Below are positions 1 to 64,000 of a stretch of 64,000 nucleotides of DNA, piece after piece. The first letter of the stretch is position 1, and each line of letters starts with the position of its first letter. Location of the stretch: NCBI RefSeq assembly GCF_000250655.1, contig NC_016935.1:3490001-3554000 (forward strand), written 5' to 3'. The notes under the pieces are model-generated. The model was not told the DNA's origin and made no database searches. It worked only from the letters and a program-made list of their open reading frames with translations. The translations under genes were made by a program, and so were the position numbers. Origin of the DNA: Paenibacillus mucilaginosus 3016 (GTDB taxonomy: Bacteria > Bacillota > Bacilli > Paenibacillales > NBRC-103111).

Positions 1-1
1 G

Positions 2-244
2 CTCATCACACACGGGGAGACGGGCTACCTCGCCGAGATCGGCGACGTGGAGGCGATGGCCGGCTACGCCCGGAAGATCCTGACGGATGAAGCACATGCC
101 GCGCAGCTTAGAGAAGCGTGTCTTCACCGGGCCCGCTATACATTCTGTAATGATGTCATTACACGCCAGTATGAAGAAATCTACTACCGGGTGCTCGGAC
201 GGCCGCTGCCGGAGGATCTCCGGAGGAAGCCGCTCGAATGCTGA
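2..244 (+). CDS. bshA: C-terminal end of BshA-type glycosyltransferase (partial)
   Basis: Only the last 80 codons are in the window; the frame is open from base 2 and the gene starts upstream. The tail reads HGETGYLAEIGDVEAMA followed by a helical segment with ITRQYEEIYYRVLG, which is the usual ending of GT4 family glycosyltransferases (a nucleotide-sugar contact loop, then a C-terminal helix). Directly upstream of cca-birA, Bacillales carry bshA, the N-acetylglucosaminyl-malate synthase of bacillithiol biosynthesis. The specific name therefore rests on conserved gene order; the GT4 family call rests on the sequence. It ends 16 bases before cca and is probably cotranscribed with it. Confidence 0.75.
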   Translation, partial: LITHGETGYLAEIGDVEAMAGYARKILTDEAHAAQLREACLHRARYTFCNDVITRQYEEIYYRVLGRPLPEDLRRKPLEC

Positions 245-260
245 GAGAGCGTGATCCCCG

Positions 261-1583
261 ATGAGCGGACAGATGAGATCGGCCGCGCTGGCGATCGTCC
301 GGCGTCTGAATGACAACGGCCACCAGGCTTACCTGGTCGGCGGCTGTGTCCGGGACGAGATGCTGGGGCGGCCCGTCAAGGATTATGATATCGCCACCTC
401 CGCGCTGCCGGAGCAGGTCCAGGCCTTGTTCAAGCGGACGGTGCCGACCGGGCTTCAGCACGGTACGGTGACCGTCGTGTCGGACCGGGTGCCCTACGAG
501 GTAACCACCTTCCGCAGGGAAGGGGGCTACGAGGCGTTCCGGCGGCCGACGGAGGTGGAATACATCGATTCGCTGCAGGAAGATCTGCAGCGGCGAGACT
601 TTACGATGAACGCCATGGCGCTGGATGCCGAGGGCGGTCTGGTCGACCCCTTCGGCGGCATGGCGGATCTGCGGCAGGGGGTGCTCCGCTGTGTGGGCAC
701 GGCGGAGGAACGGTTCCGCGAGGATGCGCTGCGGATGCTGCGCTGCCTGCGGTTCGCTTCCGAGTACACCCTGCGTATCGAGGAGCGCACTTGGGAAGCC
801 CTCCGGGAATGCATCGGACTCCTGCAGCATATCGCGATGGAGCGCTGCCGTGCGGAGCTTGAGCGGATGCTCGGCGGGGCCGACCCGAACCGGGCTCTTG
901 CGCTTCTGGCCGATAGCGGTGCGCTCCGGCATACGAAAGCTGAGGTCGAACTGGCGGAGCTGGACGGGATTCCGGCCGAATCGTGGCCGGGGCTCCTTGG
1001 CATTCCCTCATCGGACGAACGGCTCGCGTACCTGTATCTCCGTCTGGGAGTGGATGCCTCCGGGATCTCGGAGGATATGAAACGGCTGACGTATTCCAAT
1101 GCCCAGCGGGATGCCGCATCAAGAACAGGGGCAGCGCATGAATACTTGTCCGGCATCGCCGCAGGGGGTCCCTCGGAAGGGGAGGCCAAGGATGCCTGGA
1201 TCCGTGCTTCGCTTCGTCATGGAGCCGATGCCCTGCTCCGCTTGAGGCAGCTGTATGCTCTGGACGGGCCGCGGCTTCTGGGGCGGAGGGACGGCGAGGC
1301 GGCCGGGGACGCGCCAGCAGAAGGCCCGGCGTTCCTGGAGGCGTGGATCTCGCAAGGCGAAGCCTGGCTGGAGGCAAGGCCGGCGGGAAGCCTGAAGGAG
1401 CTTCGCCTCAGCGGCCAGGAGCTCGTCGGGCATCTCGGCGAGAAACCCGGTCCCTGGACCGGTCAGGTGCTGGGCCGCCTCCTGGAGGAGACGGCTCTGG
1501 GGCATCTGCCCAATGACAGAGAACGCCTGCTGGAAGCGGCAGAGCAGATATATGAATCTTTACAGAAGAAGGGACCCGCATGA
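261..1583 (+). CDS. cca: CCA tRNA nucleotidyltransferase
   Basis: Adds or repairs the 3' CCA end of tRNAs using CTP and ATP. The 440-residue protein has the class II nucleotidyltransferase head: the GGCVRD nucleotide-binding motif at residues 27-32, the metal-binding DYD at 41-43 and a TTFR segment, then the RRDFTMNAMA motif and a neck with RFREDALRMLRCLRFA. The length suits the Bacillus-type full CCA-adding enzyme. ATG 261 gives the expected short N-terminus before the first helix. The stop overlaps the birA start (ATGA), which indicates translational coupling. The C-terminal half is variable and Ala/Gly-rich, as is common in this family. Confidence 0.95.
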   Translation: MSGQMRSAALAIVRRLNDNGHQAYLVGGCVRDEMLGRPVKDYDIATSALPEQVQALFKRTVPTGLQHGTVTVVSDRVPYEVTTFRREGGYEAFRRPTEVEYIDSLQEDLQRRDFTMNAMALDAEGGLVDPFGGMADLRQGVLRCVGTAEERFREDALRMLRCLRFASEYTLRIEERTWEALRECIGLLQHIAMERCRAELERMLGGADPNRALALLADSGALRHTKAEVELAELDGIPAESWPGLLGIPSSDERLAYLYLRLGVDASGISEDMKRLTYSNAQRDAASRTGAAHEYLSGIAAGGPSEGEAKDAWIRASLRHGADALLRLRQLYALDGPRLLGRRDGEAAGDAPAEGPAFLEAWISQGEAWLEARPAGSLKELRLSGQELVGHLGEKPGPWTGQVLGRLLEETALGHLPNDRERLLEAAEQIYESLQKKGPA

Positions 1584-2551
1584 CAGAGCGATTAGTGGAG
1601 CTGTTTGAAGCATCCCAGGGAGCTTTTTTATCCGGGGAGGAGCTCAGCGACAAGCTGGCGATCTCCCGCACCGCCGTATGGAAGCGGATTGAGAAGCTGC
1701 GCGAGGAGGGCTACACGTTCGAAGCGGTCCCGCGCAAAGGGTACCGTCTCATCGGCAAGCCGGACAAGCTGGATCCGGCCGCCCTGGTGACCCGCCTGCA
1801 GACGGAATTGTTCGGCAGGCGCATACACTATCACCAGGAGGTCGAATCTACGCAGACGACGGCTCTGGCCCTCCTCGCCGAAGGAGCCCCCGAAGGTACG
1901 CTGATTCTCGCCGAACAGCAGACGGCCGGCCGAGGGCGGCAGGGAAGGCCCTGGATCTCGCCCAAGGGCAAGGGCCTGTGGATGAGCCTGGTGCTCAAGC
2001 CGGCCGGTCTGCCGATCTCCTGTACCCCGCAGCTGACGCTGCTGGTCGCCGTGGCCTTGTGCCGAGCGGTCCGTGCCGAGACCGGCGTGGAAGCCGGCAT
2101 CAAGTGGCCCAACGACCTGCTCGTCGGAGGGCGCAAAATCTCCGGGATTCTCCTGGAATCCCGGGCAGAGGATGCAAGCCTGCAGCATATTATCGCGGGG
2201 GTAGGCATCAGCGTGAATCTCACGGAAGAAGACTACCCGGAAGGGCTCCGGGAGACGGCTACCTCCCTTGCGATCGAAGCGGGACGGCCTGTTGACCGGA
2301 TGCAGCTCCTGTGCCGGTTCCTCCAGGAGTGGGAGCAGCTGTACAAGCTGTATCTCGAGCAGGGCTTCGGTCCGGTCAAGCTGCTGTGGGAGGCGCTGAC
2401 CGTCTCGCTGCACCGGACGATCCGCTGCCGTACGCCCCAGGGTTTCGTGGAGGGCTACGGCGAAGGGATCGACGACTTCGGGGCGCTGCTCCTGCGTCTC
2501 CCCGACGGGACCCAGCAAAGGCTGATTTCCGGTGATGTCGAATTCAGGTGA
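1580..2551 (+). CDS. birA: Bifunctional biotin-protein ligase / biotin operon repressor
   Basis: Makes biotinyl-5'-AMP and transfers biotin to carboxylase carrier domains; the N-terminal winged helix lets biotin-loaded BirA repress biotin genes. The 323 residues show a helix-turn-helix at about 18-45 (LSDKLAISRTAVWKRIEKL), the biotin-binding GRGRQGR loop at 117-123, KWPND at 175-179 with the catalytic lysine, and a C-terminal SH3-like tail. Since the DNA-binding domain is present, this is a repressor-type (class II) ligase rather than a ligase-only form. It overlaps cca by 4 bases. No biotin synthesis genes are in the window, so its operator targets lie elsewhere. Confidence 0.95.
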   Translation: MTERLVELFEASQGAFLSGEELSDKLAISRTAVWKRIEKLREEGYTFEAVPRKGYRLIGKPDKLDPAALVTRLQTELFGRRIHYHQEVESTQTTALALLAEGAPEGTLILAEQQTAGRGRQGRPWISPKGKGLWMSLVLKPAGLPISCTPQLTLLVAVALCRAVRAETGVEAGIKWPNDLLVGGRKISGILLESRAEDASLQHIIAGVGISVNLTEEDYPEGLRETATSLAIEAGRPVDRMQLLCRFLQEWEQLYKLYLEQGFGPVKLLWEALTVSLHRTIRCRTPQGFVEGYGEGIDDFGALLLRLPDGTQQRLISGDVEFR

Positions 2552-2577
2552 CAAACCTGCATACTTTTTGGTATAAT
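2549..2577 (+). promoter_or_regulatory. Sigma-A type promoter for the pan leader
   Basis: GTGACA (2549-2554), a 17-base spacer and TATAAT (2572-2577), with TGG just before the -10 (extended -10). It straddles the birA stop codon and fires into the panB leader, so panBCD can be expressed apart from birA. Confidence 0.75.
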
Positions 2578-2895
2578 TAAGGCGATGAAGGCGGTATCCA
2601 TCCGGAACTGCACTTCACGCATGTTGGAGCTTATGTTCCTTTATCCCAAACTTCATAGCATCGATCAGCAATATGTCGGATTCTGCTCTGAGCCCTGCGG
2701 GGACCGAGACAGAAGGATCATATGACAAGTTCAACATGTGAACCTTTCGCCTCGGTATCTTCTTTTCGATACCCGGCCGGAAGGTTTTTTTGCTTTGTGC
2801 CATACTACTTTTATCCGGCGGGCTGCGCGCGGAGGTGATGTCCTGAGAGGGCAGCCGCCGTGTTCGCGGCCCGTCAACCCCGGAGGTGCTTACCT
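2578..2895 (+). promoter_or_regulatory. Structured leader upstream of panB with internal terminator
   Basis: About 310 bases separate the promoter from the panB coding region and hold no convincing gene. A strong intrinsic terminator sits inside (2741-2791). GGTATC occurs twice, at 2593-2598 and 2754-2759; both copies can pair with GATACC at 2768-2773 in the terminator arm, so the 5' copy could act as antiterminator. This is the layout of a transcription-attenuating leader. A pan RNA motif is known upstream of pantothenate genes in Firmicutes, but I cannot confirm that this is one. A separate small RNA of about 205 nt ending at the terminator is the alternative. Confidence 0.5.
2741..2791 (+). 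terminator. Intrinsic terminator inside the panB leader
   Basis: AACCTT (2741) pairs with AAGGTT (2781); inside it GGTATC (2754) pairs with GATACC (2768); a run of seven T follows. It lies between the promoter and panB, so it either attenuates panBCD or ends a separate small RNA. Confidence 0.8.
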
Positions 2896-2935
2896 TGTCC
2901 AACCGCAAACCGGTACAACAGCCAAGCTGCAGAAG

Positions 2936-3829
2936 ATGAAGAGCGAGGGAACGCCGATCAGTGTCATTACGGCATACGACTTCCCTTCGGCTCTGCTGGC
3001 GGATCAGGCGGGAGTGGACGTCATTCTGGTCGGCGATTCGCTCGGCAACGTCGTGCTCGGCTACGAATCGACGATCCCCGTGACGCTCGATGACATGGTG
3101 TACCACACCAAGGCGGTGACCCGTGCGGCCCGCTCCAGCTTCGTCGTGGCGGATCTGCCGTTCATGACCTATCACGGCAGCCTGGATGCCACGCTGGCCC
3201 ATGCGGCCAGACTGATGCAGGAGGGACTGGCCAAGGCCGTCAAGCTGGAAGGCGGCGCGGAGATTGTTCCCGCCGTTCGGGCCCTCGTACAGGCCGGCAT
3301 CCCGGTGATGGGCCATATCGGGCTCACGCCGCAGTCCATCCATCAGATCGGCGGCTTCAAGGTGCAGGGGAAGACTTCGTCCCAGGCCCAGAAGCTGATC
3401 GAGGACGCGCTGGCCCTGCAGGAGGCCGGGGCGTTCTCGATTGTCCTCGAGCTGGTAACGGATCAGCTGGCTGCCTTGGTGACGGAGAAGCTAGCCATTC
3501 CGACGATCGGCATCGGGGCAGGGGCTGCCTGTGACGGGCAGGTGCTCGTATTCCACGACGTGCTCGGCTATGGGGAGGAAAGCCATCCGAAGCGGTTCGT
3601 GAAGCCTTATGCGAACATCGGGGAGATCATCCGCTCGAGCATCCGCCAGTACGTCGAAGAAGTGAAAGACCGCAGCTTTCCGGGACCGGAGCATTCGTTC
3701 CATATGGACGACGAGGCGGCCGCCTCGCTGTATGGGAGCTCCCCGAGCCGCGGCTCGGGCGCTGTAACGGAAGACGTATCGGAAGAGAAGAAGACCGCCA
3801 AGGAACCTCAGAAAGTTCCTGTGACTTAA
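2936..3829 (+). CDS. panB: Ketopantoate hydroxymethyltransferase
   Basis: First committed step of pantothenate synthesis: transfers a hydroxymethyl group from 5,10-methylene-THF to alpha-ketoisovalerate. The family signature runs from ITAYDFPSA through VGDSLGNVVLG, LPFMTYHGS, VKLEGG and GHIGLTPQS to IGIGAG, and ends with EEHSFH-like PEHSFH and a family-atypical Ser/Glu/Lys-rich tail of about 35 residues. The start is problematic. ATG 2936 is the first in-frame ATG of the body but has no good ribosome binding site and drops the first helix. A perfect GGAGGTG (2882-2888) precedes TTG 2895, which is out of frame; one extra A in the AAA at 2907-2909 would join it to give MSNRKTGTTAKLQKMK, the expected N-terminus. 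The body of the gene is intact. Confidence 0.93.
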   Translation: MKSEGTPISVITAYDFPSALLADQAGVDVILVGDSLGNVVLGYESTIPVTLDDMVYHTKAVTRAARSSFVVADLPFMTYHGSLDATLAHAARLMQEGLAKAVKLEGGAEIVPAVRALVQAGIPVMGHIGLTPQSIHQIGGFKVQGKTSSQAQKLIEDALALQEAGAFSIVLELVTDQLAALVTEKLAIPTIGIGAGAACDGQVLVFHDVLGYGEESHPKRFVKPYANIGEIIRSSIRQYVEEVKDRSFPGPEHSFHMDDEAAASLYGSSPSRGSGAVTEDVSEEKKTAKEPQKVPVT

Positions 3830-3850
3830 TGGCTGCAAGCCAATCATCGA

Positions 3851-3888
3851 GGGACCGCTGCCCGGGCCGTTACAGCTGGGGCGGTCCC
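3851..3888 (+). other. Hairpin between panB and panC
   Basis: GGGACCGC (3851-3858) and GCGGTCCC (3881-3888) form a perfect 8-bp stem, with CCC/GGG able to extend it inward. No T-run follows, so it is not a classic terminator; it could adjust mRNA stability or panC expression. Confidence 0.45.
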
Positions 3889-3919
3889 CAATAGTAATCG
3901 GGAACGGAGCAGGCTGCCT

Positions 3920-4786
3920 ATGGAAACCGTAAAGAGTATTGACCGGCTGAGAGAGCTGATCAAGGAGAAGAAAGCGCAAAACCCGAACCTGACGGTCGGT
4001 TTCGTGCCTACAATGGGTTTTCTCCACCGGGGGCACGCCTCCCTGCTGGAAGCCGCCCGCCGGGAGTGCGACCTCGTCGTGCTGAGCATCTTCGTTAACC
4101 CGCTGCAGTTCGGGCCGAACGAGGACTTCGAGCGCTACCCCCGCGATGAGGAGCGGGATTTGAATATTTCCGAAGAAGCGGGGGCGGACCTGGTATTCTT
4201 CCCGCAGGTAGAGGAGATGTACCCTTCGCCGACCAAGACGATCGTATCGGTGTCCGGCGTCTCCGAGGGATTGTGCGGGGCATCGCGCCCGGGCCATTTT
4301 GACGGGGTATCCACCGTGGTGACGAAGCTCTTCCATATCGTCCAGCCCGACCGGGCCTATTTTGGGCTGAAGGACGCGCAGCAGGTCGCCGTCATTGAGC
4401 AGATGGTGAAGGACCTGAACATGCCGGTAACGATTGTGCCGTGTCCGATCGTCAGAGAAGCGGACGGCCTGGCGCTCAGCTCCCGCAACGTCTACTTGAG
4501 TGAGGAGGAGCGCAGCCAGGCTCTCGTGCTCTCGGCGGCGCTGAACGCTGCGGAGCGGCTGACGGAAGAGCGCGGCAGCGGGTTTACAGCCGCTGAGCTG
4601 ACGGCTCTGATCCGCCGGGAGATCGGCAGGTCCCCGCTGGCGGACATCGACTATGCTGAAGTGCTCAAGTACCCAACGCTTGAGCCGTTCACGGCCCCTG
4701 AGGCGGGGCAGCGCATCATTGTCGCTCTCGCGGTGCGGTTCGGCCGTACGCGTTTGATAGATAACCGGATTCTGAACATCCGGTAG
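3920..4786 (+). CDS. panC: Pantothenate synthetase
   Basis: ATP-dependent ligation of pantoate and beta-alanine to pantothenate. The 288-residue length is normal. Visible motifs are [10 protein letters not shown] (residues 30-39; ATP-binding HxGH-type motif), [36 protein letters not shown] and the KMSKS-like [16 protein letters not shown] 3920 gives the standard start before TVKSI. It is the second gene of panBCD, 90 bases after panB with a hairpin in the gap. The product of the neighbouring panD (beta-alanine) and the downstream product of panB (pantoate, after ketopantoate reductase, not encoded here) are its two substrates. Confidence 0.96.
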
Positions 4787-4820
4787 AACGGAAGCTACAC
4801 ACCCCAGGAGGCGATCATCC

Positions 4821-5204
4821 ATGTTTCGTACCATGCTGAAATCCAAAATCCACCGCGCCACGGTGACAGAAGCCAATCTCAATTATGTCGGCAGCATTAC
4901 TATTGACTCGGATCTGCTGGATCTGGTTGACATGCTTCCGAACGAGAAAGTGCAGATTGTTAACAATAACAACGGGGCTCGATTCGAAACGTACATCATT
5001 CCGGGCCCCCGCGGCTCCGGGGTCGTCTGTCTGAACGGCGCGGCAGCCCGCCTCGTCCATCCCGGCGATACGGTCATTATTCTTTCTTACGTTATGCTGT
5101 CGGATGAGGAAGCCCGCAAGCATGTGCCGCAGATTGCCATCATGGGCGAGAACAACAGCGTCGTCACTGTGCTCAAGGAAGAAATTCATTCCACGGTTTT
5201 GTAG
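4821..5204 (+). CDS. panD: Aspartate 1-decarboxylase precursor
   Basis: Pyruvoyl enzyme that makes beta-alanine from L-aspartate for pantothenate. The 127-residue proenzyme has the self-cleavage site Gly24-Ser25 in NYVGSI; after cleavage Ser25 becomes the pyruvoyl group. Lys9, Tyr22, and the FETY and GAAARL segments of the active site are present. It has a clear AGGAGG ribosome binding site and follows panC by 34 bases, completing panBCD. Nothing odd; the length matches the E. coli and Bacillus proteins closely. Confidence 0.97.
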
Positions 5205-5273
5205 TCCGCATGAAACGCGACGGGGAGACGCACAATGTAACTACATTAGACGAAGCGTAAGGTGGGATCAGCC

Positions 5274-5919
5274 GTGTTCAAACATCTTTTTGCTTCCATG
5301 AACGAGATGCTGAGCGAAGTCATGGCGGAGTACCCGTCCTCCACCGGCGTGAAACGCAGAGAGCTGCAGGAAAAGCTCCGCGCGCTGAAGGCCATGAGCG
5401 ACGCTTGCATTGAAGAGTGGCTGCAGTTCGAGGAATCGATGGGTCAGGGGGATGCGCGCCGCCGGGATATCCTTCAGCGGCAGCGATCCTTCGGATCCGG
5501 AGCTGGCCGGCAAACGGACGGAGCTGTTCATCCGCGGCCAGGGCTTCTACAAGCTGCACATGTTTGATGAGGCCATCGCAGAATTCGATGAGCTGGTCCG
5601 TCTGCAGCCTGATTTTACACTGGCGCGCATTTATCTGGCGATGTCGTATCTCCGCAAAGGAGAGATGACCGAGAGCTATACACATTTTCAATTTTTATCC
5701 CAGCTGACTGAGAATATGCAGATCAAGGCGATTTCGTACAACGCCATGGGCTGTATCCAGGCCCAGCAGCACAATATGGATAAAGCCTGTGAATTTTTCA
5801 ACATGGCGTACCGCACCGATCCGGCCAGTGTCCAGCCGCTCCTTGAGCTTGGCGTATGCAGTGAAGGCGGCGGCGGCCTGCAGTTTGATATTTCCCCATC
5901 CCGCGAACCGCTGTCGTAA
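5274..5919 (+). pseudogene. TPR-repeat protein gene with a frameshift
   Basis: Translation starts at GTG 5274 after AAGGTGG, giving MFKHLFASMNEML and a helical region. At about 5445-5450 the frame is lost in a run of five G (cagggggat). Removing one G joins it to the second frame (GMRAAGISFSGSDPSDPELAGKR) and continues through tetratricopeptide-like helices (YKLHMFDEAIAEFDELVRLQPD, then KAISYNAMGCIQAQQHNMDKACEFF). The merged product would be about 215 residues. TPR proteins are protein-interaction scaffolds; a specific role is unknown. Whether this is a true pseudogene or a homopolymer sequencing error cannot be settled here; I favour error because both parts are intact and the site is a G run. 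Confidence 0.65.
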
Positions 5920-6007
5920 GCGCATGGCCAAGTTTGCTATTCCCTTTTGACTGCAAGATTGGTATGCTTAAGGGGAGAGTGGGGATGAAGGGATTGACAC
6001 AGCACGT

Positions 6008-8863
6008 ATGAAATTTGCGGTTCTGGATTTTGAAACGACCGGGAGCACGACTTCGGATCGCATTATCCAAGTCGGGCTCTTTATTATAAATGACCAAGAT
6101 ATTACGGACAGGTATACTTCTCTCGTCAACCCGGGCATGAGTATACCTGCTGCTATTACTACACTTACCGGCATTACCGACGACATGGTGAAGGATGCGC
6201 CGTCACTGGATACCGTGATGGCGGAGATGGTGCCCTTGCTGGAAGAGTCGGTCCTTGTTGGACACAATATTGCTTTTGACCTTGCGTTTCTGCAGCGTGC
6301 ACTCGATGAGACGGGGTACTTCCCGTTTGACGGGCGTGTGCTGGATACGATGGACGCGCTGCGCGTCCTCTTCCCGGGACTCGGGTCACTCCAGCTCTCC
6401 ATGGCCTGTCAGGCGCTGGGTATCGCACATGAACGGCCTCACCAGGCCGACAGCGACGCAGAAGTGACAGCTGCGATTTGGAACCGCTGCATTGAGCGGT
6501 TTCAAGGGCTTCCTCTGCTGACGCTCCAGCGCATGGAGATGGTTTTTGCCGATTCGGCCAGCGATTTCGGCTGGTTTGTGCAGGAGATGCTGCAGTACAA
6601 GGAGCTGCACTCGCCGCTCGACCCCGATGCCGACCGGTATTTCAGACAGTTTGCCCTGAACGTGGAGGAGTGGGGGGACGAAGAGCCCGTCCGCACCCCG
6701 GAAGAGGTGAGGCAGCTGCCGGACAGCTTCGAGGAATTCTATGACGGGCTCCGGGCTGCGCTCAAGACGAAATTCGCCGCCTATGAAGAACGTGATGCCC
6801 AGGTCCAGATGATCCATGAAGTCGAGGAGGCGTTCGAAGAAGAGCGCCACCTCATCATTGAAGCGGGAACAGGCACGGGCAAGTCGCTGGGCTATCTCAT
6901 TCCTTCCCTGTATTACGGGATCAAGCAGGACGAGAAGGTGGTGGTGTCCACCCATACGATCAACCTGCAGGAACAGCTTCGGGAAAGGGATGTTCCTCTC
7001 CTCCATGAGCTCTTCCCGATCGGGTTCGAGGCTTCCGTTCTCAAGGGTAGGAGCCATTACCTGTGCCTGCGCAAGTTCGAGCAGAAGATGAACCTGATGG
7101 ACTTCGAGCACGGCAAAGAAGACCGAATAACGGCTGGACAAATGCTGGTCTGGCTGGGGGAAACGAAGCATGGCGATGAAGAAGAACTGCACTTTGCGGG
7201 ACGGGGACGGCAGTTCTGGCACTCCGTCGAAAGCGATACGGAATCCTGTCTGAACCGTGCATGCCCCTGGTTCAAGCGCTGCTTCTATCACCGAGCGAGA
7301 CACCAGGCGAATTCGGCCGACGTCATTATAACGAACCACTCTCTATTGTTCACGGATACGAAGGCGGAGAACCGGCTGCTTCCTTCCTATAAGCACCTGG
7401 TCATTGATGAGGCTCATCACTTTGAGGATGTGGCCGGCAAGCATCTGGGCATCGAGCTGCATTATCACGGCCTCTCGAATGCCATAGCCTGGCTGTATAA
7501 GGACAGCCGGGCCGGTCAGCTCTCCTCCCTGCGCTTCCGGCTGCAGCGTCACGAAGACGAGAAGGCCAGGACCTGGTGTTTAGTCGTTGACGAAGCGGTA
7601 GAGAAGCTGCTGGTACTCCGGGAGGAGTGGGAGAGTCTGTCCGAGATGCTGTATCAGCTGCTTGTCTCGCGTAGCGATCCATCGCAGCAGAGCGAAGGCA
7701 ATGCGCTCGTCTACCGGGTGCGCAAAGAGAAATTGCCTTCCGGCTGGGAGAAGCTGATGGTCACGGAAGAAAATATCATGCTTCTGTTTAACGATACGCT
7801 GAAGAAAGTGGAGCGTCTCATCTCGGACATCAAGGAAGTACAGGACGATTACGATGTGCAGGGAGTTCTTACCGATCTCAGCGGGTCGGTCAAGGAGCTG
7901 CACCGGCAGAAGGATGCACTCCATTTCTTCATGACGATGCCGGATGAGAACTATGTGTACTGGATGGAGGCCGGCCACTACAACAAGAACCGGTCGCTGC
8001 AGCTGTCTTCCGTACCGATCGACGTCAGTTCGATGCTTCAGGGACAGTTCTTCGGTGTGAAGGACAGTGTCATTCTAACCTCTGCGACCTTGTCCGTCGG
8101 CAAGTCGTTCGATTATACCTGCGAACAGCTGGGCCTTAAGAAAGACGAAGAGCAAGGGAAGCTGCGTACGGTGCAGCTGCCTTCTCCGTTCAACTACAGG
8201 GAGCAGGCCCTCGTCGTCATTCCAAGGGATTTTCCTACGCTCAAGGGGGCGGCAGGGGAGAAGGAATTCCTCGACCGGCTGATTCCATCGCTGGCGGAGG
8301 TAGCGCTGCAGACCCGAGGCCGGATGCTCGTGCTCTTCACCTCCAACCGGATGCTGAAGCTGGCGCATGCTGGACTTAAGGATGTGCTGGCTTCGTTCGG
8401 GATAACGGTTCTCGGGCAGGGAGTCGACAGCAGCAACCGCAGCAAGCTGACCCGGCTGTTCCAGAACAGCAAGGCTTGCGTCCTCCTCGGAACAAGCTCC
8501 TTTTGGGAAGGTGTGGACATCCCGGGCGATGCGCTGACCTGCCTGGCGATCGTGCGGCTTCCTTTCCAGCCGCCGAACCACCCTCTGGTCGAAGCGAAGA
8601 CGGAGAAGCTCAAACAGCGGGGGATGAACGCTTTCATGAAGCTGTCCGTTCCTCAAGCGGTGATCCGGTTCAAGCAGGGCTTCGGGCGGCTTGTCCGGAC
8701 CGCAGCCGATAAAGGCATCGTGATCATCTACGACACGAGAGTGATCGATACGCAGTACGGCAAGTATTTTCTGTACTCGCTCCCGGGTCCGAGGATCGAG
8801 CATATGAACTCGGCTCAGCTCGTGCCAAGAATAAAGCAGTGGATGGGTGAGAACGAAGCATGA
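6008..8863 (+). CDS. dinG: DinG-family exonuclease/helicase
   Basis: 951 residues combining an N-terminal DEDD 3'-5' exonuclease domain (Asp7, Glu9 in LDFETTG; about 1-170) with an XPD/DinG superfamily 2 helicase domain. Walker A is GTGTGKS near residue 288; the Walker B box is DEAH near 467, and helicase motif VI is seen in QGFGRLVR. This is the Bacillus-type fusion, acting on DNA or RNA ends in repair; its exact cellular role is uncertain. Four cysteines, Cys353 and then Cys414, Cys419 and Cys425 (C-x4-C-x5-C), sit where XPD/DinG proteins bind a 4Fe-4S cluster. Its stop overlaps the rex start (ATGA). No strong ribosome binding site is visible before ATG 6008. Confidence 0.93.
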   Translation: MKFAVLDFETTGSTTSDRIIQVGLFIINDQDITDRYTSLVNPGMSIPAAITTLTGITDDMVKDAPSLDTVMAEMVPLLEESVLVGHNIAFDLAFLQRALDETGYFPFDGRVLDTMDALRVLFPGLGSLQLSMACQALGIAHERPHQADSDAEVTAAIWNRCIERFQGLPLLTLQRMEMVFADSASDFGWFVQEMLQYKELHSPLDPDADRYFRQFALNVEEWGDEEPVRTPEEVRQLPDSFEEFYDGLRAALKTKFAAYEERDAQVQMIHEVEEAFEEERHLIIEAGTGTGKSLGYLIPSLYYGIKQDEKVVVSTHTINLQEQLRERDVPLLHELFPIGFEASVLKGRSHYLCLRKFEQKMNLMDFEHGKEDRITAGQMLVWLGETKHGDEEELHFAGRGRQFWHSVESDTESCLNRACPWFKRCFYHRARHQANSADVIITNHSLLFTDTKAENRLLPSYKHLVIDEAHHFEDVAGKHLGIELHYHGLSNAIAWLYKDSRAGQLSSLRFRLQRHEDEKARTWCLVVDEAVEKLLVLREEWESLSEMLYQLLVSRSDPSQQSEGNALVYRVRKEKLPSGWEKLMVTEENIMLLFNDTLKKVERLISDIKEVQDDYDVQGVLTDLSGSVKELHRQKDALHFFMTMPDENYVYWMEAGHYNKNRSLQLSSVPIDVSSMLQGQFFGVKDSVILTSATLSVGKSFDYTCEQLGLKKDEEQGKLRTVQLPSPFNYREQALVVIPRDFPTLKGAAGEKEFLDRLIPSLAEVALQTRGRMLVLFTSNRMLKLAHAGLKDVLASFGITVLGQGVDSSNRSKLTRLFQNSKACVLLGTSSFWEGVDIPGDALTCLAIVRLPFQPPNHPLVEAKTEKLKQRGMNAFMKLSVPQAVIRFKQGFGRLVRTAADKGIVIIYDTRVIDTQYGKYFLYSLPGPRIEHMNSAQLVPRIKQWMGENEA

Positions 8864-9480
8864 AGACGATAAAAATATCGGAAGCGGTTGTCCGGAGACT
8901 GCCGATTTACCTGAGGTTCCTGAATGAACTCAGCAAGAAGAATGTGCAAACCGTTTCCTCACAGGATCTCGGCGTGAAGCTGGACTTGAATCCGGCGCAG
9001 ATCCGCAAGGACCTCGCTTACTTCGGAGAGTTCGGCAAAAAAGGAATCGGTTATGATGTGGATTATCTGATTGAAAAGATCCGGCAGATTCTCAAGCTCG
9101 ACAAGGTTATCCCCGTCGCCCTGGTGGGCGCGGGGAACCTCGGCCGGGCGCTCTGTAATTATAACGCTTACTTGAAGGATAACATGAAGATCGTCGCGGT
9201 GTTCGATGCGCAGGAGAACAAGATCGGCGAGTCGATCAATAACTTGAAGGTGAAGCCCATGTCCGAGCTGAACGAGGTCATCCAAGAGGCCAAGGTGCGC
9301 ATCGGCATTATTACGGTGCCGGCTGCGGAAGCCCAGCAGGTTGCGGACCGGTTCGTCGAGTCCGGGGTGGAAGCGATATTGAATTTTGCACCGCTCATTA
9401 TCAAGGTTCCATCCGAGGTGCGGGTGCATCACGCCGACTTCACGACGGAGCTGCAGAGTCTCGCATATTATCTGGACTAA
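8860..9480 (+). CDS. rex: Redox-sensing transcriptional repressor Rex
   Basis: Binds operators of anaerobic and fermentation genes and is released by NADH. The 206 residues comprise an N-terminal winged helix (about 10-60, with SSQDLGVKLDLNPAQIRKDLAYFG) and a Rossmann fold with GAGNLG at 90-95, followed by a C-terminal domain-swapped helix (FTTELQSLAYYL). It starts within the last codons of dinG and ends before a strong bidirectional terminator, so it is the last gene of this run. No clear Rex operator (TTGTGAA-N4-TTCACAA) was found in the window. Confidence 0.96.
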   Translation: MKTIKISEAVVRRLPIYLRFLNELSKKNVQTVSSQDLGVKLDLNPAQIRKDLAYFGEFGKKGIGYDVDYLIEKIRQILKLDKVIPVALVGAGNLGRALCNYNAYLKDNMKIVAVFDAQENKIGESINNLKVKPMSELNEVIQEAKVRIGIITVPAAEAQQVADRFVESGVEAILNFAPLIIKVPSEVRVHHADFTTELQSLAYYLD

Positions 9481-9504
9481 TTCGCGATGATAAGATCCTA
9501 GAAC

Positions 9505-9542
9505 ACCAAAAAGCCCGGAGCTGAAGCTCAGGGCTTTTTGGT
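9505..9542. terminator. Bidirectional terminator between rex and pit
   Basis: A perfect 12-bp stem, ACCAAAAAGCCC (9505-9516) with GGGCTTTTTGGT (9531-9542), gives T-runs on both strands and serves the convergent rex and pit transcripts. Confidence 0.92.
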
Positions 9543-9554
9543 CTGTTCCGAGTG

Positions 9555-10550
9555 CTACAGACTGAAGATAATCTTGTAAATCAAGTAGGCCAGAATCATC
9601 GAGATCGGGATAGTGATCACCCAGGTCATGATCATCCGGGTCACCGTCGCCCACTTGACATCATGGAACCGCATAACCGAGCCTGTTCCGATGATAGAAG
9701 ACGAGATGACGTGCGTGGTGGACAGCGGCATCCCCAGGTGAGTAGAGACCTGAATGACGATGGAGGAGTTCAGGTCTGAAGCGAAGCCGTTGACCGGCTC
9801 GATCTTCAGGAGCTTCTTACTCATCGTCTTGATGATGCGCCAGCCGCCGATGGAGGTTCCGAGACCCATCGCCGTTGCCGCTGAAAGTTTAACCCAGAGC
9901 GGTACATCGAGTGTATCCTGATATCCCATCGATACGAGACCGAAGACGATAATACCCATTGCCTTCTGGGCGTCGTTGCCGCCGTGGGAGAAGGAGAGGA
10001 GACCCGCCGAGATGACCTGAAAGCTGCGGAACGTCCGGTTCAGCTTGGTCCGGGAGCTGTTCCCGCTCATGACGATGAGCTGGCGGATGATCCACATGAT
10101 GATAAACCCGGTAGCAAAAGCGACCATCGGGGATAACACCAGAATAATGACGATCGAGCGGAAACCGTCCCAGTTGAGGGCGCCCATCCCTGCACCCGCA
10201 ATGACCGCACCTGCAAGAGAGCCGATCAACGTGTGCGATGAGGATGACGGGATACCGTAATACCAGGTGAGCAGGTTCCAGATGATCGCCGAGATCAGGG
10301 CTGCGATAACGATATGCATGCCGTTCTCGATGGTTGCCGGGTTGGCGACCGAGCCGCCGACGGTCTTTGCCACTTCCGAGGAGAAGATGGCTCCGACAAA
10401 GTTGAGTATGGCCGCACCAAGGACGGCAACCCGCGGGCTAAGAGCACGGGTCGAAATGGAAGTGGCAATAGCGTTGGCCGTATCGTGAAAGCCGTTGATA
10501 AAGTCAAAGAGCAGCGCCAGTGCTACGATGACGATAATAGTTGTTAACAT
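9555..10550 (-). CDS. pit: Inorganic phosphate transporter, PiT family
   Basis: Low-affinity phosphate:cation symporter of the cytoplasmic membrane. The 331 residues carry the duplicated PiT signature: FDFINGFHDTANAIATSIST near the N-terminus and SHGGNDAQKAMGII in the second half, with IPSSSSHTLIG and LSTTHVISSSIIG loops and about ten hydrophobic helices. The start (TTAGGAGGAACCC before ATG on the minus strand) is clear. It is the second gene of a two-gene operon, 60 bases after the DUF47 gene. The pairing of PiT with DUF47 is common in bacteria, the DUF47 protein acting as a regulator or accessory factor of the transporter. Confidence 0.95.
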   Translation of the reverse strand: MLTTIIVIVALALLFDFINGFHDTANAIATSISTRALSPRVAVLGAAILNFVGAIFSSEVAKTVGGSVANPATIENGMHIVIAALISAIIWNLLTWYYGIPSSSSHTLIGSLAGAVIAGAGMGALNWDGFRSIVIILVLSPMVAFATGFIIMWIIRQLIVMSGNSSRTKLNRTFRSFQVISAGLLSFSHGGNDAQKAMGIIVFGLVSMGYQDTLDVPLWVKLSAATAMGLGTSIGGWRIIKTMSKKLLKIEPVNGFASDLNSSIVIQVSTHLGMPLSTTHVISSSIIGTGSVMRFHDVKWATVTRMIMTWVITIPISMILAYLIYKIIFSL

Positions 10551-10610
10551 GGGTTCCTCCTAATGCTGCCGCTGGATCAAAGGGTATGGGTTGGAGTACG
10601 AACGGCTGCG

Positions 10611-11231
10611 TTAGGAGTAACGCAGAACTACGCTGTCGAGAATATCGGCTACGTCTTCGCAGGCATCCGTTGTTTCTTCCAGACGCTCGTACAGCTCCTT
10701 GAGTTTGAAGTCATGGTACGGGTCCTTCGGATTCATGAAGATTTCGCGGATTCCTTCGCGCATCAGACGGTCCGCCTCGTTCTCCAGGGAATTAATCTGA
10801 ACCGTATGCTCGGAGAGCTGCATGTACTTCTTTTTGGCGAGAAGTTTGAAGGCGTCGAGAATGTGCTGACAGCTGGCCACGATGACCGCGGAAAATTCCT
10901 TCATATAATTATCGGAAACCGTAATGTTCAGATAGTCAAAACGGGCGATGGTCGCTTCGATGCCGTCGAGCACATCGTCAAGCTTCGTAGCCAGCACCAT
11001 GATATCTTCACGGTCAATCGGCGTGATGAAAACCTTGTTCAGCCCTTTGTAGATCTGGTGTGTGATTTGGTCCCCTTTATGCTCAAGTTCTTTCAGCTGC
11101 GGGTAAAACGTCGCCGGCGGTTCGGTGCCCATGACCGCATCGCGGAACTTTTGCGCAGCATCCAGTGTATTTTCCGACGCTTTGATCAAGAGCAGCAAAA
11201 AGTCGGTGTCGTTTTTTTTGGTAAAAAGCAT
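10611..11231 (-). CDS. DUF47/PhoU-like accessory protein of the PiT transporter
   Basis: 206 residues, all-helical with no membrane segment, matching the DUF47 family (Bacillus YkaA-like), a distant relative of PhoU. Characteristic segments are LEHKGDQITHQIYKGLNKVFITPIDREDI and the second-half counterpart SLENEADRLMREGIREIF plus ETTDACEDVADILDSVVLR: two PhoU-like three-helix bundles with acidic metal-binding E/D-xxxD motifs. It is the first gene of the operon with pit and likely modulates phosphate uptake. The ribosome binding site GGGAGG is directly preceded by a tandem TTTCACAATC repeat (plus-strand 11249-11268). Confidence 0.92.
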   Translation of the reverse strand: MLFTKKNDTDFLLLLIKASENTLDAAQKFRDAVMGTEPPATFYPQLKELEHKGDQITHQIYKGLNKVFITPIDREDIMVLATKLDDVLDGIEATIARFDYLNITVSDNYMKEFSAVIVASCQHILDAFKLLAKKKYMQLSEHTVQINSLENEADRLMREGIREIFMNPKDPYHDFKLKELYERLEETTDACEDVADILDSVVLRYS

Positions 11232-11248
11232 TGTTTTTGGCCTCCCAA

Positions 11249-11268
11249 GATTGTGAAAGATTGTGAAA
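11249..11268 (-). promoter_or_regulatory. Tandem TTTCACAATC repeat before the pit operon
   Basis: On the minus strand two exact 10-base copies abut just upstream of the DUF47 ribosome binding site. They give TTCACA-N4-TTCACA, which resembles PhoP boxes (TTHACA direct repeats with about 5 bases between). The position, downstream of any promoter, would suit repression or be coincidence. Confidence 0.35.
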
Positions 11269-11507
11269 TTTACAAAAAATTAATAAATTTTTCGGGTTTT
11301 ATGTAGGAAAACAGCCCAAATTCACACAAAATTAAAAATAACATACTCATGTAATGATTTGCAATCTTAGTTTGTCCTTGATGCCACATTCTCATGATTG
11401 TTAAGGGGTCCCAGAGCAAGCCCGGCCGACCTCAGTCAGCTTGATTTCTCTTCTTCCGATGTTGTACATTGAAGTCAAAGCAGTAAGGCTGCGAGAGGAG
11501 TATACAA

Positions 11508-12806
11508 GTGAAAAAAACGAGGATCGATAACGGTATTTTCATTACGATGAAGGAAGAGAATCCGGTGGTTACCGGTACGATGATCATGGAAGGAAGCCGG
11601 ATTGTATACATAGGAGAGCCTCCTGCGGGCGAGCTTGGAGAATGTGACGAACGTGTGGACGGCAAAGGGAAGCTTTTCCTCCCCGGGTTTGTCAACACGC
11701 ATGGGCATGCGGCGATGTCGCTGCTGCGCGGGTATGGGGATGACATGGCTCTGCAGCTGTGGCTTCAGGAGAAGATGTGGCCGATGGAAGCCAAATTTAC
11801 GGCCGCTGACGTCCGCAGCGGGACGCTGCTTTCGATCCTCGAGATGGTTAAGGGCGGAACCACAATGTTCGTCGATATGTACGATCACATGAACGAGGTG
11901 GCGAAAGCAGTAGAGGAAAGCGGACTGCGGGCGTGCCTCACACGGGGCGTCATCGGTCTGTGCCCCCGGGAGGTACAGGATGCGAAGCTGGAAGAGGCGG
12001 TCCGCTTCGCGAAGGATTGGCATGGGGGAGCGGACGGCCGGATCACGGCGATGATGTCACCGCATGCGCCTTACACTTGCCCGCCGGATTATATTGAACG
12101 GATCGTAGCGGCTGCCCATGAACTGAATCTGCCGATTCACACGCACATGTCCGAAACCGCGCGCGAAGTCCAGGAGAACGTGGAGCAGTACGGTAGCCGT
12201 CCTGTCGCGCACCTGGAGAAGCTCGGCGTATTTTCCCGTCCGACGCTCGTGGCCCACGGCGTACATCTGACCGACGAGGAGATCGGCATCCTGAAGCAGT
12301 ACGATGTCCGCGTATCCCACAATCCGAACAGCAATCTCAAGCTGGCCAGCGGTGTGGCGCGTGTGCCTGAGCTGCTGAAGGCCGGCGTTCTGGTGTCGCT
12401 GGGTACGGACGGGGCGGCAAGCAACAACAACCTGGACATGCTCGAAGAGATCAGGCTGGCCGCCTTGATTCATAAGGGCGTATCAGGCGATCCGGTAGCC
12501 GTTCCGGCATGGGATGCGCTGAAGCTGGGAACCGTCGACGGAGCGCGCTCTATCTGGCTTGAGGATGTAGGTACACTGCAGCCGGGAATGAAAGCCGACT
12601 TTATCGCCATGGATATCGACCAGCCTCACTTCTTCCCGCGGACGAATCTGATCTCGCACGTGGTGTATTCCGCCACTTCCAGAGACGTTACCGACGTATG
12701 TGTCGACGGCAGATGGCTTGTACGCAACAGGGAGTGTCTGACTTTGGATGAAGAAAAAATCATGCATGAGGCACAGGGCGCTTTCGAACGTCTGACATCC
12801 GCTTAA
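11508..12806 (+). CDS. mtaD: 5-methylthioadenosine/S-adenosylhomocysteine deaminase-type amidohydrolase
   Basis: 432-residue metal-dependent amidohydrolase of the TrzN/MtaD/SsnA group. It deaminates MTA, SAH or adenosine-like purines in salvage; the exact substrate is inferred from family. Metal ligands appear in order: His65 and His67 (THGH), HTHMSE in the middle, VAHGVHL, and the Asp of GTDGAASNNN. The start is GTG 11508 after GAGAGGAG. It sits alone between the divergent pit operon and ypmB. Related guanine or atrazine-type deaminases share the fold; the NLDMLEEIRLAALIHK segment and the length fit MtaD best. Confidence 0.85.
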   Translation: MKKTRIDNGIFITMKEENPVVTGTMIMEGSRIVYIGEPPAGELGECDERVDGKGKLFLPGFVNTHGHAAMSLLRGYGDDMALQLWLQEKMWPMEAKFTAADVRSGTLLSILEMVKGGTTMFVDMYDHMNEVAKAVEESGLRACLTRGVIGLCPREVQDAKLEEAVRFAKDWHGGADGRITAMMSPHAPYTCPPDYIERIVAAAHELNLPIHTHMSETAREVQENVEQYGSRPVAHLEKLGVFSRPTLVAHGVHLTDEEIGILKQYDVRVSHNPNSNLKLASGVARVPELLKAGVLVSLGTDGAASNNNLDMLEEIRLAALIHKGVSGDPVAVPAWDALKLGTVDGARSIWLEDVGTLQPGMKADFIAMDIDQPHFFPRTNLISHVVYSATSRDVTDVCVDGRWLVRNRECLTLDEEKIMHEAQGAFERLTSA

Positions 12807-12831
12807 AGCATAGTTAAAGGAGGGAGAAGGG

Positions 12832-13326
12832 TTGCGCAAACGATGGAAGGTTCTTCTCCTGACGTGTGCCGCGGTCACAGCCGTGTTTGCCGGGGGCGGC
12901 GTTGTCTTTCAATCGGTCATGGAACCGGTATGGTCGGGACAGCGCCAGGCGGTGCAGGCCGCTTATGAGAAAACGGTGCTGGCCAAAGCAAACAAAGTAG
13001 AGCAGTTCGTAGGCGATGAAACCTATACCGTGATTACGGGGGAGGACAAGATCGGGCAGGGCATCTTTGTCTTCGTTGCCGGAGACAAGATCCGGACCGA
13101 GCCCGCCCCAGCAGGGATGAACGCGGAAGCGGCTGCAGCCAAGGTCACCGGGAAGGTGCCTGGAGCGGAGGTGCTCCGCGTGATGCCGGGTATTCAGAAC
13201 GGTGCCCCGGTATGGGAAGTCTTCTATAAAATAGCACCGGAAGATAAGCCGGAGCAGTATTTCTATGATTATTATACATTTACGGACGGACAGCCGATCG
13301 ATACCTGGAATCTGACACTTAGGTAA
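12832..13326 (+). CDS. ypmB: YpmB-like membrane-anchored protein (DUF5590)
   Basis: 164 residues with an N-terminal membrane anchor or signal (VLLLTCAAVTAVFAGGGVVF) and an extracytoplasmic part resembling YpmB/PepSY-like folds: EKTVLAKANKVEQFVGDETYTVITGED, then PVWEVFYKI and YYTFTDG. Function unknown; in B. subtilis ypmB follows dinG-ypmA and precedes aspB-asnS-dnaD-nth. Start is TTG 12832 with a strong AAAGGAGGG. Here the aspB-asnS-dnaD block is absent and other genes follow. The assignment rests on weak similarity plus gene order. Confidence 0.7.
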   Translation: MRKRWKVLLLTCAAVTAVFAGGGVVFQSVMEPVWSGQRQAVQAAYEKTVLAKANKVEQFVGDETYTVITGEDKIGQGIFVFVAGDKIRTEPAPAGMNAEAAAAKVTGKVPGAEVLRVMPGIQNGAPVWEVFYKIAPEDKPEQYFYDYYTFTDGQPIDTWNLTLR

Positions 13327-13410
13327 TCCGAGCGATCATCGAAAGGCATGCGCCGTCAAGCAGAAAGGCAAGTCCGGATTCGGCCGTGACAGCTCCTGCG
13401 AAACAGACCA

Positions 13411-13456
13411 AGCCGCGATGGACGACGCTGATTCAGCATCTCACCGCGGCTTTTTC
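13411..13456 (+). terminator. Terminator after ypmB
   Basis: AGCCGCG (13411-13417) pairs with CGCGGCT (13445-13451) before TTTTT; a small inner hairpin GCTGATTCAGC fills the loop. It lies in the 259-base gap before the next gene; no other feature is recognised there. Confidence 0.75.
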
Positions 13457-13585
13457 TGCAATTTTTAAGAAAAATTTAGGATTTTCACGATTTTTCCACA
13501 CATTACATCGCCAATCGTATATATCTTGTGATATACTCTCTGTATGCCTAAGACGATATATTCTATGAAAGGGGGACGCTAGCTC

Positions 13586-14131
13586 ATGAAGTTACGTCTC
13601 TTACCAGTCATTCTTAGTGTCCTTGTGTCGTCGTCGTTGTTGTTCGGTGGCTATTTTGCTTACCAAAGCTTTGCAATGGAGAACCCGCTGCAGAAGACCG
13701 TGTCGGGAATCAAGGGTGTCGAGCTGGTTGCGATGGATTTGAGTGGAACCTCGGCTGCGATGGAGATCAAGCTGGAGAAAGGCACATCGCTGCGTGAAGT
13801 ATATCACCAGATTCAAAGTCAAGGCGGTACGGCGCTTGCCCGTAAAGATTTGAAACTGAAGGTGACCAATCCGGGCTCCGCCCGTTTGGAACAGTGGTGG
13901 TCTACTGCGCTGTTCGATATAGCCCAAGCCATGGAAACGAAGCAGTACGCACAAATTCCTGCAACATTGAAAGAAAAAGCAGCCCAGGCGGATCAGACCG
14001 GAGGTGCCATTACAGCCACCACCGAGATGGACGAGAACTATGTGTACATCACGCTGACGGACGGAGAAGCGAGCAAGTACATCATGCTGCCTCGCGCTGC
14101 TGCCAAAATGGGGGTGTGGCCTAATGAGTAA
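13586..14131 (+). CDS. Unknown membrane-anchored protein upstream of FtsH-like protease
   Basis: 181 residues, not recognised. An N-terminal hydrophobic segment (LLPVILSVLVSSSLLFGGYFAY) looks like a signal anchor without a lipobox, followed by an extracytoplasmic domain of mixed alpha/beta character ending in MGVWPNE. The ribosome binding site is GGGGG ten bases before ATG. The gene overlaps by 8 bases the reading frame starting at ATG 14124, which I take as the true start of the FtsH-like gene, so the two are translationally coupled. An FtsH partner, modulator or substrate protein is a reasonable inference, not shown by sequence. Confidence 0.8.
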   Translation: MKLRLLPVILSVLVSSSLLFGGYFAYQSFAMENPLQKTVSGIKGVELVAMDLSGTSAAMEIKLEKGTSLREVYHQIQSQGGTALARKDLKLKVTNPGSARLEQWWSTALFDIAQAMETKQYAQIPATLKEKAAQADQTGGAITATTEMDENYVYITLTDGEASKYIMLPRAAAKMGVWPNE

Positions 14132-14198
14132 ATACGGCAAAGAGATTCTGATCGGCTTTGTTCCGGTTCTCATCGTCTTTTTATTTTTCTTAATGTGA
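14124..14198 (+). other. Detached first membrane segment of the FtsH-like protease
   Basis: ATG 14124 has a good ribosome binding site (GGGGGTG, 14110-14116) and encodes 24 residues, a single hydrophobic helix (GFVPVLIVFLFFLM), before TGA. One more T in the T5 run at about 14178-14182 would fuse it in frame to the main reading frame as VFFIFLNVNVVPII, giving the two-helix N-terminus expected of FtsH-like proteins. GTG 14195, the first start of the main frame, lacks a ribosome binding site. Confidence 0.6.
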
Positions 14199-15625
14199 AC
14201 GTGGTGCCGATCATCTTCATGTCGGTCATCCTCGGAACGTTCCTCTATATGGCCCGTGCCCGTAACGGCATGGGAGTCGGTACGGCTGAGCGCAAGACCC
14301 GCGCCCAGGCGCCTAAGCCTATGTCGTTCGAAGACATCGGCGGCCAGGAGCGCGCCAAACGTGAGCTCAAAGAAGCGCTGGACTTCCTGATCCGAGCCGA
14401 AGATATTCAGCGCCTTGGCATCCGCCCGCTGAAGGGTATTCTGCTGACAGGCCCTCCGGGAACGGGGAAGACACTGATGGCAAAGGCTTCCGCGCATTAT
14501 ACGAACTCGGTCTTTCTGGCCGCATCCGGCAGTGAGTTCGTAGAGATGTATGTAGGTGTCGGTGCCTCCCGGATCCGCGACCTGTTCAAGGAAGCGCGCA
14601 CCCGTGCGGCCAAAGAGAACAAAGAGAGCGCCATTATCTTTATCGATGAGATCGATGTGATCGGCGGCAAGCGTGACGGCGGCCAGCACAAGGAGTATGA
14701 CCAGACGCTGAACCAGCTGCTGACCGAGCTCGACGGGATTCATACGGCCGACGCTCCGCGCATTCTCATCATGGGTGCGACCAACCGGAAGGAAATGCTG
14801 GACAGCGCCCTGCTGCGTCCGGGCCGTTTTGACCGTCATATCGAAGTGGACCTCCCGGACAAAAAGGGCCGTCTCCATATATTAAACATCCACGCGAAAA
14901 ATAAACCACTTGCCGACAATGTAAATTTGGAAGCCATCGCGCAGGAAACATTCCACTTTTCCGGTGCGCAGCTGGAGAGCCTGATGAATGAAGCGGCGAT
15001 CTACGCCATGCGCGAAGAGTCCGATTTCATCGGCCAGCAGCACCTCTCGCTGGCAGTCGACAAAGTCATGCTCGGCGAGAAGACGGACCGCGAATCCACG
15101 AAGGAAGAGCGGGAACGCGTGGCGATGCACGAACTGGGACATGCTATTGCGGCGGAGCTGGTTCGTCCAGGATCGGTTTCGCAGGTGTCGCTGAGCCCGC
15201 GCGGCAAGGCGCTCGGCTTCGTGCGCCACAATCCGCAGGCGGATCAGTATCTTTATACGAAGCAGCACATCGAGAATCAGATCATCGTCGCGCTGGCAGG
15301 CTCCGTAGCCGAAGAAATGTTCTACGGCGGCCGCAGCACCGGTTCGCGCAACGACTTCGAGCAGGCGCTGAACATGGTCCGCACGATGATGGATTCCGGC
15401 CTTACGCGACTCGGCATCATTGACCGTGAGATGGTGACCAAGGAAGAGCTGATGAAAGAAAACGCGGCGATCCTCGAAGAGCTCACATCCACGACGCGTG
15501 CGATGCTCGAACGCCACCGCATCGTATTCGAGCAGTCCCTCGATATCCTGATTGCCGAGGAAGTGCTGTCGGGCGACCAGTTCCGCAGCCTGCTCACGAA
15601 ATCGGTCACGCCTCAGATTGCCTAA
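14195..15625 (+). CDS. FtsH-like membrane AAA+ zinc protease (second FtsH-type protein)
   Basis: Membrane-bound ATP-dependent protease. After one hydrophobic helix (residues 3-20) come the AAA module, with FEDIGGQE, Walker A GPPGTGKT, the pore loop FVEMYVGVGASRIRDLF, Walker B IIFIDEID, sensor GATNR and RPGRFDRHIEVDLPD, and an M41-type peptidase domain with HELGH (canonical FtsH is HEAGH) and the third zinc ligand in GSRNDFEQA. At 476 residues it is shorter than classical FtsH (about 620-650): the external domain between the membrane helices is missing and the C-terminus is compact. It is therefore a divergent paralogue rather than the housekeeping ftsH. The N-terminus probably begins at ATG 14124. 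Confidence 0.88.
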   Translation: MNVVPIIFMSVILGTFLYMARARNGMGVGTAERKTRAQAPKPMSFEDIGGQERAKRELKEALDFLIRAEDIQRLGIRPLKGILLTGPPGTGKTLMAKASAHYTNSVFLAASGSEFVEMYVGVGASRIRDLFKEARTRAAKENKESAIIFIDEIDVIGGKRDGGQHKEYDQTLNQLLTELDGIHTADAPRILIMGATNRKEMLDSALLRPGRFDRHIEVDLPDKKGRLHILNIHAKNKPLADNVNLEAIAQETFHFSGAQLESLMNEAAIYAMREESDFIGQQHLSLAVDKVMLGEKTDRESTKEERERVAMHELGHAIAAELVRPGSVSQVSLSPRGKALGFVRHNPQADQYLYTKQHIENQIIVALAGSVAEEMFYGGRSTGSRNDFEQALNMVRTMMDSGLTRLGIIDREMVTKEELMKENAAILEELTSTTRAMLERHRIVFEQSLDILIAEEVLSGDQFRSLLTKSVTPQIA

Positions 15626-15651
15626 AATTGAAGATAACGGAAGAAAACCGC

Positions 15652-15682
15652 GAAACCGCAGGCCCAGGCCGGCGGTTTCTTT
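15652..15682 (+). terminator. Terminator after the FtsH-like gene
   Basis: GAAACCGC (15652-15659) pairs with GCGGTTTC (15672-15679), followed by a short T-rich stretch. The rest of the gap to 15865 shows no gene. Confidence 0.7.
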
Positions 15683-15864
15683 GTGCTTTGCTCTTGAAAC
15701 GGCCCAAAGCGAGGAAATTTGGTGAAAGTGCAACTTTTTTGAGGTTTGGTAGTCTAATATATTGGTAGATTTCGCCACATATACCCTTCGTTCTGCCGGA
15801 AGCCTCAGGCCCCCCCGGCATTCTACATAGGCAATGTCAAATTACAGGAAATAAGAGGTGCATA

Positions 15865-17517
15865 ATGAGAGCTTTAACTGCTTGGTTCACTCTGTTGATC
15901 CTGTCGCTCTTGATGCTGCCGGCCGCAGCCGGCGCGGCGGCTCCCGCCATTAAGCTGTATATGAACGGAGTGGCGCTGAAGCCCGAGGTGGCTCCACGCA
16001 TTGTGAACGAAAGCACGATTGTCCCCATTCGCGTTATCGCCGAATCGCTCGGTTCCAAGGTGGCATGGAACGAGAAGGCACGCAAGGTGACTCTGACCAA
16101 AGACGGCACGACCATTGAGCTTGTCATCGACAAGAAAGCGGCGTCCGTCAACGGCAAGGCGTTCGCTCTGGAGGCGGCTCCGGTCATCGTGGACGGCAGT
16201 ACGATGCTGCCTGTCCGCTTTGTCAGCGAGCAGTTCGGCGTGGACGTGAAGTGGGACAACGAGTCGAGATCCGTATATCTGAAGAAGCCGGAAGCGCCTG
16301 CACAGGAGGTGGCGGCCGGCGGACAAGCTCCGGGCGAGAAGCCCGCGGCCGGAACTCAGGATGTCCCGGCAGGGCAGACAAGCTCCGGCACACCGGTGAA
16401 GGCGGGAGACACTCCACAAGGCGGGGAGACGGCCCAACCGGAGAGCGGGAAGGCTGCAGAGCCTCCCAAGACGGTAGAGAATCCGAAGACGGGGACCGAG
16501 GGAGCGGCTGATCCGCTGGCCCCCGGTAAGGGACAGAGTGCTGTGCCGCCAACGGGCGGCGTTCTTACCGGTGAGAAGAACGTAACGCCGGAAGAGGCAC
16601 AGTCTACGGGAGAGCAAGAAGCATCCGGGCAGATCGCCACCGTACAATCCATTACGATGAACGGGGATGTGCTCAGTATCCAGAGCGATAACGGCACGCT
16701 GCTAAAGCCGGGCGTGTTCCGTCTGGCGAATCCGGAGAGGCTGATTATCGACCTCCCCGGCGCGGTTCTCGGTGACAAGCTGACTGCGAATCTGAACGGA
16801 CTGAAGGAAGGCAAACTCCCCTTAACGGGAGGGACCGTTACCGGAATTCGGTATTCTCTATTTTCAAAAGAAGATTCTATCGTTAGAATAGTACTAGATT
16901 TGTCCCAGCGCTCTGATCTGAGTCTGGCCGCGGGGGCCAAGCCCGGCGAGCTGACCGGCAAAATCGTGCCGGGCAAGACGCGCTTCCGCGTGGTGATCGA
17001 TGCGGGCCATGGAGGCAAGGACAGCGGCGCGATCTCCATTCAGAAACGCAAGGAGAAGGATTACGTATTACAGCAGGCACGCAAAATTGCGGACCTGCTC
17101 AAAACGGATTCCCGTCTGGAAGTAATCATGACCCGCTCCGACGATACGTTCATCGAGCTGGGCGGCCGGGCCGATCTGGCGAATGCCGCACAGGCGGATC
17201 TGTTCGTATCCATTCACGCCAATACCGCCGGCAAAGAAAGCATCCGGGGGACCGAAACGTACTATTACACCGAGCAGAGCCGCGAGTTTGCGGGGCTGAT
17301 CCACAAGTACCTGCTGGAGGCGACCGGGTTTCCGGACCGGAAAGTAAAGCAGGAGCGCTTCTATGTCATCCGCAATACGGTTATGCCTTCCGTGCTGCTT
17401 GAAGTCGGGTTTCTTTCGAACACCACGGACGAAGCGCAGCTGTATCAGGACGAATTCCAGAACCGGGTCGCCGCGTCCATCGTTGCTGCCATCAAGAAGC
17501 AGTTGAATCTCGACTAA
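15865..17517 (+). CDS. N-acetylmuramoyl-L-alanine amidase with stalk and AMIN domains
   Basis: Secreted peptidoglycan amidase cleaving the bond between MurNAc and L-Ala. Order of parts in 550 residues: signal peptide (1-25), copper-amine-oxidase-like stalk domain (about 30-140, with VPIRVIAESLG and LPVRFVSEQFG), a Pro/Gly/Thr-rich linker (about 145-250), an AMIN domain (about 255-355) and Amidase_3 (about 375-548). Zinc ligands are His382 (DAGHGG), Glu397 and His451 (SIHAN); Glu513 in LLEVGFLSN is the catalytic acid. It is followed at 13 bases by the GerMN lipoprotein gene. The AMIN and stalk domains suggest wall targeting, perhaps in sporulation or division. Confidence 0.94.
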   Translation: MRALTAWFTLLILSLLMLPAAAGAAAPAIKLYMNGVALKPEVAPRIVNESTIVPIRVIAESLGSKVAWNEKARKVTLTKDGTTIELVIDKKAASVNGKAFALEAAPVIVDGSTMLPVRFVSEQFGVDVKWDNESRSVYLKKPEAPAQEVAAGGQAPGEKPAAGTQDVPAGQTSSGTPVKAGDTPQGGETAQPESGKAAEPPKTVENPKTGTEGAADPLAPGKGQSAVPPTGGVLTGEKNVTPEEAQSTGEQEASGQIATVQSITMNGDVLSIQSDNGTLLKPGVFRLANPERLIIDLPGAVLGDKLTANLNGLKEGKLPLTGGTVTGIRYSLFSKEDSIVRIVLDLSQRSDLSLAAGAKPGELTGKIVPGKTRFRVVIDAGHGGKDSGAISIQKRKEKDYVLQQARKIADLLKTDSRLEVIMTRSDDTFIELGGRADLANAAQADLFVSIHANTAGKESIRGTETYYYTEQSREFAGLIHKYLLEATGFPDRKVKQERFYVIRNTVMPSVLLEVGFLSNTTDEAQLYQDEFQNRVAASIVAAIKKQLNLD

Positions 17518-17530
17518 GGAGTGGGTAACG

Positions 17531-18136
17531 ATGCAACAATCATGGCTGAAAGTGACGGCAGCGGCGGCTATCGCCGTACTCCTGGCCGCAGGCTGCGGCC
17601 AGAAGGCGCCGCTTTCGGGTGAAGCGCCGGTAACTCCACCCCAGAATGCGGCAGCGCCGGCTCCGGCCGCGGAGCCTGGGCCGCAGGGGAATACCACGAC
17701 GGAACCGGCCAAGGAGACTCCGAAGCCGGAGCCGAAGACGGAAGAGAAGCAGCTGACGATCAAAGCCTACTTCAGTGATGCACAGCTGGAGAAGCTCGTG
17801 GAGAAGAGCGTGAAAGTCACGTACCAAGCGGACAAGGACAAGTATCTCGCCGCGCTGAACAGCCTGAAGAAGGCGCCGGATGCGGAGACGATAACCTTGT
17901 TCAAAGGATTCACCTTCAAAAAAGCCGAACTGAAAGAGGGCCTGCTGACCGTCGATTTGTCGATGGGAGAAGAGAGCCGTCTCGGTTCCGGCGGGGAAGA
18001 GCTGCTGCTGCAGGCGCTCCAGAAAACCCTGTTCCAATTCGAGGAAGTGGGAAGCATAGATGTGCTTCTGGACGGCAAACCGGCCGACAGCCTCATGGGG
18101 CACATGGAGCTGCCGCACCCAATCAAGCGGCCCTAG
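17531..18136 (+). CDS. GerMN-domain lipoprotein
   Basis: 201 residues: lipoprotein signal with lipobox LLAAGC (Cys22), a disordered Pro/Ala/Glu-rich linker (about 23-75) and a single GerMN domain (about 78-198; ITIKAYFSDAQLEKLV, then a basic-acidic segment and LLQALQKTLFQFEEVGSIDVLLDG). GerMN domains occur in B. subtilis GerM, which is needed for sporulation and cortex formation, and typically stand beside Amidase_3 genes, as here. GerM itself has two GerMN domains, so this is a shorter relative. Anchored on the outer face of the cytoplasmic membrane, it probably works with the upstream amidase. Confidence 0.88.
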   Translation: MQQSWLKVTAAAAIAVLLAAGCGQKAPLSGEAPVTPPQNAAAPAPAAEPGPQGNTTTEPAKETPKPEPKTEEKQLTIKAYFSDAQLEKLVEKSVKVTYQADKDKYLAALNSLKKAPDAETITLFKGFTFKKAELKEGLLTVDLSMGEESRLGSGGEELLLQALQKTLFQFEEVGSIDVLLDGKPADSLMGHMELPHPIKRP

Positions 18137-18184
18137 ATTGAAATGAAAGTGCAAGCGGCATTAGACTGAGAGGAGCCATACACG

Positions 18185-20941
18185 ATGAGCAAGAAACATA
18201 ACCAAGCGCGCAGGCTGGCAGCCGCCGTACTGGCTTTGACGCTGGCGGTGGGCAGTCCGGCATACGCTGCGGAAACTTCTGCGGAAGGAAGCTCCGCGGC
18301 AGCGGCCGACACGGCCTCTCAGCGGTTCTCGGACGTGAGCGCCGAGCACTGGGCGATCAAGCATATTACGAAGCTGTCGGCTCTCGGGATTATCGAAGGC
18401 TATGAGCGCAGGGAATACCGCCCGGAGAACTCCGTCACCCAGCAGGAAGTGGTTGTGATGGCGCTCCGGATGATGGGACTGGAGTCCGAGGTCCAGAAGA
18501 ATAAAGCGGAGACGGTGCTTCCTGTAGCCGTAAGCGACTATGCGAAGCCTTATATCGCCTATGCGTTCGACAAGGGGCTGATTCTTCCTTCGGAAGAAGT
18601 GGAGGCCACTCCGGCTAAGGCGACGTGGGGAACCAAGGAGGCGACCCGGGAGTGGGTGGCCAAGCTGGTGATCCGCGCCATCGGCAAAGAGCAGCTGGCG
18701 GAAGATCTGGAAGGCGAAAGCTCATCCTTCAACGATGCAGAGGATAACTCCGAATGGGCCGGCGGCTATATTAATGCGGCCGTCTCCCTGAAGATCGTGC
18801 AGGGCTTCGAGGACGGCGGGTTCAAGCCGCAGGGCAAGGTAACCCGGGCCCAGATGGCGACGTTCCTCAGCCGGGCGGACAAGGAGATGGTCAGCCGTCC
18901 GAAGAACATCGTGACAGGCTATGTGCTTGAACTTACCGACCGGAAGCTGAAGCTCCTGAACGCAAATGAAGAGACGGTCGAATATACCGTGTCTTCCGAT
19001 ACGGTCGTATATAATGCGAAGGACGATTCCCGGATTGCCCTGTCGAACATCAAGCTGACCAATGAAGTCTATTTGGTGGTCAAGGGCAATGCGGTATCTT
19101 ATATGGAGCTTACGAACGAGGAACAAAAGCTCGAGACGTTCGAAGGCACGCTGAGCAAGCTGTATCTGGATCAGATGATGGTTTCCCTCCAGCAGGGCAA
19201 CCAGGATACCCTGTACAAGCTGGCTGAGAATGTGGCCGTTACAGACTCGGAAGGGCGGGGTCTCAGCCTGAGCTCTGTTGTTCCAGGGACGATTGTGGAG
19301 CTCAAGCGCAACACGCTGCTCAAGGAAGAGAACATTTCCCTGATCGTGGTGAAGCAGCTTCCGATCAGCAAGACCGCGGAAGGCACCATTCTGAGCATCG
19401 AAGCGGACAAGGGGACGATCTCGTTCCAGGAGAATGCTTCCGGCCTTCCGGAGAACTACGGCATCTCGCTGCAGACCTCGGTGAAGACGGCTGACGGGGC
19501 GGCTTCGGACATAACGAAGCTGCGGGTAGGAGACAATGTTACCTACGAGATCAAGGATAATGCACTGATGAATATCACGATCCGCAAGCAGGCGGATTAC
19601 GGCCAAAGCGTGCAGGCTACCATGACGAGCCTGAACGAAGACAAGACGATTCTTACCGTGAGCAAAAGCGGCGAGGGCCTCGGCGCTTACTACATAGCGG
19701 ACAATGTGGCCGTCACCATCGACGGACTGCAGAACGCGTCCCTCTATGATCTCGAATCCGGTGATGAACTGAAGCTGGAGCTGCTCAACGATAAAGTCGT
19801 AGGGATCACCGTAACTTCGCGTTCGATCAAGCAGTATATTTACGCGAGTATTATTGGGTACGATGCCGATACCAAAGCCTTAATGATCAATTCCGAGGCA
19901 GGTGTCGGGGCGTTCAAGCTGACCGAGAATACGTCGATCCGATACCAAGGGTCGAAAATTGATCTGAGCCAATTTCAGACCGTCTTCATCGGCAGCTCCA
20001 CCAGCTCCAATTCGAGAAAATCCCGAGTGGACCTCAAAGTATCGAAGGACAAGGTCGTCTCCATCGAAAATACGCAGTATGTGGACGGGACGATCACCCA
20101 GCTGACCAACAACAGCAACATTGCGAACGATCTTACCATCCGTACGGCGGGCGGTCAGAACCTGACCTTCAAGGTCAATAACGGTACGCCGGTCGAAGTG
20201 GAAGGGAAGACAACCGCAACGCTGGGCGACCTGAAGGTAGGCGATCTTGTGCGCGTGACGCCGACCTTCGCGCAAGATTATGTAACGAAGATCTCCTCGC
20301 TGAAGTCCGGGGTGTACAAGGTGCTTTTGACCAATGCAACTTCCCGTGAAGTGCAGGGCAAGGACGCAAGCGGCAAGACCGTCAAGTTTACGATCGAGAA
20401 CGACGACAAGATCTACAATCCGGGTCAGGCATCGCATACCTTCAGCCAGATCGGCATCGACGAGTACATCACGGCTACCATTGTCGGAACCAAGGTGGAC
20501 AGCGTGACGATCCAGAACGCGCAGCGGGGCAAGGTGACCGGAGTGGATGCGGCGGCGGGCACCGTGACACTGCAGGCTTTTGGTGGCGCCGTACAGGTCG
20601 TTAACGTCGGAACGGGAGCCAGCGTCAAGCAGGGAGCGGCAGTAATCGGCACGCTCGGCTCCGTGAAGCCGAACGACCGGGTCGAGATCCGCAAGGACGA
20701 GAGCGGCAAGTACGTCATCGAACTGGCATCCGTCAGCAAACGGACGGTGAGCGGCTACGACAGCGTCCTGAAGCAGATGGTGTTCAAGGCCGGTACGAAT
20801 AACGAGAAGACGAACTACAACCTGTTCACCAAGGCGTACCTGCACAAGGGCAGCGAAACGGTGGCGGCAGGCTCCTTCAAGGCTGATGAAGAAGTGAATG
20901 TGTACGTGATCGACGACAAGATCTTCGAACTGGAGAAATAA
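18185..20941 (+). CDS. S-layer homology (SLH) domain surface protein
   Basis: 918 residues: signal peptide ending in AYAA, then three SLH modules (about 40-95, FSDVSAEHWAIKHITKLSALGII; about 115-170; about 180-235, WAGGYINAAVSLKIVQGFEDGG) that bind pyruvylated secondary wall polymer, then some 680 residues of beta-rich sequence without a recognised enzyme domain. The C-terminal part contains loosely repeated modules of the type TVTGYV-L-KLKLL-A-ETVEYTV and GTIL-SIEADKGTISFQ-A, suggesting a series of small beta barrels. Likely a cell-surface or S-layer-associated protein; the function beyond wall attachment is unknown. It follows the GerMN gene by 48 bases. Confidence 0.9.
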   Translation: MSKKHNQARRLAAAVLALTLAVGSPAYAAETSAEGSSAAAADTASQRFSDVSAEHWAIKHITKLSALGIIEGYERREYRPENSVTQQEVVVMALRMMGLESEVQKNKAETVLPVAVSDYAKPYIAYAFDKGLILPSEEVEATPAKATWGTKEATREWVAKLVIRAIGKEQLAEDLEGESSSFNDAEDNSEWAGGYINAAVSLKIVQGFEDGGFKPQGKVTRAQMATFLSRADKEMVSRPKNIVTGYVLELTDRKLKLLNANEETVEYTVSSDTVVYNAKDDSRIALSNIKLTNEVYLVVKGNAVSYMELTNEEQKLETFEGTLSKLYLDQMMVSLQQGNQDTLYKLAENVAVTDSEGRGLSLSSVVPGTIVELKRNTLLKEENISLIVVKQLPISKTAEGTILSIEADKGTISFQENASGLPENYGISLQTSVKTADGAASDITKLRVGDNVTYEIKDNALMNITIRKQADYGQSVQATMTSLNEDKTILTVSKSGEGLGAYYIADNVAVTIDGLQNASLYDLESGDELKLELLNDKVVGITVTSRSIKQYIYASIIGYDADTKALMINSEAGVGAFKLTENTSIRYQGSKIDLSQFQTVFIGSSTSSNSRKSRVDLKVSKDKVVSIENTQYVDGTITQLTNNSNIANDLTIRTAGGQNLTFKVNNGTPVEVEGKTTATLGDLKVGDLVRVTPTFAQDYVTKISSLKSGVYKVLLTNATSREVQGKDASGKTVKFTIENDDKIYNPGQASHTFSQIGIDEYITATIVGTKVDSVTIQNAQRGKVTGVDAAAGTVTLQAFGGAVQVVNVGTGASVKQGAAVIGTLGSVKPNDRVEIRKDESGKYVIELASVSKRTVSGYDSVLKQMVFKAGTNNEKTNYNLFTKAYLHKGSETVAAGSFKADEEVNVYVIDDKIFELEK

Positions 20942-20996
20942 ACACAGCCCTGATTCTTTCTTAAAATTTTCTTAGGAATGAAACTTTTTTAACCTG

Positions 20997-21047
20997 AGAT
21001 CGTCTGTGTTAAAAGGAGGAAGCTCCCGATGCGCAGGCGGTCTTTTT
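20997..21047 (+). terminator. Probable terminator after the SLH gene
   Basis: AGATCGTCTGTG can pair, with two G-U pairs, with the segment ending GCAGGCGGTCT, followed by T5. The remainder of the 264-base gap before nth shows no gene. Confidence 0.5.
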
Positions 21048-21205
21048 CCTATGGGGAAGACCGGTGTTGTACGGCTGCGGGGTTCTCCTCAAAAAATAAA
21101 ACTTCGTTTTTCGTAAAAAGTTCGTATTTTGTCGGCATTAGTCATTGATTACGCAGGAACGATTCGGTAAACTGAAAGAAACAAACGGAACAGGAGAGGG
21201 AACGA

Positions 21206-21901
21206 TTGAACAATGCTCAAGCCAGAGTAATTCTAGACACCATCGCCGACATGTTCCCGGATGCTCACTGTGAGCTGAACCACTCCAATCCGTTTGAGCT
21301 TACAATTGCCGTTCTGCTGTCCGCGCAATGCACGGACGAGACGGTGAACAAGGTGACCGCTACGTTATTCAGCAAATACCGGAAGCCGGAGGATTATCTC
21401 GCCGTTCCCCTGGAGGAGCTCGAGCAGGATATCCGGCGGATTGGATTGTACCGCAACAAGGCGAAGAATATTCAGGCCCTCTGTGCCATCTTGTTGGACA
21501 AGTACGATGGGGAAGTGCCTCAGGAGCATGAGAAGCTCGTAGAGCTTCCCGGCGTCGGCCGCAAAACCGCCAATGTGGTGGTGTCGAACGCCTTCGGCGT
21601 TCCGGCGATCGCTGTGGACACGCACGTCGAACGGGTGTCCAAGCGTCTTGGCTTCGCGGCCCACAAAGATTCCGTGCTCGAAGTGGAGAAGAAGCTGATG
21701 AAGCGGGTTCCCCGCGAAGAATGGACGGATACGCACCATCGTCTCATCTTCTTCGGACGCTACCACTGCAAAGCGCAGAATCCCAAATGCGGGGAATGTC
21801 CTCTGCTGGATTTGTGCCGCGAAGGAAAAAAACGTATGAAAACGAACTCGAGTAGGAAACCTATACCAAAAGCGAAATCAAGCAAGACGGCGACAGTTTG
21901 A
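21206..21901 (+). CDS. nth: Endonuclease III
   Basis: Base-excision repair glycosylase/AP lyase for oxidised pyrimidines. The 231 residues contain the helix-hairpin-helix LPGVGRKTA with catalytic Lys120 and the catalytic Asp138 in VDTH, plus the 4Fe-4S motif Cys188-x6-Cys195-x2-Cys198-x5-Cys204. It starts at TTG 21206 with AGGAGAGGG upstream. The basic tail after residue 210 (KTNSSRKPIPKAKSSK) is longer than in E. coli. Gene order ypmB...nth is that of Bacillales with the aspB-asnS-dnaD block missing. Confidence 0.96.
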   Translation: MNNAQARVILDTIADMFPDAHCELNHSNPFELTIAVLLSAQCTDETVNKVTATLFSKYRKPEDYLAVPLEELEQDIRRIGLYRNKAKNIQALCAILLDKYDGEVPQEHEKLVELPGVGRKTANVVVSNAFGVPAIAVDTHVERVSKRLGFAAHKDSVLEVEKKLMKRVPREEWTDTHHRLIFFGRYHCKAQNPKCGECPLLDLCREGKKRMKTNSSRKPIPKAKSSKTATV

Positions 21902-21924
21902 AAAAAGAAAGGACAGGATAAGCA

Positions 21925-22197
21925 ATGAAATGTATTTCTGTGTACACCAGTGATTTTGAGGTATTCTCCGATATTTACGAGAAAGTGCTCCAAACCCCTC
22001 TCGAGGAGAACGAAGAAAAGCAGGTAGAAGGCATTACGGTATCGGAGTCGGGCAGTGTGCCGGAGAACTACCTTATCCGGATGAAGCAGCGTCCTGAAGT
22101 GGTGGTCATGAAGGTAAAGGACCGCGACATTACGATCCTGCAGCACCGTGACGTGTTCGAAATTTTTATCCCGGAAACGGAAAATATGGTACACTAA
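21925..22197 (+). CDS. Small unknown protein downstream of nth
   Basis: 90 residues, not recognised. Soluble, acidic, no signal or membrane segment: MKCISVYTSDFEVFSDIYEKV at the start and a repeated valine-rich strand (PEVVVMKVKDRDITILQHRDVFEIFIP) that suggests a small alpha/beta fold. It has an AAAGGA ribosome binding site 23 bases after nth and ends in its own terminator, so it is coexpressed with nth. Similar small proteins downstream of nth are familiar in Paenibacillus, but no function is assigned. Confidence 0.75.
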   Translation: MKCISVYTSDFEVFSDIYEKVLQTPLEENEEKQVEGITVSESGSVPENYLIRMKQRPEVVVMKVKDRDITILQHRDVFEIFIPETENMVH

Positions 22198-22220
22198 AAC
22201 CGAAGCGATTCGGTTTTTTT
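22196..22220 (+). terminator. Terminator after the nth operon
   Basis: AAAACCGAA (22196-22204) and TTCGGTTTT (22209-22217) with a GCGA loop and further T; the stem includes the stop codon of the preceding gene. Confidence 0.9.
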
Positions 22221-22265
22221 GTTTTTTAGAGATAAACGAGAACAAGAACGGGGCAGGAGAGACGC

Positions 22266-25200
22266 ATGACGACTGGCAGAACGGCGGGCGAGACCGCCTT
22301 GAAGGACAAGGAAGCTGAACTGGGAAGTGTAGAAAAGAAGGGCATGGCGGGCGACCCGGCGATGCGGGAGGCAGTCCGCACCTTGCTGGGCAAGGTAGAG
22401 CAGGCGGGTGACGAGGAGAACGCACGCAAGCTGAAGCAGCTGCTGGCCAAGGCGGAGAGCGGACGGCTCTATTTGGCGTTCTGCGGGCACTTCTCCGCAG
22501 GCAAATCGAGCCTGATCAACCGGTTGTGCGGGCACCAGCTCCTTCCCTCTTCGCCCATCCCGACGAGCGCGAATATCGTGTCGATCGTCTCGGGCGAAGC
22601 CGGGGCGCGCGTAATCTACCGGGAGCTGGGAGAGGGCGGGTCCCCGAAGGTGGACCGCGTCGCCTTGGAGGATCTCGCGGAACACTGCCGCAACGGCACG
22701 GATATCGAAACGGTGGAGATCGCCTACCCGATCCCGCTGCTTGGGGAAGCGGCTGCGCTGCTCGATACGCCGGGGATCGATTCCACCGACGATGCGCACC
22801 ACCTGGCGACGGAGTCGGCGCTGCATTTGGCCGACGTGGTGTTCTATGTCATGGATTACAACCACGTCCAATCGGAGATTAACCTTTCGTTCACGAAGAA
22901 AATGACGGAGTGGGGCAAGCCGCTCTACCTAATCATCAACATGGTCGACAAGCACCGGGAGCAGGAGGTGTCACTGGAGGCCTATCGCGACGGGGTGCGG
23001 GAGGCATTCGCCTCCTGGGGTGTCCGGCCGGACGGTATCGTCTACACGTCGGTGAAGGTGCCGGATCATCCGGCCAGCCAGTGGAACCGGCTCGATTGGC
23101 TGCTCCGGGAGCTGATCTCCCTGCGGGAGCCGCTCGTGAACCTAAGCCTGGAGAAGTCCGCCAAAGCGCTGGCCGGCGCCCATGCCGCCAAAATGGCGGA
23201 GGCAAACGAGCCGGCGAAGGACGCCATCCGCGCACAGCTCGAGGAAGGCGGCGTCGACATCGCTGCCCCACAGGCGGAGCTGGAGCGCCTGGCGGCTGAG
23301 CTCGCCAGGCTCGAGGAGATGCCGCGCATGCTCGACGCGGCCCTGCGCAAGGATGTGGCGGCGGTGCTCGACAACGCCAACATTACCCCGGCGGTGACGC
23401 GCGATCTTGCGCACGCCTATCTCGAGAGCCGCCGGCCGGGCTTCAAGGTCGGCTGGTTCGGCAGTGCCGCGAAGACGCAGGCCGAGCGCGAGGCGCGGCT
23501 CTCTGCGCTGCACAAAGACTTCGCGTCGCAGCTTGAGACGCAGGTTGAACGGCATGTGCAGCAGGCGGTGAAGTCGAGGCTGGAGGGGCAGGGACTGCCC
23601 TTGGCCCAGGTGACGGAGGCGGCCGACCGCATTCATGCGGAAGTGACGCCGGCCTGGCTGGCGGCGCAGGTCAATGAGGCCGCCTCGTTCGGCGGAGAGT
23701 ACACGCTGACGTACTCGAAGGGCATTTCGGCGGAGGCGAAGGCGCTCTACCGCCAAGCCGCGCTTGCGGCCGGCGAAGAGCTGATCGCGCAGCTGGACGC
23801 CGCGCTGCAGGAGCCGCGGGCGGTCCTGCGCGGGCAGGCTTGCGGAGCTCCAGGCGCGCCTCGGCGGCCTGCGCGAGCTCGATGCGCTCGCCGCGGCCGA
23901 GGCGGCCTACGGCACCGCGCGCAGCTGCGCCAGCCGGCGGAGCGCCTGCGGGCGGCCGCGGGCGAGCTGGACGGCACCGCCGCGCTGGCGAGCATCCGGC
24001 GCTCGCTGCTCGATAAGGCTGAGCGCCTAGGGCAGGACCGGTTCACGATCGCGCTGTTCGGCGCGTTCTCGGCGGGCAAGTCCTCGTTCGCGAATGCGCT
24101 GATCGGGCAGCGGGTGCTGCCGGTGTCGCCGAACCCGACGACCGCGGCGATCAACAAGATCATGCCGCCGGCGCCAGAAGCGGGCTGGCCGCACGGCACG
24201 GCCAAGGTGCGGATGAAGAGCCGCGAGCGCCTGCTCGACGACGTAGTGTACTCGCTCGGCGTGCTCGGCATTCACGCCGAGGGAGAGAAGGCGGCGCTGG
24301 AGGCGGCGAAGGGGCTGCAGCCGGCCCAAATCCCGGGCAAAGGCAAGCCGCACTACGCTTTTCTGAAGGCGGTCGAGAAGGGCTGGTCTGAGATGAGCCC
24401 GAAGCTCGGAGAAGAGCTCAAGGTATCCTCCGATGAATTCGGCGCCTATGCGGCGGAGGAATCCCGTTCCTGCTTCGTCGAGGAGATCGAGCTCTACTAC
24501 AATAACCCGCTTACAGAGCAGGGCGTGGTGCTTGTCGACACGCCGGGAGCGGACTCCATCAATGCGCGCCATACCGGCGTGGCCTTTGAATATATCAAGA
24601 ACGCGGATGCGATTCTGTTCGTCACTTATTACAATCACGCCTTCTCGCACGCCGACCGGGAGTTCCTGCTCCAGCTTGGCCGGGTGAAGGACAGCTTCGA
24701 GCTTGACAAAATGTTCTTCATTGTCAATGCCGCGGACCTGGCCTCTTCTCCGGAGGAGCTCGAGGGGGTTGTCTCGCACGTGGAGAGCAATCTGCTGCAG
24801 CACGGCATCCGTCACCCGCGGATCTACCCGCTGTCGAGCTATTATGCGCTGCAGGGCAAGCTTGCAGGCGATGCGGAAGCCGTGGAAGAGACGGGCATCC
24901 TCCGCTTTGAGCGGGAGTTCGTGCGCTTCACGTTCGGCGAGCTGACCGAGATGGCGGTGCGTGCCGGCGATGCGGAAGTGAAGCGGGCCGCCGACGTGCT
25001 GAGCTACTTCATGGAGCGGGCTACGGCGGACGCGTCGGAGAGGGAGCGCGAAGCGGCCCAGCTGCGCGAATCGCTCAGCGGTGCGCTGAGAAGGCTCGAG
25101 TCCCCGGAGCTGGAAGCGGAGCAGCGCGAGCTCGCCAAGGACGTGGCGGAGCTGCTGTACTATGTGAAGCAGCGTACGACCTACCGGTTCGGCGAGCTGT

Positions 25201-25817
25201 TCAATCATGCGATCAACCCGGCGGTATTCCGGGAGGACAACCGGGACCCGAAGGCGATCCTCGTGTCCGCCTGGGAAGATCTACGCCGGATGATCACCTT
25301 CGATCTGACCCAGGAGGTGCTCGCCACCACGCTGCGCATCGGCAACAAGGTCAACGCGCTGCTGAAGGGGGCGGAACAGGCTTGGGCGGAGGAGGTGCGC
25401 CGGGGCGGGATCGATTCCTTCGAAGCCTCGGAATTCCGGGCGATGGAGCTGAAAACGCCGGAGCTGACAGCCCAGCTGAAGGTAGAGATCACCGCCAAAT
25501 GGCTCGGGGGCTTCTTCAAGAACGCGAAGCAGTTCTTCGAAGGCGAAGGGAAGGCCCAGCTGCGCAAGGAGCTCGAAGCGCTGCTCGTCGCGCCTATGAC
25601 CGCCTTCGCGGAGGAGCAGACGCAGACGCTGCAGGCGGTGTACGCCGCGCAGCTGCAGGAAGGCGCCGCAGAGCGTGCCGAAGCGATGCGGCAGGCACTG
25701 CAGGAGCATGCCGGCGGCCTGCTTGAGGCGCTCGAAGCGAAGGTCGACCTGCCGGCGCTGCGGGCGAAGCATACGCGGCTGCTGCAGTGCCTGGAGCCGC
25801 AGAAGTCGAAGGCGTAA
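22266..25817 (+). CDS. dynA: Double dynamin-like GTPase (DynA/YpbR-like)
   Basis: 1183 residues in two tandem dynamin-like units. Unit one has GHFSAGKSS at about 73-81 and DTPGIDSTD; unit two has GAFSAGKSS around Lys605 and DTPGADSINAR, each with a helical stalk. B. subtilis DynA is such a fusion; it tethers and fuses membranes and helps protect against phage and pore damage. Residues about 523-553 (nucleotides about 23833-23915) look wrong: this frame is Arg/Pro-rich, while the next frame reads RLAELQARLGGLRELDALAAAEAAYGT, a proper helix. Two compensating indels in very GC-rich sequence explain this. The protein is otherwise intact. Confidence 0.88.
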   Translation: MTTGRTAGETALKDKEAELGSVEKKGMAGDPAMREAVRTLLGKVEQAGDEENARKLKQLLAKAESGRLYLAFCGHFSAGKSSLINRLCGHQLLPSSPIPTSANIVSIVSGEAGARVIYRELGEGGSPKVDRVALEDLAEHCRNGTDIETVEIAYPIPLLGEAAALLDTPGIDSTDDAHHLATESALHLADVVFYVMDYNHVQSEINLSFTKKMTEWGKPLYLIINMVDKHREQEVSLEAYRDGVREAFASWGVRPDGIVYTSVKVPDHPASQWNRLDWLLRELISLREPLVNLSLEKSAKALAGAHAAKMAEANEPAKDAIRAQLEEGGVDIAAPQAELERLAAELARLEEMPRMLDAALRKDVAAVLDNANITPAVTRDLAHAYLESRRPGFKVGWFGSAAKTQAEREARLSALHKDFASQLETQVERHVQQAVKSRLEGQGLPLAQVTEAADRIHAEVTPAWLAAQVNEAASFGGEYTLTYSKGISAEAKALYRQAALAAGEELIAQLDAALQEPRAVLRGQACGAPGAPRRPARARCARRGRGGLRHRAQLRQPAERLRAAAGELDGTAALASIRRSLLDKAERLGQDRFTIALFGAFSAGKSSFANALIGQRVLPVSPNPTTAAINKIMPPAPEAGWPHGTAKVRMKSRERLLDDVVYSLGVLGIHAEGEKAALEAAKGLQPAQIPGKGKPHYAFLKAVEKGWSEMSPKLGEELKVSSDEFGAYAAEESRSCFVEEIELYYNNPLTEQGVVLVDTPGADSINARHTGVAFEYIKNADAILFVTYYNHAFSHADREFLLQLGRVKDSFELDKMFFIVNAADLASSPEELEGVVSHVESNLLQHGIRHPRIYPLSSYYALQGKLAGDAEAVEETGILRFEREFVRFTFGELTEMAVRAGDAEVKRAADVLSYFMERATADASEREREAAQLRESLSGALRRLESPELEAEQRELAKDVAELLYYVKQRTTYRFGELFNHAINPAVFREDNRDPKAILVSAWEDLRRMITFDLTQEVLATTLRIGNKVNALLKGAEQAWAEEVRRGGIDSFEASEFRAMELKTPELTAQLKVEITAKWLGGFFKNAKQFFEGEGKAQLRKELEALLVAPMTAFAEEQTQTLQAVYAAQLQEGAAERAEAMRQALQEHAGGLLEALEAKVDLPALRAKHTRLLQCLEPQKSKA

Positions 25818-26749
25818 ACGGTGAAGCCGGCGGTATGAGGCATGGGGGGAGGTGGGTATCGACCGCCTTCTCCACTGCCGCCCGCACCACGGACTCGCAT
25901 TGAAATAGGGCCAGCACGCGAGTTTCATCCGCACAGGATGAAATAAAGGAACGGAGATGCCTTATTGGTGTGTTTTTCGTGCCTGCGCGGCGGAAAACGA
26001 AACTCTGGTGCGCTATGGGACGATTTTGCATGAGAAATCGGCCTCTGACCAGGAATAGCTATTTTCGTGTTCACCCAGGAGTGTTACACAGTTGCATCAA
26101 GCTTATGGAGTATGGACATCAGCCGGCGGAGACATCCGTCGGCTTTTTGCCTTGCTCCGGAAAGGGAGCAGCTGGTCGAAATTCTCTTCAAGTCAGCATT
26201 GGGTATGCTTGTATTTCACTCAACGCCCGTTCGTCAACTCTGAAGTTTCATGCCTGAAGTAGGACCGGAAAGCCCTTCTTCCACGCCTGCCGCAAAAGGT
26301 GAAGAAGCAGCCCTGCATTTTGCCTGCTTTTCCCCCTTTTCCAGCGGTCACAAAATCGCCTAAGTTTTCGTGAAAGGGTTTACAATCAGACGATTCCGCA
26401 TGATTTCGGTGAAAAAGATGGGCTCAGTTATCCAAATGAGAAGATATGAAGAAATATCTGGAATAGAACTCGATTATGGAGGCGTTCTCTGTTGCCGCTC
26501 CCAAGCGATGGTGCTACACTTCAACTCATAGCTGAAACGCTTCAATCGGCACGGTACTCTGGAGTCCGGGCGTCCTTTTTCATGCCTGTCGGCGCTTTGG
26601 GGAAGCGACGGAAACCGTACGTACGGCACGTAAGCTCCGCGGCTGAAGTTGAGGCCGCCGATTCACAGACACACGGTATGCGGCAGGGGTTTTGATTCCT
26701 TCGGCGATGGCTGCCGGATGGGGCGAACCCCGGGAGAAGGAGGGTCTCC
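25818..26749 (+). other. Long gap without a convincing gene
   Basis: 932 bases. Contents: a terminator at 26121-26149; a cre-like sequence TGAAAGGGTTTACA (26371-26384, one mismatch to TGWAANCGNTNWCA but in the central CG, so doubtful); and an open frame of 67 codons from TTG 26492 with a GGAGGCG ribosome binding site whose product resembles nothing I know. Base composition is lower in GC than the flanking genes, which suits decayed or regulatory DNA. Confidence 0.5.
26121..26149 (+). terminator. Terminator-like hairpin in the gap after dynA
   Basis: AGCCGGCG (26121-26128) pairs with CGTCGGCT (26137-26144) through one G-U pair, followed by T5. Confidence 0.65.
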
Positions 26750-28651
26750 ATGAATGTATTTAGGCAGCTGAAGGAGTATTACTGGTCGGAACGAAGGTTT
26801 CTGCTGATCTCGGTGCTCAGCCTTATGACGGCGACGGCACTGGGGCTCGTGTATCCGAACCTGCTCCGGTATCTCATCGACGATGTGATCGGAGCGAAGC
26901 AGTATGATATGGTGCCGCTGCTGGCCCTGGCGGTGTTCGGCGTCATGGCGGTCAAGGCGGGGTTTCAGTATCTTCACGGCACAACAAGCGCGCGGCTCGG
27001 CAACATGACTGCGTTCAACCTGCGGGCAGCCTTGTACCGGAAGCTGCAGTACCTGTCTTTTCCGTACTATGACAAGGCGCGCACTGGGGATTTGATGTCC
27101 AGGCTGACGGCCGATCTTCAGGCGGTACGGGATTTTGTCGGCTTCGGTTTCGTGCAGATTCTAAATGTGGTGACGATGCTTCTGTTCGGTGTGATTATGA
27201 TGTTCACGATCAACTGGGAGCTCGCGTTGTATACGATGGCCACCATGCCGCTGCTCGTGTTCACTGCGATCCGCTTCGAGGGCAGGATTCACCCGGCCTT
27301 CCGGACGCTCCGGCAGTCGATGAGTACGCTGACGACTTCCGTACAGGAGAACATTACGGGGGTGCGCACCGTCAAGTCGTTCGCCAGAGAACCGCACGAG
27401 ATCGATAAGTTCTCCCGGCGCAATGACGAATACAAGATCAATAATATGGCGACAGCTGGCATTTGGGCCAAATATTTTCCGCTGATGGAGCTTTTCGCCA
27501 ATCTCAGTGTGGTGATTCTGCTGGGGCTTGGCGGATGGATGGTCATCCGGGGAGAGCTGTCGCTGGGGGAGCTTGTCGCTTTCTTCAGCCTGATCTGGTA
27601 TATTATCGGGCCGATGTGGGGGATCGGGTTCCATATCAACAACTTCACCCAGTCCAAGGCGGCCGGTGAGCGGCTGCTCGAAATTCTTCATCATTACGTG
27701 CATGTCAAGGACAAGGAGAATGCGCTTCCACTTCGAGATGAGGAAGTCCGGGGACATGTGCGCTTTGAGAATGTCAATTTTGCGTATACCGAGAATCAGC
27801 CGGCGCTTAAGGATTTCAATCTGGATGCTCCGGAAGGGAAAGTCATCGGGCTCCTGGGGGGCACGGGCTCCGGCAAATCCACGGTGATTCAGCTGCTCCT
27901 GCGGGCCTATAATGTCAAAGACGGACGCATCACGCTTGACGGACGGGATATCCGCGACGTGACGCTGGAGAGTCTGCGCAGCCAGACGGCGATCGTGTTC
28001 CAGGAGACATTCCTGTTCTCGTCCTCGATCCGCGGGAATATCGCATACGGCGTCAAGGAAGTCACGATGAGCGAGATTATCAAGGCTGCCAAGCTGGCCA
28101 AGGCGCATGATTTTATCATGGAGCTGCCGCTCGGGTACGACACCATTGTCGGCGAACGGGGGCTGGGGCTCTCGGGCGGACAGAAGCAGCGGATCGCGAT
28201 CGCAAGAGCGCTGCTCAAGAATCCGAAAATCCTCATCCTGGACGATGCGACAAGCGCCGTCGACATGGAGACGGAGCACGAGATCCAGCGCGGCTTCCAG
28301 GAGGTCATGAAGGGACGGACGACATTCATCATCGCCCACCGGATTTCTTCGCTGAAGCATGCCGACGAAATTATTGTGCTGGACAAAGGCCGCGTCGTCC
28401 AGCGGGGGACACATGCCGAGCTGATGGCTCAGGAGGGGCCGTATCTCGATACATACCGCATCCAGTTCGCGGACGGACCGGCAGAGGAAGTGGGCAGCGG
28501 AGATGAAATGAACGCGCGATCTTCTGCTTGTCCTCCGTCCGAACCGGTTCCGGGCGTCATGCTGCGCGAAGGGGTCCCCGGGGATCCTGCCGGCCGTGAA
28601 GTGGCGGCATCGGTGCATGGCGAGGTCAAAGGAAGGGGGCTCATCCATTGA
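26750..28651 (+). CDS. ABC exporter half-transporter, degenerate-site subunit
   Basis: 633 residues: a six-helix ABC transmembrane domain (about 15-310) and a nucleotide-binding domain with Walker A GGTGSGKS (Lys376), signature LSGGQ (474-478) and Walker B ILILDDAT. Asp499 replaces the catalytic glutamate, the hallmark of the non-hydrolysing partner in heterodimeric exporters such as BmrC and TM287. A hydrophilic tail of about 55 residues follows the ATPase domain. The stop overlaps the TTG start of the partner gene. Substrate unknown; drug or lipid export is the usual role of this group. ATG 26750 has GGAGGG upstream. Confidence 0.93.
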   Translation: MNVFRQLKEYYWSERRFLLISVLSLMTATALGLVYPNLLRYLIDDVIGAKQYDMVPLLALAVFGVMAVKAGFQYLHGTTSARLGNMTAFNLRAALYRKLQYLSFPYYDKARTGDLMSRLTADLQAVRDFVGFGFVQILNVVTMLLFGVIMMFTINWELALYTMATMPLLVFTAIRFEGRIHPAFRTLRQSMSTLTTSVQENITGVRTVKSFAREPHEIDKFSRRNDEYKINNMATAGIWAKYFPLMELFANLSVVILLGLGGWMVIRGELSLGELVAFFSLIWYIIGPMWGIGFHINNFTQSKAAGERLLEILHHYVHVKDKENALPLRDEEVRGHVRFENVNFAYTENQPALKDFNLDAPEGKVIGLLGGTGSGKSTVIQLLLRAYNVKDGRITLDGRDIRDVTLESLRSQTAIVFQETFLFSSSIRGNIAYGVKEVTMSEIIKAAKLAKAHDFIMELPLGYDTIVGERGLGLSGGQKQRIAIARALLKNPKILILDDATSAVDMETEHEIQRGFQEVMKGRTTFIIAHRISSLKHADEIIVLDKGRVVQRGTHAELMAQEGPYLDTYRIQFADGPAEEVGSGDEMNARSSACPPSEPVPGVMLREGVPGDPAGREVAASVHGEVKGRGLIH

Positions 28652-30501
28652 GCGGACAGTCAGAGCAGGCAGACCGCGGTCTTTGCGGCGAGAAGGCCGC
28701 CGAAGAGACGGTGAACCGGTTCGTCTACCAGGACGACGAAGAACTCGATAAGGGCTTTGACTGGGTGCAGGTCAAACGTCTCAGCAAATACATGAAGCCT
28801 TACGCCAGGCAGCTGGTGCCGATCATGATCGTCATGATGTGTGTCGGCGGCATCACGAAGCTGCTCAATCCTCTCCTCATCGCGTATGCGATCGACCATG
28901 CTTTGAAGGAGAAGGACGGTACCACCTTGTTATACTGCGTGCTCGGCATGCTCGGTCTTTATATCATCCAATGGGCGGCGAACGCCTATCGTATCCGTTT
29001 TACGAATATGATCGGTCAGCGTATCATCTATGATCTGCGGCATGACTTGTTCAGCCACATTCAGCAGCTGTCGTTCCGCTTTTTCGACAAGCGTCCGGCG
29101 GGTTCGATCCTCGTGCGGATCACGAACTATGTCAATTCGCTGCAGGACCTGCTCACCAACGGGGCCGTGAACCTGATGATCGACTGCGTGCAGCTCGTCG
29201 GTATTATCGTGATTCTGCTCATCTACAACGTGAAGCTGGGTGCGGCGATCATCGTCACGGTACCGATCATGTTCCTGATCTCGACGAAGCTGCGGGTGAG
29301 AATCCGCCGGTCCTGGCAGGTCGTGTCGACCAAGACGTCCCGGATCAACGCACACCTGAACGAGTGCATCCAGGGCATCAAGGTGACGCAGGCGTATACG
29401 CAGGAGAAGCCGAATATGGCTTACTTCGAGCTCATGAACAAGGACAACCATAAGGCGTGGACCCGGGCTTCGAATCTCAATCAGTCCTTCAACCCGATCA
29501 TCGAGGTCACCGGGGCGATCGGCTACTGTATTCTGTTCTGGTTCGGGGCGCACCTTATCCAGGCCGGCGAGATTACGATCGGGGTGCTCGTCGCTTTCGC
29601 CACGTATATCGGACATTTCTGGGAGCCCATCAACCGGCTGGGGCAGATGTACTCGCAGATGCTGATTGCCATGGCCTCTTCGGAGCGGATTTTTGAGTTC
29701 ATTGACGAGCAGCCGAATGTTGCCGAGCGGCCGGCCGCGAAGGATCTGCCTCCGATCCGGGGAGATATCGACTTCAAGGGCGTCGAGTTCGAGTATGAAC
29801 CGGGACGTCATGCGCTGAAGGGCATCGATCTGCAGGTCAAGGCGGGTCAGTCGATCGCACTTGTAGGGCATACGGGCTCGGGTAAAAGCACGATCATCAA
29901 CCTGCTGTGCCGGTTCTATGACGTCACTTCGGGCAGCATCAAGATCGACAGAACGGATATCCGCGACGTGACGATCCAGAGCCTGCGTTCGCAGGTCGGC
30001 ATCGTGTTGCAGGATACGTTCATCTTCTCGGGCACGATCCGCGACAACATCCGATTCGGGCGGCTGGACGCGACGGACGAGGAGGTCGAAGCGGCCGCGA
30101 AAGCGGTGCGTGCGCACGAGTTCATTACCTCCCTGCCGCAGGGCTACGATACCGAGGTGCAGGAGAGGGGCAACGTGCTGTCGATGGGACAACGGCAGCT
30201 GCTCTCCTTCGCCCGCGCGCTGCTGGCCGACCCGCGGGTGCTTATCCTCGACGAGGCGACGGCGAGCATTGATACGGAGACGGAGCTGAAGATCCAGGAG
30301 GCGCTGAAAACACTGCTCGCCGGCCGGACCTCGTTCATCATCGCGCACCGGCTGTCGACGATCCGCCATGCCGATCACATCCTCGTGCTCGATCACGGCC
30401 GGGTGATGGAGGAGGGCGACCACGACGCGCTGATGAAGCATCAGGGCATCTATCACGGCCTGATCCAGGCGCAGTACCGCCTGCTGCAGGAAGCCGGCTA
30501 G
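28648..30501 (+). CDS. ABC exporter half-transporter, catalytic subunit
   Basis: 617 residues: about 45 soluble residues, six transmembrane helices (about 55-330) and an ATPase domain with GHTGSGKS, signature LSMGQ (511-515, degenerate) and a full Walker B VLILDEAT (Glu536). Partner of the upstream gene, with which it overlaps by four bases (TTGA). In the assembled heterodimer the consensus site combines this protein's Walker motifs with the LSGGQ of the partner, and the degenerate site combines the partner's Asp499 with LSMGQ here. The BmrD/TM288-type assignment is by this pattern; the substrate is unknown. Confidence 0.93.
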   Translation: MSGQSEQADRGLCGEKAAEETVNRFVYQDDEELDKGFDWVQVKRLSKYMKPYARQLVPIMIVMMCVGGITKLLNPLLIAYAIDHALKEKDGTTLLYCVLGMLGLYIIQWAANAYRIRFTNMIGQRIIYDLRHDLFSHIQQLSFRFFDKRPAGSILVRITNYVNSLQDLLTNGAVNLMIDCVQLVGIIVILLIYNVKLGAAIIVTVPIMFLISTKLRVRIRRSWQVVSTKTSRINAHLNECIQGIKVTQAYTQEKPNMAYFELMNKDNHKAWTRASNLNQSFNPIIEVTGAIGYCILFWFGAHLIQAGEITIGVLVAFATYIGHFWEPINRLGQMYSQMLIAMASSERIFEFIDEQPNVAERPAAKDLPPIRGDIDFKGVEFEYEPGRHALKGIDLQVKAGQSIALVGHTGSGKSTIINLLCRFYDVTSGSIKIDRTDIRDVTIQSLRSQVGIVLQDTFIFSGTIRDNIRFGRLDATDEEVEAAAKAVRAHEFITSLPQGYDTEVQERGNVLSMGQRQLLSFARALLADPRVLILDEATASIDTETELKIQEALKTLLAGRTSFIIAHRLSTIRHADHILVLDHGRVMEEGDHDALMKHQGIYHGLIQAQYRLLQEAG

Positions 30502-30575
30502 GTCGCGGCGGCATACGGGCAGGGCTGGCCGCAGCGTCAGCTCTGCTGCTGCATGGCGGGGGGCCGGTTTGCACG

Positions 30576-30728
30576 TGTCTCGAACGCGGAATATCCGTGC
30601 TAAACAGCGCGCAAAGGCTCGCTGCGTCCGAATAGCACGGAAAATCCGTGCTAACCAGCTCGCAAACGCGCGCAGTGTCCGAATAGCACGGAAAATCCGT
30701 GTTAGTGGACCGAATCTCAGCGCTGCAC
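30576..30728 (+). repeat. Three tandem imperfect 51-bp repeats with palindromic cores
   Basis: Copies begin near 30576, 30627 and 30678. The better two share TCCGAATAGCACGGAAAATC and contain the palindrome TAGCACGGA-AAA-TCCGTGCTA (9-bp stem in copy two, slightly damaged in copies one and three). They lie in the noncoding stretch after the ABC operon. Because 51 is a multiple of three, several frames stay open across the array. Confidence 0.8.
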
Positions 30729-30782
30729 CGGAATCGCACGAAGTCACCTTTTCCCATCCGCATTGAACAAGCTGCACTTTAC

Positions 30783-30826
30783 CCCCGCCCGGTCCGAAAG
30801 CATGTCGCCGGGCGGGGCTTTTTTTT
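30783..30826 (+). terminator. Terminator after the ABC exporter operon
   Basis: CCCCGCCCGG (30783-30792) pairs perfectly with CCGGGCGGGG (30808-30817), followed by T8. The rest of the gap (30827-31111) before the M23 gene holds no recognised feature. Confidence 0.9.
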
Positions 30827-31111
30827 CGTGCCCCCCAATCCGTGCTCCGCTCATCCGACGCACAGTCGGTCACCCCGCTTCCGCCCGCATTCCAGCTGGC
30901 TTTCTCAGCCGTTCCCTTCCCGGCGGTCCGTGCGCCCCCTTGCCTTCGAAGCCGCCTCCCCGCCTGACACCGAGCGGCCTTTTTGCGCAAATATTGTCCT
31001 ATCTCCTCCTTGCGGGCATATACATGGGAGGGGCTGAGCGAACGGGACGCTCCGCCCGGCCGCCTGCTGCGCAAACAGCGGGGGACCATAACAGATGAGG
31101 AGGGATGGACG

Positions 31112-32521
31112 TTGAATCAGCGTGGAGCTGCAGGCAAGGGGCCACGGAAACTGCTTCAATGGGCCGCGGCCTTGACTGTGATCGTGACGTTAGTTCTCTC
31201 GGGCAGATGGTTCGCGGCCGCCGGCTCCGAGCCCTTGTATGATGTGATCCTGGACGGAGAGCGGATAGGTACGGTGTCCAGTCCCCAGGCCGTAAGGGCC
31301 TGGAGGGACGAGCGTTATGAAGGGCTTGACCGTGGTGCACAAGGGCGCGAAATCTCTTCGAACCTGGAGCGGCTCCTTTTCGTGAAGAGGGAAGCCTTCT
31401 TCGAAGGTGCGGAGGACAGCAAGGTACTGGCGGCCCTCGGCCGAAAACTGCAGATTGTCGTTCATGCGGTGGAAATTCGCGTAGACGGCCGGATTGCCGG
31501 CACCGTCAGCGATATGGAGACCGCTTTTTCTATTTTGGAGAAGGTGAAAGCGCCTTATGTGGCGCAGGCTGCTGCGGCGGCTCCCGGTGCAGGCCTAACG
31601 GCAGGCTTCGAGGAGAAGGTCGAGCTGACAAAGGTGCCGCTGGAGCATCAGCCCGGCGGGGGAAGGGCTCCGGCAGCGGACGAATCGGACACCCTGCTGG
31701 CCAAGCTCGTCCAAGGAGAGGAGCAGCCCTTCGTGTACAAGGTGGTGCGGGGGGACTGCCTTTCTCTGATCGCCGTCCGGCACGGCGTTACGCTGGAGGA
31801 GATCCGGCGGCTGAACCCGCAGGTGAAGGGGGATGCCATCCGGATGGGAGACGAGCTGACGCTCAGCCGGCCGAAGCCGCTGCTGACCGTCCGCGTCGAA
31901 GCCGTGCATTCGCAGCAGGTTCCTGTTCCCAGCGGAGTCCGGTATGTGAGCGATGCGGAGATGAAGAAGGGCGAAGTCCGTGTGGCCTCGGAAGGGGCTC
32001 CGGGACTGAAGCGGGTGACCTACCGGACGGTGACGCTGAACGGGGCGGCGGCCGAGGTGCGTCCGCTCGGCGAGACGGAGGTGGCCGCTCCGGTGCCTGC
32101 CGTGGTGATCCGCGGCACGAAGACGGTCAGCGGGCAGGGCAGCGGGCGTTTTACCGTGCCGGTGCTGGAGGCCAAGGTGACCAGTGTCTTCGGCCGCCGC
32201 TGGGGACGGACGCACAAGGGGACCGATCTGATCTCGGACAGGCGGGAGATTCTGGCTTCGGACGGGGGGACGGTTTCGTTTGCCGGGTGGAAGTCCGGAT
32301 ACGGGCATACGATCATGATCGACCACGGGAACGGGTACGAGTCGCTCTACGGGCATTTGAGCCGGATCGGGGTGAAAGAAGGGGAAGCGGTGGACAAAGG
32401 GGAGAAGATCGGCGTCATGGGAAGCTCCGGCCAGTCGACCGGGGTGCACCTGCACTTCGAGATCCGCCGCCATGGCGAGCAGCTCAATCCGCTGCGGTAT
32501 GTCAGCGTTCCGGCGGCGTGA
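31112..32521 (+). CDS. LysM-G5-M23 metallopeptidase
   Basis: Membrane-anchored peptidoglycan endopeptidase. I choose TTG 31112 behind GAGGAGGGA; the frame is open further upstream but that part is not protein-like. In 469 residues: one membrane helix (about 16-34), an unassigned domain, LysM (about 208-254, YKVVRGDCLSLIAVRHGVT), a G5 domain (about 258-335) and an M23/LytM peptidase (about 360-465). Zinc ligands are His368 and Asp372 (HKGTD) and His448 in HLHFE, with His446 catalytic. All required residues are present, unlike degenerate SpoIIQ proteins, so it is likely active in wall remodelling. Confidence 0.92.
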   Translation: MNQRGAAGKGPRKLLQWAAALTVIVTLVLSGRWFAAAGSEPLYDVILDGERIGTVSSPQAVRAWRDERYEGLDRGAQGREISSNLERLLFVKREAFFEGAEDSKVLAALGRKLQIVVHAVEIRVDGRIAGTVSDMETAFSILEKVKAPYVAQAAAAAPGAGLTAGFEEKVELTKVPLEHQPGGGRAPAADESDTLLAKLVQGEEQPFVYKVVRGDCLSLIAVRHGVTLEEIRRLNPQVKGDAIRMGDELTLSRPKPLLTVRVEAVHSQQVPVPSGVRYVSDAEMKKGEVRVASEGAPGLKRVTYRTVTLNGAAAEVRPLGETEVAAPVPAVVIRGTKTVSGQGSGRFTVPVLEAKVTSVFGRRWGRTHKGTDLISDRREILASDGGTVSFAGWKSGYGHTIMIDHGNGYESLYGHLSRIGVKEGEAVDKGEKIGVMGSSGQSTGVHLHFEIRRHGEQLNPLRYVSVPAA

Positions 32522-32654
32522 TCTTTATAACGACCGTCCCCCGTCCCATCGGGGGCAAGTTTGCAAATCGGTGCGAGAACCGCTACTCTAAAAACAGATA
32601 TAGGGCCTGCCGGTATGCGCGGGTCCGAAGCTCCTAAGAGATGGGGGAAAATCG

Positions 32655-33479
32655 ATGTTCTCGACCAAATGGCTGTGGCGGACGGCCGGATCGGCCGCGC
32701 TGCTGTCCACGTTGCTGTGCGCCTTCGGCTTCGGATACGCCGTGAACCAGATCCTGTATCCGGAGCCCGCACCGGCGGCCCTTCCCGGTGAAGCGGCTCC
32801 CCAGCCGGCGGTGAAGAAGGAGGAGGCCTGGGAAGTGAAGAACCAGATCCGCATCGTGGCGATCGGCGATTCCCTGACGGCCGGCACGGGCGATCTGGCG
32901 GGCAAAGGGTATGTCGGCCATGTGAAGGAGAAGCTGGAGCAGAAGCTAGGCAAGCCGGTTTTCGTGTATAACAATTTTGCCATACCCGGATTCCGAACGT
33001 ATGATCTCCTGAAGGATTGGGATGCGAAGCAGGATATCACCAAGTCGCTCGGGGAGGCGGATCTGGTGCTCATGACGATCGGCGGCAACGACCTGTTCGA
33101 GGGAGGGACGGGCATCTTCGGCGAGACCGGCGAAGGCTTCAATCCGCAGGCGGCCGCGGACCGGATTCCGGAGGCCGCGAAGCGGCTCGGGCAGATTATG
33201 GAGCGCACCTCCAAGGCGGCGCCGAATGCGCGGATCCTCTATGTCGGGCTGTATCATCCGTTCCTCGACCTCGATCCCGAGAAAGCCGGCGCACCGGTCG
33301 TGCAGCGCTGGAATGCGGCGGCGTTCGAGGCGGCTTCCCGCTATCCGAACATTACCGTCGTGCCGACGTACGACCTGTTCGAGCTGAACCTGAACAAGTA
33401 TCTCTACACGGATCACTTCCATCCGAACGCGGCGGGCTATGAGCGCATCGCCGGGCGGATTGTCGACATTCTGGGATAG
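32655..33479 (+). CDS. Secreted SGNH/GDSL-type esterase
   Basis: 274 residues: an N-terminal signal anchor (LLSTLLCAFGFGYAV), a short Pro/Ala linker, then an SGNH hydrolase domain with block I GDSL (Ser73), block III GGND (Asn145) and block V DHFHPN (Asp253, His256). These four supply the nucleophile, oxyanion hole and charge relay. Resembles B. subtilis YpmR-type lipases/acylhydrolases; the substrate is unknown, with wall or lipid esters likely. It is 16 bases before the ABC ATPase gene and probably shares a transcript with it. The 133-base gap upstream shows only a weak hairpin. Confidence 0.9.
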   Translation: MFSTKWLWRTAGSAALLSTLLCAFGFGYAVNQILYPEPAPAALPGEAAPQPAVKKEEAWEVKNQIRIVAIGDSLTAGTGDLAGKGYVGHVKEKLEQKLGKPVFVYNNFAIPGFRTYDLLKDWDAKQDITKSLGEADLVLMTIGGNDLFEGGTGIFGETGEGFNPQAAADRIPEAAKRLGQIMERTSKAAPNARILYVGLYHPFLDLDPEKAGAPVVQRWNAAAFEAASRYPNITVVPTYDLFELNLNKYLYTDHFHPNAAGYERIAGRIVDILG

Positions 33480-33495
33480 ATGGGGGAGCGTAAGC

Positions 33496-34506
33496 ATGGC
33501 ACTGAGGACAGGAGCGGCGGAGAACAAAGGCTCCACCAGACGGGGAAGGGACGCGGAGATCGTTCTCTCCGTGAAGAACGTGAAGAAACGGATCGGCAAG
33601 CGGCTGATCATCAAAGGGATTTCCTTCGATGTGCGCGCCGGCGAGATTTTCGGGTTCCTTGGGCCGAACGGCTCAGGCAAAACGACGACAATCCGGATGC
33701 TCGTCGACCTGATCAAACCGACGGAGGGCTCGATCGAGATCTGCGGCTATGACGTGAACCGGGAGCATAACGAAGCGCTGCAGTATGTGGGCTGCATCGT
33801 CGAGAATCCCGAGCTCTACCCGTATTTGACGGGCTGGGAGAACCTGGAGCATTTTGCCCGAATGCTTCCCGGGGTGGACGAGGCGCGGATCCGCAGGGTC
33901 GCGGAGATCGTGGGCATGGACCACCGGATTCACGATACGGTCAAGACCTACTCTCTCGGCATGCGGCAGCGGCTTGGGATCGCCCAGGCGCTGCTGAACG
34001 ATCCGAAGCTGCTTATCCTGGACGAGCCTACGAACGGGCTCGATCCCCAGGGGATCAAGGAGCTGCGCGAGTTCATCCGCTCCCTCGCCGAGCAGGGGCT
34101 CAGCCTGTTCATCTCGAGCCATCTGCTCAGCGAGATCCAGCAGATGTGCGACCGCGTGGCGATCATCACGCACGGCGAGGTGATTACCGTAGGCGAGGTA
34201 TCGGCGCTGGTCGACGAAAGCGTGACCACCGCCGTGTGGAGCGCGGTGCCGGCGGAGCGTGCGGTGCAGGTGCTTGGAGGGCTGCCGGGCGTCAGCATCC
34301 TCTCAGGCGGGCCTGAGGGGGCTGCCGCGGCTGCGGACCCGGCGCAGGAGGTGCCGAAGATCGTTACGCAGCTGCCGCCGGAGAGCATTCCGGAGATCAC
34401 GCGGCGGCTGGTCGATGCGGGCGTGGCGCTCTACGGGATCGAGATCAAGCATCCGACCCTGGAGGATTTATTCCTGAAGCTGACGGAGGGTGAGCGCATT
34501 GGTTAG
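33496..34506 (+). CDS. ABC transporter ATP-binding protein
   Basis: 336 residues from ATG 33496 (GGGGGAG upstream). Type DrrA/CcmA-like ATPase: Walker A GPNGSGKT, Q-loop region, signature YSLGMRQRLGIAQALL, Walker B LLILDEPTNGLDPQG and a switch histidine in SSHLL. The C-terminal part, about 80 residues after the ATPase core, contains an Ala/Pro-rich insertion and resembles accessory domains of ABC-2 exporters. It overlaps the permease gene at its 3' end. The transported compound is unknown; antibiotic or lipid export is typical for the class. Confidence 0.92.
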   Translation: MALRTGAAENKGSTRRGRDAEIVLSVKNVKKRIGKRLIIKGISFDVRAGEIFGFLGPNGSGKTTTIRMLVDLIKPTEGSIEICGYDVNREHNEALQYVGCIVENPELYPYLTGWENLEHFARMLPGVDEARIRRVAEIVGMDHRIHDTVKTYSLGMRQRLGIAQALLNDPKLLILDEPTNGLDPQGIKELREFIRSLAEQGLSLFISSHLLSEIQQMCDRVAIITHGEVITVGEVSALVDESVTTAVWSAVPAERAVQVLGGLPGVSILSGGPEGAAAAADPAQEVPKIVTQLPPESIPEITRRLVDAGVALYGIEIKHPTLEDLFLKLTEGERIG

Positions 34507-35491
34507 CCTGTATCCCCTGATCAAGAACGAGTGCATCAAGATCATCAAGAAAAAAAGGCTGCTGGTCGTGCTGCTCATCCTGGCCGCACTGATTCCGATG
34601 TTCACGTATGCCCAGCTGAAAGTCGCCCAAAATAACCTCAAGCAGTTCGGCACCACCGACTGGCGGGTGGAGCAGCGGCAGAAGATCCGCGACTACACCC
34701 AGAGCCTCAGCTCGGGCCGTGTTCCCGAGGAGTGGAAGCAGTGGAGGCGCGTAGAGGTCAAGCTGGCGCAGTACTACTTGGATAAAGATGTGAATCCCGC
34801 CGAGCCGAACGGGGTAACCTTTACAAGAGAGTTCGTCAAGAACGCGGTCGGCCTGTTCATTCCGCTGATGGTGATGGTCATCGCCGCGGACATGGTGTCC
34901 GGCGAGCATACGGGCGGCACGATCAAGCTGCTGCTGACCCGGCCCGTGCAGCGCTGGAAGATTCTGCTCAGCAAGCTGCTGGCGCTGGTCCTGTTCACCT
35001 CGTTTGTCGTGATCGCGACAGGCGCGCTCTGCTATCTCATCTCGGGGGTTGTCTTCGGCTACGGCGGGTGGGATATGCCGATCTTCTTCGGCTTCCAGGT
35101 CGTCGGCACGGAGGTCGACTTCTCGTTCGTCCGCCCGGTGGAGCAGTGGCTGTATCTCATCATGGAATTCGGGCTCGTCTGGTACTCCGCCCTCGTGGTC
35201 GCCCTGATGACGCTCATGGTGTCGGTGCTGGTGAGGAGCACGGCGGCCGGCATGGGGATCATGCTGGCTGTGCTGATCTCGGGCACCATCCTGACGAACA
35301 TGGTCTCCTCCTGGGAGACGGCGAGGTACCTCTTCATGGTGAATCTCAACCTGACGATGTACCTGAGCGGGGCGCTGCCCCCCATCAAAGGCATGACACT
35401 CCCGTTCTCCCTGGGGGTCCTGACGGTATGGGGACTGCTGTCCGTGATCGTCTCGTTCGCGGTATTCACGAAAAAAGATGTGTTGAACTAA
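34499..35491 (+). CDS. ABC-2 type transporter permease
   Basis: 330 residues, taking TTG 34499 as start because GGAGGG (34485-34490) stands 8 bases before it; GTG 34490 in the same frame touches that site. A first membrane helix (about 17-33) is followed by a hydrophilic external loop of about 80 residues and five further helices (from about 115 on), with an EHTGGTIKLLLTRPVQRWKILLSKLL segment that is characteristic of ABC-2 permeases near the coupling helix. Overlaps the ATPase gene and forms its membrane partner. Substrate not deducible. Confidence 0.92.
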   Translation: MVSLYPLIKNECIKIIKKKRLLVVLLILAALIPMFTYAQLKVAQNNLKQFGTTDWRVEQRQKIRDYTQSLSSGRVPEEWKQWRRVEVKLAQYYLDKDVNPAEPNGVTFTREFVKNAVGLFIPLMVMVIAADMVSGEHTGGTIKLLLTRPVQRWKILLSKLLALVLFTSFVVIATGALCYLISGVVFGYGGWDMPIFFGFQVVGTEVDFSFVRPVEQWLYLIMEFGLVWYSALVVALMTLMVSVLVRSTAAGMGIMLAVLISGTILTNMVSSWETARYLFMVNLNLTMYLSGALPPIKGMTLPFSLGVLTVWGLLSVIVSFAVFTKKDVLN

Positions 35492-35510
35492 TTCGCCTTA
35501 GTGTTATAAT
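35483..35510 (+). promoter_or_regulatory. Sigma-A type promoter for parE-parC
   Basis: TTGAAC (35483-35488), a 16-base spacer and TATAAT (35505-35510). It overlaps the end of the permease gene and lies 143 bases before parE. Confidence 0.7.
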
Positions 35511-35652
35511 GCTTGGTAGCAATTCTCAAGCGGCTGCTTGTCCGCACACCTGTTCCCATGGTACAGTTTAGGGGACCGGGCACATCAGCCGCAGGGCCGC
35601 GGCGGGTGGCCGGACAGAAGGCGGATTGACAACAGGTTGGTAGGAGGCTGCA

Positions 35653-37626
35653 ATGACGGATCAACTCGATTTGAAAGGAAATGGGGCAGGATCGCCGGCC
35701 GATTACGGCGCCGACGATATCCAGGTGCTCGAAGGCCTCGTGGCGGTGCGCAAACGGCCGGGCATGTATATCGGCTCGACGAGCACGTCAGGTCTGCACC
35801 ATCTCGTTTGGGAAATCGTGGACAATGCCGTGGACGAGCATCTCGCCAAGCATTGTTCGCAGATCGACGTCACGATCCATAAGGATCAGTCGGTCACCGT
35901 GCAGGATAACGGGCGGGGCATCCCGACCGGCATGCACAAAACAGGCATTCCGACACCCCAGGTGGTGTTTACGATACTTCACGCCGGCGGCAAATTCGGC
36001 GGCGGGGGATACAAGAAGTCCGGCGGTCTTCACGGCGTCGGCGCATCCGTAACGAACGCGCTCTCGGAATGGCTCGAGGTCGAGATCTTCCGCGACGGCA
36101 AGATCCACCGGCAGCGCTTCGAATACTGGGTGGATGACAAGGGGAACGAGCATGTCGGGGAACCGGCAACGGGCCTTGAAGTCATCGGCAATACCCGCAA
36201 GACGGGGACGAAGGTTACGTTCAAGCCCGACAAGCGCGTCTTCCAGGGCGGAACGGCGATGAACTACGATACGCTGTATGAACGCTTACAAGAGATCGCG
36301 TTCCTGAACTCGGGGCTGAAGGTCACGCTGACGGACCTGCGCGCCGACAAGGAAGAGACGTTCCAGTACGAAGGCGGCGCCGCGCAGTTCGTCCAGTTCC
36401 TCAACGAGGAAAAGGCAGTGCTGCACGACGTCATCCACTTCACGGCGGAGAAGGACGATATCGAGGTCGAGGTGGCCCTCCAGTATAACGACGGGTATAC
36501 GGAGACGCTCGCCTCTTTCGTCAACTCGATCCCGACGCGCGGCGGCGGCACGCACGAAACCGGCTTCAAGACGGCCTACACCCGGGTGATGAATGAATAC
36601 GCCCGGAAGACCGGCATGCTCAAGGAGAAAGAGAAGAACCTCGACGGCCAGGACCTGCGTGAAGGCATGATGGCGGTCATCAACATCAAGATGGGCGAAG
36701 TGGAGTTTGTCGGCCAGACGAAGGACCAGCTCGGCAGCGCCTCGGCGCGCAGCGCGGTGGATTCCGTCGTCTCCGACAAGATGTCCGTGTTCCTGGAGGA
36801 GAATCCGCAGGTCGCCCAGATGGTCATGAAGAAGGCGATCCAGTCGGCGAAGGCGCGCGAAGCGGCCCGCAAGGCGCGCGAAGAAGTGCGCAGCGGCAAG
36901 AAGGGCAAGAGCGAGAGCTCGAACCTCGGCGGCAAGCTGACGCCGGCCCAGTCGAAGGATTACACCCGCAACGAGCTCTTCATCGTAGAGGGCGACTCGG
37001 CGGGCGGTTCCGCCAAACAGGGGCGCGATTCGCGCCACCAGGCGATTCTGCCGCTGAAGGGCAAGCCGATGAATCCCGAGAAAGCCAAGCTGCTCGATAT
37101 CATGAAGAACGAGGAATATAAGGCGATTATCGCAGCGATCGGCGCAGGCGTCGGCCCGGAATTCGATGTCACGGAGAGCAATTATGCCAAAATCATTATC
37201 ATGACCGATGCCGATACCGACGGCGCCCATATCCAGGTGCTGCTGCTTACGTTCTTCTACCGTTACATGAAGCCGCTGATCGACGCGGGCAAGGTCTACA
37301 TCGCGCAGCCGCCGCTGTTTAAGGTGACGAAGAAAGCGGGTAAGAACAGCGCAGTGCGTTACGCCTGGACCGACGAGCAGCTGGCGAAGCTGACGAAGGA
37401 GCTCGGCAAGAACCTGGAGCTGCAGCGCTACAAGGGACTCGGCGAGATGAACCCGGACCAGCTGTGGGAAACCACGATGGATCCGGCTACGCGGACCCTT
37501 CTGCAGGTGCAGATTGAAGACGCGGCGAAGGCCGAGCGCCGGGTATCCACGCTCATGGGCGACAAGGTTGATCCCCGCAAGCGGTGGATCATCGAGAACG
37601 TGGACTTTACGGAATTTGAAGAATAA
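35653..37626 (+). CDS. parE: DNA topoisomerase IV subunit B
   Basis: ATPase subunit of topoisomerase IV, which decatenates daughter chromosomes. 657 residues with GHKL ATPase motifs ([26 protein letters not shown]), a transducer domain and the TOPRIM domain ([14 protein letters not shown], then [10 protein letters not shown]). The length and adjacency to parC distinguish it from gyrB, which normally sits beside recF/gyrA near the origin. Within the TOPRIM loop a lysine-rich stretch of about 20 residues ([10 protein letters not shown]) precedes [13 protein letters not shown]. Start ATG 35653 with AGGAGG. Confidence 0.94.
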
Positions 37627-37640
37627 ACGGGGGGCCTCTC

Positions 37641-40076
37641 GTGAGCATACTCGAAAATTTCCTGCCGGCCTTTCTCGAAGAGGTTGTAGGCGACCGGTTC
37701 GGCCGGTATTCCAAATATATCATTCAAGACCGGGCGATCCCGGATGTGCGTGACGGGCTGAAGCCCGTGCAGCGGCGGATCCTGTACGCCATGTACGATG
37801 CGGGCAATACGCCCGACAAGCCATACCGCAAGTCCGCCAAGACGGTCGGGGACGTCATGGGCAACTACCATCCGCACGGCGACTCCTCGATCTACGAGGG
37901 CATGGTGCGGATGGCCCAGCCCTGGAAGATGGGCCACGTGCTCATTGACGGGCACGGGAACTGGGGCTCGATGGACGACGACCCGGCAGCGGCGATGCGT
38001 TATACGGAAGCGCGCCTGTCCGAGATCGCCCTGGAGCTGCTGCGCGACATCGAGAAGCGCACCGTTCTGTTCAAGGACAACTTCGACAATACGACGAAGG
38101 AGCCGGTGGTGCTGCCTTCCCGGTACCCGAACCTGCTCGTCAACGGGGTCAGCGGGATCTCATCCGGCTTCGCGACGGAGATTCCGACGCATAACCTGCG
38201 AGAGGTCGTCGATGCCTGTATCGCGCTGATCGACAAGCCGGATTCGACGCTCGAGGAACTGATGACGATTGTCAAAGGGCCTGACTTCCCGACCGGCGGC
38301 ATCATCATGGGTTCCGAGGGCATCCGCGAGGCGTACCGCACAGGGCGCGGCCGGATCTATCACCGGGCCCGGACGAGCATTGAAGACCAGCGGGGCGGCC
38401 GGCAGACGATCGTGATTACCGAGATTCCTTACCAGGTCGTGAAGAGCCGTCTCGTTACGGCGATGGAGAACATCCGCCTCGAGAAGAAGATCGAGGGGAT
38501 CTCCGAAGTCCGTGACGAGAGCGGCCGCGAAGGCCTGCGGATCGTCGTCGAGCTCAAGAAAGACGCGGATGCCCAGAGCATCCTGGCTTACCTGCTGAAG
38601 AAGACCGATCTGCAGGTGGCTTACAGCTTCAACATGGTCGCGATCGTCAACAAGACGCCGAAGCAGCTCGGCCTCATCGAGATGCTGCAGGCTTATATCG
38701 AGCACCAGAAGGAAGTCGTCACCCACCGTTCGCGTTATGAGCTCGAGAAGGCGGAGGACCGCGCCCACGTGCTCGAAGGTCTTGTGAAGGCGCTCAATAT
38801 TCTCGACGAAGTGATTGCGGCCATCCGCTCGTCCAAGAACCGGCAGGATGCGCAGAACAACCTCGTGGAGAAGTTCGCCTTCACCGAGCGTCAGGCCGAT
38901 GCGATCCTGACCCTCCAGCTCTATCGCCTCACGAATCTCGAGATTCACTCGCTCGAGAAGGAACTGAAGGAAGTGCAGAAGCTCATCGATATGCTGCGCG
39001 GCATTCTCGGCAGCGAGAAGAAGCTGCTCGCAGTAATCAAAAAGGAAATGAGCGAGATCCGCGACAAGTACGCGATTGCTCGGCGCTCCGATATTCAGGA
39101 CGAGGTGGAAGAGCTGAAGGTCAACCTGCAGGCGATCGTGACGGCCGAAGATGTCTTCGTTACCGTTTCCAACGATGGCTATGTCAAAAGGACGGGCAAG
39201 CTGAGCTTCATCCGCTCCGGCGGGGAGATCGACAAGACCGGACTCAAGGAAGGCGATTATCTGCGCCATCTGTTCGATGTCAATACGCTGGAGAACCTGC
39301 TGATCTTCACCCAGAAGGGCCAGTACTTCCTGCTGCCTGTCCATGCGATTCCGGAGTACAAGTGGAAGGAGAACGGGACGGCCATCGTCAACGTGATTCC
39401 GCTGCCGAAGGATGACCGGATCGTGCACGTCATGGCGCTGAAGGACTTCGAGCAGCCGGGCAAGTCGCTGCTGTTCGTCACGCGCAAGGGCCAGGTCAAG
39501 AGGACCGAGCTGAAGGATTACGCAACGACCCGGTCGACCGGTATCGTGGCGGTCAAGATCGGCGAGGGCGACGCCCTGCTGGATGTGCTGATGAGCACCG
39601 GAGGTCTCGACCTGCTGCTCGTATCGAAGCAGGGGCAGGCGATCCGGTTCAAGGAAGACGAAGTGAACCCGATGGGCCGAGCGGCGGCCGGTGTGCGCGG
39701 CATGCAGCTCAAAGAGGATGACGAGCTGGTAGCCGCCCGCTGGATCGACGGGGACGAAGGCGAAGTGGTTGTGATTACCGATCTCGGGTATGCGAAGCGT
39801 TCGCTTGTGGCGGATTATGCGCTTCAGGGCCGCGGAGGCAAAGGCGTATTCACCTTTGAATTCAAGGAAGGCAAGAGGGTGAAGCCGAACGGCAGCGTGC
39901 TGCGCAGTGCTTACGTGGTGAAGGAACCGTTCGACCTGACCGCCGTGCTGAGCACGGGTGAGCGTGTGACCTTCTCGACCGAACAGGCGCCGATCGAGGA
40001 CCGCAAGTCGATAGGCAAAGCGATCCTGCCGCTGAATAAGGGCGAGACCGTGCTCGATGTTTTGAGACTGCAGTAA
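37641..40076 (+). CDS. parC: DNA topoisomerase IV subunit A
   Basis: Breakage-reunion subunit of topoisomerase IV. 811 residues: winged-helix and tower domains with catalytic Tyr121 (RYTEARL), then a coiled coil and C-terminal beta-pinwheel blades. The quinolone-resistance region reads [17 protein letters not shown], with serine and glutamate at the two usual mutation positions, so the wild-type (susceptible) pattern is present. Start GTG 37641, 14 bases after parE; translation is likely coupled. Lack of the GyrA box fits ParC rather than GyrA. Confidence 0.94.
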
Positions 40077-40093
40077 CGCTGCAGTCTTTTTTT
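40065..40093 (+). terminator. Terminator overlapping the parC stop
   Basis: AGACTGCAG (40065-40073), loop TAACG containing the stop codon, CTGCAGTCT (40079-40087) and a T7 run. Confidence 0.92.
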
Positions 40094-40104
40094 CTTTGGT
40101 TTTC

Positions 40105-40272
40105 TCAATCGTACGAGCTGTAATTCGGCTCCACTTTGTCCATGAGCTCCAGCAGCATCTGAAGCACAACCCAGGCGGGGAGAGGCTCATCCAGCCGTTC
40201 GAGCCAGCTTGGATCATCGATCACTCCTTTGTGAAGCGCTCTCTCCCCGATTTGCTTTTTCCACGTTTCCAT
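40105..40272 (-). CDS. Small unknown protein (55 residues)
   Basis: From ATG 40272 (minus strand) with AAGGAG eight bases upstream; the longer frame to 40575 is noncoding in character. The product METWKKQIGERALHKGVIDDPSWLERLDE... is acidic, amphipathic and probably helical, with PLPAWVVLQMLLELMDKV near its end and no membrane segment. Not recognised. It stands alone, convergent with parC. The ribosome binding site and the protein-like composition are the evidence for it. Confidence 0.65.
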   Translation of the reverse strand: METWKKQIGERALHKGVIDDPSWLERLDEPLPAWVVLQMLLELMDKVEPNYSSYD

Positions 40273-40431
40273 GTTGATCACTCCTTGTCTTACAGGTTCT
40301 GACAAGCTGCGCGAATAGGCGTCTATCCCATGTGCAGTATATGTTGAAGAGGGTAGAATGGTAACCGATTCCCTCGGTTTATGTCCTAAAGTATTTAGGG
40401 GATTAACCTTTCCAAGGCAGGGTGACAATGC

Positions 40432-40437
40432 TATAAT
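40432..40437 (+). promoter_or_regulatory. Probable -10 element for the MarR-type gene
   Basis: TATAAT 50 bases before GTG 40487; the -35 (TTTCCA, 17-base spacer) is weak. Confidence 0.45.
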
Positions 40438-40486
40438 TAGGCAGGTAAGCGTTACGAGAATTGGTGCTTCGGGAGTGATATGAATC

Positions 40487-40900
40487 GTGGTAACTAGCGA
40501 ATTTGCCAAGCTGTGGTGGAAACTCTCCAAAGATCTTCGCAGCCATATGGAAACGCAACTGGCCCCAACACTCACGGAGGGACAACTAACCGTACTGGAA
40601 CTGCTGGTGATTAATGAACCTCAGAAGATGAAGCCTTCGGATTTTATCGATTTTCTGACGACGACACCGGCGGCCATCACCACGCTGCTCGACCGGATGG
40701 AGAAGGGCGGCCTGATCGCCCGAGAACGGGACGAACGGGACCGGCGGATTGTCTGGGTGCTTCTGACGGACAAGGGACGCACGGAATGCGAACGCGGCGT
40801 TGCGGTCCGCGAACAGTTCCTGCAGTCTTATCTGGGGCGGATCTCCTCTCACAATCAGCAGCTTCTCGTGTATTTGCTGGGGAAAGTAGCGAATGCGTAA
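40487..40900 (+). CDS. MarR-family transcriptional regulator
   Basis: 137 residues with the MarR winged helix: LTVLELLVINEPQKMKPSDFIDFLTTTPAAITTLLDRMEKGGLIARERDERDRRIVWVLLTDKG, covering recognition helix and wing with the conserved DxRR (DRRIVWVLLT). Dimerisation helices flank it. Start GTG 40487, since an upstream ATG in another frame stops at once. The ligand and targets are unknown; MarR proteins usually control a neighbouring gene, and here the next gene is the small toxin locus, in the same direction but with its own promoter. Confidence 0.9.
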   Translation: MVTSEFAKLWWKLSKDLRSHMETQLAPTLTEGQLTVLELLVINEPQKMKPSDFIDFLTTTPAAITTLLDRMEKGGLIARERDERDRRIVWVLLTDKGRTECERGVAVREQFLQSYLGRISSHNQQLLVYLLGKVANA

Positions 40901-40920
40901 ACGCTATCAAGGTCAAAATA

Positions 40921-40934
40921 CGAAAATATGTTCT
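40921..40934 (+). promoter_or_regulatory. LexA (SOS) box-like sequence at the toxin promoter
   Basis: CGAAAATATGTTCT matches 12 of 14 positions of the Bacillus LexA/DinR box (CGAACATATGTTCG). It overlaps the -35 element of the toxin promoter, where repressor binding would block transcription. Confidence 0.45.
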
Positions 40935-40959
40935 CATTTATGTTCGCATATGGTATAAT
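40931..40959 (+). promoter_or_regulatory. Promoter of the holin-like toxin mRNA
   Basis: TTCTCA (40931-40936), a 17-base spacer and TATAAT (40954-40959). This predicts a 5' UTR of about 80 bases before ATG 41048. In it CCTC (in CAGCCTCTGCC) can pair with GAGG of the ribosome binding site. Confidence 0.7.
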
Positions 40960-41047
40960 GTGGAGACAATAGGGTGCGGCACTCAAGGGCGGCCCGGCTC
41001 ACACTCGCTTTCCCTGATGGCAGCCTCTGCCGGAAGGAGGTGATGCC

Positions 41048-41131
41048 ATGGAAGTGAAGGATGCGGTATCCTTGATGTTCATGTTCGGCATGTTCATCCT
41101 GGCCCTGCTGTCCTATTTGAAAAAAAAGTAG
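41048..41131 (+). CDS. Holin-like toxin peptide (type I toxin), 27 residues
   Basis: MEVKDAVSLMFMFGMFILAL followed by LSYLKKK. A short polar N-terminus, one membrane helix and a lysine tail match the putative holin-like toxin family of Firmicutes (Pfam Hol_Tox; relatives of TxpA/BsrG), peptides that insert in the cytoplasmic membrane. The ribosome binding site is a very strong GGAGGTGA (41036-41043), spaced 4 bases, and possibly sequestered in the mRNA. Immediately after the stop come a long inverted repeat and, on the opposite strand, a predicted antisense RNA. It is too short for ordinary gene finders. Toxicity is inferred from family, not shown. Confidence 0.8.
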   Translation: MEVKDAVSLMFMFGMFILALLSYLKKK

Positions 41132-41167
41132 ACCTCCCTTGAGCCTTGTCAGCCGAGAGGTCTACTT
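41126..41167 (-). terminator. Terminator of the antisense RNA
   Basis: AAGTAGACCTC (41126-41136) pairs perfectly with GAGGTCTACTT (41157-41167). On the minus strand it is followed by eight U; on the plus strand no T-run follows, so it acts on the antisense direction. Confidence 0.85.
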
Positions 41168-41219
41168 CTGGTTATAGCCTTATGTCGACCGCCCTTGAGG
41201 GCAATCTATTGTGAAGCCG

Positions 41220-41253
41220 GACTGCAGATGCGGGAACATCTGCGGTCTTTTTT
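41220..41253 (+). terminator. Terminator of the toxin mRNA
   Basis: GACTGCAGATG (41220-41230) pairs with CATCTGCGGTC (41237-41247; one G-U pair), followed by T6. Confidence 0.85.
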
Positions 41254-41270
41254 GCATTCAGCGTACGAAC

Positions 41271-41300
41271 ATCATAACATATTTTGCCTGATCTTGAAAA
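41271..41300 (-). promoter_or_regulatory. Promoter of the antisense RNA
   Basis: On the minus strand TTTTCA (41295-41300), an 18-base spacer and TATGAT (41271-41276) with an extended -10 TGT before it. Confidence 0.55.
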
Positions 41301-41570
41301 GAAAAAATGACGAACAGGGCCCCGGCTGATGCCCTGAGGAGAAGGCGGAAAGCCCGGTAACGCCGGGGGTCCGGCGGGTTGGGAACCAGTAGAAGCCTCT
41401 GAAAAATGCGAACATAGAGAAGTCACGCCAGCACCCAAATGACGACCAACAGGCCGTATCCACTACGCAGAGAGGAGGCTTCCGGCAAGGCGGGCGCAGG
41501 ATTCGCACTACTTTATCGCGTGTTCACCCCACCGAATGAGGGAAGAGGATCGTTTCGATCAGGATCGATC
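41301..41570. other. Noncoding stretch between the toxin locus and rluA-type gene
   Basis: About 270 bases with several GC-rich inverted repeats (for example CAGGG...CCCTG and CCCGGTAACGCCGGG) but no gene with a ribosome binding site and no recognised RNA family. Confidence 0.4.
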
Positions 41571-41620
41571 ACAACAAACAACCCCGGCGCTCTGAGCTTA
41601 CCGCTCAGGCGTCCGGGGTT
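41569..41620 (-). terminator. Terminator of the pseudouridine synthase transcript
   Basis: AACCCCGG (41580-41587) pairs with CCGGGGTT (41613-41620), with an inner TGAGC/GCTCA stem; T-rich on the minus strand just beyond. Confidence 0.75.
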
Positions 41621-41656
41621 GGGAGTGTCAAGCACTGCCATCTCCGGTGAGGAGGC

Positions 41657-42361
41657 CTACAGCCCGTACGATGCTTCCTCCCACAGCAGCCAAGGGAACG
41701 ACTTCGGCGGCCGGGAGGTGAACTTCAGCGCCTCCTTGGTCACCGGATGGGAGAACTCTAGGATGCTGGACCACAGGGCGATCTGCTGGCCCGGCTGGGC
41801 CAGGGTGCCGCCGTAGCGCTGATCCCCGACGAGGGGGCAGCCGGTAGTGGCAAACTGCACGCGGATCTGGTGCGGGCGCCCGGTGTGCAGCTCCACCTGC
41901 ACGAGCGACAGGCCGTCCTGGCTGCCCAGCACCCGGTAGTCGAGCACCGCCTCCTTCGCGCCGGCCTTGGAGGCCGGAACGGCGGACACCATGTTCGTCC
42001 GCTCGTTCTTCAGCAGGTGATGCCGGAGGGTGCCCTGCGGCTGCTTCGGCCGGCCGTGTAGTACGGCGGAGTACACCTTGCGGATCGTGCGCGTGCGCAC
42101 CGCGTCGGAGAGGCGGGATGCCGCCTTCGACGTCTTGGCGAACACCATCACGCCGCCTACGGGCCGGTCCAGCCGGTGGACGAGGCCAAGGTATACGTTG
42201 CCAGGCTTGCCGTGCCGGTGCTTCAGGTCGGCCTTGATCAGCGTGAGCAGATCGGGGTCGCGGGAGTCATCCTCCTGCGTCGGCACATTGGGCGGCTTCA
42301 CGACCACGATGACATGGTTGTCCTCATACAGGACAGGGATGACGGGGGAGGAGCCGGCCAT
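41657..42361 (-). CDS. RluA-family pseudouridine synthase
   Basis: 234 residues from ATG 42361 with GGGAGG seven bases upstream inside the end of the methyltransferase gene; a longer GTG start (42394) lacks support. Motifs: HRLDRPVGG with catalytic Asp65, then YSAVLHG and the GRPHQIRVQFA segment. No S4 domain is present, so it is of the short RluA/YhcT-like group modifying uridines in rRNA or tRNA; the target position cannot be told. It is 2 bases after the methyltransferase stop, so the two genes form an operon. Confidence 0.9.
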   Translation of the reverse strand: MAGSSPVIPVLYEDNHVIVVVKPPNVPTQEDDSRDPDLLTLIKADLKHRHGKPGNVYLGLVHRLDRPVGGVMVFAKTSKAASRLSDAVRTRTIRKVYSAVLHGRPKQPQGTLRHHLLKNERTNMVSAVPASKAGAKEAVLDYRVLGSQDGLSLVQVELHTGRPHQIRVQFATTGCPLVGDQRYGGTLAQPGQQIALWSSILEFSHPVTKEALKFTSRPPKSFPWLLWEEASYGL

Positions 42362-42363
42362 GC

Positions 42364-43227
42364 CTACGCCTCCCAGCGGCCGAGAATGCCGCACGGCAGG
42401 TGCAGTCCGGAAGCGGTGATCGGCAGTCCGATCTCGCCGCAGGTGATGTCTCCGCCGAACTTCGAGCCGAGGGAGAGCGCCAGGATGTTCTTGAGCACGG
42501 AGGCCGAGAGGCCGGTCGTGTAAGAGTTGATCAGGAAGAAGAGCGGCTGATCGGACAGGATGCTCATGCAGGACTCCACGAACGGGTACAGGTCCGTCTC
42601 CAGCTTCCAGGTCTCGCCGTTCGGTCCGCGCCCGTAGGACGGAGGGTCCATAATGATCGCATCATACTTGCTGCCGCGGCGCTGCTCGCGCTGGACGAAC
42701 TTGAACACATCGTCGGTGATGAAGCGCACCGGACGGTCGCCGAGGCCCGACAGCTGCAGGTTCTCCTTGGCCCACTGTACCACGCCCTTGGACGCGTCGA
42801 CGTGGCAGACGTTCGCGCCGGCCGAGGCGCAGGCCACGGAGGCTCCGCCCGTGTAGGCGAAGAGGTTCAGCACGCGGATCGGCCGGCCCGCCGAAGCGAT
42901 CTTCTCGCGCATCCAGCTCCAGTTGACGGCTTGCTCTGGGAACAGCCCCGTATGCTTGAAGCTCGTCGGCTTGATGTGGAACTGCAGGCCGTTATACGAG
43001 ATCGTCCAGCGCTCGGGCAGCTCCTTCTTGTATTCCCAGCTGCCGCCGCCGCTCGAGCTGCGGTGGTAATGCGCGTCGGCCTTTTTCCAAGGGGCCGTTT
43101 CTTTGACCAGAGGCCAGATAATCTGCGGATCCGGGCGCCGCAGAACAATGCTGCCCCAGCGTTCGAGCTTTTCCCCGCCGCCGGTATCAATGAGTTCGTA
43201 ATCTTTCCAATCCTGTGCTGCAAACAT
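42364..43227 (-). CDS. Class I SAM-dependent methyltransferase (RlmI-like)
   Basis: 287 residues: a short N-terminal beta domain (ELIDTGGGEKLERWGSIVLRRPDPQI), then the SAM-binding Rossmann fold with LNLFAYTGGASVA (motif I), CHVDASKGVVQWAKEN (motif II) and the catalytic-type loop MDPPSYGRGP (motif IV). The pattern resembles 23S rRNA cytosine-C5 methyltransferases of the RlmI/YwbD group but without the PUA domain and without the full cysteine motif, so the target may differ. First gene of the two-gene minus-strand operon with the pseudouridine synthase: an RNA-modification pair. Confidence 0.85.
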   Translation of the reverse strand: MFAAQDWKDYELIDTGGGEKLERWGSIVLRRPDPQIIWPLVKETAPWKKADAHYHRSSSGGGSWEYKKELPERWTISYNGLQFHIKPTSFKHTGLFPEQAVNWSWMREKIASAGRPIRVLNLFAYTGGASVACASAGANVCHVDASKGVVQWAKENLQLSGLGDRPVRFITDDVFKFVQREQRRGSKYDAIIMDPPSYGRGPNGETWKLETDLYPFVESCMSILSDQPLFFLINSYTTGLSASVLKNILALSLGSKFGGDITCGEIGLPITASGLHLPCGILGRWEA

Positions 43228-43554
43228 GGGCTGTGACCATCCTTTTTGTCGTCATTTCGCATCGCGCACCCAATGGGGCGGCATTCTTACACATTTTACA
43301 CGATTCACGCACCGGATGCCATAAGGGGGACCGGCCCGGCAGGACTGGTCTTGCGGAGTCGGAGCAGGGGGTTCCGGCGGAGAATGCGGGCAGGGGCTGA
43401 GGTTATCCGACGGACGGAGGTCCAAGGCATAGGATGGGATGTATGCGGTTGCAGGCCGTTTCTTTCAAGCTTTTGCCGAAACTTTTTACATAAACGCGTC
43501 GAAATGCCGCATCTTTTGGTATAATAGGTTCATTATGCGCATGAGGGGATGACT
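43228..43554 (+). other. Gap before thrC
   Basis: 327 bases between divergent genes. An extended -10 TGGTATAAT ends at 43525, about 30 bases before the thrC start, without a good -35. No T-box or riboswitch features were recognised in the remainder. Confidence 0.5.
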
Positions 43555-44949
43555 ATGAACTTTATTAGCACTAGGGGCAAAACAGCAGGAATCGGATTTA
43601 TCGATACGGTATTGATGGGTCTCGCCGATGACGGCGGCCTGCTCATTCCAAACGAAATTCCGCACATCTCGGCAGCCAGGCTGAAAGAAATGGAGAGCCT
43701 CAGCTACCAGGATCTGGCTTATGAGGTGTTCTCGTATTATACGAATAACGAAATTCCCGATGAAGATCTGAAGGATCTGATCCGGCAGAGCTATGCGACC
43801 TTCCGTGATCCGGAAGTGACGCCGGTGAAGAAACTCACGGACAATATGTACGTAATGGAGCTCTTCCACGGGCCTACCTTCGCGTTCAAGGACGTGGCCC
43901 TGCAGTTCCTAGGCAACCTGTACGCGTACGTGTCGAAGAAGCAGAACGAGATCATTCACATCCTGGGGGCTACTTCCGGTGATACCGGCGCTTCGGCCAT
44001 CGAAGGCGTCCGGGGCAAGGAAGGCATCCGCATCTGCATTCTTCACCCGCATCAGAAGGTCAGCCGGGTGCAGGAGCTGCAAATGACGACCGTTGACGAC
44101 GAGAACGTGCTGAACCTCTCGGTGGAAGGCACCTTCGACGACTGCCAGCGCATCATCAAGGATCTGTTCGCCGACGTGCCGTTCAAGACGAAATACCACC
44201 TGCGCGCGATCAACTCGATCAACTTTGTGCGCATCCTGGCCCAGACTGTGTACTACTTCTACGCTTACTTCCGCGTGCAGAAGGATAAGCCGGGCGCGAA
44301 GGTGAACTTCAGCGTGCCGACGGGCAACTTCGGCGACATCTTCGCGGGCTATCTCGCGAAGCGGATGGGCCTGCCGGTGAACAAGCTGATCCTCGCGACA
44401 AACGAGAACAACATCCTGGAGCGCTTCGTCCTCGAAGGCGTATACCGTCCGGGCGAGTTCAAGAGCACGCACAGCCCATCGATGGACATTCAGGTGGCGA
44501 GCAACTTCGAGCGGTACCTGTACTATCTGCTCGGGGAGAACCCGCAGCAGGCTGCCGCCTACATGGAAGGCTTCAAGACGGACGGCGTGATTACGATCGC
44601 TCCCGAGCTGCTCAGCCGGGTGCAGGCGGACTTTGCTGCCCACGGCGTGGGCGGCGAGGAGTGCCTGGCGACCATCGGCAGCTACTACCGCGAGCACGGG
44701 TACCTGCTGGATCCGCACACGGCGTGCGGTGTGGCGGCTTATGAGAAGTGCAGCCCGGCGGAGGAAGTGTGCGTAACCTTGTCAACGGCCCACCCGGCGA
44801 AGTTCAACGAGTCCATCGAGCTCGTGGGCATCGAGCAGACGTACCCGCAGCCGATCCAGGACCTGTTCGCGAAGCCGCAGCACCAGGAGATCGTCGATTC
44901 CTCGGTGGAGGAGATTGTCCGCCGCCTGGAGAGCTTCTATACGAAATAA
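43555..44949 (+). CDS. thrC: Threonine synthase (long E. coli/yeast-type)
   Basis: Converts O-phosphohomoserine to threonine with PLP. 464 residues from ATG 43555 (GAGGGG eight bases upstream; ATG 43549 is too near that site). The N-terminal STRGKT...F motif, FHGPTFAFKDVALQFLG with the PLP lysine (Lys112), GATSGDTGASAIEG phosphate loop and PTGNFGDIFAGY are those of the long class found in E. coli and fungi. B. subtilis uses the shorter class of about 350 residues. No hom or thrB lies next to it. A strong terminator follows. Confidence 0.94.
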   Translation: MNFISTRGKTAGIGFIDTVLMGLADDGGLLIPNEIPHISAARLKEMESLSYQDLAYEVFSYYTNNEIPDEDLKDLIRQSYATFRDPEVTPVKKLTDNMYVMELFHGPTFAFKDVALQFLGNLYAYVSKKQNEIIHILGATSGDTGASAIEGVRGKEGIRICILHPHQKVSRVQELQMTTVDDENVLNLSVEGTFDDCQRIIKDLFADVPFKTKYHLRAINSINFVRILAQTVYYFYAYFRVQKDKPGAKVNFSVPTGNFGDIFAGYLAKRMGLPVNKLILATNENNILERFVLEGVYRPGEFKSTHSPSMDIQVASNFERYLYYLLGENPQQAAAYMEGFKTDGVITIAPELLSRVQADFAAHGVGGEECLATIGSYYREHGYLLDPHTACGVAAYEKCSPAEEVCVTLSTAHPAKFNESIELVGIEQTYPQPIQDLFAKPQHQEIVDSSVEEIVRRLESFYTK

Positions 44950-44961
44950 CTGCAGTATAAC

Positions 44962-45015
44962 AAAGGGGCTGTCTCCCTGAATCCGTGAATACCGGATTCG
45001 GGGGACAGCCCCTTT
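44962..45015. terminator. Bidirectional terminator between thrC and the PpiC gene
   Basis: AAAGGGGCTGTC (44962) pairs with GACAGCCCCTTT (ending 45015), and the inner AATCCG/CGGATT extends it; it serves both convergent genes. Confidence 0.88.
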
Positions 45016-45109
45016 GCTGTATCTGATGTGCTGGGGAAACACCGGAAAGGCGCCAGCTTACATGCCGATGCCCCGGTATTCCTTTCCGCTATGAAGCCTG
45101 CGGCGGAGG

Positions 45110-46291
45110 CTAGCCCTGCGCACCCTCTTCAGCGGCCTGTTCTTCCTCCTTCGGAAGCTCCAGCTTCTCCAGGATGCCCGGCAGCTCCTCCTCGAGGAAT
45201 TTGCCATAGGCCGGGTTCAGCTGTTCACTCGCCAGCTCGTCCTTCACCTGCTCGAACGTGCCGGCCGTACGGGCTTCCACCCGCATGATATGATAGCCGT
45301 ACTCGGTCTCGACCGGATCACTGATCTTGTTCAGCTCGAGCTCGGCAGCCGCTTTCTTGAAGGCTTCGACCCACGAGCCCACCGGCGCGTTCTCATACAG
45401 GCCGCCGGACTCCATGGAGCCTGGGTCATCGGTGTTCTCCTTCGCCAGCTTCGCAAAGTCCTCGCCGGCCCGCAGCTTCGCGGTCAGTTCGTCGGCCTTC
45501 TTCTTCGCTTCCTCTTTCGTCCGCGTCTTGCCGTCCTCATCGGTGAACCCGATCAGGATATGGCGCACGGACGCCGTTGTAAACGCATACGGATCGGCCT
45601 TCAGCTTCGCGTCATACTCGGCTTTCAGCGACTCATCCGTGATGCCGGCCTTCAGTGCGGCCTCCACGCTCTTCATCTCTTCGAAATACGCACGGACATC
45701 CTTCTCCTCCAGTCCTTTGGCGGCGAGCAGCGCGGAGAGCTCCTGGCCGCCGGACTGCGAGGAAACTTCCGCTTTGAACGAAGCGAGCTGCTCGTCGACC
45801 TTCGGCTGCAGCGCGGCGCGTTCGGCGTCGCTGATGCGGGCCGACAGCGTGCGGATCGCGATAATCCGCTTGGCGATATTCTCCTGATACTCCGGCTGGT
45901 CCTTATACGATTCGCTGCCCGGATTCAGCACGGCCTCCAGGTTCATGTAGCGGTCCAGCTCGCCATAGGTCAGCTGCCCGCCTTTGTATGCAGCGATGAC
46001 CGCGCTGAAGTCCAGCTTCTTGCCGATCCAGATGCGGTTGTTGTCGCCGTCCCACTCGACCTTCTCGCCGAGCGCTTCGCTGATGAACCGCAGTGGAACG
46101 TAGGTTGTCCCGTTGTAAATAAAGCCCTGGCCCTGCTCGGCCGTCGGCTGCTTCTCCACGCCGTCGAAGAGGTATTTGATCTCGCGGAATACGACTTCGA
46201 TCTGGGAGCTGCCCGCCGCATAGACGGCCGAGCCGGTCAGCATGGTTCCGAGCGTCAGCCCGAGAACCAGGCCTTTGAACTTGTCATTCAT
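45110..46291 (-). CDS. Secreted peptidyl-prolyl isomerase with stalk domain
   Basis: 393 residues: signal peptide (ending AVYAAG), a copper-amine-oxidase-like stalk domain (about 30-95, TYVPLRFISEALGEKVEWD), a helical SurA/PrsA-like chaperone region (about 95-240) and a parvulin PpiC domain (about 240-345; SVRHILIGF, then GEDFAKLAKENTDDPGSMESGGLY and TEYGYHIMRV). Helps fold exported proteins outside the membrane, like PrsA, but with no lipobox: the anchor here may be the stalk domain binding the wall. Ribosome binding site GAGAGGAT, ATG 46291. An acidic tail ends the protein. Confidence 0.92.
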   Translation of the reverse strand: MNDKFKGLVLGLTLGTMLTGSAVYAAGSSQIEVVFREIKYLFDGVEKQPTAEQGQGFIYNGTTYVPLRFISEALGEKVEWDGDNNRIWIGKKLDFSAVIAAYKGGQLTYGELDRYMNLEAVLNPGSESYKDQPEYQENIAKRIIAIRTLSARISDAERAALQPKVDEQLASFKAEVSSQSGGQELSALLAAKGLEEKDVRAYFEEMKSVEAALKAGITDESLKAEYDAKLKADPYAFTTASVRHILIGFTDEDGKTRTKEEAKKKADELTAKLRAGEDFAKLAKENTDDPGSMESGGLYENAPVGSWVEAFKKAAAELELNKISDPVETEYGYHIMRVEARTAGTFEQVKDELASEQLNPAYGKFLEEELPGILEKLELPKEEEQAAEEGAQG

Positions 46292-46587
46292 TATGAATTC
46301 ATCCTCTCCATGGTCAGTCCTCTCACATATTCCACGGCTTCTTGAGAAATCCTTCTTTTGGAACCCGGAACCGGAGCGGACCTTGGAGACTTTTGTCGAG
46401 AAGTGAAACTTGACAGAAAGGGCAGCTTCTGCATCATCGTCCCGTACCCGGGAAAGCGCGTAAATTCAAGGAATTCATGAACATTTTGGAGAAAGCGGAA
46501 AGGAATTTATTCACTTGCGTAGTATTTGTGTAAGTAGAGTCAGAAACGATTACACTACCTAATCACTTGAGGGGGATGAATGTACCT

Positions 46588-48540
46588 ATGTCGAGTCTAA
46601 TCCCCGAACCGGAAGACTTGTATCTGTTCCATGAAGGGAACCTGTTCCGCAGCTACCGCATGCTGGGAGCGCACACCGGAACATGGAACGGAGCGGACGG
46701 CGTCCGCTTCACGGTATGGGCCCCGCACGCCCGGGAAGTCCGGGTGGTGGGCGATTTCAACAATTGGGACGGCTCAGCCCACGCCATGCACAGGATCAGC
46801 ACCTGGGGCGTGTGGACGCTGTTCATTCCGGAAGTTAGTGAAGGGGAGTATTACAAGTACGAAATTCTGACATCGCAGGGAACACTGATCTACAAAGCGG
46901 ATCCGTACGGATTCTGGGCGGAGCTCAAGCCCGGTACGGCATCCCGGATTTACAACCTGGACGGATTCGAATGGTCCGACGGGGCCTGGCAGGAGAAGAA
47001 GCGGACGACTCCGGTGTACAATGCACCCATGAACATCTATGAAGTGCACCTCGGCACCTGGAAGAAGCGGGAGGACGGCTCGTACTATACATACCGGGAA
47101 CTTGCGGACGAGCTGGTCTCTTATGTGGCGGAGATGGGGTACACCCACATCGAGCTGATGCCGCTCGCCGAGCATCCGTACGACCGCTCCTGGGGCTACC
47201 AGGCCACGGGCTATTATTCGGTGACGAGCCGGTTCGGCACACCGAAAGATTTTATGTATTTTGTGGACTGCTGCCACGCGGCGGGCATCGGGGTCATCAT
47301 GGACTGGGTGCCGGGCCACTTCGTCAAGGACGAGCACGGGCTGCGGCAGTTCGACGGGGAACCCTTGTACGAGTACCGCGACGAGGCCCGGGCGGAGAAG
47401 CCGGAATGGGGAACGCTTTCTTTTGACTTTACGAAGCCGGAAGTCGTGTCCTTCCTCATCTCCAGCGCCTTGTTCTGGTTCGACATGTATCACATTGACG
47501 GTCTGCGGGTCGATGCCGTCGCCTCGCTGCTCTATCTCAACTTCGGCAAGCCGCGCGAGCTGTGGGTGAAGAACGAGCATGGGGGAGACGAGAACACCGA
47601 AGCGATCGCCTTCCTCAAAAAACTGAATCATACCGTCTTCAGCGCCTATCCCGACGCGCTCATGATGGCCGAGGATTCCTCCGCCTGGCCGCTCGTTACG
47701 GCGCCGGTGCATGCCGGAGGGCTCGGTTTCAACTACAAATGGAATATGGGCTGGATGAATGATATGCTGAAATATATGGAGATGGATCCCTACTTCCGGG
47801 GAGGCAACCACCAGCTCCTGACCTTCTCGTTCATGTACACCCATGCCGAGAATTATGTGCTTCCGCTCTCGCACGACGAGGTCGTGCACGGCAAGCGCTC
47901 GCTGCTGAACAAGATGCCGGGGGATTACTGGCAGAAGTTCGCGAATCTGCGGGTGCTGTACGGGTACATGATGTCCCATCCGGGCAAGAAGCTGCTCTTC
48001 ATGGGCGGCGAATTCGGCCAGTTCGATGAGTGGAAGGATCTCGAGGATCTCGACTGGGAGATGCTCGGCTATGAGAGCCACAACTCCATGCACCGCTATG
48101 TGAAGGATCTGAATCACCTGTACCTGGCCGAGCCCTCCCTCTGGGAGCTCGACCACAGTCCCGAAGGCTTCTCCTGGATCGATCCGAACGACCAGAAGCA
48201 GAGCGTAACCACGTTCATGCGGATTTCGAAAAAGCCGGAGGATACCCTCATCATCGTCAACAATTTTACGCCTGTGTATCACGAACGGTACCGGATCGGC
48301 GTTCCCTTCTCCGGGGAATACGTCGAACGCTTCAACAGCGATGCGGGGGAATACGGGGGAAGCGGCAAGCTGAACGCCGGCAGGCTCAAGACGGATGGCA
48401 TCTCCTGGCATTACCAGCAGGACAGTCTGCATATTTCGCTGCCGCCGCTCTCGACCGTAATGTTCAAGCCGGTGAGGATCATGCCGCCGCCCGCCAAACC
48501 CGCCGCACCCAAACGAGGAAGGGGTAAAGCCGATGCGTAA
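46588..48540 (+). CDS. glgB: 1,4-alpha-glucan branching enzyme
   Basis: Introduces alpha-1,6 branches in glycogen. 650 residues from ATG 46588; ATG 46576 and TTG 46567 are possible but crowd the GAGGGGG site. N-terminal CBM48 (about 30-115, [20 protein letters not shown]), then a GH13 (beta/alpha)8 barrel with nucleophile Asp309 (GLRVDAVAS), acid/base Glu362 (MAEDSS) and Asp430 (LSHDEVVHG), and a beta C-domain. First gene of glgB-glgC-glgD-glgA; it overlaps glgC by 8 bases. The 296-base gap upstream, shared with the divergent PpiC gene, must hold its promoter, which I could not place. Confidence 0.95.
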
Positions 48541-49702
48541 AAAAGAATGCGTGGCCATGCTGCTTGCAGGTGGCGAAGGAAGACGACTCGGAGTGCTGAC
48601 GAGCAAGCTGGCGAAGCCCGCCGTCCACTTCGGAGGAAAGTACCGGATCATCGATTTTACGCTGAGCAACTGCACGAACTCCGGCATCGACACGGTAGGC
48701 GTGCTGACGCAGTACCAGCCGCTGGTGCTCAATACATACATAGGGATCGGGGCCCCGTGGGACCTCGACCGCAAACACGGCGGCGTCACCGTACTTCCCC
48801 CTTACATGGAGCAGGGCGGAGGCGACTGGTACAAGGGGACCGCAAATGCGATTTACCGCAATATTTCATTCATCGAGCAGTACGACCCGGAATACGTGCT
48901 CGTCATCTCCGGCGACCATATCTACAAGATGGATTACGACCGGATGCTCGATTATCATAAGCAAAGAGGCGCGGACGCCACAATCGCCGTCATCGGTGTC
49001 AAGTGGGAGGAAGCGAGCCGCTTTGGCATCATGGCGACCGATGAGGAAGGACGCATCACGGAATTCGCCGAGAAGCCGAAGGAGCCGAAGAGCAACCTGG
49101 CCTCGATGGGCATTTATATTTTCTCCTGGAAGGCACTGAAGGAGCAGCTCATCAAGGACGAGGAGGACGAGGAATCCAGCAAGGACTTCGGCAAGGATCT
49201 CATCCCGCGCATGCTCCGCGAGAACCTCAATCTCGTCGCCTATCCGTTCGAGGGCTATTGGAAGGATGTCGGTACGATCCAGAGCCTCTGGGAAGCCAAC
49301 ATGGACCTGCTGGAGAAAGAGCCGGCGTTCAAGCTCAATGACCGCGAATGGCGCATCTACTCCGTCAACCCGCTGCAGCCGGGCCAGTATATCGCCGGTA
49401 CCGCCCAGGTCCGCCGGTCCCTCGTCAATGAAGGCTGCTGCGTCTTCGGCGAGGTCGACCATTCGGTGCTCTTCTACGGTGTCCAGGTAGGCGAAGGCAG
49501 CCTGATCAAGGATTCGGTCATCATGCCGAACGTGACGATCGGCAGCAACGTGAAGATCTACAAAGCGATTATCGGCGAAGGCACGGTGGTCGAAGACGGC
49601 GCCGTCATCGGCACGCCGGAGGAAGAAGGCGGCGGGGACATCGTCCTCATCGGCAGCAACGAGCGGGTCGGCAAGACCGCCACCACAACCGGGAAAGGGT
49701 GA
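48533..49702 (+). CDS. glgC: Glucose-1-phosphate adenylyltransferase, catalytic subunit
   Basis: Makes ADP-glucose, the glucosyl donor for glycogen. 389 residues: nucleotidyltransferase fold with the intact [11 protein letters not shown] motif, [15 protein letters not shown], the substrate loop GTANAIYRN and the metal-binding [11 protein letters not shown], then a left-handed beta-helix (about 290-380, with hexapeptide repeats). Bacillus enzymes are GlgC-GlgD hetero-oligomers, this subunit being catalytic. It lies between glgB and glgD, with the ATG inside the end of glgB. Confidence 0.96.
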
Positions 49703-49708
49703 GCAGGC

Positions 49709-50821
49709 ATGAAGCGAATGATGGGCGTTGTGAATCTGGTGAATGAGCCGGATGATCTGGAAGAATTGACCTACTCCCGTAATCTGGCTTCCGTACCATT
49801 CGGGTCCAGATACCGTTTGATCGATTTCACCCTGTCGAACATGGTGAATTCCGGCATCGAGAACGTAGCGGTATTCACCCAGCACAAGTACCGCTCCCTG
49901 ATGGACCACCTCGGGTCCGGCAAGGAGTGGGACCTCGACCGCAAGCGCGGCGGCCTCTTCATCCTGCCGGCCGTACTGCACGATACGAGCGGCGTATCGC
50001 GCGGCGACCTGTACCAGTTCTACTCCCACCGGGACTACTTCTACCGCGGCCGCGAAGAGTATGTCATCATCACGCGCAGCCATATGGTCTGCAACATCGA
50101 TTACAATGCCGTGCTCGATTATCATCTCGAGCGCAATGCGGATATCACGGTCGTCTACAAAAAAGCGGACGAGCAGGAATACGCGAAGTACCGCCGTCTG
50201 GCCGTGAAGGAGGACGGGCAGGTGACGGTGATCGAGGATCATTCGGGCCGGCTGCGGACCGACAACGTGTCCCTCGAGATGTATGTCATGAGCAAGGAGC
50301 TACTGCTCGATATGGTGGAATCCTGCCTGGCTCAAGGCTACGACCACCTGGTGCGTGACGGGATCATGAAGAACATCGACAAGCTCAGTGTGTACGGCTA
50401 TCAGCACGACGGGCACACGGGCATCGTCAATACGATCCAGAGCTACTACAAGCACAGCATGCAGCTGCTCAACCCGAAGATCTGGCGGGAGCTGTTCTTC
50501 CAGCCCAAGAACCTGATCTATACGAAGGTCAAAGACGAACCGCCGGCCCGCTACACCGAGCATGCGCATGCGCGTAACTCCCTCATCGCCAACGGATGCA
50601 TCATTGAGGGCAAGGTGGAGAATTCCATCCTGTTCCGCGGCGTCAAGATCCGCAAGGGGGCTTACGTCAAGAACTCCATCATCCTCCAGAACTGCGAGAT
50701 CGAGGAGAACGTCATCATCGAGAACGCGATTCTCGACAAGGATGTGTTCATCTCGAGAGGGCGCGTCCTGACCGGGGACAAGCAGGCGCCTTTCATCGCC
50801 TCCAAAACCAAAGTCATCTGA
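49709..50821 (+). CDS. glgD: Glucose-1-phosphate adenylyltransferase, GlgD subunit
   Basis: 370 residues, homologous to GlgC but with the nucleotide-binding loop degenerate: MMGVVNLVNEPDDLEELTYSRN replaces LAGGEGRRL, and the sugar-phosphate site lacks the GTANA loop and the GDH motif (ITRSHMVCNID). Thus GlgD is a non-catalytic partner that raises GlgC activity. The beta-helix C-terminus is retained (NSILFRGVKIRKGAYVKNS). It starts 7 bases after glgC and is followed by a terminator at 50827-50862, so glgA has its own or read-through expression. Confidence 0.95.
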   Translation: MKRMMGVVNLVNEPDDLEELTYSRNLASVPFGSRYRLIDFTLSNMVNSGIENVAVFTQHKYRSLMDHLGSGKEWDLDRKRGGLFILPAVLHDTSGVSRGDLYQFYSHRDYFYRGREEYVIITRSHMVCNIDYNAVLDYHLERNADITVVYKKADEQEYAKYRRLAVKEDGQVTVIEDHSGRLRTDNVSLEMYVMSKELLLDMVESCLAQGYDHLVRDGIMKNIDKLSVYGYQHDGHTGIVNTIQSYYKHSMQLLNPKIWRELFFQPKNLIYTKVKDEPPARYTEHAHARNSLIANGCIIEGKVENSILFRGVKIRKGAYVKNSIILQNCEIEENVIIENAILDKDVFISRGRVLTGDKQAPFIASKTKVI

Positions 50822-50826
50822 AACAT

Positions 50827-50862
50827 GCCGCGTTTGACGGTACTGCCGTCAAACCGGCTTTT
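50827..50862 (+). terminator. Terminator after glgD
   Basis: GCCGCGTTTGACGG (50827-50840) pairs with CCGTCAAACCGGC (50846-50858) around a bulge, then TTTT. The 335-base gap up to glgA contains more GC-rich inverted repeats but no gene. Confidence 0.75.
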
Positions 50863-51156
50863 GATGTACGCAGGAAGCCGTCCCGCCTCTTCATCTTCCG
50901 GATGTTTCCCTCATAGAGCATAGTGGAGTGCGGGCGGGAGTGGCTTTCCAGCGTTTCATTGTGCAGGGATTAGGGTAGTAGTGGTAGTGAAATTTGCGCC
51001 CTCCGGCGTCGCCTTCCAGCAGGCTCCCCTTTGGCCTGTCCGGGCTTGAAAACGGGTTTCAACCGCCGCGAAAGCGCAGCTGACGGCTCTTCTTGAAGGC
51101 CCGGGGCCCTGGCTTCAAACCGCGACACGGGGGGGCGCTCCCCAAGGAGGATGCTT

Positions 51157-52584
51157 ATGAAAGTGTTATTTGCCGCATCGGAAGCCGTGCCTTTTATCAA
51201 AACGGGGGGGCTTGCCGACGTGATCGGGTCCCTGCCGAAGGAGCTGGCCAAGCAGGGGGTGGACGTGCGCGTCATCCTCCCGAAGTATGAAGGCATTCCC
51301 GAGAAGTATACGGCCGCTATGGAGCTTGTCACTTCCTTCCATCTCCAGATGGGGTGGAGACAGCTGTACTGCGGTATCTTCAAGCTCGTCCACGAGGGGA
51401 TCGTATTCTACTTCGTTGACAACGAGTTCTACTTCCGGCGCCAGGGCTGCTACGGATACGGAGATGATGCCGAACGCTTCGCTTACTACTGCCGCGCGGT
51501 GCTCGACGCGCTGCCGCGTATCGATTTCATGCCGGATGTCATTCACTGTCATGATTGGCAGGCGGGGATGATCCCGGTGCTCTACCGGGCTCACTTCGAG
51601 TATCAGGAGCATTATGCCGGCATCAAGACGGTGATTACCATCCATAATCTGAAATACCAGGGCGTGTTCGGGCAGAACGAGTTCCGCGACTACTTCACCC
51701 TCGGCGACGAGCACTTCCACGGCAATGCGCTTGAGCTGCACGGGGGAGCGTCCTTCCTGAAGGGCGGGCTCCTGTACTCGGATTACATCACCACGGTTTC
51801 CCCTACATACGCGGAAGAAATTCAGACCCCATACTACGGAGAGAATCTGGATTCCCTGCTCCGCAGCCAGAGCCACCGGCTTCAGGGCATCCTGAACGGC
51901 ATCGATTACGAGGAATTCGATCCGATGACCGATCCGAACCTCGAGATCAACTACCGGGACTCCATGCCGAAGAAGCTGCTCAACAAGAACAAGCTGCAGG
52001 CCTGGCTCGGCCTGCCGGTCGACAAGGATATTCCGCTGATCGCTCTTGTCACGCGGCTGGTCGACCAGAAGGGCCTGGCTCTGATCGAGCGTGTCATCCA
52101 CGAGCTGCTCGCGCTTGACGCCCAGTTCGTCGTGGTCGGCACCGGCGAGCACCGCTACGAAAGCCTGTTCCGCTGGGCGGCCGACACGTATCCGGACAAG
52201 ATGTCCGCACAGATCCTGTTCGACGAAGGGCTGGCGCGGCAGGTGTATGCGGGCTCGGACCTGTTCCTGATGCCCTCGCTCTTCGAGCCGTGCGGCATTG
52301 GCCAGCTCGTAGCAATGCGATACCGGTCCGTGCCGATCGTCCGCGAGACGGGCGGTCTGAAGGACACGGTGCTGTCGTACAACGACGAGACCGGAGAGGG
52401 GACGGGCTTCTCCTTCACGCACTACAATGCCCATGACATGCTGTACACGGTGGAGCGTGCGGTGAGCCTGTACCGCGACCCGGCCGTATGGTCCAACATC
52501 ATGGCGAATATCAAGAAGAAGGATTTCTCTTGGGGCAAATCCGCCAAGCAGTATGCGGCCTTGTACGGGGCGCTTACCCGGTAA
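51157..52584 (+). CDS. glgA: Glycogen synthase
   Basis: ADP-glucose-dependent starch/glycogen synthase, GT5 family, 475 residues from ATG 51157 (AAGGAGG six bases upstream; ATG 51151 crowds it). The ADP-glucose loop KTGGLADV begins at Lys15; VIHCHDWQAG, the SEF-like TVSPTYAEEIQTPYYG, and the nucleotide-sugar motif FEPCGIGQLVAMRYRSVPIVRETGGLKDTV follow. It completes the glycogen pathway after glgB, glgC and glgD; no glycogen phosphorylase (glgP) is in the window, so degradation is encoded elsewhere. Confidence 0.96.
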   Translation: MKVLFAASEAVPFIKTGGLADVIGSLPKELAKQGVDVRVILPKYEGIPEKYTAAMELVTSFHLQMGWRQLYCGIFKLVHEGIVFYFVDNEFYFRRQGCYGYGDDAERFAYYCRAVLDALPRIDFMPDVIHCHDWQAGMIPVLYRAHFEYQEHYAGIKTVITIHNLKYQGVFGQNEFRDYFTLGDEHFHGNALELHGGASFLKGGLLYSDYITTVSPTYAEEIQTPYYGENLDSLLRSQSHRLQGILNGIDYEEFDPMTDPNLEINYRDSMPKKLLNKNKLQAWLGLPVDKDIPLIALVTRLVDQKGLALIERVIHELLALDAQFVVVGTGEHRYESLFRWAADTYPDKMSAQILFDEGLARQVYAGSDLFLMPSLFEPCGIGQLVAMRYRSVPIVRETGGLKDTVLSYNDETGEGTGFSFTHYNAHDMLYTVERAVSLYRDPAVWSNIMANIKKKDFSWGKSAKQYAALYGALTR

Positions 52585-52626
52585 CCTTTAGTTCATCCCG
52601 CATGATCCAGCTTCAGGATTTTCGCT

Positions 52627-52656
52627 CAAACCGGTATCCGGACGGATGCCGGTTTG
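52627..52656 (+). terminator. Hairpin after glgA (weak terminator)
   Basis: CAAACCGGTATCC pairs with GGATGCCGGTTTG around a four-base loop, with one mismatch. There is no clear T-run, so termination strength is uncertain. Confidence 0.45.
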
Positions 52657-52748
52657 CTGTGTTTGGCAAAATAAAGGAAAAAGCACCCGTCGCGTCGAAT
52701 ACTTACGATTACGAAACGTATCCTAGGGAGAGCGGGCGAACCAACCTC

Positions 52749-54392
52749 ATGAAACCTACCATCATCTATTCCTCATGGGAGGACGAACAGCGCAGATTAC
52801 AGGAACTGAGGGAACTCGATATCGTCGGGACGGGTCCGGAGCCCTCCTTCGACCGGATCACGAAGCTGGTCTCCCAGGTATTCGATGTGCCGGGGAGTCT
52901 GATCAGCCTGGTTACCGAAGACAAACAGTGGTTCAAGTCCTGTGTCGGGCTGCCCGAGGACCTCAAGGAGGCCCGGTCCACCGAACGGGAGCACTCCTTA
53001 TGCCAATATGTCGTCGCGGCCAAAGAGGCGATCGTGGTGGAAGATACGCTGGCGGACCCCCGGTTCGCGGAGAATCCGCTGGTGCACAGCTACGGTCTCC
53101 GGTTCTATGCGGGTGCGCCGCTGGTGTCGTCGAAGGGGAACGTGCTCGGCACGCTCTGCGTCATGGATTCGAAGCCGCGCCGGTTCAGCGAACTCCAGGT
53201 CGGCCAGCTGTGCGATTTTGCGGCATGGGTGATGACGGAGATCGAGCTTCGCCGCGACCTGCGGGACAAGGAGGCGCTCACCCGGGAGCTGCTGAAGGAG
53301 AAGCAGACGATCGAGGCGCAGCGGGATCTCATCCGCAGCGCCTTCGACGAGCCCTTCGAGGGCAAGCTGCTGTGTGACAGCAGCGGGCGCATCCTGCTGC
53401 ACAACAAGCGGCTGCTCGAATCGTTCCTCGTGAATCCCGAGCTGTACGGTAACGTACACGCTTTCGTCGACGGGCTGCTGCAGGCCGGTCAGGTGACCGG
53501 GAGCGCACTGCCGGAGAAGATCAAGGCCCTGCTCGAAGGCAGGGAATCTTCCTTCCTGGAGCGGTTCTCGAGCCAGATGCCAGGGGAGGAGCGGAAGGAC
53601 TTCCAGGTGTCGGGTATTCTGGCAGAGGGGGAGCAGCCGGGCGAACGGCTCGTCTACCTCAGCATCCGCGAACGGACGGAAGAAGAGCGGATCGACCGGA
53701 TGAAGAGCGAGTTCATCTCCGTGGTTTCCCACGAGCTGCGCACTCCGCTCACGAGCATTATGGGCTTCGTGGAGATTCTGCTCGACCGCCGGCCGACGGA
53801 AGAGAAGCGGATGCGTTATTTGGAGACGATCCACCGGGAGGCCGAACGGTTGACTCAGCTGCTGAACGACCTGCTCGACCTGCAGAAGATGGAATCGGGC
53901 AAGCAGCAGTATGTGTTCGAGGCGGTGAACCTGGGGCAGCTGGTGGAAGAGGTGGCCGATTCCTGGCGGGACCATCCGACGCACCGGCTGCTGCTGCACT
54001 GTCCGGAGAAGAGGGTGTATGCCCTGGCCGACAGCGACAGGATGAAGCAGGCGCTGCATAATCTCGTATCGAATGCCTTCAAGTACTCTCCGGGCAAGGA
54101 GCTTGTGCACTTGTCGCTGGAAGAGATCGACGGCATGGCGTGCATCCGGGTGAGGGACGAGGGGCTCGGCATCCCGCAGGAAGCCCGGGAGAAGCTGTTC
54201 TCGAAGTTCTACCGGGTGGACAATTCCGACCGCCGCAAGATCGGCGGAACGGGTCTCGGGCTGGCCATTGTCCGGGAGATCATGACGGCGCACGGAGGCA
54301 CGGTGGAGTTCGAACCGGCCCCGGGCGGCGGAACGGTGTTTCTGCTGAGGCTGGAGGCCCTGCAGGGGATGGGCACAGTGGAATACCCGTAA
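52749..54392 (+). CDS. GAF-domain sensor histidine kinase
   Basis: 547 residues from ATG 52749; the frame is open upstream but not protein-like. Cytoplasmic, no membrane segments: GAF domain (about 15-165, SLISLVTEDKQWFKSCVGL and GTLCVMDSKPR), a coiled coil, a PAS-like region (about 195-300), HisKA with phospho-acceptor His328 (VVSHELRTPLTS), and HATPase_c with N-box NLVSNAFKYSPG and G-boxes DEGLGIP and GTGLGLAIV. No response regulator gene is adjacent, so its partner is unknown. GAF domains with W-F-KS motifs can bind ligands or chromophores; a redox or phytochrome-like sensor is possible but unproved. Confidence 0.92.
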   Translation: MKPTIIYSSWEDEQRRLQELRELDIVGTGPEPSFDRITKLVSQVFDVPGSLISLVTEDKQWFKSCVGLPEDLKEARSTEREHSLCQYVVAAKEAIVVEDTLADPRFAENPLVHSYGLRFYAGAPLVSSKGNVLGTLCVMDSKPRRFSELQVGQLCDFAAWVMTEIELRRDLRDKEALTRELLKEKQTIEAQRDLIRSAFDEPFEGKLLCDSSGRILLHNKRLLESFLVNPELYGNVHAFVDGLLQAGQVTGSALPEKIKALLEGRESSFLERFSSQMPGEERKDFQVSGILAEGEQPGERLVYLSIRERTEEERIDRMKSEFISVVSHELRTPLTSIMGFVEILLDRRPTEEKRMRYLETIHREAERLTQLLNDLLDLQKMESGKQQYVFEAVNLGQLVEEVADSWRDHPTHRLLLHCPEKRVYALADSDRMKQALHNLVSNAFKYSPGKELVHLSLEEIDGMACIRVRDEGLGIPQEAREKLFSKFYRVDNSDRRKIGGTGLGLAIVREIMTAHGGTVEFEPAPGGGTVFLLRLEALQGMGTVEYP

Positions 54393-54415
54393 GGAAGTCC
54401 ATCCACGCGCCGGAG

Positions 54416-54670
54416 TCAATCTCCAGCGGCATAACGGGAGAGGGAATGCGGAGCTTCCAGTTCGTCGAAGTACATGGTTTCCCGGTTGAACGACCGGTTG
54501 AGCTGAAGGAAGACATGGAGCAGTTCGAACATTTCGGATTGGTTCATTTCCAGGGAGAGAGGCGCAGCCTCTCCGGCAGGGGAGGAAATTTCGAAGAGGA
54601 GTCTTTCGTTGGTCGGATTCATGGCAATCCGGAGCCGGCCCTGCATGAATTCACTTTCCCACATCGTCAT
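54416..54670 (-). CDS. Small unknown protein (84 residues)
   Basis: ATG 54670 on the minus strand has AAAGGTGA seven bases before it; the longer upstream frame is not gene-like. Sequence MTMWESEFMQGRLRIAMNPTNERLLFEISSPAGEAAPLSLEMNQSEMFELLHVFLQLNRSF suggests a small beta-sheet then helix. Not recognised. It is convergent with the histidine kinase gene, 24 bases away, and downstream of the ZIP transporter behind two terminator hairpins. Confidence 0.65.
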   Translation of the reverse strand: MTMWESEFMQGRLRIAMNPTNERLLFEISSPAGEAAPLSLEMNQSEMFELLHVFLQLNRSFNRETMYFDELEAPHSLSRYAAGD

Positions 54671-54835
54671 ATCTTGTTCACCTTTCGCTTCCTTCGCATG
54701 ATGGGTCCCGAAGAGGGACGTGATTTCCATTGTATGTCCGCAGGGGCGGGAATATGCCATAGCCGGTTCTGTGATGCGGGCGACAGCGGGATACGGCTTA
54801 AGGGACAGCCATGGGAGTATAAGAAAAAACAAAGA

Positions 54836-54888
54836 AGACCGGATGACCGGTCTGTAAGGCGCATGCCCAAGGAGCATGCGCCTTTTTT
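54836..54888. terminator. Double hairpin terminator after the ZIP transporter gene
   Basis: AGACCGG/CCGGTCT (54836-54853) and AGGCGCATGC/GCATGCGCCT. The first is followed by a T-rich run on the minus strand, serving the ZIP gene; the second by T6 on the plus strand. Confidence 0.8.
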
Positions 54889-55001
54889 GCGTTTTCACTC
54901 GGATGGACGGGGACGTAGCTTTGATCACAGTGCGGAAGGCCGGATTCGTGATACAATGCACGCAAAAGCCAGCCGCCGGCTTGCCAGGGCAGACCAGGGG
55001 C

Positions 55002-55760
55002 TTACGCCGCAAGCAGGCACAGCACACCGATGCAGGCGCCGGCGGCCCAGGCGGTCAGGCCCGCTGTCTGCGAGATCCGGGAGAGCACAGGCAGGGTGAA
55101 CTCAACGACCACGACATACAGGATCGTGCCGCCCGCCATTCCCAGCATGAGCGACAGCCCGGCCGGCGGCAGGCTTCCCAGCGACCGGCCGGCCGCAGCG
55201 CCGAGCAGGGTGGGCAGCGAGATCCAGAAGATCAATCCCGCCAGCTTCAGCGGAGAGCGCCGCGCTGCGGCGAAGGGCAGGCCGAGCGCAATGCCCTCCG
55301 GCACGGAATGCAGCCCAAGGGCCCAGGAGATCGAACGGCTGAGCTCGGGTGCGCTGCCCATGGAGCCGCCCAGGGCGAATCCCGCCGGGAAGTTATGCAG
55401 GGCGAGCGCCAGGGCGAGGAGGCCGGACGAGTGAAGGAAGCTCTCCCGCCCTTGACCTCTGGCATGGGCGTAGCGGCCGTGCACCCAGCGGTCCAGCACC
55501 CGGGCGAGGAACCAGCCGGCCAGGATGCCGCCGGCGGTGGGCAGCCAGCCGCCCAGCCGGACGCTCTCCGGCAGGACATCCAGCACGAGCATGGCGAAGA
55601 TCATGCCCGCGGACATGGCGATCAGGAGGGGGAACAGCCGGGCCTGCGTCCGGCCGAGCGCATAGGCAAGCAGGCCTCCCGCGGCCGTTCCGGCCAGGCA
55701 GATCCCCATACAGACGGCGCCGGCCGCCAGCGCGTGCGGGGACAAGAGGGACAGGGACAT
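55002..55760 (-). CDS. ZIP-family metal cation transporter
   Basis: 252 residues, about eight membrane helices. The ZIP metal sites are plain: HNFPAGFALGG (helix IV) and HSVPEGIALGLP (helix V), with a short His/Arg-rich cytoplasmic loop (HGRYAHARGQGRES) between helices III and IV. Imports zinc, iron or manganese; specificity cannot be read. Start ATG 55760 with GAAGGTGG upstream; a longer frame to 55805 adds nothing protein-like. Monocistronic, ending at the double hairpin. Confidence 0.92.
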   Translation of the reverse strand: MSLSLLSPHALAAGAVCMGICLAGTAAGGLLAYALGRTQARLFPLLIAMSAGMIFAMLVLDVLPESVRLGGWLPTAGGILAGWFLARVLDRWVHGRYAHARGQGRESFLHSSGLLALALALHNFPAGFALGGSMGSAPELSRSISWALGLHSVPEGIALGLPFAAARRSPLKLAGLIFWISLPTLLGAAAGRSLGSLPPAGLSLMLGMAGGTILYVVVVEFTLPVLSRISQTAGLTAWAAGACIGVLCLLAA

Positions 55761-56013
55761 CGGGCAGCTTACCACCTTCCCGTCAGCATGCGTCCCGGCC
55801 CGCACAAGGGCATGGGACAGCCTATGTATATGCGGAGGAGGCTCCTGTCAGAAGCGCTGGTACATCCTAATGATTTTACCACAAGGCTTCTATCGACCCT
55901 GCCCATGTCCGTGTGATAGGTTTGTAGCTGTGAGGATGGATCCCGGCATGGTGTGTCCCATAAGCATATGACTCGTAACAGATCTTATTCGTGATGATAA
56001 TAAGGAGGATGGC

Positions 56014-57105
56014 ATGCAAGCTCTGCATCCGGAATTGTCTGCACCCTCGGACCCTCGTGTGGATTATCGGGAGGTCCGGGATTTTATCGCCCGTCATGGA
56101 GGCAGCACGCTCTCCCATCTGATCCTTCTGCAGGATAAAGAGATTTACTGGACTCAAGACAAGCAGGCGCTCATTTCTTACAAGAGGATGGGCAGCCATT
56201 ACTTCGTGCTGGGCGACCCGATCGGCGCGCAGGACCGGATCGGGGAGGCCTTGAAAGAATTCAAGGCCTACTGTGCCGGCCGAGGCGGCAGGGCGGTGTT
56301 CTATCAGGTTTCCCCGCAGTATAAGCACATGTATGAAGACGAAGGGTACCGCTTCTTCAAGCTGGGCGAGGAAGCCGTGCTCGACCTCGCTTCCTTCGAT
56401 TTGGCAGGCAAGAAGGGCAGCAAGCTGCGCACCCGCAAGAACAAGTTCGAACGAAGCGGGTACCGCTTCGAGGTACAGCTTCCTCCGTTCACCGGTGCGT
56501 TCCTGTCGGAGCTCGAGAAGGTTTCTGACTCGTGGCTCGGCAAACGGCAGGAGAAGAACTACTCGGTCGGCTTTTTTACGCGGGATTATGTGGCGTCCCA
56601 TCCGGTAGCCGCACTGTACGCTCCCGACGGCCGCATGGTCGCCTTCGCTACGATCGGAGGAGGCGGTGAGGCGGCGCAGCGGACCATCGTGATCGATCTC
56701 ATGCGGCATACGGCCGATTCGCCGCACGGCACCATGGACATGCTGTTCCTCTCGGTGTTCTTCTGGGCGAAGGAACAAGGCTATGCGAAGTGCAGCATGG
56801 GCATGGCCCCGCTGGCCGGAGTAGGGCAGACCCCCTGTGCGACCTCCGGAGAGAAGATGGCGAAGCATATGTATGAATACGGGAATGCCTTTTACAAGTT
56901 CAAGGGGCTTCGCGAGTTTAAAGGCAAGTTTCATCCGGACTGGGTCCCCAAATATTTGGCTTATCAGGGCGGAATTCTGCCTGTGCTGATGCTGCAGCTC
57001 ATCTGCCTCATCAATTTCGGAAGAAAGCTTCATCCTTCGATGGTGTTCGGGCTGTTCGGTCTGCTGTACGGAAACAAAACGAAGCCGGGCGAGCTGCAGG
57101 GATAA
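56014..57105 (+). CDS. Stand-alone lysylphosphatidylglycerol synthase-like domain (DUF2156)
   Basis: 363 residues without the multi-helix flippase part of MprF: two tandem GNAT-like folds as in the cytoplasmic domain of MprF/LPG synthases. Motifs include YWTQDKQALISYKRMGSHYFVLGDP, SKLRTRKNKFERSGY, a central VIDLMRHTADSPHGTMDML and the C-terminal YEYGNAFYKFKGLREFKGKFHPDWVPKYLAY, which is typical. One short hydrophobic stretch near residue 325 may touch the membrane. Could transfer an aminoacyl group from tRNA to a lipid or another acceptor; without MprF flippase the product may be used on the inner leaflet or differ. AAGGAGGA ribosome binding site. Confidence 0.85.
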   Translation: MQALHPELSAPSDPRVDYREVRDFIARHGGSTLSHLILLQDKEIYWTQDKQALISYKRMGSHYFVLGDPIGAQDRIGEALKEFKAYCAGRGGRAVFYQVSPQYKHMYEDEGYRFFKLGEEAVLDLASFDLAGKKGSKLRTRKNKFERSGYRFEVQLPPFTGAFLSELEKVSDSWLGKRQEKNYSVGFFTRDYVASHPVAALYAPDGRMVAFATIGGGGEAAQRTIVIDLMRHTADSPHGTMDMLFLSVFFWAKEQGYAKCSMGMAPLAGVGQTPCATSGEKMAKHMYEYGNAFYKFKGLREFKGKFHPDWVPKYLAYQGGILPVLMLQLICLINFGRKLHPSMVFGLFGLLYGNKTKPGELQG

Positions 57106-57135
57106 CTTTCGATTACGCACAGACAATCGTAGTCT

Positions 57136-57172
57136 AAACCAAAACCGGGGAGAGCACTCCTTGGTTTTTTTT
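57136..57172 (+). terminator. Terminator after the DUF2156 gene
   Basis: AAACCAA pairs with TTGGTTT, with an inner GGAG/CTCC, followed by a T8 run. Confidence 0.85.
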
Positions 57173-57251
57173 CATCGGATCAGCAGGATTATGTCGTATA
57201 ATGTCGAAATATAGCGTATGCAGTTAAACGTCCCATACTGGAAGGATTCCG

Positions 57252-59644
57252 ATGAACCTACTGACTTCTATGAAAAATCAGCTCCGGCTGGGCGGGCTCC
57301 TCACCATTGTGCTGGTGACCCTTAGTTATTCATCCATTACCGTATTTACGGAAGGACAGCGCCTCGAACAGCAGGGGCGCCGTTCCCTCGAAACGAATCT
57401 GTCCCTGAAAGCGCAGTATATTGAACGGTGGCTGGAGAGCCGCTTGACCGATCTTCGGCTGCTGGCCCTGATGAGGGAATTCAAGCAGGCGGACCAGGCC
57501 CAAGCGGGAGCACTGCTCCGGCTCAGCCAGGGATACCTGGGGCATATTCGATAAAATCCATTTCGTTGACCGCGGCGGGGAGCTGGCGGCCAGCTCGGAT
57601 CAAGGGATCCAGGACTGGGTACCTGTGATCGACAGGCCTTATTTTCTTGACGCCTTGAACGGGCAGGAGCATATCAGCGATCTCACCATGGCCAAATCGA
57701 CGAACGAGCCGCTGATTTTTTTCTCGACTCCTGTCCGCGATGAAAGTGGAACCGTTACTGGTCTGCTGCTCGGCTCGGTGAAGCTCGAGGTCATCGACCG
57801 TCTTCTCGCAACGCTGCAGCCCCCAACTCCTGGCAGCGATTCGTATCTGGTGGATCTGGGGGGACCATGCTGTCCGACTTCCGACATACCCAGGAGCTGC
57901 AGCGGCTTGGCCGGGGCCGGGGGAATCCCGCCTGGCGATTGACACGGAGATTTATCAGGATGCGCTGAAACACCAGCTGCCGGAGGAATCTTACCGTGAC
58001 TATAAAGGTCAAGAGGTCTATGGAAGCTATGTCTGGGTGAATCACGGCAAGTGGCTGCTTGTCGGCGAGGTGGACCAGAAGATGCTGTTTCGCGGCATGT
58101 TTCACGATCTTCTGAATCAGGCGGTGCTCGGCTTCTTCATTATCCTGGCCGCGGCGCTGTTCTTCGTCAAAATCGTCGAGCACCGGCTTGCCGGGACGCT
58201 GAAGGTGCTACTGGAGCGGGCGCAGTCTATCCGCCGCGGTTCCTACGGAAAGCCGCAGCCCGATTCGCAGTTCGAGAAAGCCCCGCAGGAGTACCGCATT
58301 CTGATGGACGCCATGAACGAAATGGCCGAGACGGTCCGATGCAAGATCGATCTGCTGGAGGCGAGCGAGCAAAAGTTCAAGTCCCTGTTCGACCACCATC
58401 TGCATGCCGTGTGCACCTTCGATCTGCAGGGCCATTATACGTCCGCGAATGCCGTCTGTCTAAGCGATACAGGGTATACGCTCGAAGAGTTCATCAGCCT
58501 GAGGTATGATAAGCTGCTGCACCCTGACGACTGGGGAAGACTGGAGACTGCCTTGGGACGGCTGAAGAACGGACAAGCCGATGAGTTTAAGATTACGGTC
58601 ATCACCAAAGAAGGACAGCTGCGGCGGCTGTATAATTCGGTGATCCCGATCTACTCCGGGAGCGACATTACCGGCGCCTTCTGCGTGGCGAAGGATATTA
58701 CGGTACAGCTTCAGGCCGAGGCCTTGCTGCGGGCGAGCGAGGAGAAGTACCGCTTCCTGACGGAGAGCTCTTCGGATATGATCTCCGTCCATGACCGCGG
58801 TGCCGTCTACAAAATGGTGACGCCGGCGAGCTCTGCGCTGTTCGGCTATGAACCGGAAGAGCTTTTTAATCGATGTGCCTTTGATTTCATTCATCCGGAA
58901 GATCTGCAGCCGGTCGGTCTTACACATCAAAAGATCTGGGAGGCATCGGCGGTGGAATCCGTCACCTACCGGATGCGCCGCAAGGACGGCACCTATGTAT
59001 GGGTCGAGTCGAAGAGCCGCAAGGTGCACTCCGAATCGGAAGGAGAGACCGTGGTTGTGGTAACCCGGGATATCTCCGAACGCAAGCAGGCGGAGCTGGC
59101 CTTGACCGAGGTCAACAAGAAGCTGCTGCATCAGGCCGAGCAGGATGGGCTGACCCAGATCCCGAACCGCCGGCGCTTCGATAACACCCTGCGGAGCGAG
59201 TGGAGGCGGGCGGCCCGAACCGAAAGTCCGATCTCGATGATTCTGCTTGACATCGACTATTTCAAGGCGTATAACGATACGTTCGGGCACTTGAGCGGAG
59301 ACGAATGTCTCAAAAAGGTGGCCGCGATCCTGCGGGACAACCTGCTCCGGGAGACGGATCTTGTCGCCCGTTTCGGAGGCGAAGAGTTCGCCGTACTGCT
59401 GCCCCATACGGATCTCGAAGGGGCGCTGGTGGTGGCAGAGCATCTGCGGAAGGCGGTGGAGGCGGCGGGTCTCCCGCATCCGAAGTCCCGGATCGGCGAG
59501 GTGGTCACGATCTCGCTCGGCGTGGCTTCGCTGAAGTCTCCGCTGCCCCACGAGCCGACGGAGCTGATCGAACAGGCCGACCGCGCGCTGTATAACGCGA
59601 AGAAGCAGCGTAATCATGTCGAAGCTTATACGGCTACGGCTTGA
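57252..59644 (+). pseudogene. Membrane dCache-PAS-PAS-GGDEF diguanylate cyclase gene, broken in three places
   Basis: Reading by frame: ATG 57252 (membrane helix, start of sensor) to a stop at 57554; second frame from about 57541 (GIFDKIHFVDRGGELAAS); third short stretch TMLSDFRHTQELQRL; last frame from about 57920 to 59644. Each break is in a G run: one G too many at the GGGG near 57538-57541, one too few in G6 (57859-57864) and one too few in G5 (57919-57923). Repaired, it is about 797 residues: dCache sensor between two helices, two PAS domains and GGDEF with an intact FGGEEF site, so an active c-di-GMP synthase is expected. True pseudogene versus homopolymer error is undecided; error seems more likely. 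Confidence 0.7.
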
Positions 59645-59663
59645 CGCTATGGCATATGGTTCC

Positions 59664-59691
59664 CCGCTGCCTGTCCGGCAGCGGTTTTTTT
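59664..59691 (+). terminator. Terminator after the GGDEF gene
   Basis: CCGCTGCC (59664-59671) and GGCAGCGG (59677-59684), then T7. Confidence 0.88.
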
Positions 59692-59694
59692 GTC

Positions 59695-59828
59695 TTCTGC
59701 CCGCCGAGATCGTGATCGAGGACAAGGACGGCTGGAGCCTGATCCCTCCGGACCGCCAAAGCTATATTGCCCAGTTCGAGCATACCATTGTTATCACCCG
59801 GGGGCAGCCGCTGATTTTGACGGCTTAG
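59695..59828 (+). pseudogene. C-terminal remnant of methionine aminopeptidase
   Basis: After the GGDEF terminator, 44 codons to TAG read EIVIEDKDGWSLIPPDRQSY followed by IAQFEHTIVITRGQPLILTA. This is the ending of type I methionine aminopeptidases, where DGWTV...AQ(Y/F)EHT carries a metal-ligand glutamate. The first 200 or so residues are absent and no start or ribosome binding site is present. The frame remains open upstream through the terminator, which is accidental. It looks like a leftover of a deleted or recombined copy of map. Confidence 0.7.
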
Positions 59829-60094
59829 TTCATGATTCTTCACCTGCTGCCGGACCGATAACTCAGCATAGTCCCCGGTTCTCCAGCCCCGGAAGGGTCC
59901 GTGGTACCAGGGGAGGCTAGCCCGCACGCTTGGTTAAGTACGGGCTCTTCGCCGATTCCGCAGAAGCTTCGGCGGCAGGTGAATGGCGATGTCTCCGGAT
60001 GAGCCGCGGCGGGTGTTGGTGTAACGTTAATCCGTATGACTTCCAACTTCTGCTAGGCAGCATTCCATAGTATAATAGCCAGGAACAATCGTGC
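59829..60094 (+). other. Gap before the TIR-like gene
   Basis: 266 bases. A TATAAT at 60071-60076 precedes ATG 60095 by only 18 bases with no clear -35. A transcript from there would have a very short leader or be leaderless for this start. No other feature recognised. Confidence 0.4.
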
Positions 60095-61150
60095 ATGCGA
60101 GGAGCTATGATCACTTTGTCTACTCCAATGAAAACGAAACCGAACACCTTCATCGGCTCCTCCAGGGAAGCGATGGAGCTTGCCAGCGCCATGCATGCCC
60201 AGCTGAGCTATGATACTCAGGTCACTCCCTGGTACGCCGGCGCCTTCAGAGGCGGAGAGTATACGATGGAAGCGCTGGAGAGGGAGCTGAACGACAATGA
60301 CTTCGGCGTGTTTGTCTTTGCTCCGGATGATGTTGCCCTGCACCGCAGCCAATATGTCTTCATTACGCGGGACAATACGCTGTTCGAAATGGGCTTGTTC
60401 TGGGGAAGGCTTGGGCGCAGCCGCGTCTATGCCGTAATACCGGGCGAAGTCAGGGAACGGGACGATCTGATCCAAGGGGAGACGGTGAAGCAGTTTCACA
60501 TCTTATCCGACCTGCAGGGGCTTACTCTGCTGCGATATGAGATCCGGACGGACGACAATTTCGAGGCGGCCGTGTCGGTGGCCTGCCGGGAGATCATCCG
60601 GAACATCCGGCAGCAGGGAGCGTACCAAGATCCCAGGGAGCTTCTGCTTGCCAAGGAAGCCGAGCTGCTCCAAAAGCAGAGCCTGCTTCATTTCTTCTGG
60701 GAATACAACCGCCACGTGACGGCCGCGGATGCGGCGGAGAAATATATGGCATTGAGCGAGGCGGTGCGAAACTCGATTCTGCCTCCGGACGGATTCCGCG
60801 TCACCGGAGCCGCCTTCTGGCAGAAGCAGGCCGGTGAGGGGATCGGCCAGGTGGGAGGTAACGTGGGAAAGGGCCGGTTTTTCCCCTTTGATGCCAACAG
60901 GCAAAAGTCGGAGGGAGATCAAATTATCTATGTCCTCGATGTGTTCCTGAGCGGAAAGTGGACGTTCTTCAAGCGCCAGGAGCTTGCGCAGGTTTATGTG
61001 CTGTGCTATCCTTTAGGGACAGAGCATACATTATCGGTGCATTTTGCGGGACGCGATGAGCTGACGGATGACCGCCTGACCCGGACGGTGACGGACAATA
61101 TCGACTTACTCCGAACCATTGACCATCTGATTGGAGGTGATTCCGTATGA
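60095..61150 (+). CDS. TIR-like domain protein (CAP12/Pycsar TIR type) with unknown C-terminal domain
   Basis: 351 residues. Residues about 16-125 match the TIR-like domain of CD-NTase-associated protein 12 and Pycsar effectors (Pfam PF10137): NTFIGSSREAMELASAMHAQLSYD, then NDNDFGVFVFAPDDV and TLFEMGLFWGRLGRSRVYAVIP with the presumptive NADase glutamate Glu98. The C-terminal 200 residues have a helical linker (about 185-240) and a beta-rich domain (about 245-345, IIYVLDVFLSGKWTFFKRQELAQVYVL) that I do not recognise and which may be the sensor. No membrane helix. The stop overlaps the start of the next gene. ATG 60095 uses AGGAAC; ATG 60107 is also possible. Confidence 0.8.
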   Translation: MRGAMITLSTPMKTKPNTFIGSSREAMELASAMHAQLSYDTQVTPWYAGAFRGGEYTMEALERELNDNDFGVFVFAPDDVALHRSQYVFITRDNTLFEMGLFWGRLGRSRVYAVIPGEVRERDDLIQGETVKQFHILSDLQGLTLLRYEIRTDDNFEAAVSVACREIIRNIRQQGAYQDPRELLLAKEAELLQKQSLLHFFWEYNRHVTAADAAEKYMALSEAVRNSILPPDGFRVTGAAFWQKQAGEGIGQVGGNVGKGRFFPFDANRQKSEGDQIIYVLDVFLSGKWTFFKRQELAQVYVLCYPLGTEHTLSVHFAGRDELTDDRLTRTVTDNIDLLRTIDHLIGGDSV

Positions 61151-61380
61151 ACCGCAACAGCAGGCCGGAGCAGCAGGGGACGCCGTCGCAGAGCAGGATC
61201 AGCCGCAGTCTTCCGGGGTTCAAGAGCCTCAGGACGGACAAGCGAGGCGCTTATCAGAGCGTGAGAAGGCGCAGCAGGAACGGGATCATCTTCATCGGGC
61301 CTTCGGTTGAAGGGGCGGACCAGGAGTATGTGAAGGTGCTCAGCGGGGAAGTGGATCGAAAGAAACCGTCGTTCGCATAA
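61147..61380 (+). CDS. Small basic unknown protein coupled to the TIR-like gene
   Basis: 77 residues, not recognised. Very basic and low-complexity N-terminal half (RNSRPEQQGTPSQSRISRSL, then RRRSRNGIIFIGPSV) and a short hydrophobic-acidic end. ATG 61147 overlaps the TIR gene stop (ATGA) and has GGAGGTGA inside it, so it is translated with the TIR-like protein. A role as nucleic-acid-binding partner or inhibitor of the effector is possible, without evidence. Followed by a terminator. Confidence 0.7.
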   Translation: MNRNSRPEQQGTPSQSRISRSLPGFKSLRTDKRGAYQSVRRRSRNGIIFIGPSVEGADQEYVKVLSGEVDRKKPSFA

Positions 61381-61416
61381 CACGGGAAACCTAACAGAAT
61401 AGTACAATACCCAAGG

Positions 61417-61444
61417 GATGACACGCAGATGTCATCTCTTTTTG
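61417..61444 (+). terminator. Terminator after the TIR operon
   Basis: GATGACA (61417-61423) pairs with TGTCATC (61430-61436), then TCTTTTT. Confidence 0.8.
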
Positions 61445-61576
61445 TTTTGGCTCGTTGGTCCGGGCCGGGATGCCGCCGATGACATCGGCCATGGCCCCGA
61501 TCTTCTTCCTCCTCAGGGAGGGGGGCTTAGGCAGTTTCTGCGATACGACTTTACCCGGTAACCTGGTAAGAAAAGC

Positions 61577-61615
61577 AAAAAAGCCGATCTCCGCCAAGGC
61601 GAACATCAGCTTTTT
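61577..61615 (-). terminator. Terminator after the GH18 gene
   Basis: On the minus strand AAAAAGCTGAT pairs with the ATCGGCTTTTTT arm (61577-61588), with an inner CGCC/GGCG pair. It lies just past the stop at 61628. Confidence 0.8.
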
Positions 61616-61627
61616 GGTTCAGACGTA

Positions 61628-63550
61628 TTATTTCTGCTGAAGCATCATGCTCCATAGGCTGGACGGATCGTAACCAAGACGCCAGGCGGCCACACCGGCG
61701 AGATCATACTTCTTCGCAAGATCAATGCGGGCCTTGACCGTAGACTCGTCTTCCATCCAGAACACATAACGTGCGCCGTTCTCGGTGTATTCTACTTTAT
61801 CCTGGCCGAAGCGGGCATCATAGGTACGGACCGCCTTCTTCGATTCGATCAGGGCCGGGAGGTCCTTCATCAGCAGGGCCCGGTTGCTTTCCAGCTTGCC
61901 CGCGGCATCGATCTTCCACTCCCGGACATAGAAGGGGATGCCGATGATCAGCTTGTCCCGCGGAATGCCGTAAGCCAGGAATTCCCGGATGCCTTCTTCG
62001 ACCCAAGGCAGACCGGCTACCGAACCGGGTTCCGTGCTGCCCTTCCAGTGCTGGTCATAGGTCATCGTGATTACATAGTCGACTATGCCAGCGAGCTTCT
62101 CATGGTCGAACGCCGTCTTGGCATTCCACTTGGCGCTGCCGCGCGGCAGGTCGACCGAGATCGTCAGCTTCTGCTCATGCGCCTTGGCGGTCAGCTCCTC
62201 CATGAACTTCGTGAAGGCTGCGCGGTCGCTGCCGGAGACGCTCTCGAAGTCAATGTTGAGCCCGTCTACACCCAGCTTCACCGCACGGGAGACCAGCGCG
62301 TCGATGAACTTCGCGCGGGCTTCAGCCGACGCGAGGAAGCCGGTCGTGAGCTTGCTGTCGAACTGGTTCGCCACCAGCGGATGCACCGAGTAGCCCTGCT
62401 CTTTGAGCCAGGCTACGGTCGCCGCGTTGGACGTGTCCGCTAATCCGCCGGACGTATCCTGCAGCTGAAAGTACGTTGGGGAGACGACGTCGAGTCCCTG
62501 CGTCCCGGAGACATGGCTGCGGATCGTAGTGTCGCTCGAGCTGCCGTTCCAGCCCCAGAACTGCAGGTCTTTGAGGTTGTCCCAAATGACCGAACCGTCG
62601 TCATACAGTCGGATGGAAGCGCTGCTGTAACGCGAAGCGTAGGCGAGAGCTCCGCCGATCGTTTGGAAGTCTGCTATCCATTGGTTGTTCTGGTAGACCT
62701 GATAGTAAGGATAATTATTCCAGATGGTCCGTGCAGTGGAGGAGCCCTCCGGGCGTTCGGTGATGCGGGTATGATCATAGGCCTGGGCATAAGCGATCGC
62801 CTGCTCCAGGCCGAGGAAGGAGCCGATCTCCTTATCGAATTGATATACCTTGTACGGCTTCACATTGGAGTGCACGACCTTGCCGCTGTCCGTCCGGCGT
62901 ACTTCCGAGTTGCTCCAGTAGAGGGAGGCGTTTACGGCGTCTTCCAGGGAGGCAAAGGTCCAGGCTTCGCTGGTATAGCTTCCCTGGTAAAGCTGATACA
63001 GCTTAGGGCCCTGCCGGAGCTCCGCTTTGCGGCCGGCGGGGATGTTGTCCCATACCCAGCCGTGGGTCGACAGGTCAATGATGTGCGCATTGCCCCAGCG
63101 CCGCGCTTCGGCGACTGCCGCCTCCAGCGTCGGGAACGCCCATGCATCCAGCGTGATTTCGCCCTGGTACAGGCGATACTTTGGGTAGTTGTTCCAAACC
63201 CATCCGCCGGATTCCAGATCACGTACACTGGCGTGGCCCCACTTTGAGGCTTCGGCGACGGCCGCTTCCAGGGAAGCGAACTTCCACTGGGGCAGGGAGG
63301 CGCCGTTCTGGTAGACCCGGTATTTCGGATAATTGTGCCACAGCCACTTGCGCGAGCCGATTTCTTCCACGCGGCTGTCGGCGAACCAACGGGCATAAGC
63401 TTCGGCTTCGGCGTAAGAGGCGGTTTCCATCAGAACCTGCTGGTCTTGATAAACACGGTATTTGGTCGTCTTGTCGGCTGCATGAACGGAGCCGGCGGAC
63501 GAGAAGAGCATGGCGAAGAGGGACATGGAGATCAGGGTCTTGCGCTTCAA
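61628..63550 (-). CDS. Secreted GH18 glycosidase with N-terminal YxVYQ repeats
   Basis: 640 residues from TTG 63550, giving a clean signal peptide (LISMSLFAMLFSSAGSVHAA). Residues about 30-335 are six imperfect repeats of about 50-60 residues: YRVYQ...W-FASLEAAVAEA-KWGHASVRDLESGGWVWNNYPK. The catalytic GH18 barrel (about 335-638) has DGLNIDFE with acid Glu436 (Asp429, Asp434 also conserved) and YVITMTYDQHW. Chitinase-like or spore-cortex/peptidoglycan N-acetylglucosaminidase (YdhD/SleL-like) activity is likely. The repeats presumably bind wall polymers. It is monocistronic. Confidence 0.9.
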   Translation of the reverse strand: MKRKTLISMSLFAMLFSSAGSVHAADKTTKYRVYQDQQVLMETASYAEAEAYARWFADSRVEEIGSRKWLWHNYPKYRVYQNGASLPQWKFASLEAAVAEASKWGHASVRDLESGGWVWNNYPKYRLYQGEITLDAWAFPTLEAAVAEARRWGNAHIIDLSTHGWVWDNIPAGRKAELRQGPKLYQLYQGSYTSEAWTFASLEDAVNASLYWSNSEVRRTDSGKVVHSNVKPYKVYQFDKEIGSFLGLEQAIAYAQAYDHTRITERPEGSSTARTIWNNYPYYQVYQNNQWIADFQTIGGALAYASRYSSASIRLYDDGSVIWDNLKDLQFWGWNGSSSDTTIRSHVSGTQGLDVVSPTYFQLQDTSGGLADTSNAATVAWLKEQGYSVHPLVANQFDSKLTTGFLASAEARAKFIDALVSRAVKLGVDGLNIDFESVSGSDRAAFTKFMEELTAKAHEQKLTISVDLPRGSAKWNAKTAFDHEKLAGIVDYVITMTYDQHWKGSTEPGSVAGLPWVEEGIREFLAYGIPRDKLIIGIPFYVREWKIDAAGKLESNRALLMKDLPALIESKKAVRTYDARFGQDKVEYTENGARYVFWMEDESTVKARIDLAKKYDLAGVAAWRLGYDPSSLWSMMLQQK

Positions 63551-63644
63551 GTGGAAATCGCCTCTTTCTCTAGTAAGTCTACTCTATTAAACGCAGAGAG
63601 AGGCGTGGAAGTTGCACGGTAAATCCTAGAGACGCACCCATGAC

Positions 63645-63681
63645 AAAAAAGCCCGTTCCAAGTGAGCTTGGAACGGGCTTT
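63645..63681 (-). terminator. Terminator of the DUF2653 gene
   Basis: AAAGCCCGTTCCAAG (63648-63662) pairs perfectly with CTTGGAACGGGCTTT (63667-63681); T-run on the minus strand at 63645-63650. Confidence 0.92.
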
Positions 63682-63702
63682 GCAGGGAGAGCTTTCTGCC
63701 GG

Positions 63703-63981
63703 TCAGCGTGAAATGTCGGCTACGATCTCGTCCTCGAGCCGCAGGTGGATCTGGTCGCGGAAGACGCGGACCCCCTGGTGCTGAAAGAGATACCGCTCGA
63801 TGGCTTCCAGCATGTTGGCCGCAATCAGAATCTGGCTGCGGCCTTCCGCCGTGACCTCGGCAGAGAAGCCTAGGTCATCGTCGTATTCCAGCGACACTTC
63901 CACCTGCTTCGGCTGGATGCCTTTGCGCTCTGCCGTATGCAGACAGATCGCGTTAATGATATCCTGTTCGTTCAGTCTCAT
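63703..63981 (-). CDS. DUF2653 (YxcD-like) family protein
   Basis: 92 residues: MRLNEQDIINAICLHTAERKG is followed by a strand-rich part VEVSLEYDDDLGFSAEVTAEGRSQ and a helix NMLEAIERYLFQHQGV. The pattern of the DUF2653 family of Bacillales (YxcD) is clear, including the EYDDDLGFSAE loop. Function unknown; small soluble protein. ATG 63981 is close to the window edge; GGGGACTG upstream is a weak ribosome binding site. Followed by a strong terminator. Confidence 0.8.
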   Translation of the reverse strand: MRLNEQDIINAICLHTAERKGIQPKQVEVSLEYDDDLGFSAEVTAEGRSQILIAANMLEAIERYLFQHQGVRVFRDQIHLRLEDEIVADISR

Positions 63982-64000
63982 GCTCGTCAGTCCCCGCCCC

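Follow-up and report, generated by a model that had tools for sequence, protein, structure and literature searches.

The closest described counterparts of the locus considered here are type I toxin–antitoxin (TA) systems of Bacillus subtilis. According to PMC6562991, each of the antisense RNAs SR4 and RatA base-pairs with its toxin mRNA, 3′ end to 3′ end, and the resulting duplex is cleaved by RNase III. In BsrG, Shine–Dalgarno (SD) pairing grows from 4 bp to 8 bp when the antisense RNA binds, and cleavage of the duplex by RNase III is not required; in TxpA, this cleavage is essential. The same source places bsrG, txpA and bsrE of B. subtilis on prophages or prophage-like elements, with bsrG on SPbeta. 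A further point of comparison is ComI, a peptide of 28–30 amino acids with one predicted membrane helix, encoded by plasmid pBS32 of B. subtilis and by the chromosome of B. licheniformis. According to PMC5503854, the chromosomal B. licheniformis peptide has 28 amino acids and one predicted helix; its deletion doubled transformability and its overexpression cut it threefold.

A 64-kb window of Paenibacillus mucilaginosus 3016 (the whole stretch of DNA analysed, from a genome of 8,739,048 bases in one contig) very likely contains a chromosomal type I TA locus of the BsrG/Hol_Tox family, with an mRNA whose ends are predicted to pair and whose SD is predicted to be hidden, a putative membrane toxin and a putative 3′ antisense RNA. 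The plus strand at 40965..41244 matches Rfam RF01412 (BsrG) with 70.9 bits (gathering score 55) over positions 1–259 of the 259 of the model. Its E-value over the 64-kb window is 1.8e-14, and at gathering scores Rfam has no other match there. The encoded peptide covers positions 1–34 of the 34 of the Pfam profile PF16935 (Hol_Tox), scoring 43.6 bits (cut-off 23.3). Thus, the locus is of a kind already known, since its RNA passes the Rfam threshold and its peptide the Pfam threshold. With a score above the curated cut-off over the full model, a predicted overlap of the RNAs at their 3′ ends and an SD predicted to be hidden, it resembles BsrG/SR4 as described in PMC6562991. These two library matches and a conserved antisense promoter support the proposal, made in an earlier note on this DNA, of a type I TA system with BsrG/SR4-like geometry. 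The further claim of an undescribed system in this genus is not supported in that wording, because RF01412 and PF16935 stand in public libraries, 24 of the 25 genomes of the genus match RF01412 and Paenibacillus plasmid copies are annotated ‘putative holin-like toxin’. As the family is catalogued, widespread and already annotated on plasmids and phages, ‘undescribed’ applies to this one locus only; no experiment on such a locus in Paenibacillus was found in open-licence PubMed Central. What is new is the conservation of the antisense promoter, the purifying selection on the peptide and the position of the locus behind one and the same parC–MarR pair, shared by 15 of the 25 genus genomes.

The family is broadly distributed, and the search for copies in related genomes that the earlier note had suggested was productive. 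The 24 genus genomes with RF01412 matches include that of P. mucilaginosus 3016; the match exceeds the cut-off in 21 of the 25, with at most nine matches per genome. Among 104 genomes of the family, which include the 25 and were scanned with stricter filters, so that the counts are lower bounds, at least 74 have a match and at least 45 one over the cut-off. In 14 control genomes, RF01412 matched in B. subtilis only. One 4.3-Mb genome of the same family (G087) has 11 matches, the best of 156.9 bits. Relatives of the peptide also occur on phages and plasmids: among 50,697 phage records searched by tblastn at E up to 0.1, 52 had a hit, and among 72,556 plasmid records, 14. The top phage matches, 85.2% identical, are in the Brevibacillus phages Jimmer1, Jimmer2, Osiris and Powder. 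In Jimmer1 (NC_029104.1), where the gene adjoins the integrase gene, its annotation reads ‘putative holin-like toxin’, and the RNA of this copy scores 120.5 bits to RF01412; in some other phage records, the toxin gene is annotated ‘hypothetical protein’. The top plasmid matches (81.5%), in P. peoriae, Brevibacillus borstelensis and B. halotolerans, are all three annotated ‘putative holin-like toxin’. The peptide studied here is thus similar to Hol_Tox peptides of phage Jimmer1 and of Paenibacillus and Brevibacillus plasmids, which sit on mobile DNA.

The features named in the earlier note are in the sequence, at the places it gave. A consensus scan of 40600–41700 yields exactly two promoter matches, both with an extended −10 (TG before the −10 box; shuffled sequences: mean 0.5, SD 0.6), and both with the boxes and spacing that the note had given: TTCTCA-17-TATAAT on the plus strand (40931..40959) for the toxin mRNA and TTTTCA-18-TATGAT on the minus strand (41271..41300) for the antisense RNA. 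The scan for intrinsic terminators recovered that of the toxin mRNA at 41219..41253 on the plus strand, a hairpin (41219–41248) followed by a T-run, again in agreement with the note. On the assumption of start sites 6–7 nt after each −10, and with both RNA ends being assumptions, the promoters and terminators predict a toxin mRNA of ∼288 nt (40966..41253, plus strand) and an antitoxin RNA of ∼147 nt (41118..41264, minus strand), which would overlap by ∼136 nt at their 3′ ends, a geometry that the note had proposed. The 27-residue open reading frame with its SD is likewise there, starting with ATG at 41048..41131 behind the SD GGAGGTGA at 41036..41043, both on the plus strand. The antisense terminator (41120..41167, minus strand), read from the sequence and with a counterpart stem in relatives, combines the stem 41126–41136/41157–41167 with a U-run from the lysine codons of the toxin. 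The note had counted eight U after an 11-bp stem; the stem is perfect, but six U follow it, and eight are reached only if two stem-paired U are counted. By these positions, the end of the toxin gene, with its final lysine codons and stop codon, supplies the U-run and part of the stem. The epithet ‘complete’ given to the locus is justified for its anatomy only.

The peptide, in which one membrane helix can be read from the residue sequence, is similar in size and predicted topology to ComI (PMC5503854). ComI (NF052249) is its best NCBIfam match, yet the score of 43.9 bits falls short of the 55-bit equivalog cut-off, in which the Paenibacillus peptide differs from ComI; against PepG1 (NF041589, equivalog cut-off 70 bits), it reaches 18.1 bits. 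The locus could encode a ComI-like membrane peptide that conditionally blocks or kills competent cells, with the antisense RNA setting its level, and the effect of the chromosomal 28-residue ComI of B. licheniformis on transformability (PMC5503854) makes this conceivable. Given the missed cut-off, we consider it improbable compared with a TA function.

Conservation follows the functional parts of the predicted TA locus. Expressed as mean pairwise identity over seven representatives of the site, one of which (L058) comes from a low-quality genome, it is highest from the SD to the base before ATG (0.96; 41035–41047), followed by the open reading frame (0.86), the 3′ arm of a helix termed P1 (0.85), the plus terminator (0.78), each promoter (0.75) and the 3′ arm of the antisense stem (0.67). 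It drops to 0.37 in the variable 5′ UTR and to 0.41 between the hairpin and P1; just upstream of the toxin promoter it is 0.58, and just before and just after the minus promoter 0.46 and 0.35. Compared with each of 13 syntenic orthologues, the toxin gene has 1–5 nonsynonymous and 6–12 synonymous codon differences. At the sequence level, the peptide is under purifying selection. The earlier note had made its reading depend on conservation of the peptide and its frame among relatives, and both are conserved, with few amino-acid changes. In L008 / L058 (G016), the toxin frame is shifted near its end; the genome has a completeness of 84 and sits on a very long tree branch, and the shift probably reflects assembly quality.

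This pattern bears on whether the locus is a decaying remnant of a mobile TA module that has lost its expression. Members of the family are found on phages and plasmids, 10 of the 25 genus genomes lack the locus, and the same genome harbours a shortened copy (L004) in which the scan found no minus-strand promoter. However, the stretches in between have diverged more than the frame, both promoters, the plus terminator and P1, and the peptide has undergone few amino-acid changes, so that decay of the present locus is a little less probable even than a ComI-like role. In all, RF01412 matches the source genome once, and three of its frames exceed the Hol_Tox cut-off (search run at E up to 1). The second locus, L002 (1361–1740; ∼3,688.9–3,689.3 kb), combines a frame and an antisense-terminator hairpin with promoter-like sequences on either strand; RF01412 gave no match there at E 0.1. 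The third frame, in L004 (1501–1572; ∼7,909.3 kb), has a shortened C-terminus without the lysine end and is probably a decaying copy. The locus in the window is best read as a conserved and probably working type I TA member of the BsrG/Hol_Tox family that occupies a core site of the chromosome.

A different objection concerns the antisense RNA. Any stem is also a stem on the opposite strand, and lysine codons give U-runs on the minus strand; the gene might thus encode a common small membrane protein whose mRNA is structured, and the signals on the minus strand would be by-products of paired arms and lysine codons. What this does not account for is the minus promoter, which overlaps neither the coding nor the paired parts and yet is conserved (0.75 compared with 0.46 and 0.35 in its flanks). 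A score of at least 9 of 12 is reached by this promoter in 25 of 30 loci, as against 7 of 30 for the opposite strand of the same stretch and 12.5% for shuffled sequences; after removal of near-copies, the figures are 14 of 18 distinct loci, 4 of 18 and 11.6%. A by-product origin is accordingly the least credible of the alternatives and can be regarded as very unlikely.

The compensatory-change analysis of the stem, which the earlier note had put forward, speaks less clearly. Over 23 distinct loci, the seven best stem pairs, picked after counting, are standard in 160 of 161 cells, with both-side changes at six of these seven core pairs. Most of the changes at those pairs come from L002, L027 and L140, which have another stop register. 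In the 20 distinct loci sharing one register, pairs 4–9 are standard in 20 of 20; pairs 1, 2, 3 and 11 fail in 17, 10, 8 and 7 of the 20, respectively. Both-side changes are then left only at pair 5 (7 of 20), pair 8 (1) and pair 12 (5), which weakens any strong claim of compensatory change. Moreover, the change at pair 5 may represent few events shared between subfamilies. With a shuffled partner half, a mean of 8.3 of 12 pairs still forms and at least nine in 36% of cases (real loci, 9–11), because the test chooses the register for most pairs and allows G–U. The antisense stem is kept in relatives, but its covariation is modest, a point that also fits a by-product.

The predicted fold of the mRNA gives some insight into how the locus may be controlled. 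The 5′ arm of P1 (40966..40998, plus strand) pairs with the 3′ arm (41184..41212), so that the ends of the mRNA are predicted to be joined over ∼23 bp (11 + 12); an outer 5′–3′ helix is also present in the Rfam consensus. The SD and the start codon lie inside a 5′-UTR hairpin, in which an anti-SD segment (41023..41028) is predicted to pair with 41036–41041. This pairing is matched by one of 30 5′-UTR shuffles for the copy in the window. The mean unpaired probability of the SD is ≤0.20 in 28 of 28 loci folded. When the 5′ UTR of 17 distinct loci was shuffled, upstream SD pairing was matched by at most one of 30 shuffles in 13 of them, and by 5–10 of 30 in L008, L011, L014 and L027. Six distinct lineages in this set carry the locus at the present chromosomal position; L001, L007 and L024 pass this test, and L008, L011 and L014 do not. 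A 3′ GACCTCC, complementary to GGAGG, was considered as an alternative means of hiding the SD and was rejected: the fold prefers the 5′-UTR partner in the window, and the downstream partner is the main one in a single locus (L011) of the 28 folded.

The SD is predicted to be closed both in the full mRNA and without the antisense-covered 3′ part, with an unpaired probability of ∼0.01 in each. Since it is closed in both states, the fold predicts no antisense-driven SD closing of the BsrG type, and the Paenibacillus locus would differ from BsrG in lacking an extension of SD pairing upon antisense binding. Both RNAs are presumably made and the peptide presumably toxic. In the mechanism that we propose, the plus strand would give the ∼288-nt mRNA with paired ends and a ribosome site hidden in the 5′-UTR hairpin; once translated, this mRNA would yield the 27-residue membrane peptide, harming the membrane or envelope of the cell itself. 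From the minus strand would come the ∼147-nt RNA, which is complementary to the mRNA at its 3′ end and stops at the terminator that takes its U-run from the opposite strand of the toxin's lysine codons. This RNA would approach the mRNA from its 3′ side, pair with it and, most likely, trigger decay by RNase III, while the mRNA's own fold would keep translation low. From the closed SD in both states and the precedents of BsrG and TxpA (PMC6562991), we infer that the antisense RNA would act mainly by decay, as RatA does, rather than as a translation switch. By description, the predicted 3′-end overlap and the proposed RNase III decay liken the locus to TxpA/RatA (PMC6562991).

The genes around the locus are parC, a MarR-family regulator gene (40487..40900, plus strand; Pfam PF01047, 46.7 bits), a convergent RluA-type pseudouridine synthase gene (41657..42394, minus strand; Pfam PF00849, 107.8 bits) and a methyltransferase gene. 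The MarR gene is matched in 25 of 25 genus genomes and parC and MarR occur together in all 25. These core-gene neighbours and the retention of parC–MarR in relatives argue against a prophage location, in keeping with what the earlier note had said. In lying between core genes, the Paenibacillus locus differs from bsrG, which is carried by prophage SPbeta (PMC6562991). The MarR of the source genome has its nearest relative in P. caseinilyticus (91%). The ∼270 nt on the 3′ side of the TA locus (window 41300–41575) are single copy in the source genome; a repeat or mobile piece was considered for them and discarded, as a genome search matched only the stretch itself. The MarR–rluA gap is ∼640 nt longer in the source genome than in L035.

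Behind the same MarR gene, the locus is present in 15 of 25 genus genomes and lacking in the other ten (open reading frame filter over 700 nt; reading of 420 nt), and the RF01412 search of the genus gave no match at the ten empty sites. The ten include L035, the nearest relative on the tree, and the locus is therefore dispensable. Within the fetched flank, rluA comes next at 8 of 15 occupied and 9 of 10 empty sites. In a set of 80 loci overlapping the genus genomes, 12 are occupied. On a site tree built from flanking genes (30 rows, 25 from the genus and five from outside, with L058 on a very long branch), presence and absence need six changes, four of them forced by starred branches; the sister pairs L034/L035, L037/L050 and L039/L046 differ in occupancy. 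The site tree cannot tell gain from loss.

Some empty sites retain a possible trace. In four of the ten (L036, L046, L050 and L056), a GACCTCC...GGAGGTC hairpin occurs ∼5–42 nt after the MarR stop codon. The hairpin does not belong to a widespread class of terminators in these genomes, as the pattern has 0–4 forward matches per genome in 25 genomes and a backwards control pattern also has 0–4. A looser form, searched in the 432 kb of the 80 loci, is found only at this site, in 12 loci with the TA locus and three without it (the counterparts of L036, L046 and L056). The 150 nt behind MarR were also aligned to the region of six occupied loci and compared with 200 block shuffles. L036 and L050 beat all 200 shuffles, L056 is matched by two of 200 and L046 by five of 200; in this alignment, the other six empty sites show nothing. 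The best of 61 other loci without the TA locus scores 32, compared with 39 and 50, and in L036 and L050 the aligned piece includes the counterpart of the toxin's last codons. Two hairpins with equal arms score on both arms, so that convergence of terminators could also produce such scores. The hairpin of the empty sites resembles the antisense terminator, clearly in L036 and L050 and weakly in L046 and L056, and is perhaps a relic of it. We infer a loss that left the hairpin rather than an insertion near one; this order is favoured because L005, a copy at another site in the genome of L050, carries the same hairpin arms. A tentative history, to which we give somewhat less than even weight, is that a mobile TA module settled behind parC–MarR early in this Paenibacillus group, has been maintained there under selection and was lost several times, some of the losers keeping the antisense hairpin as a MarR terminator.

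With its fixed site among core genes, its purifying selection and its presence or absence in near relatives, the locus offers a natural case for the study of a host role of chromosomal type I modules. Similarly, the set of orthologues and paralogues provides material for studying how antisense recognition diverges.
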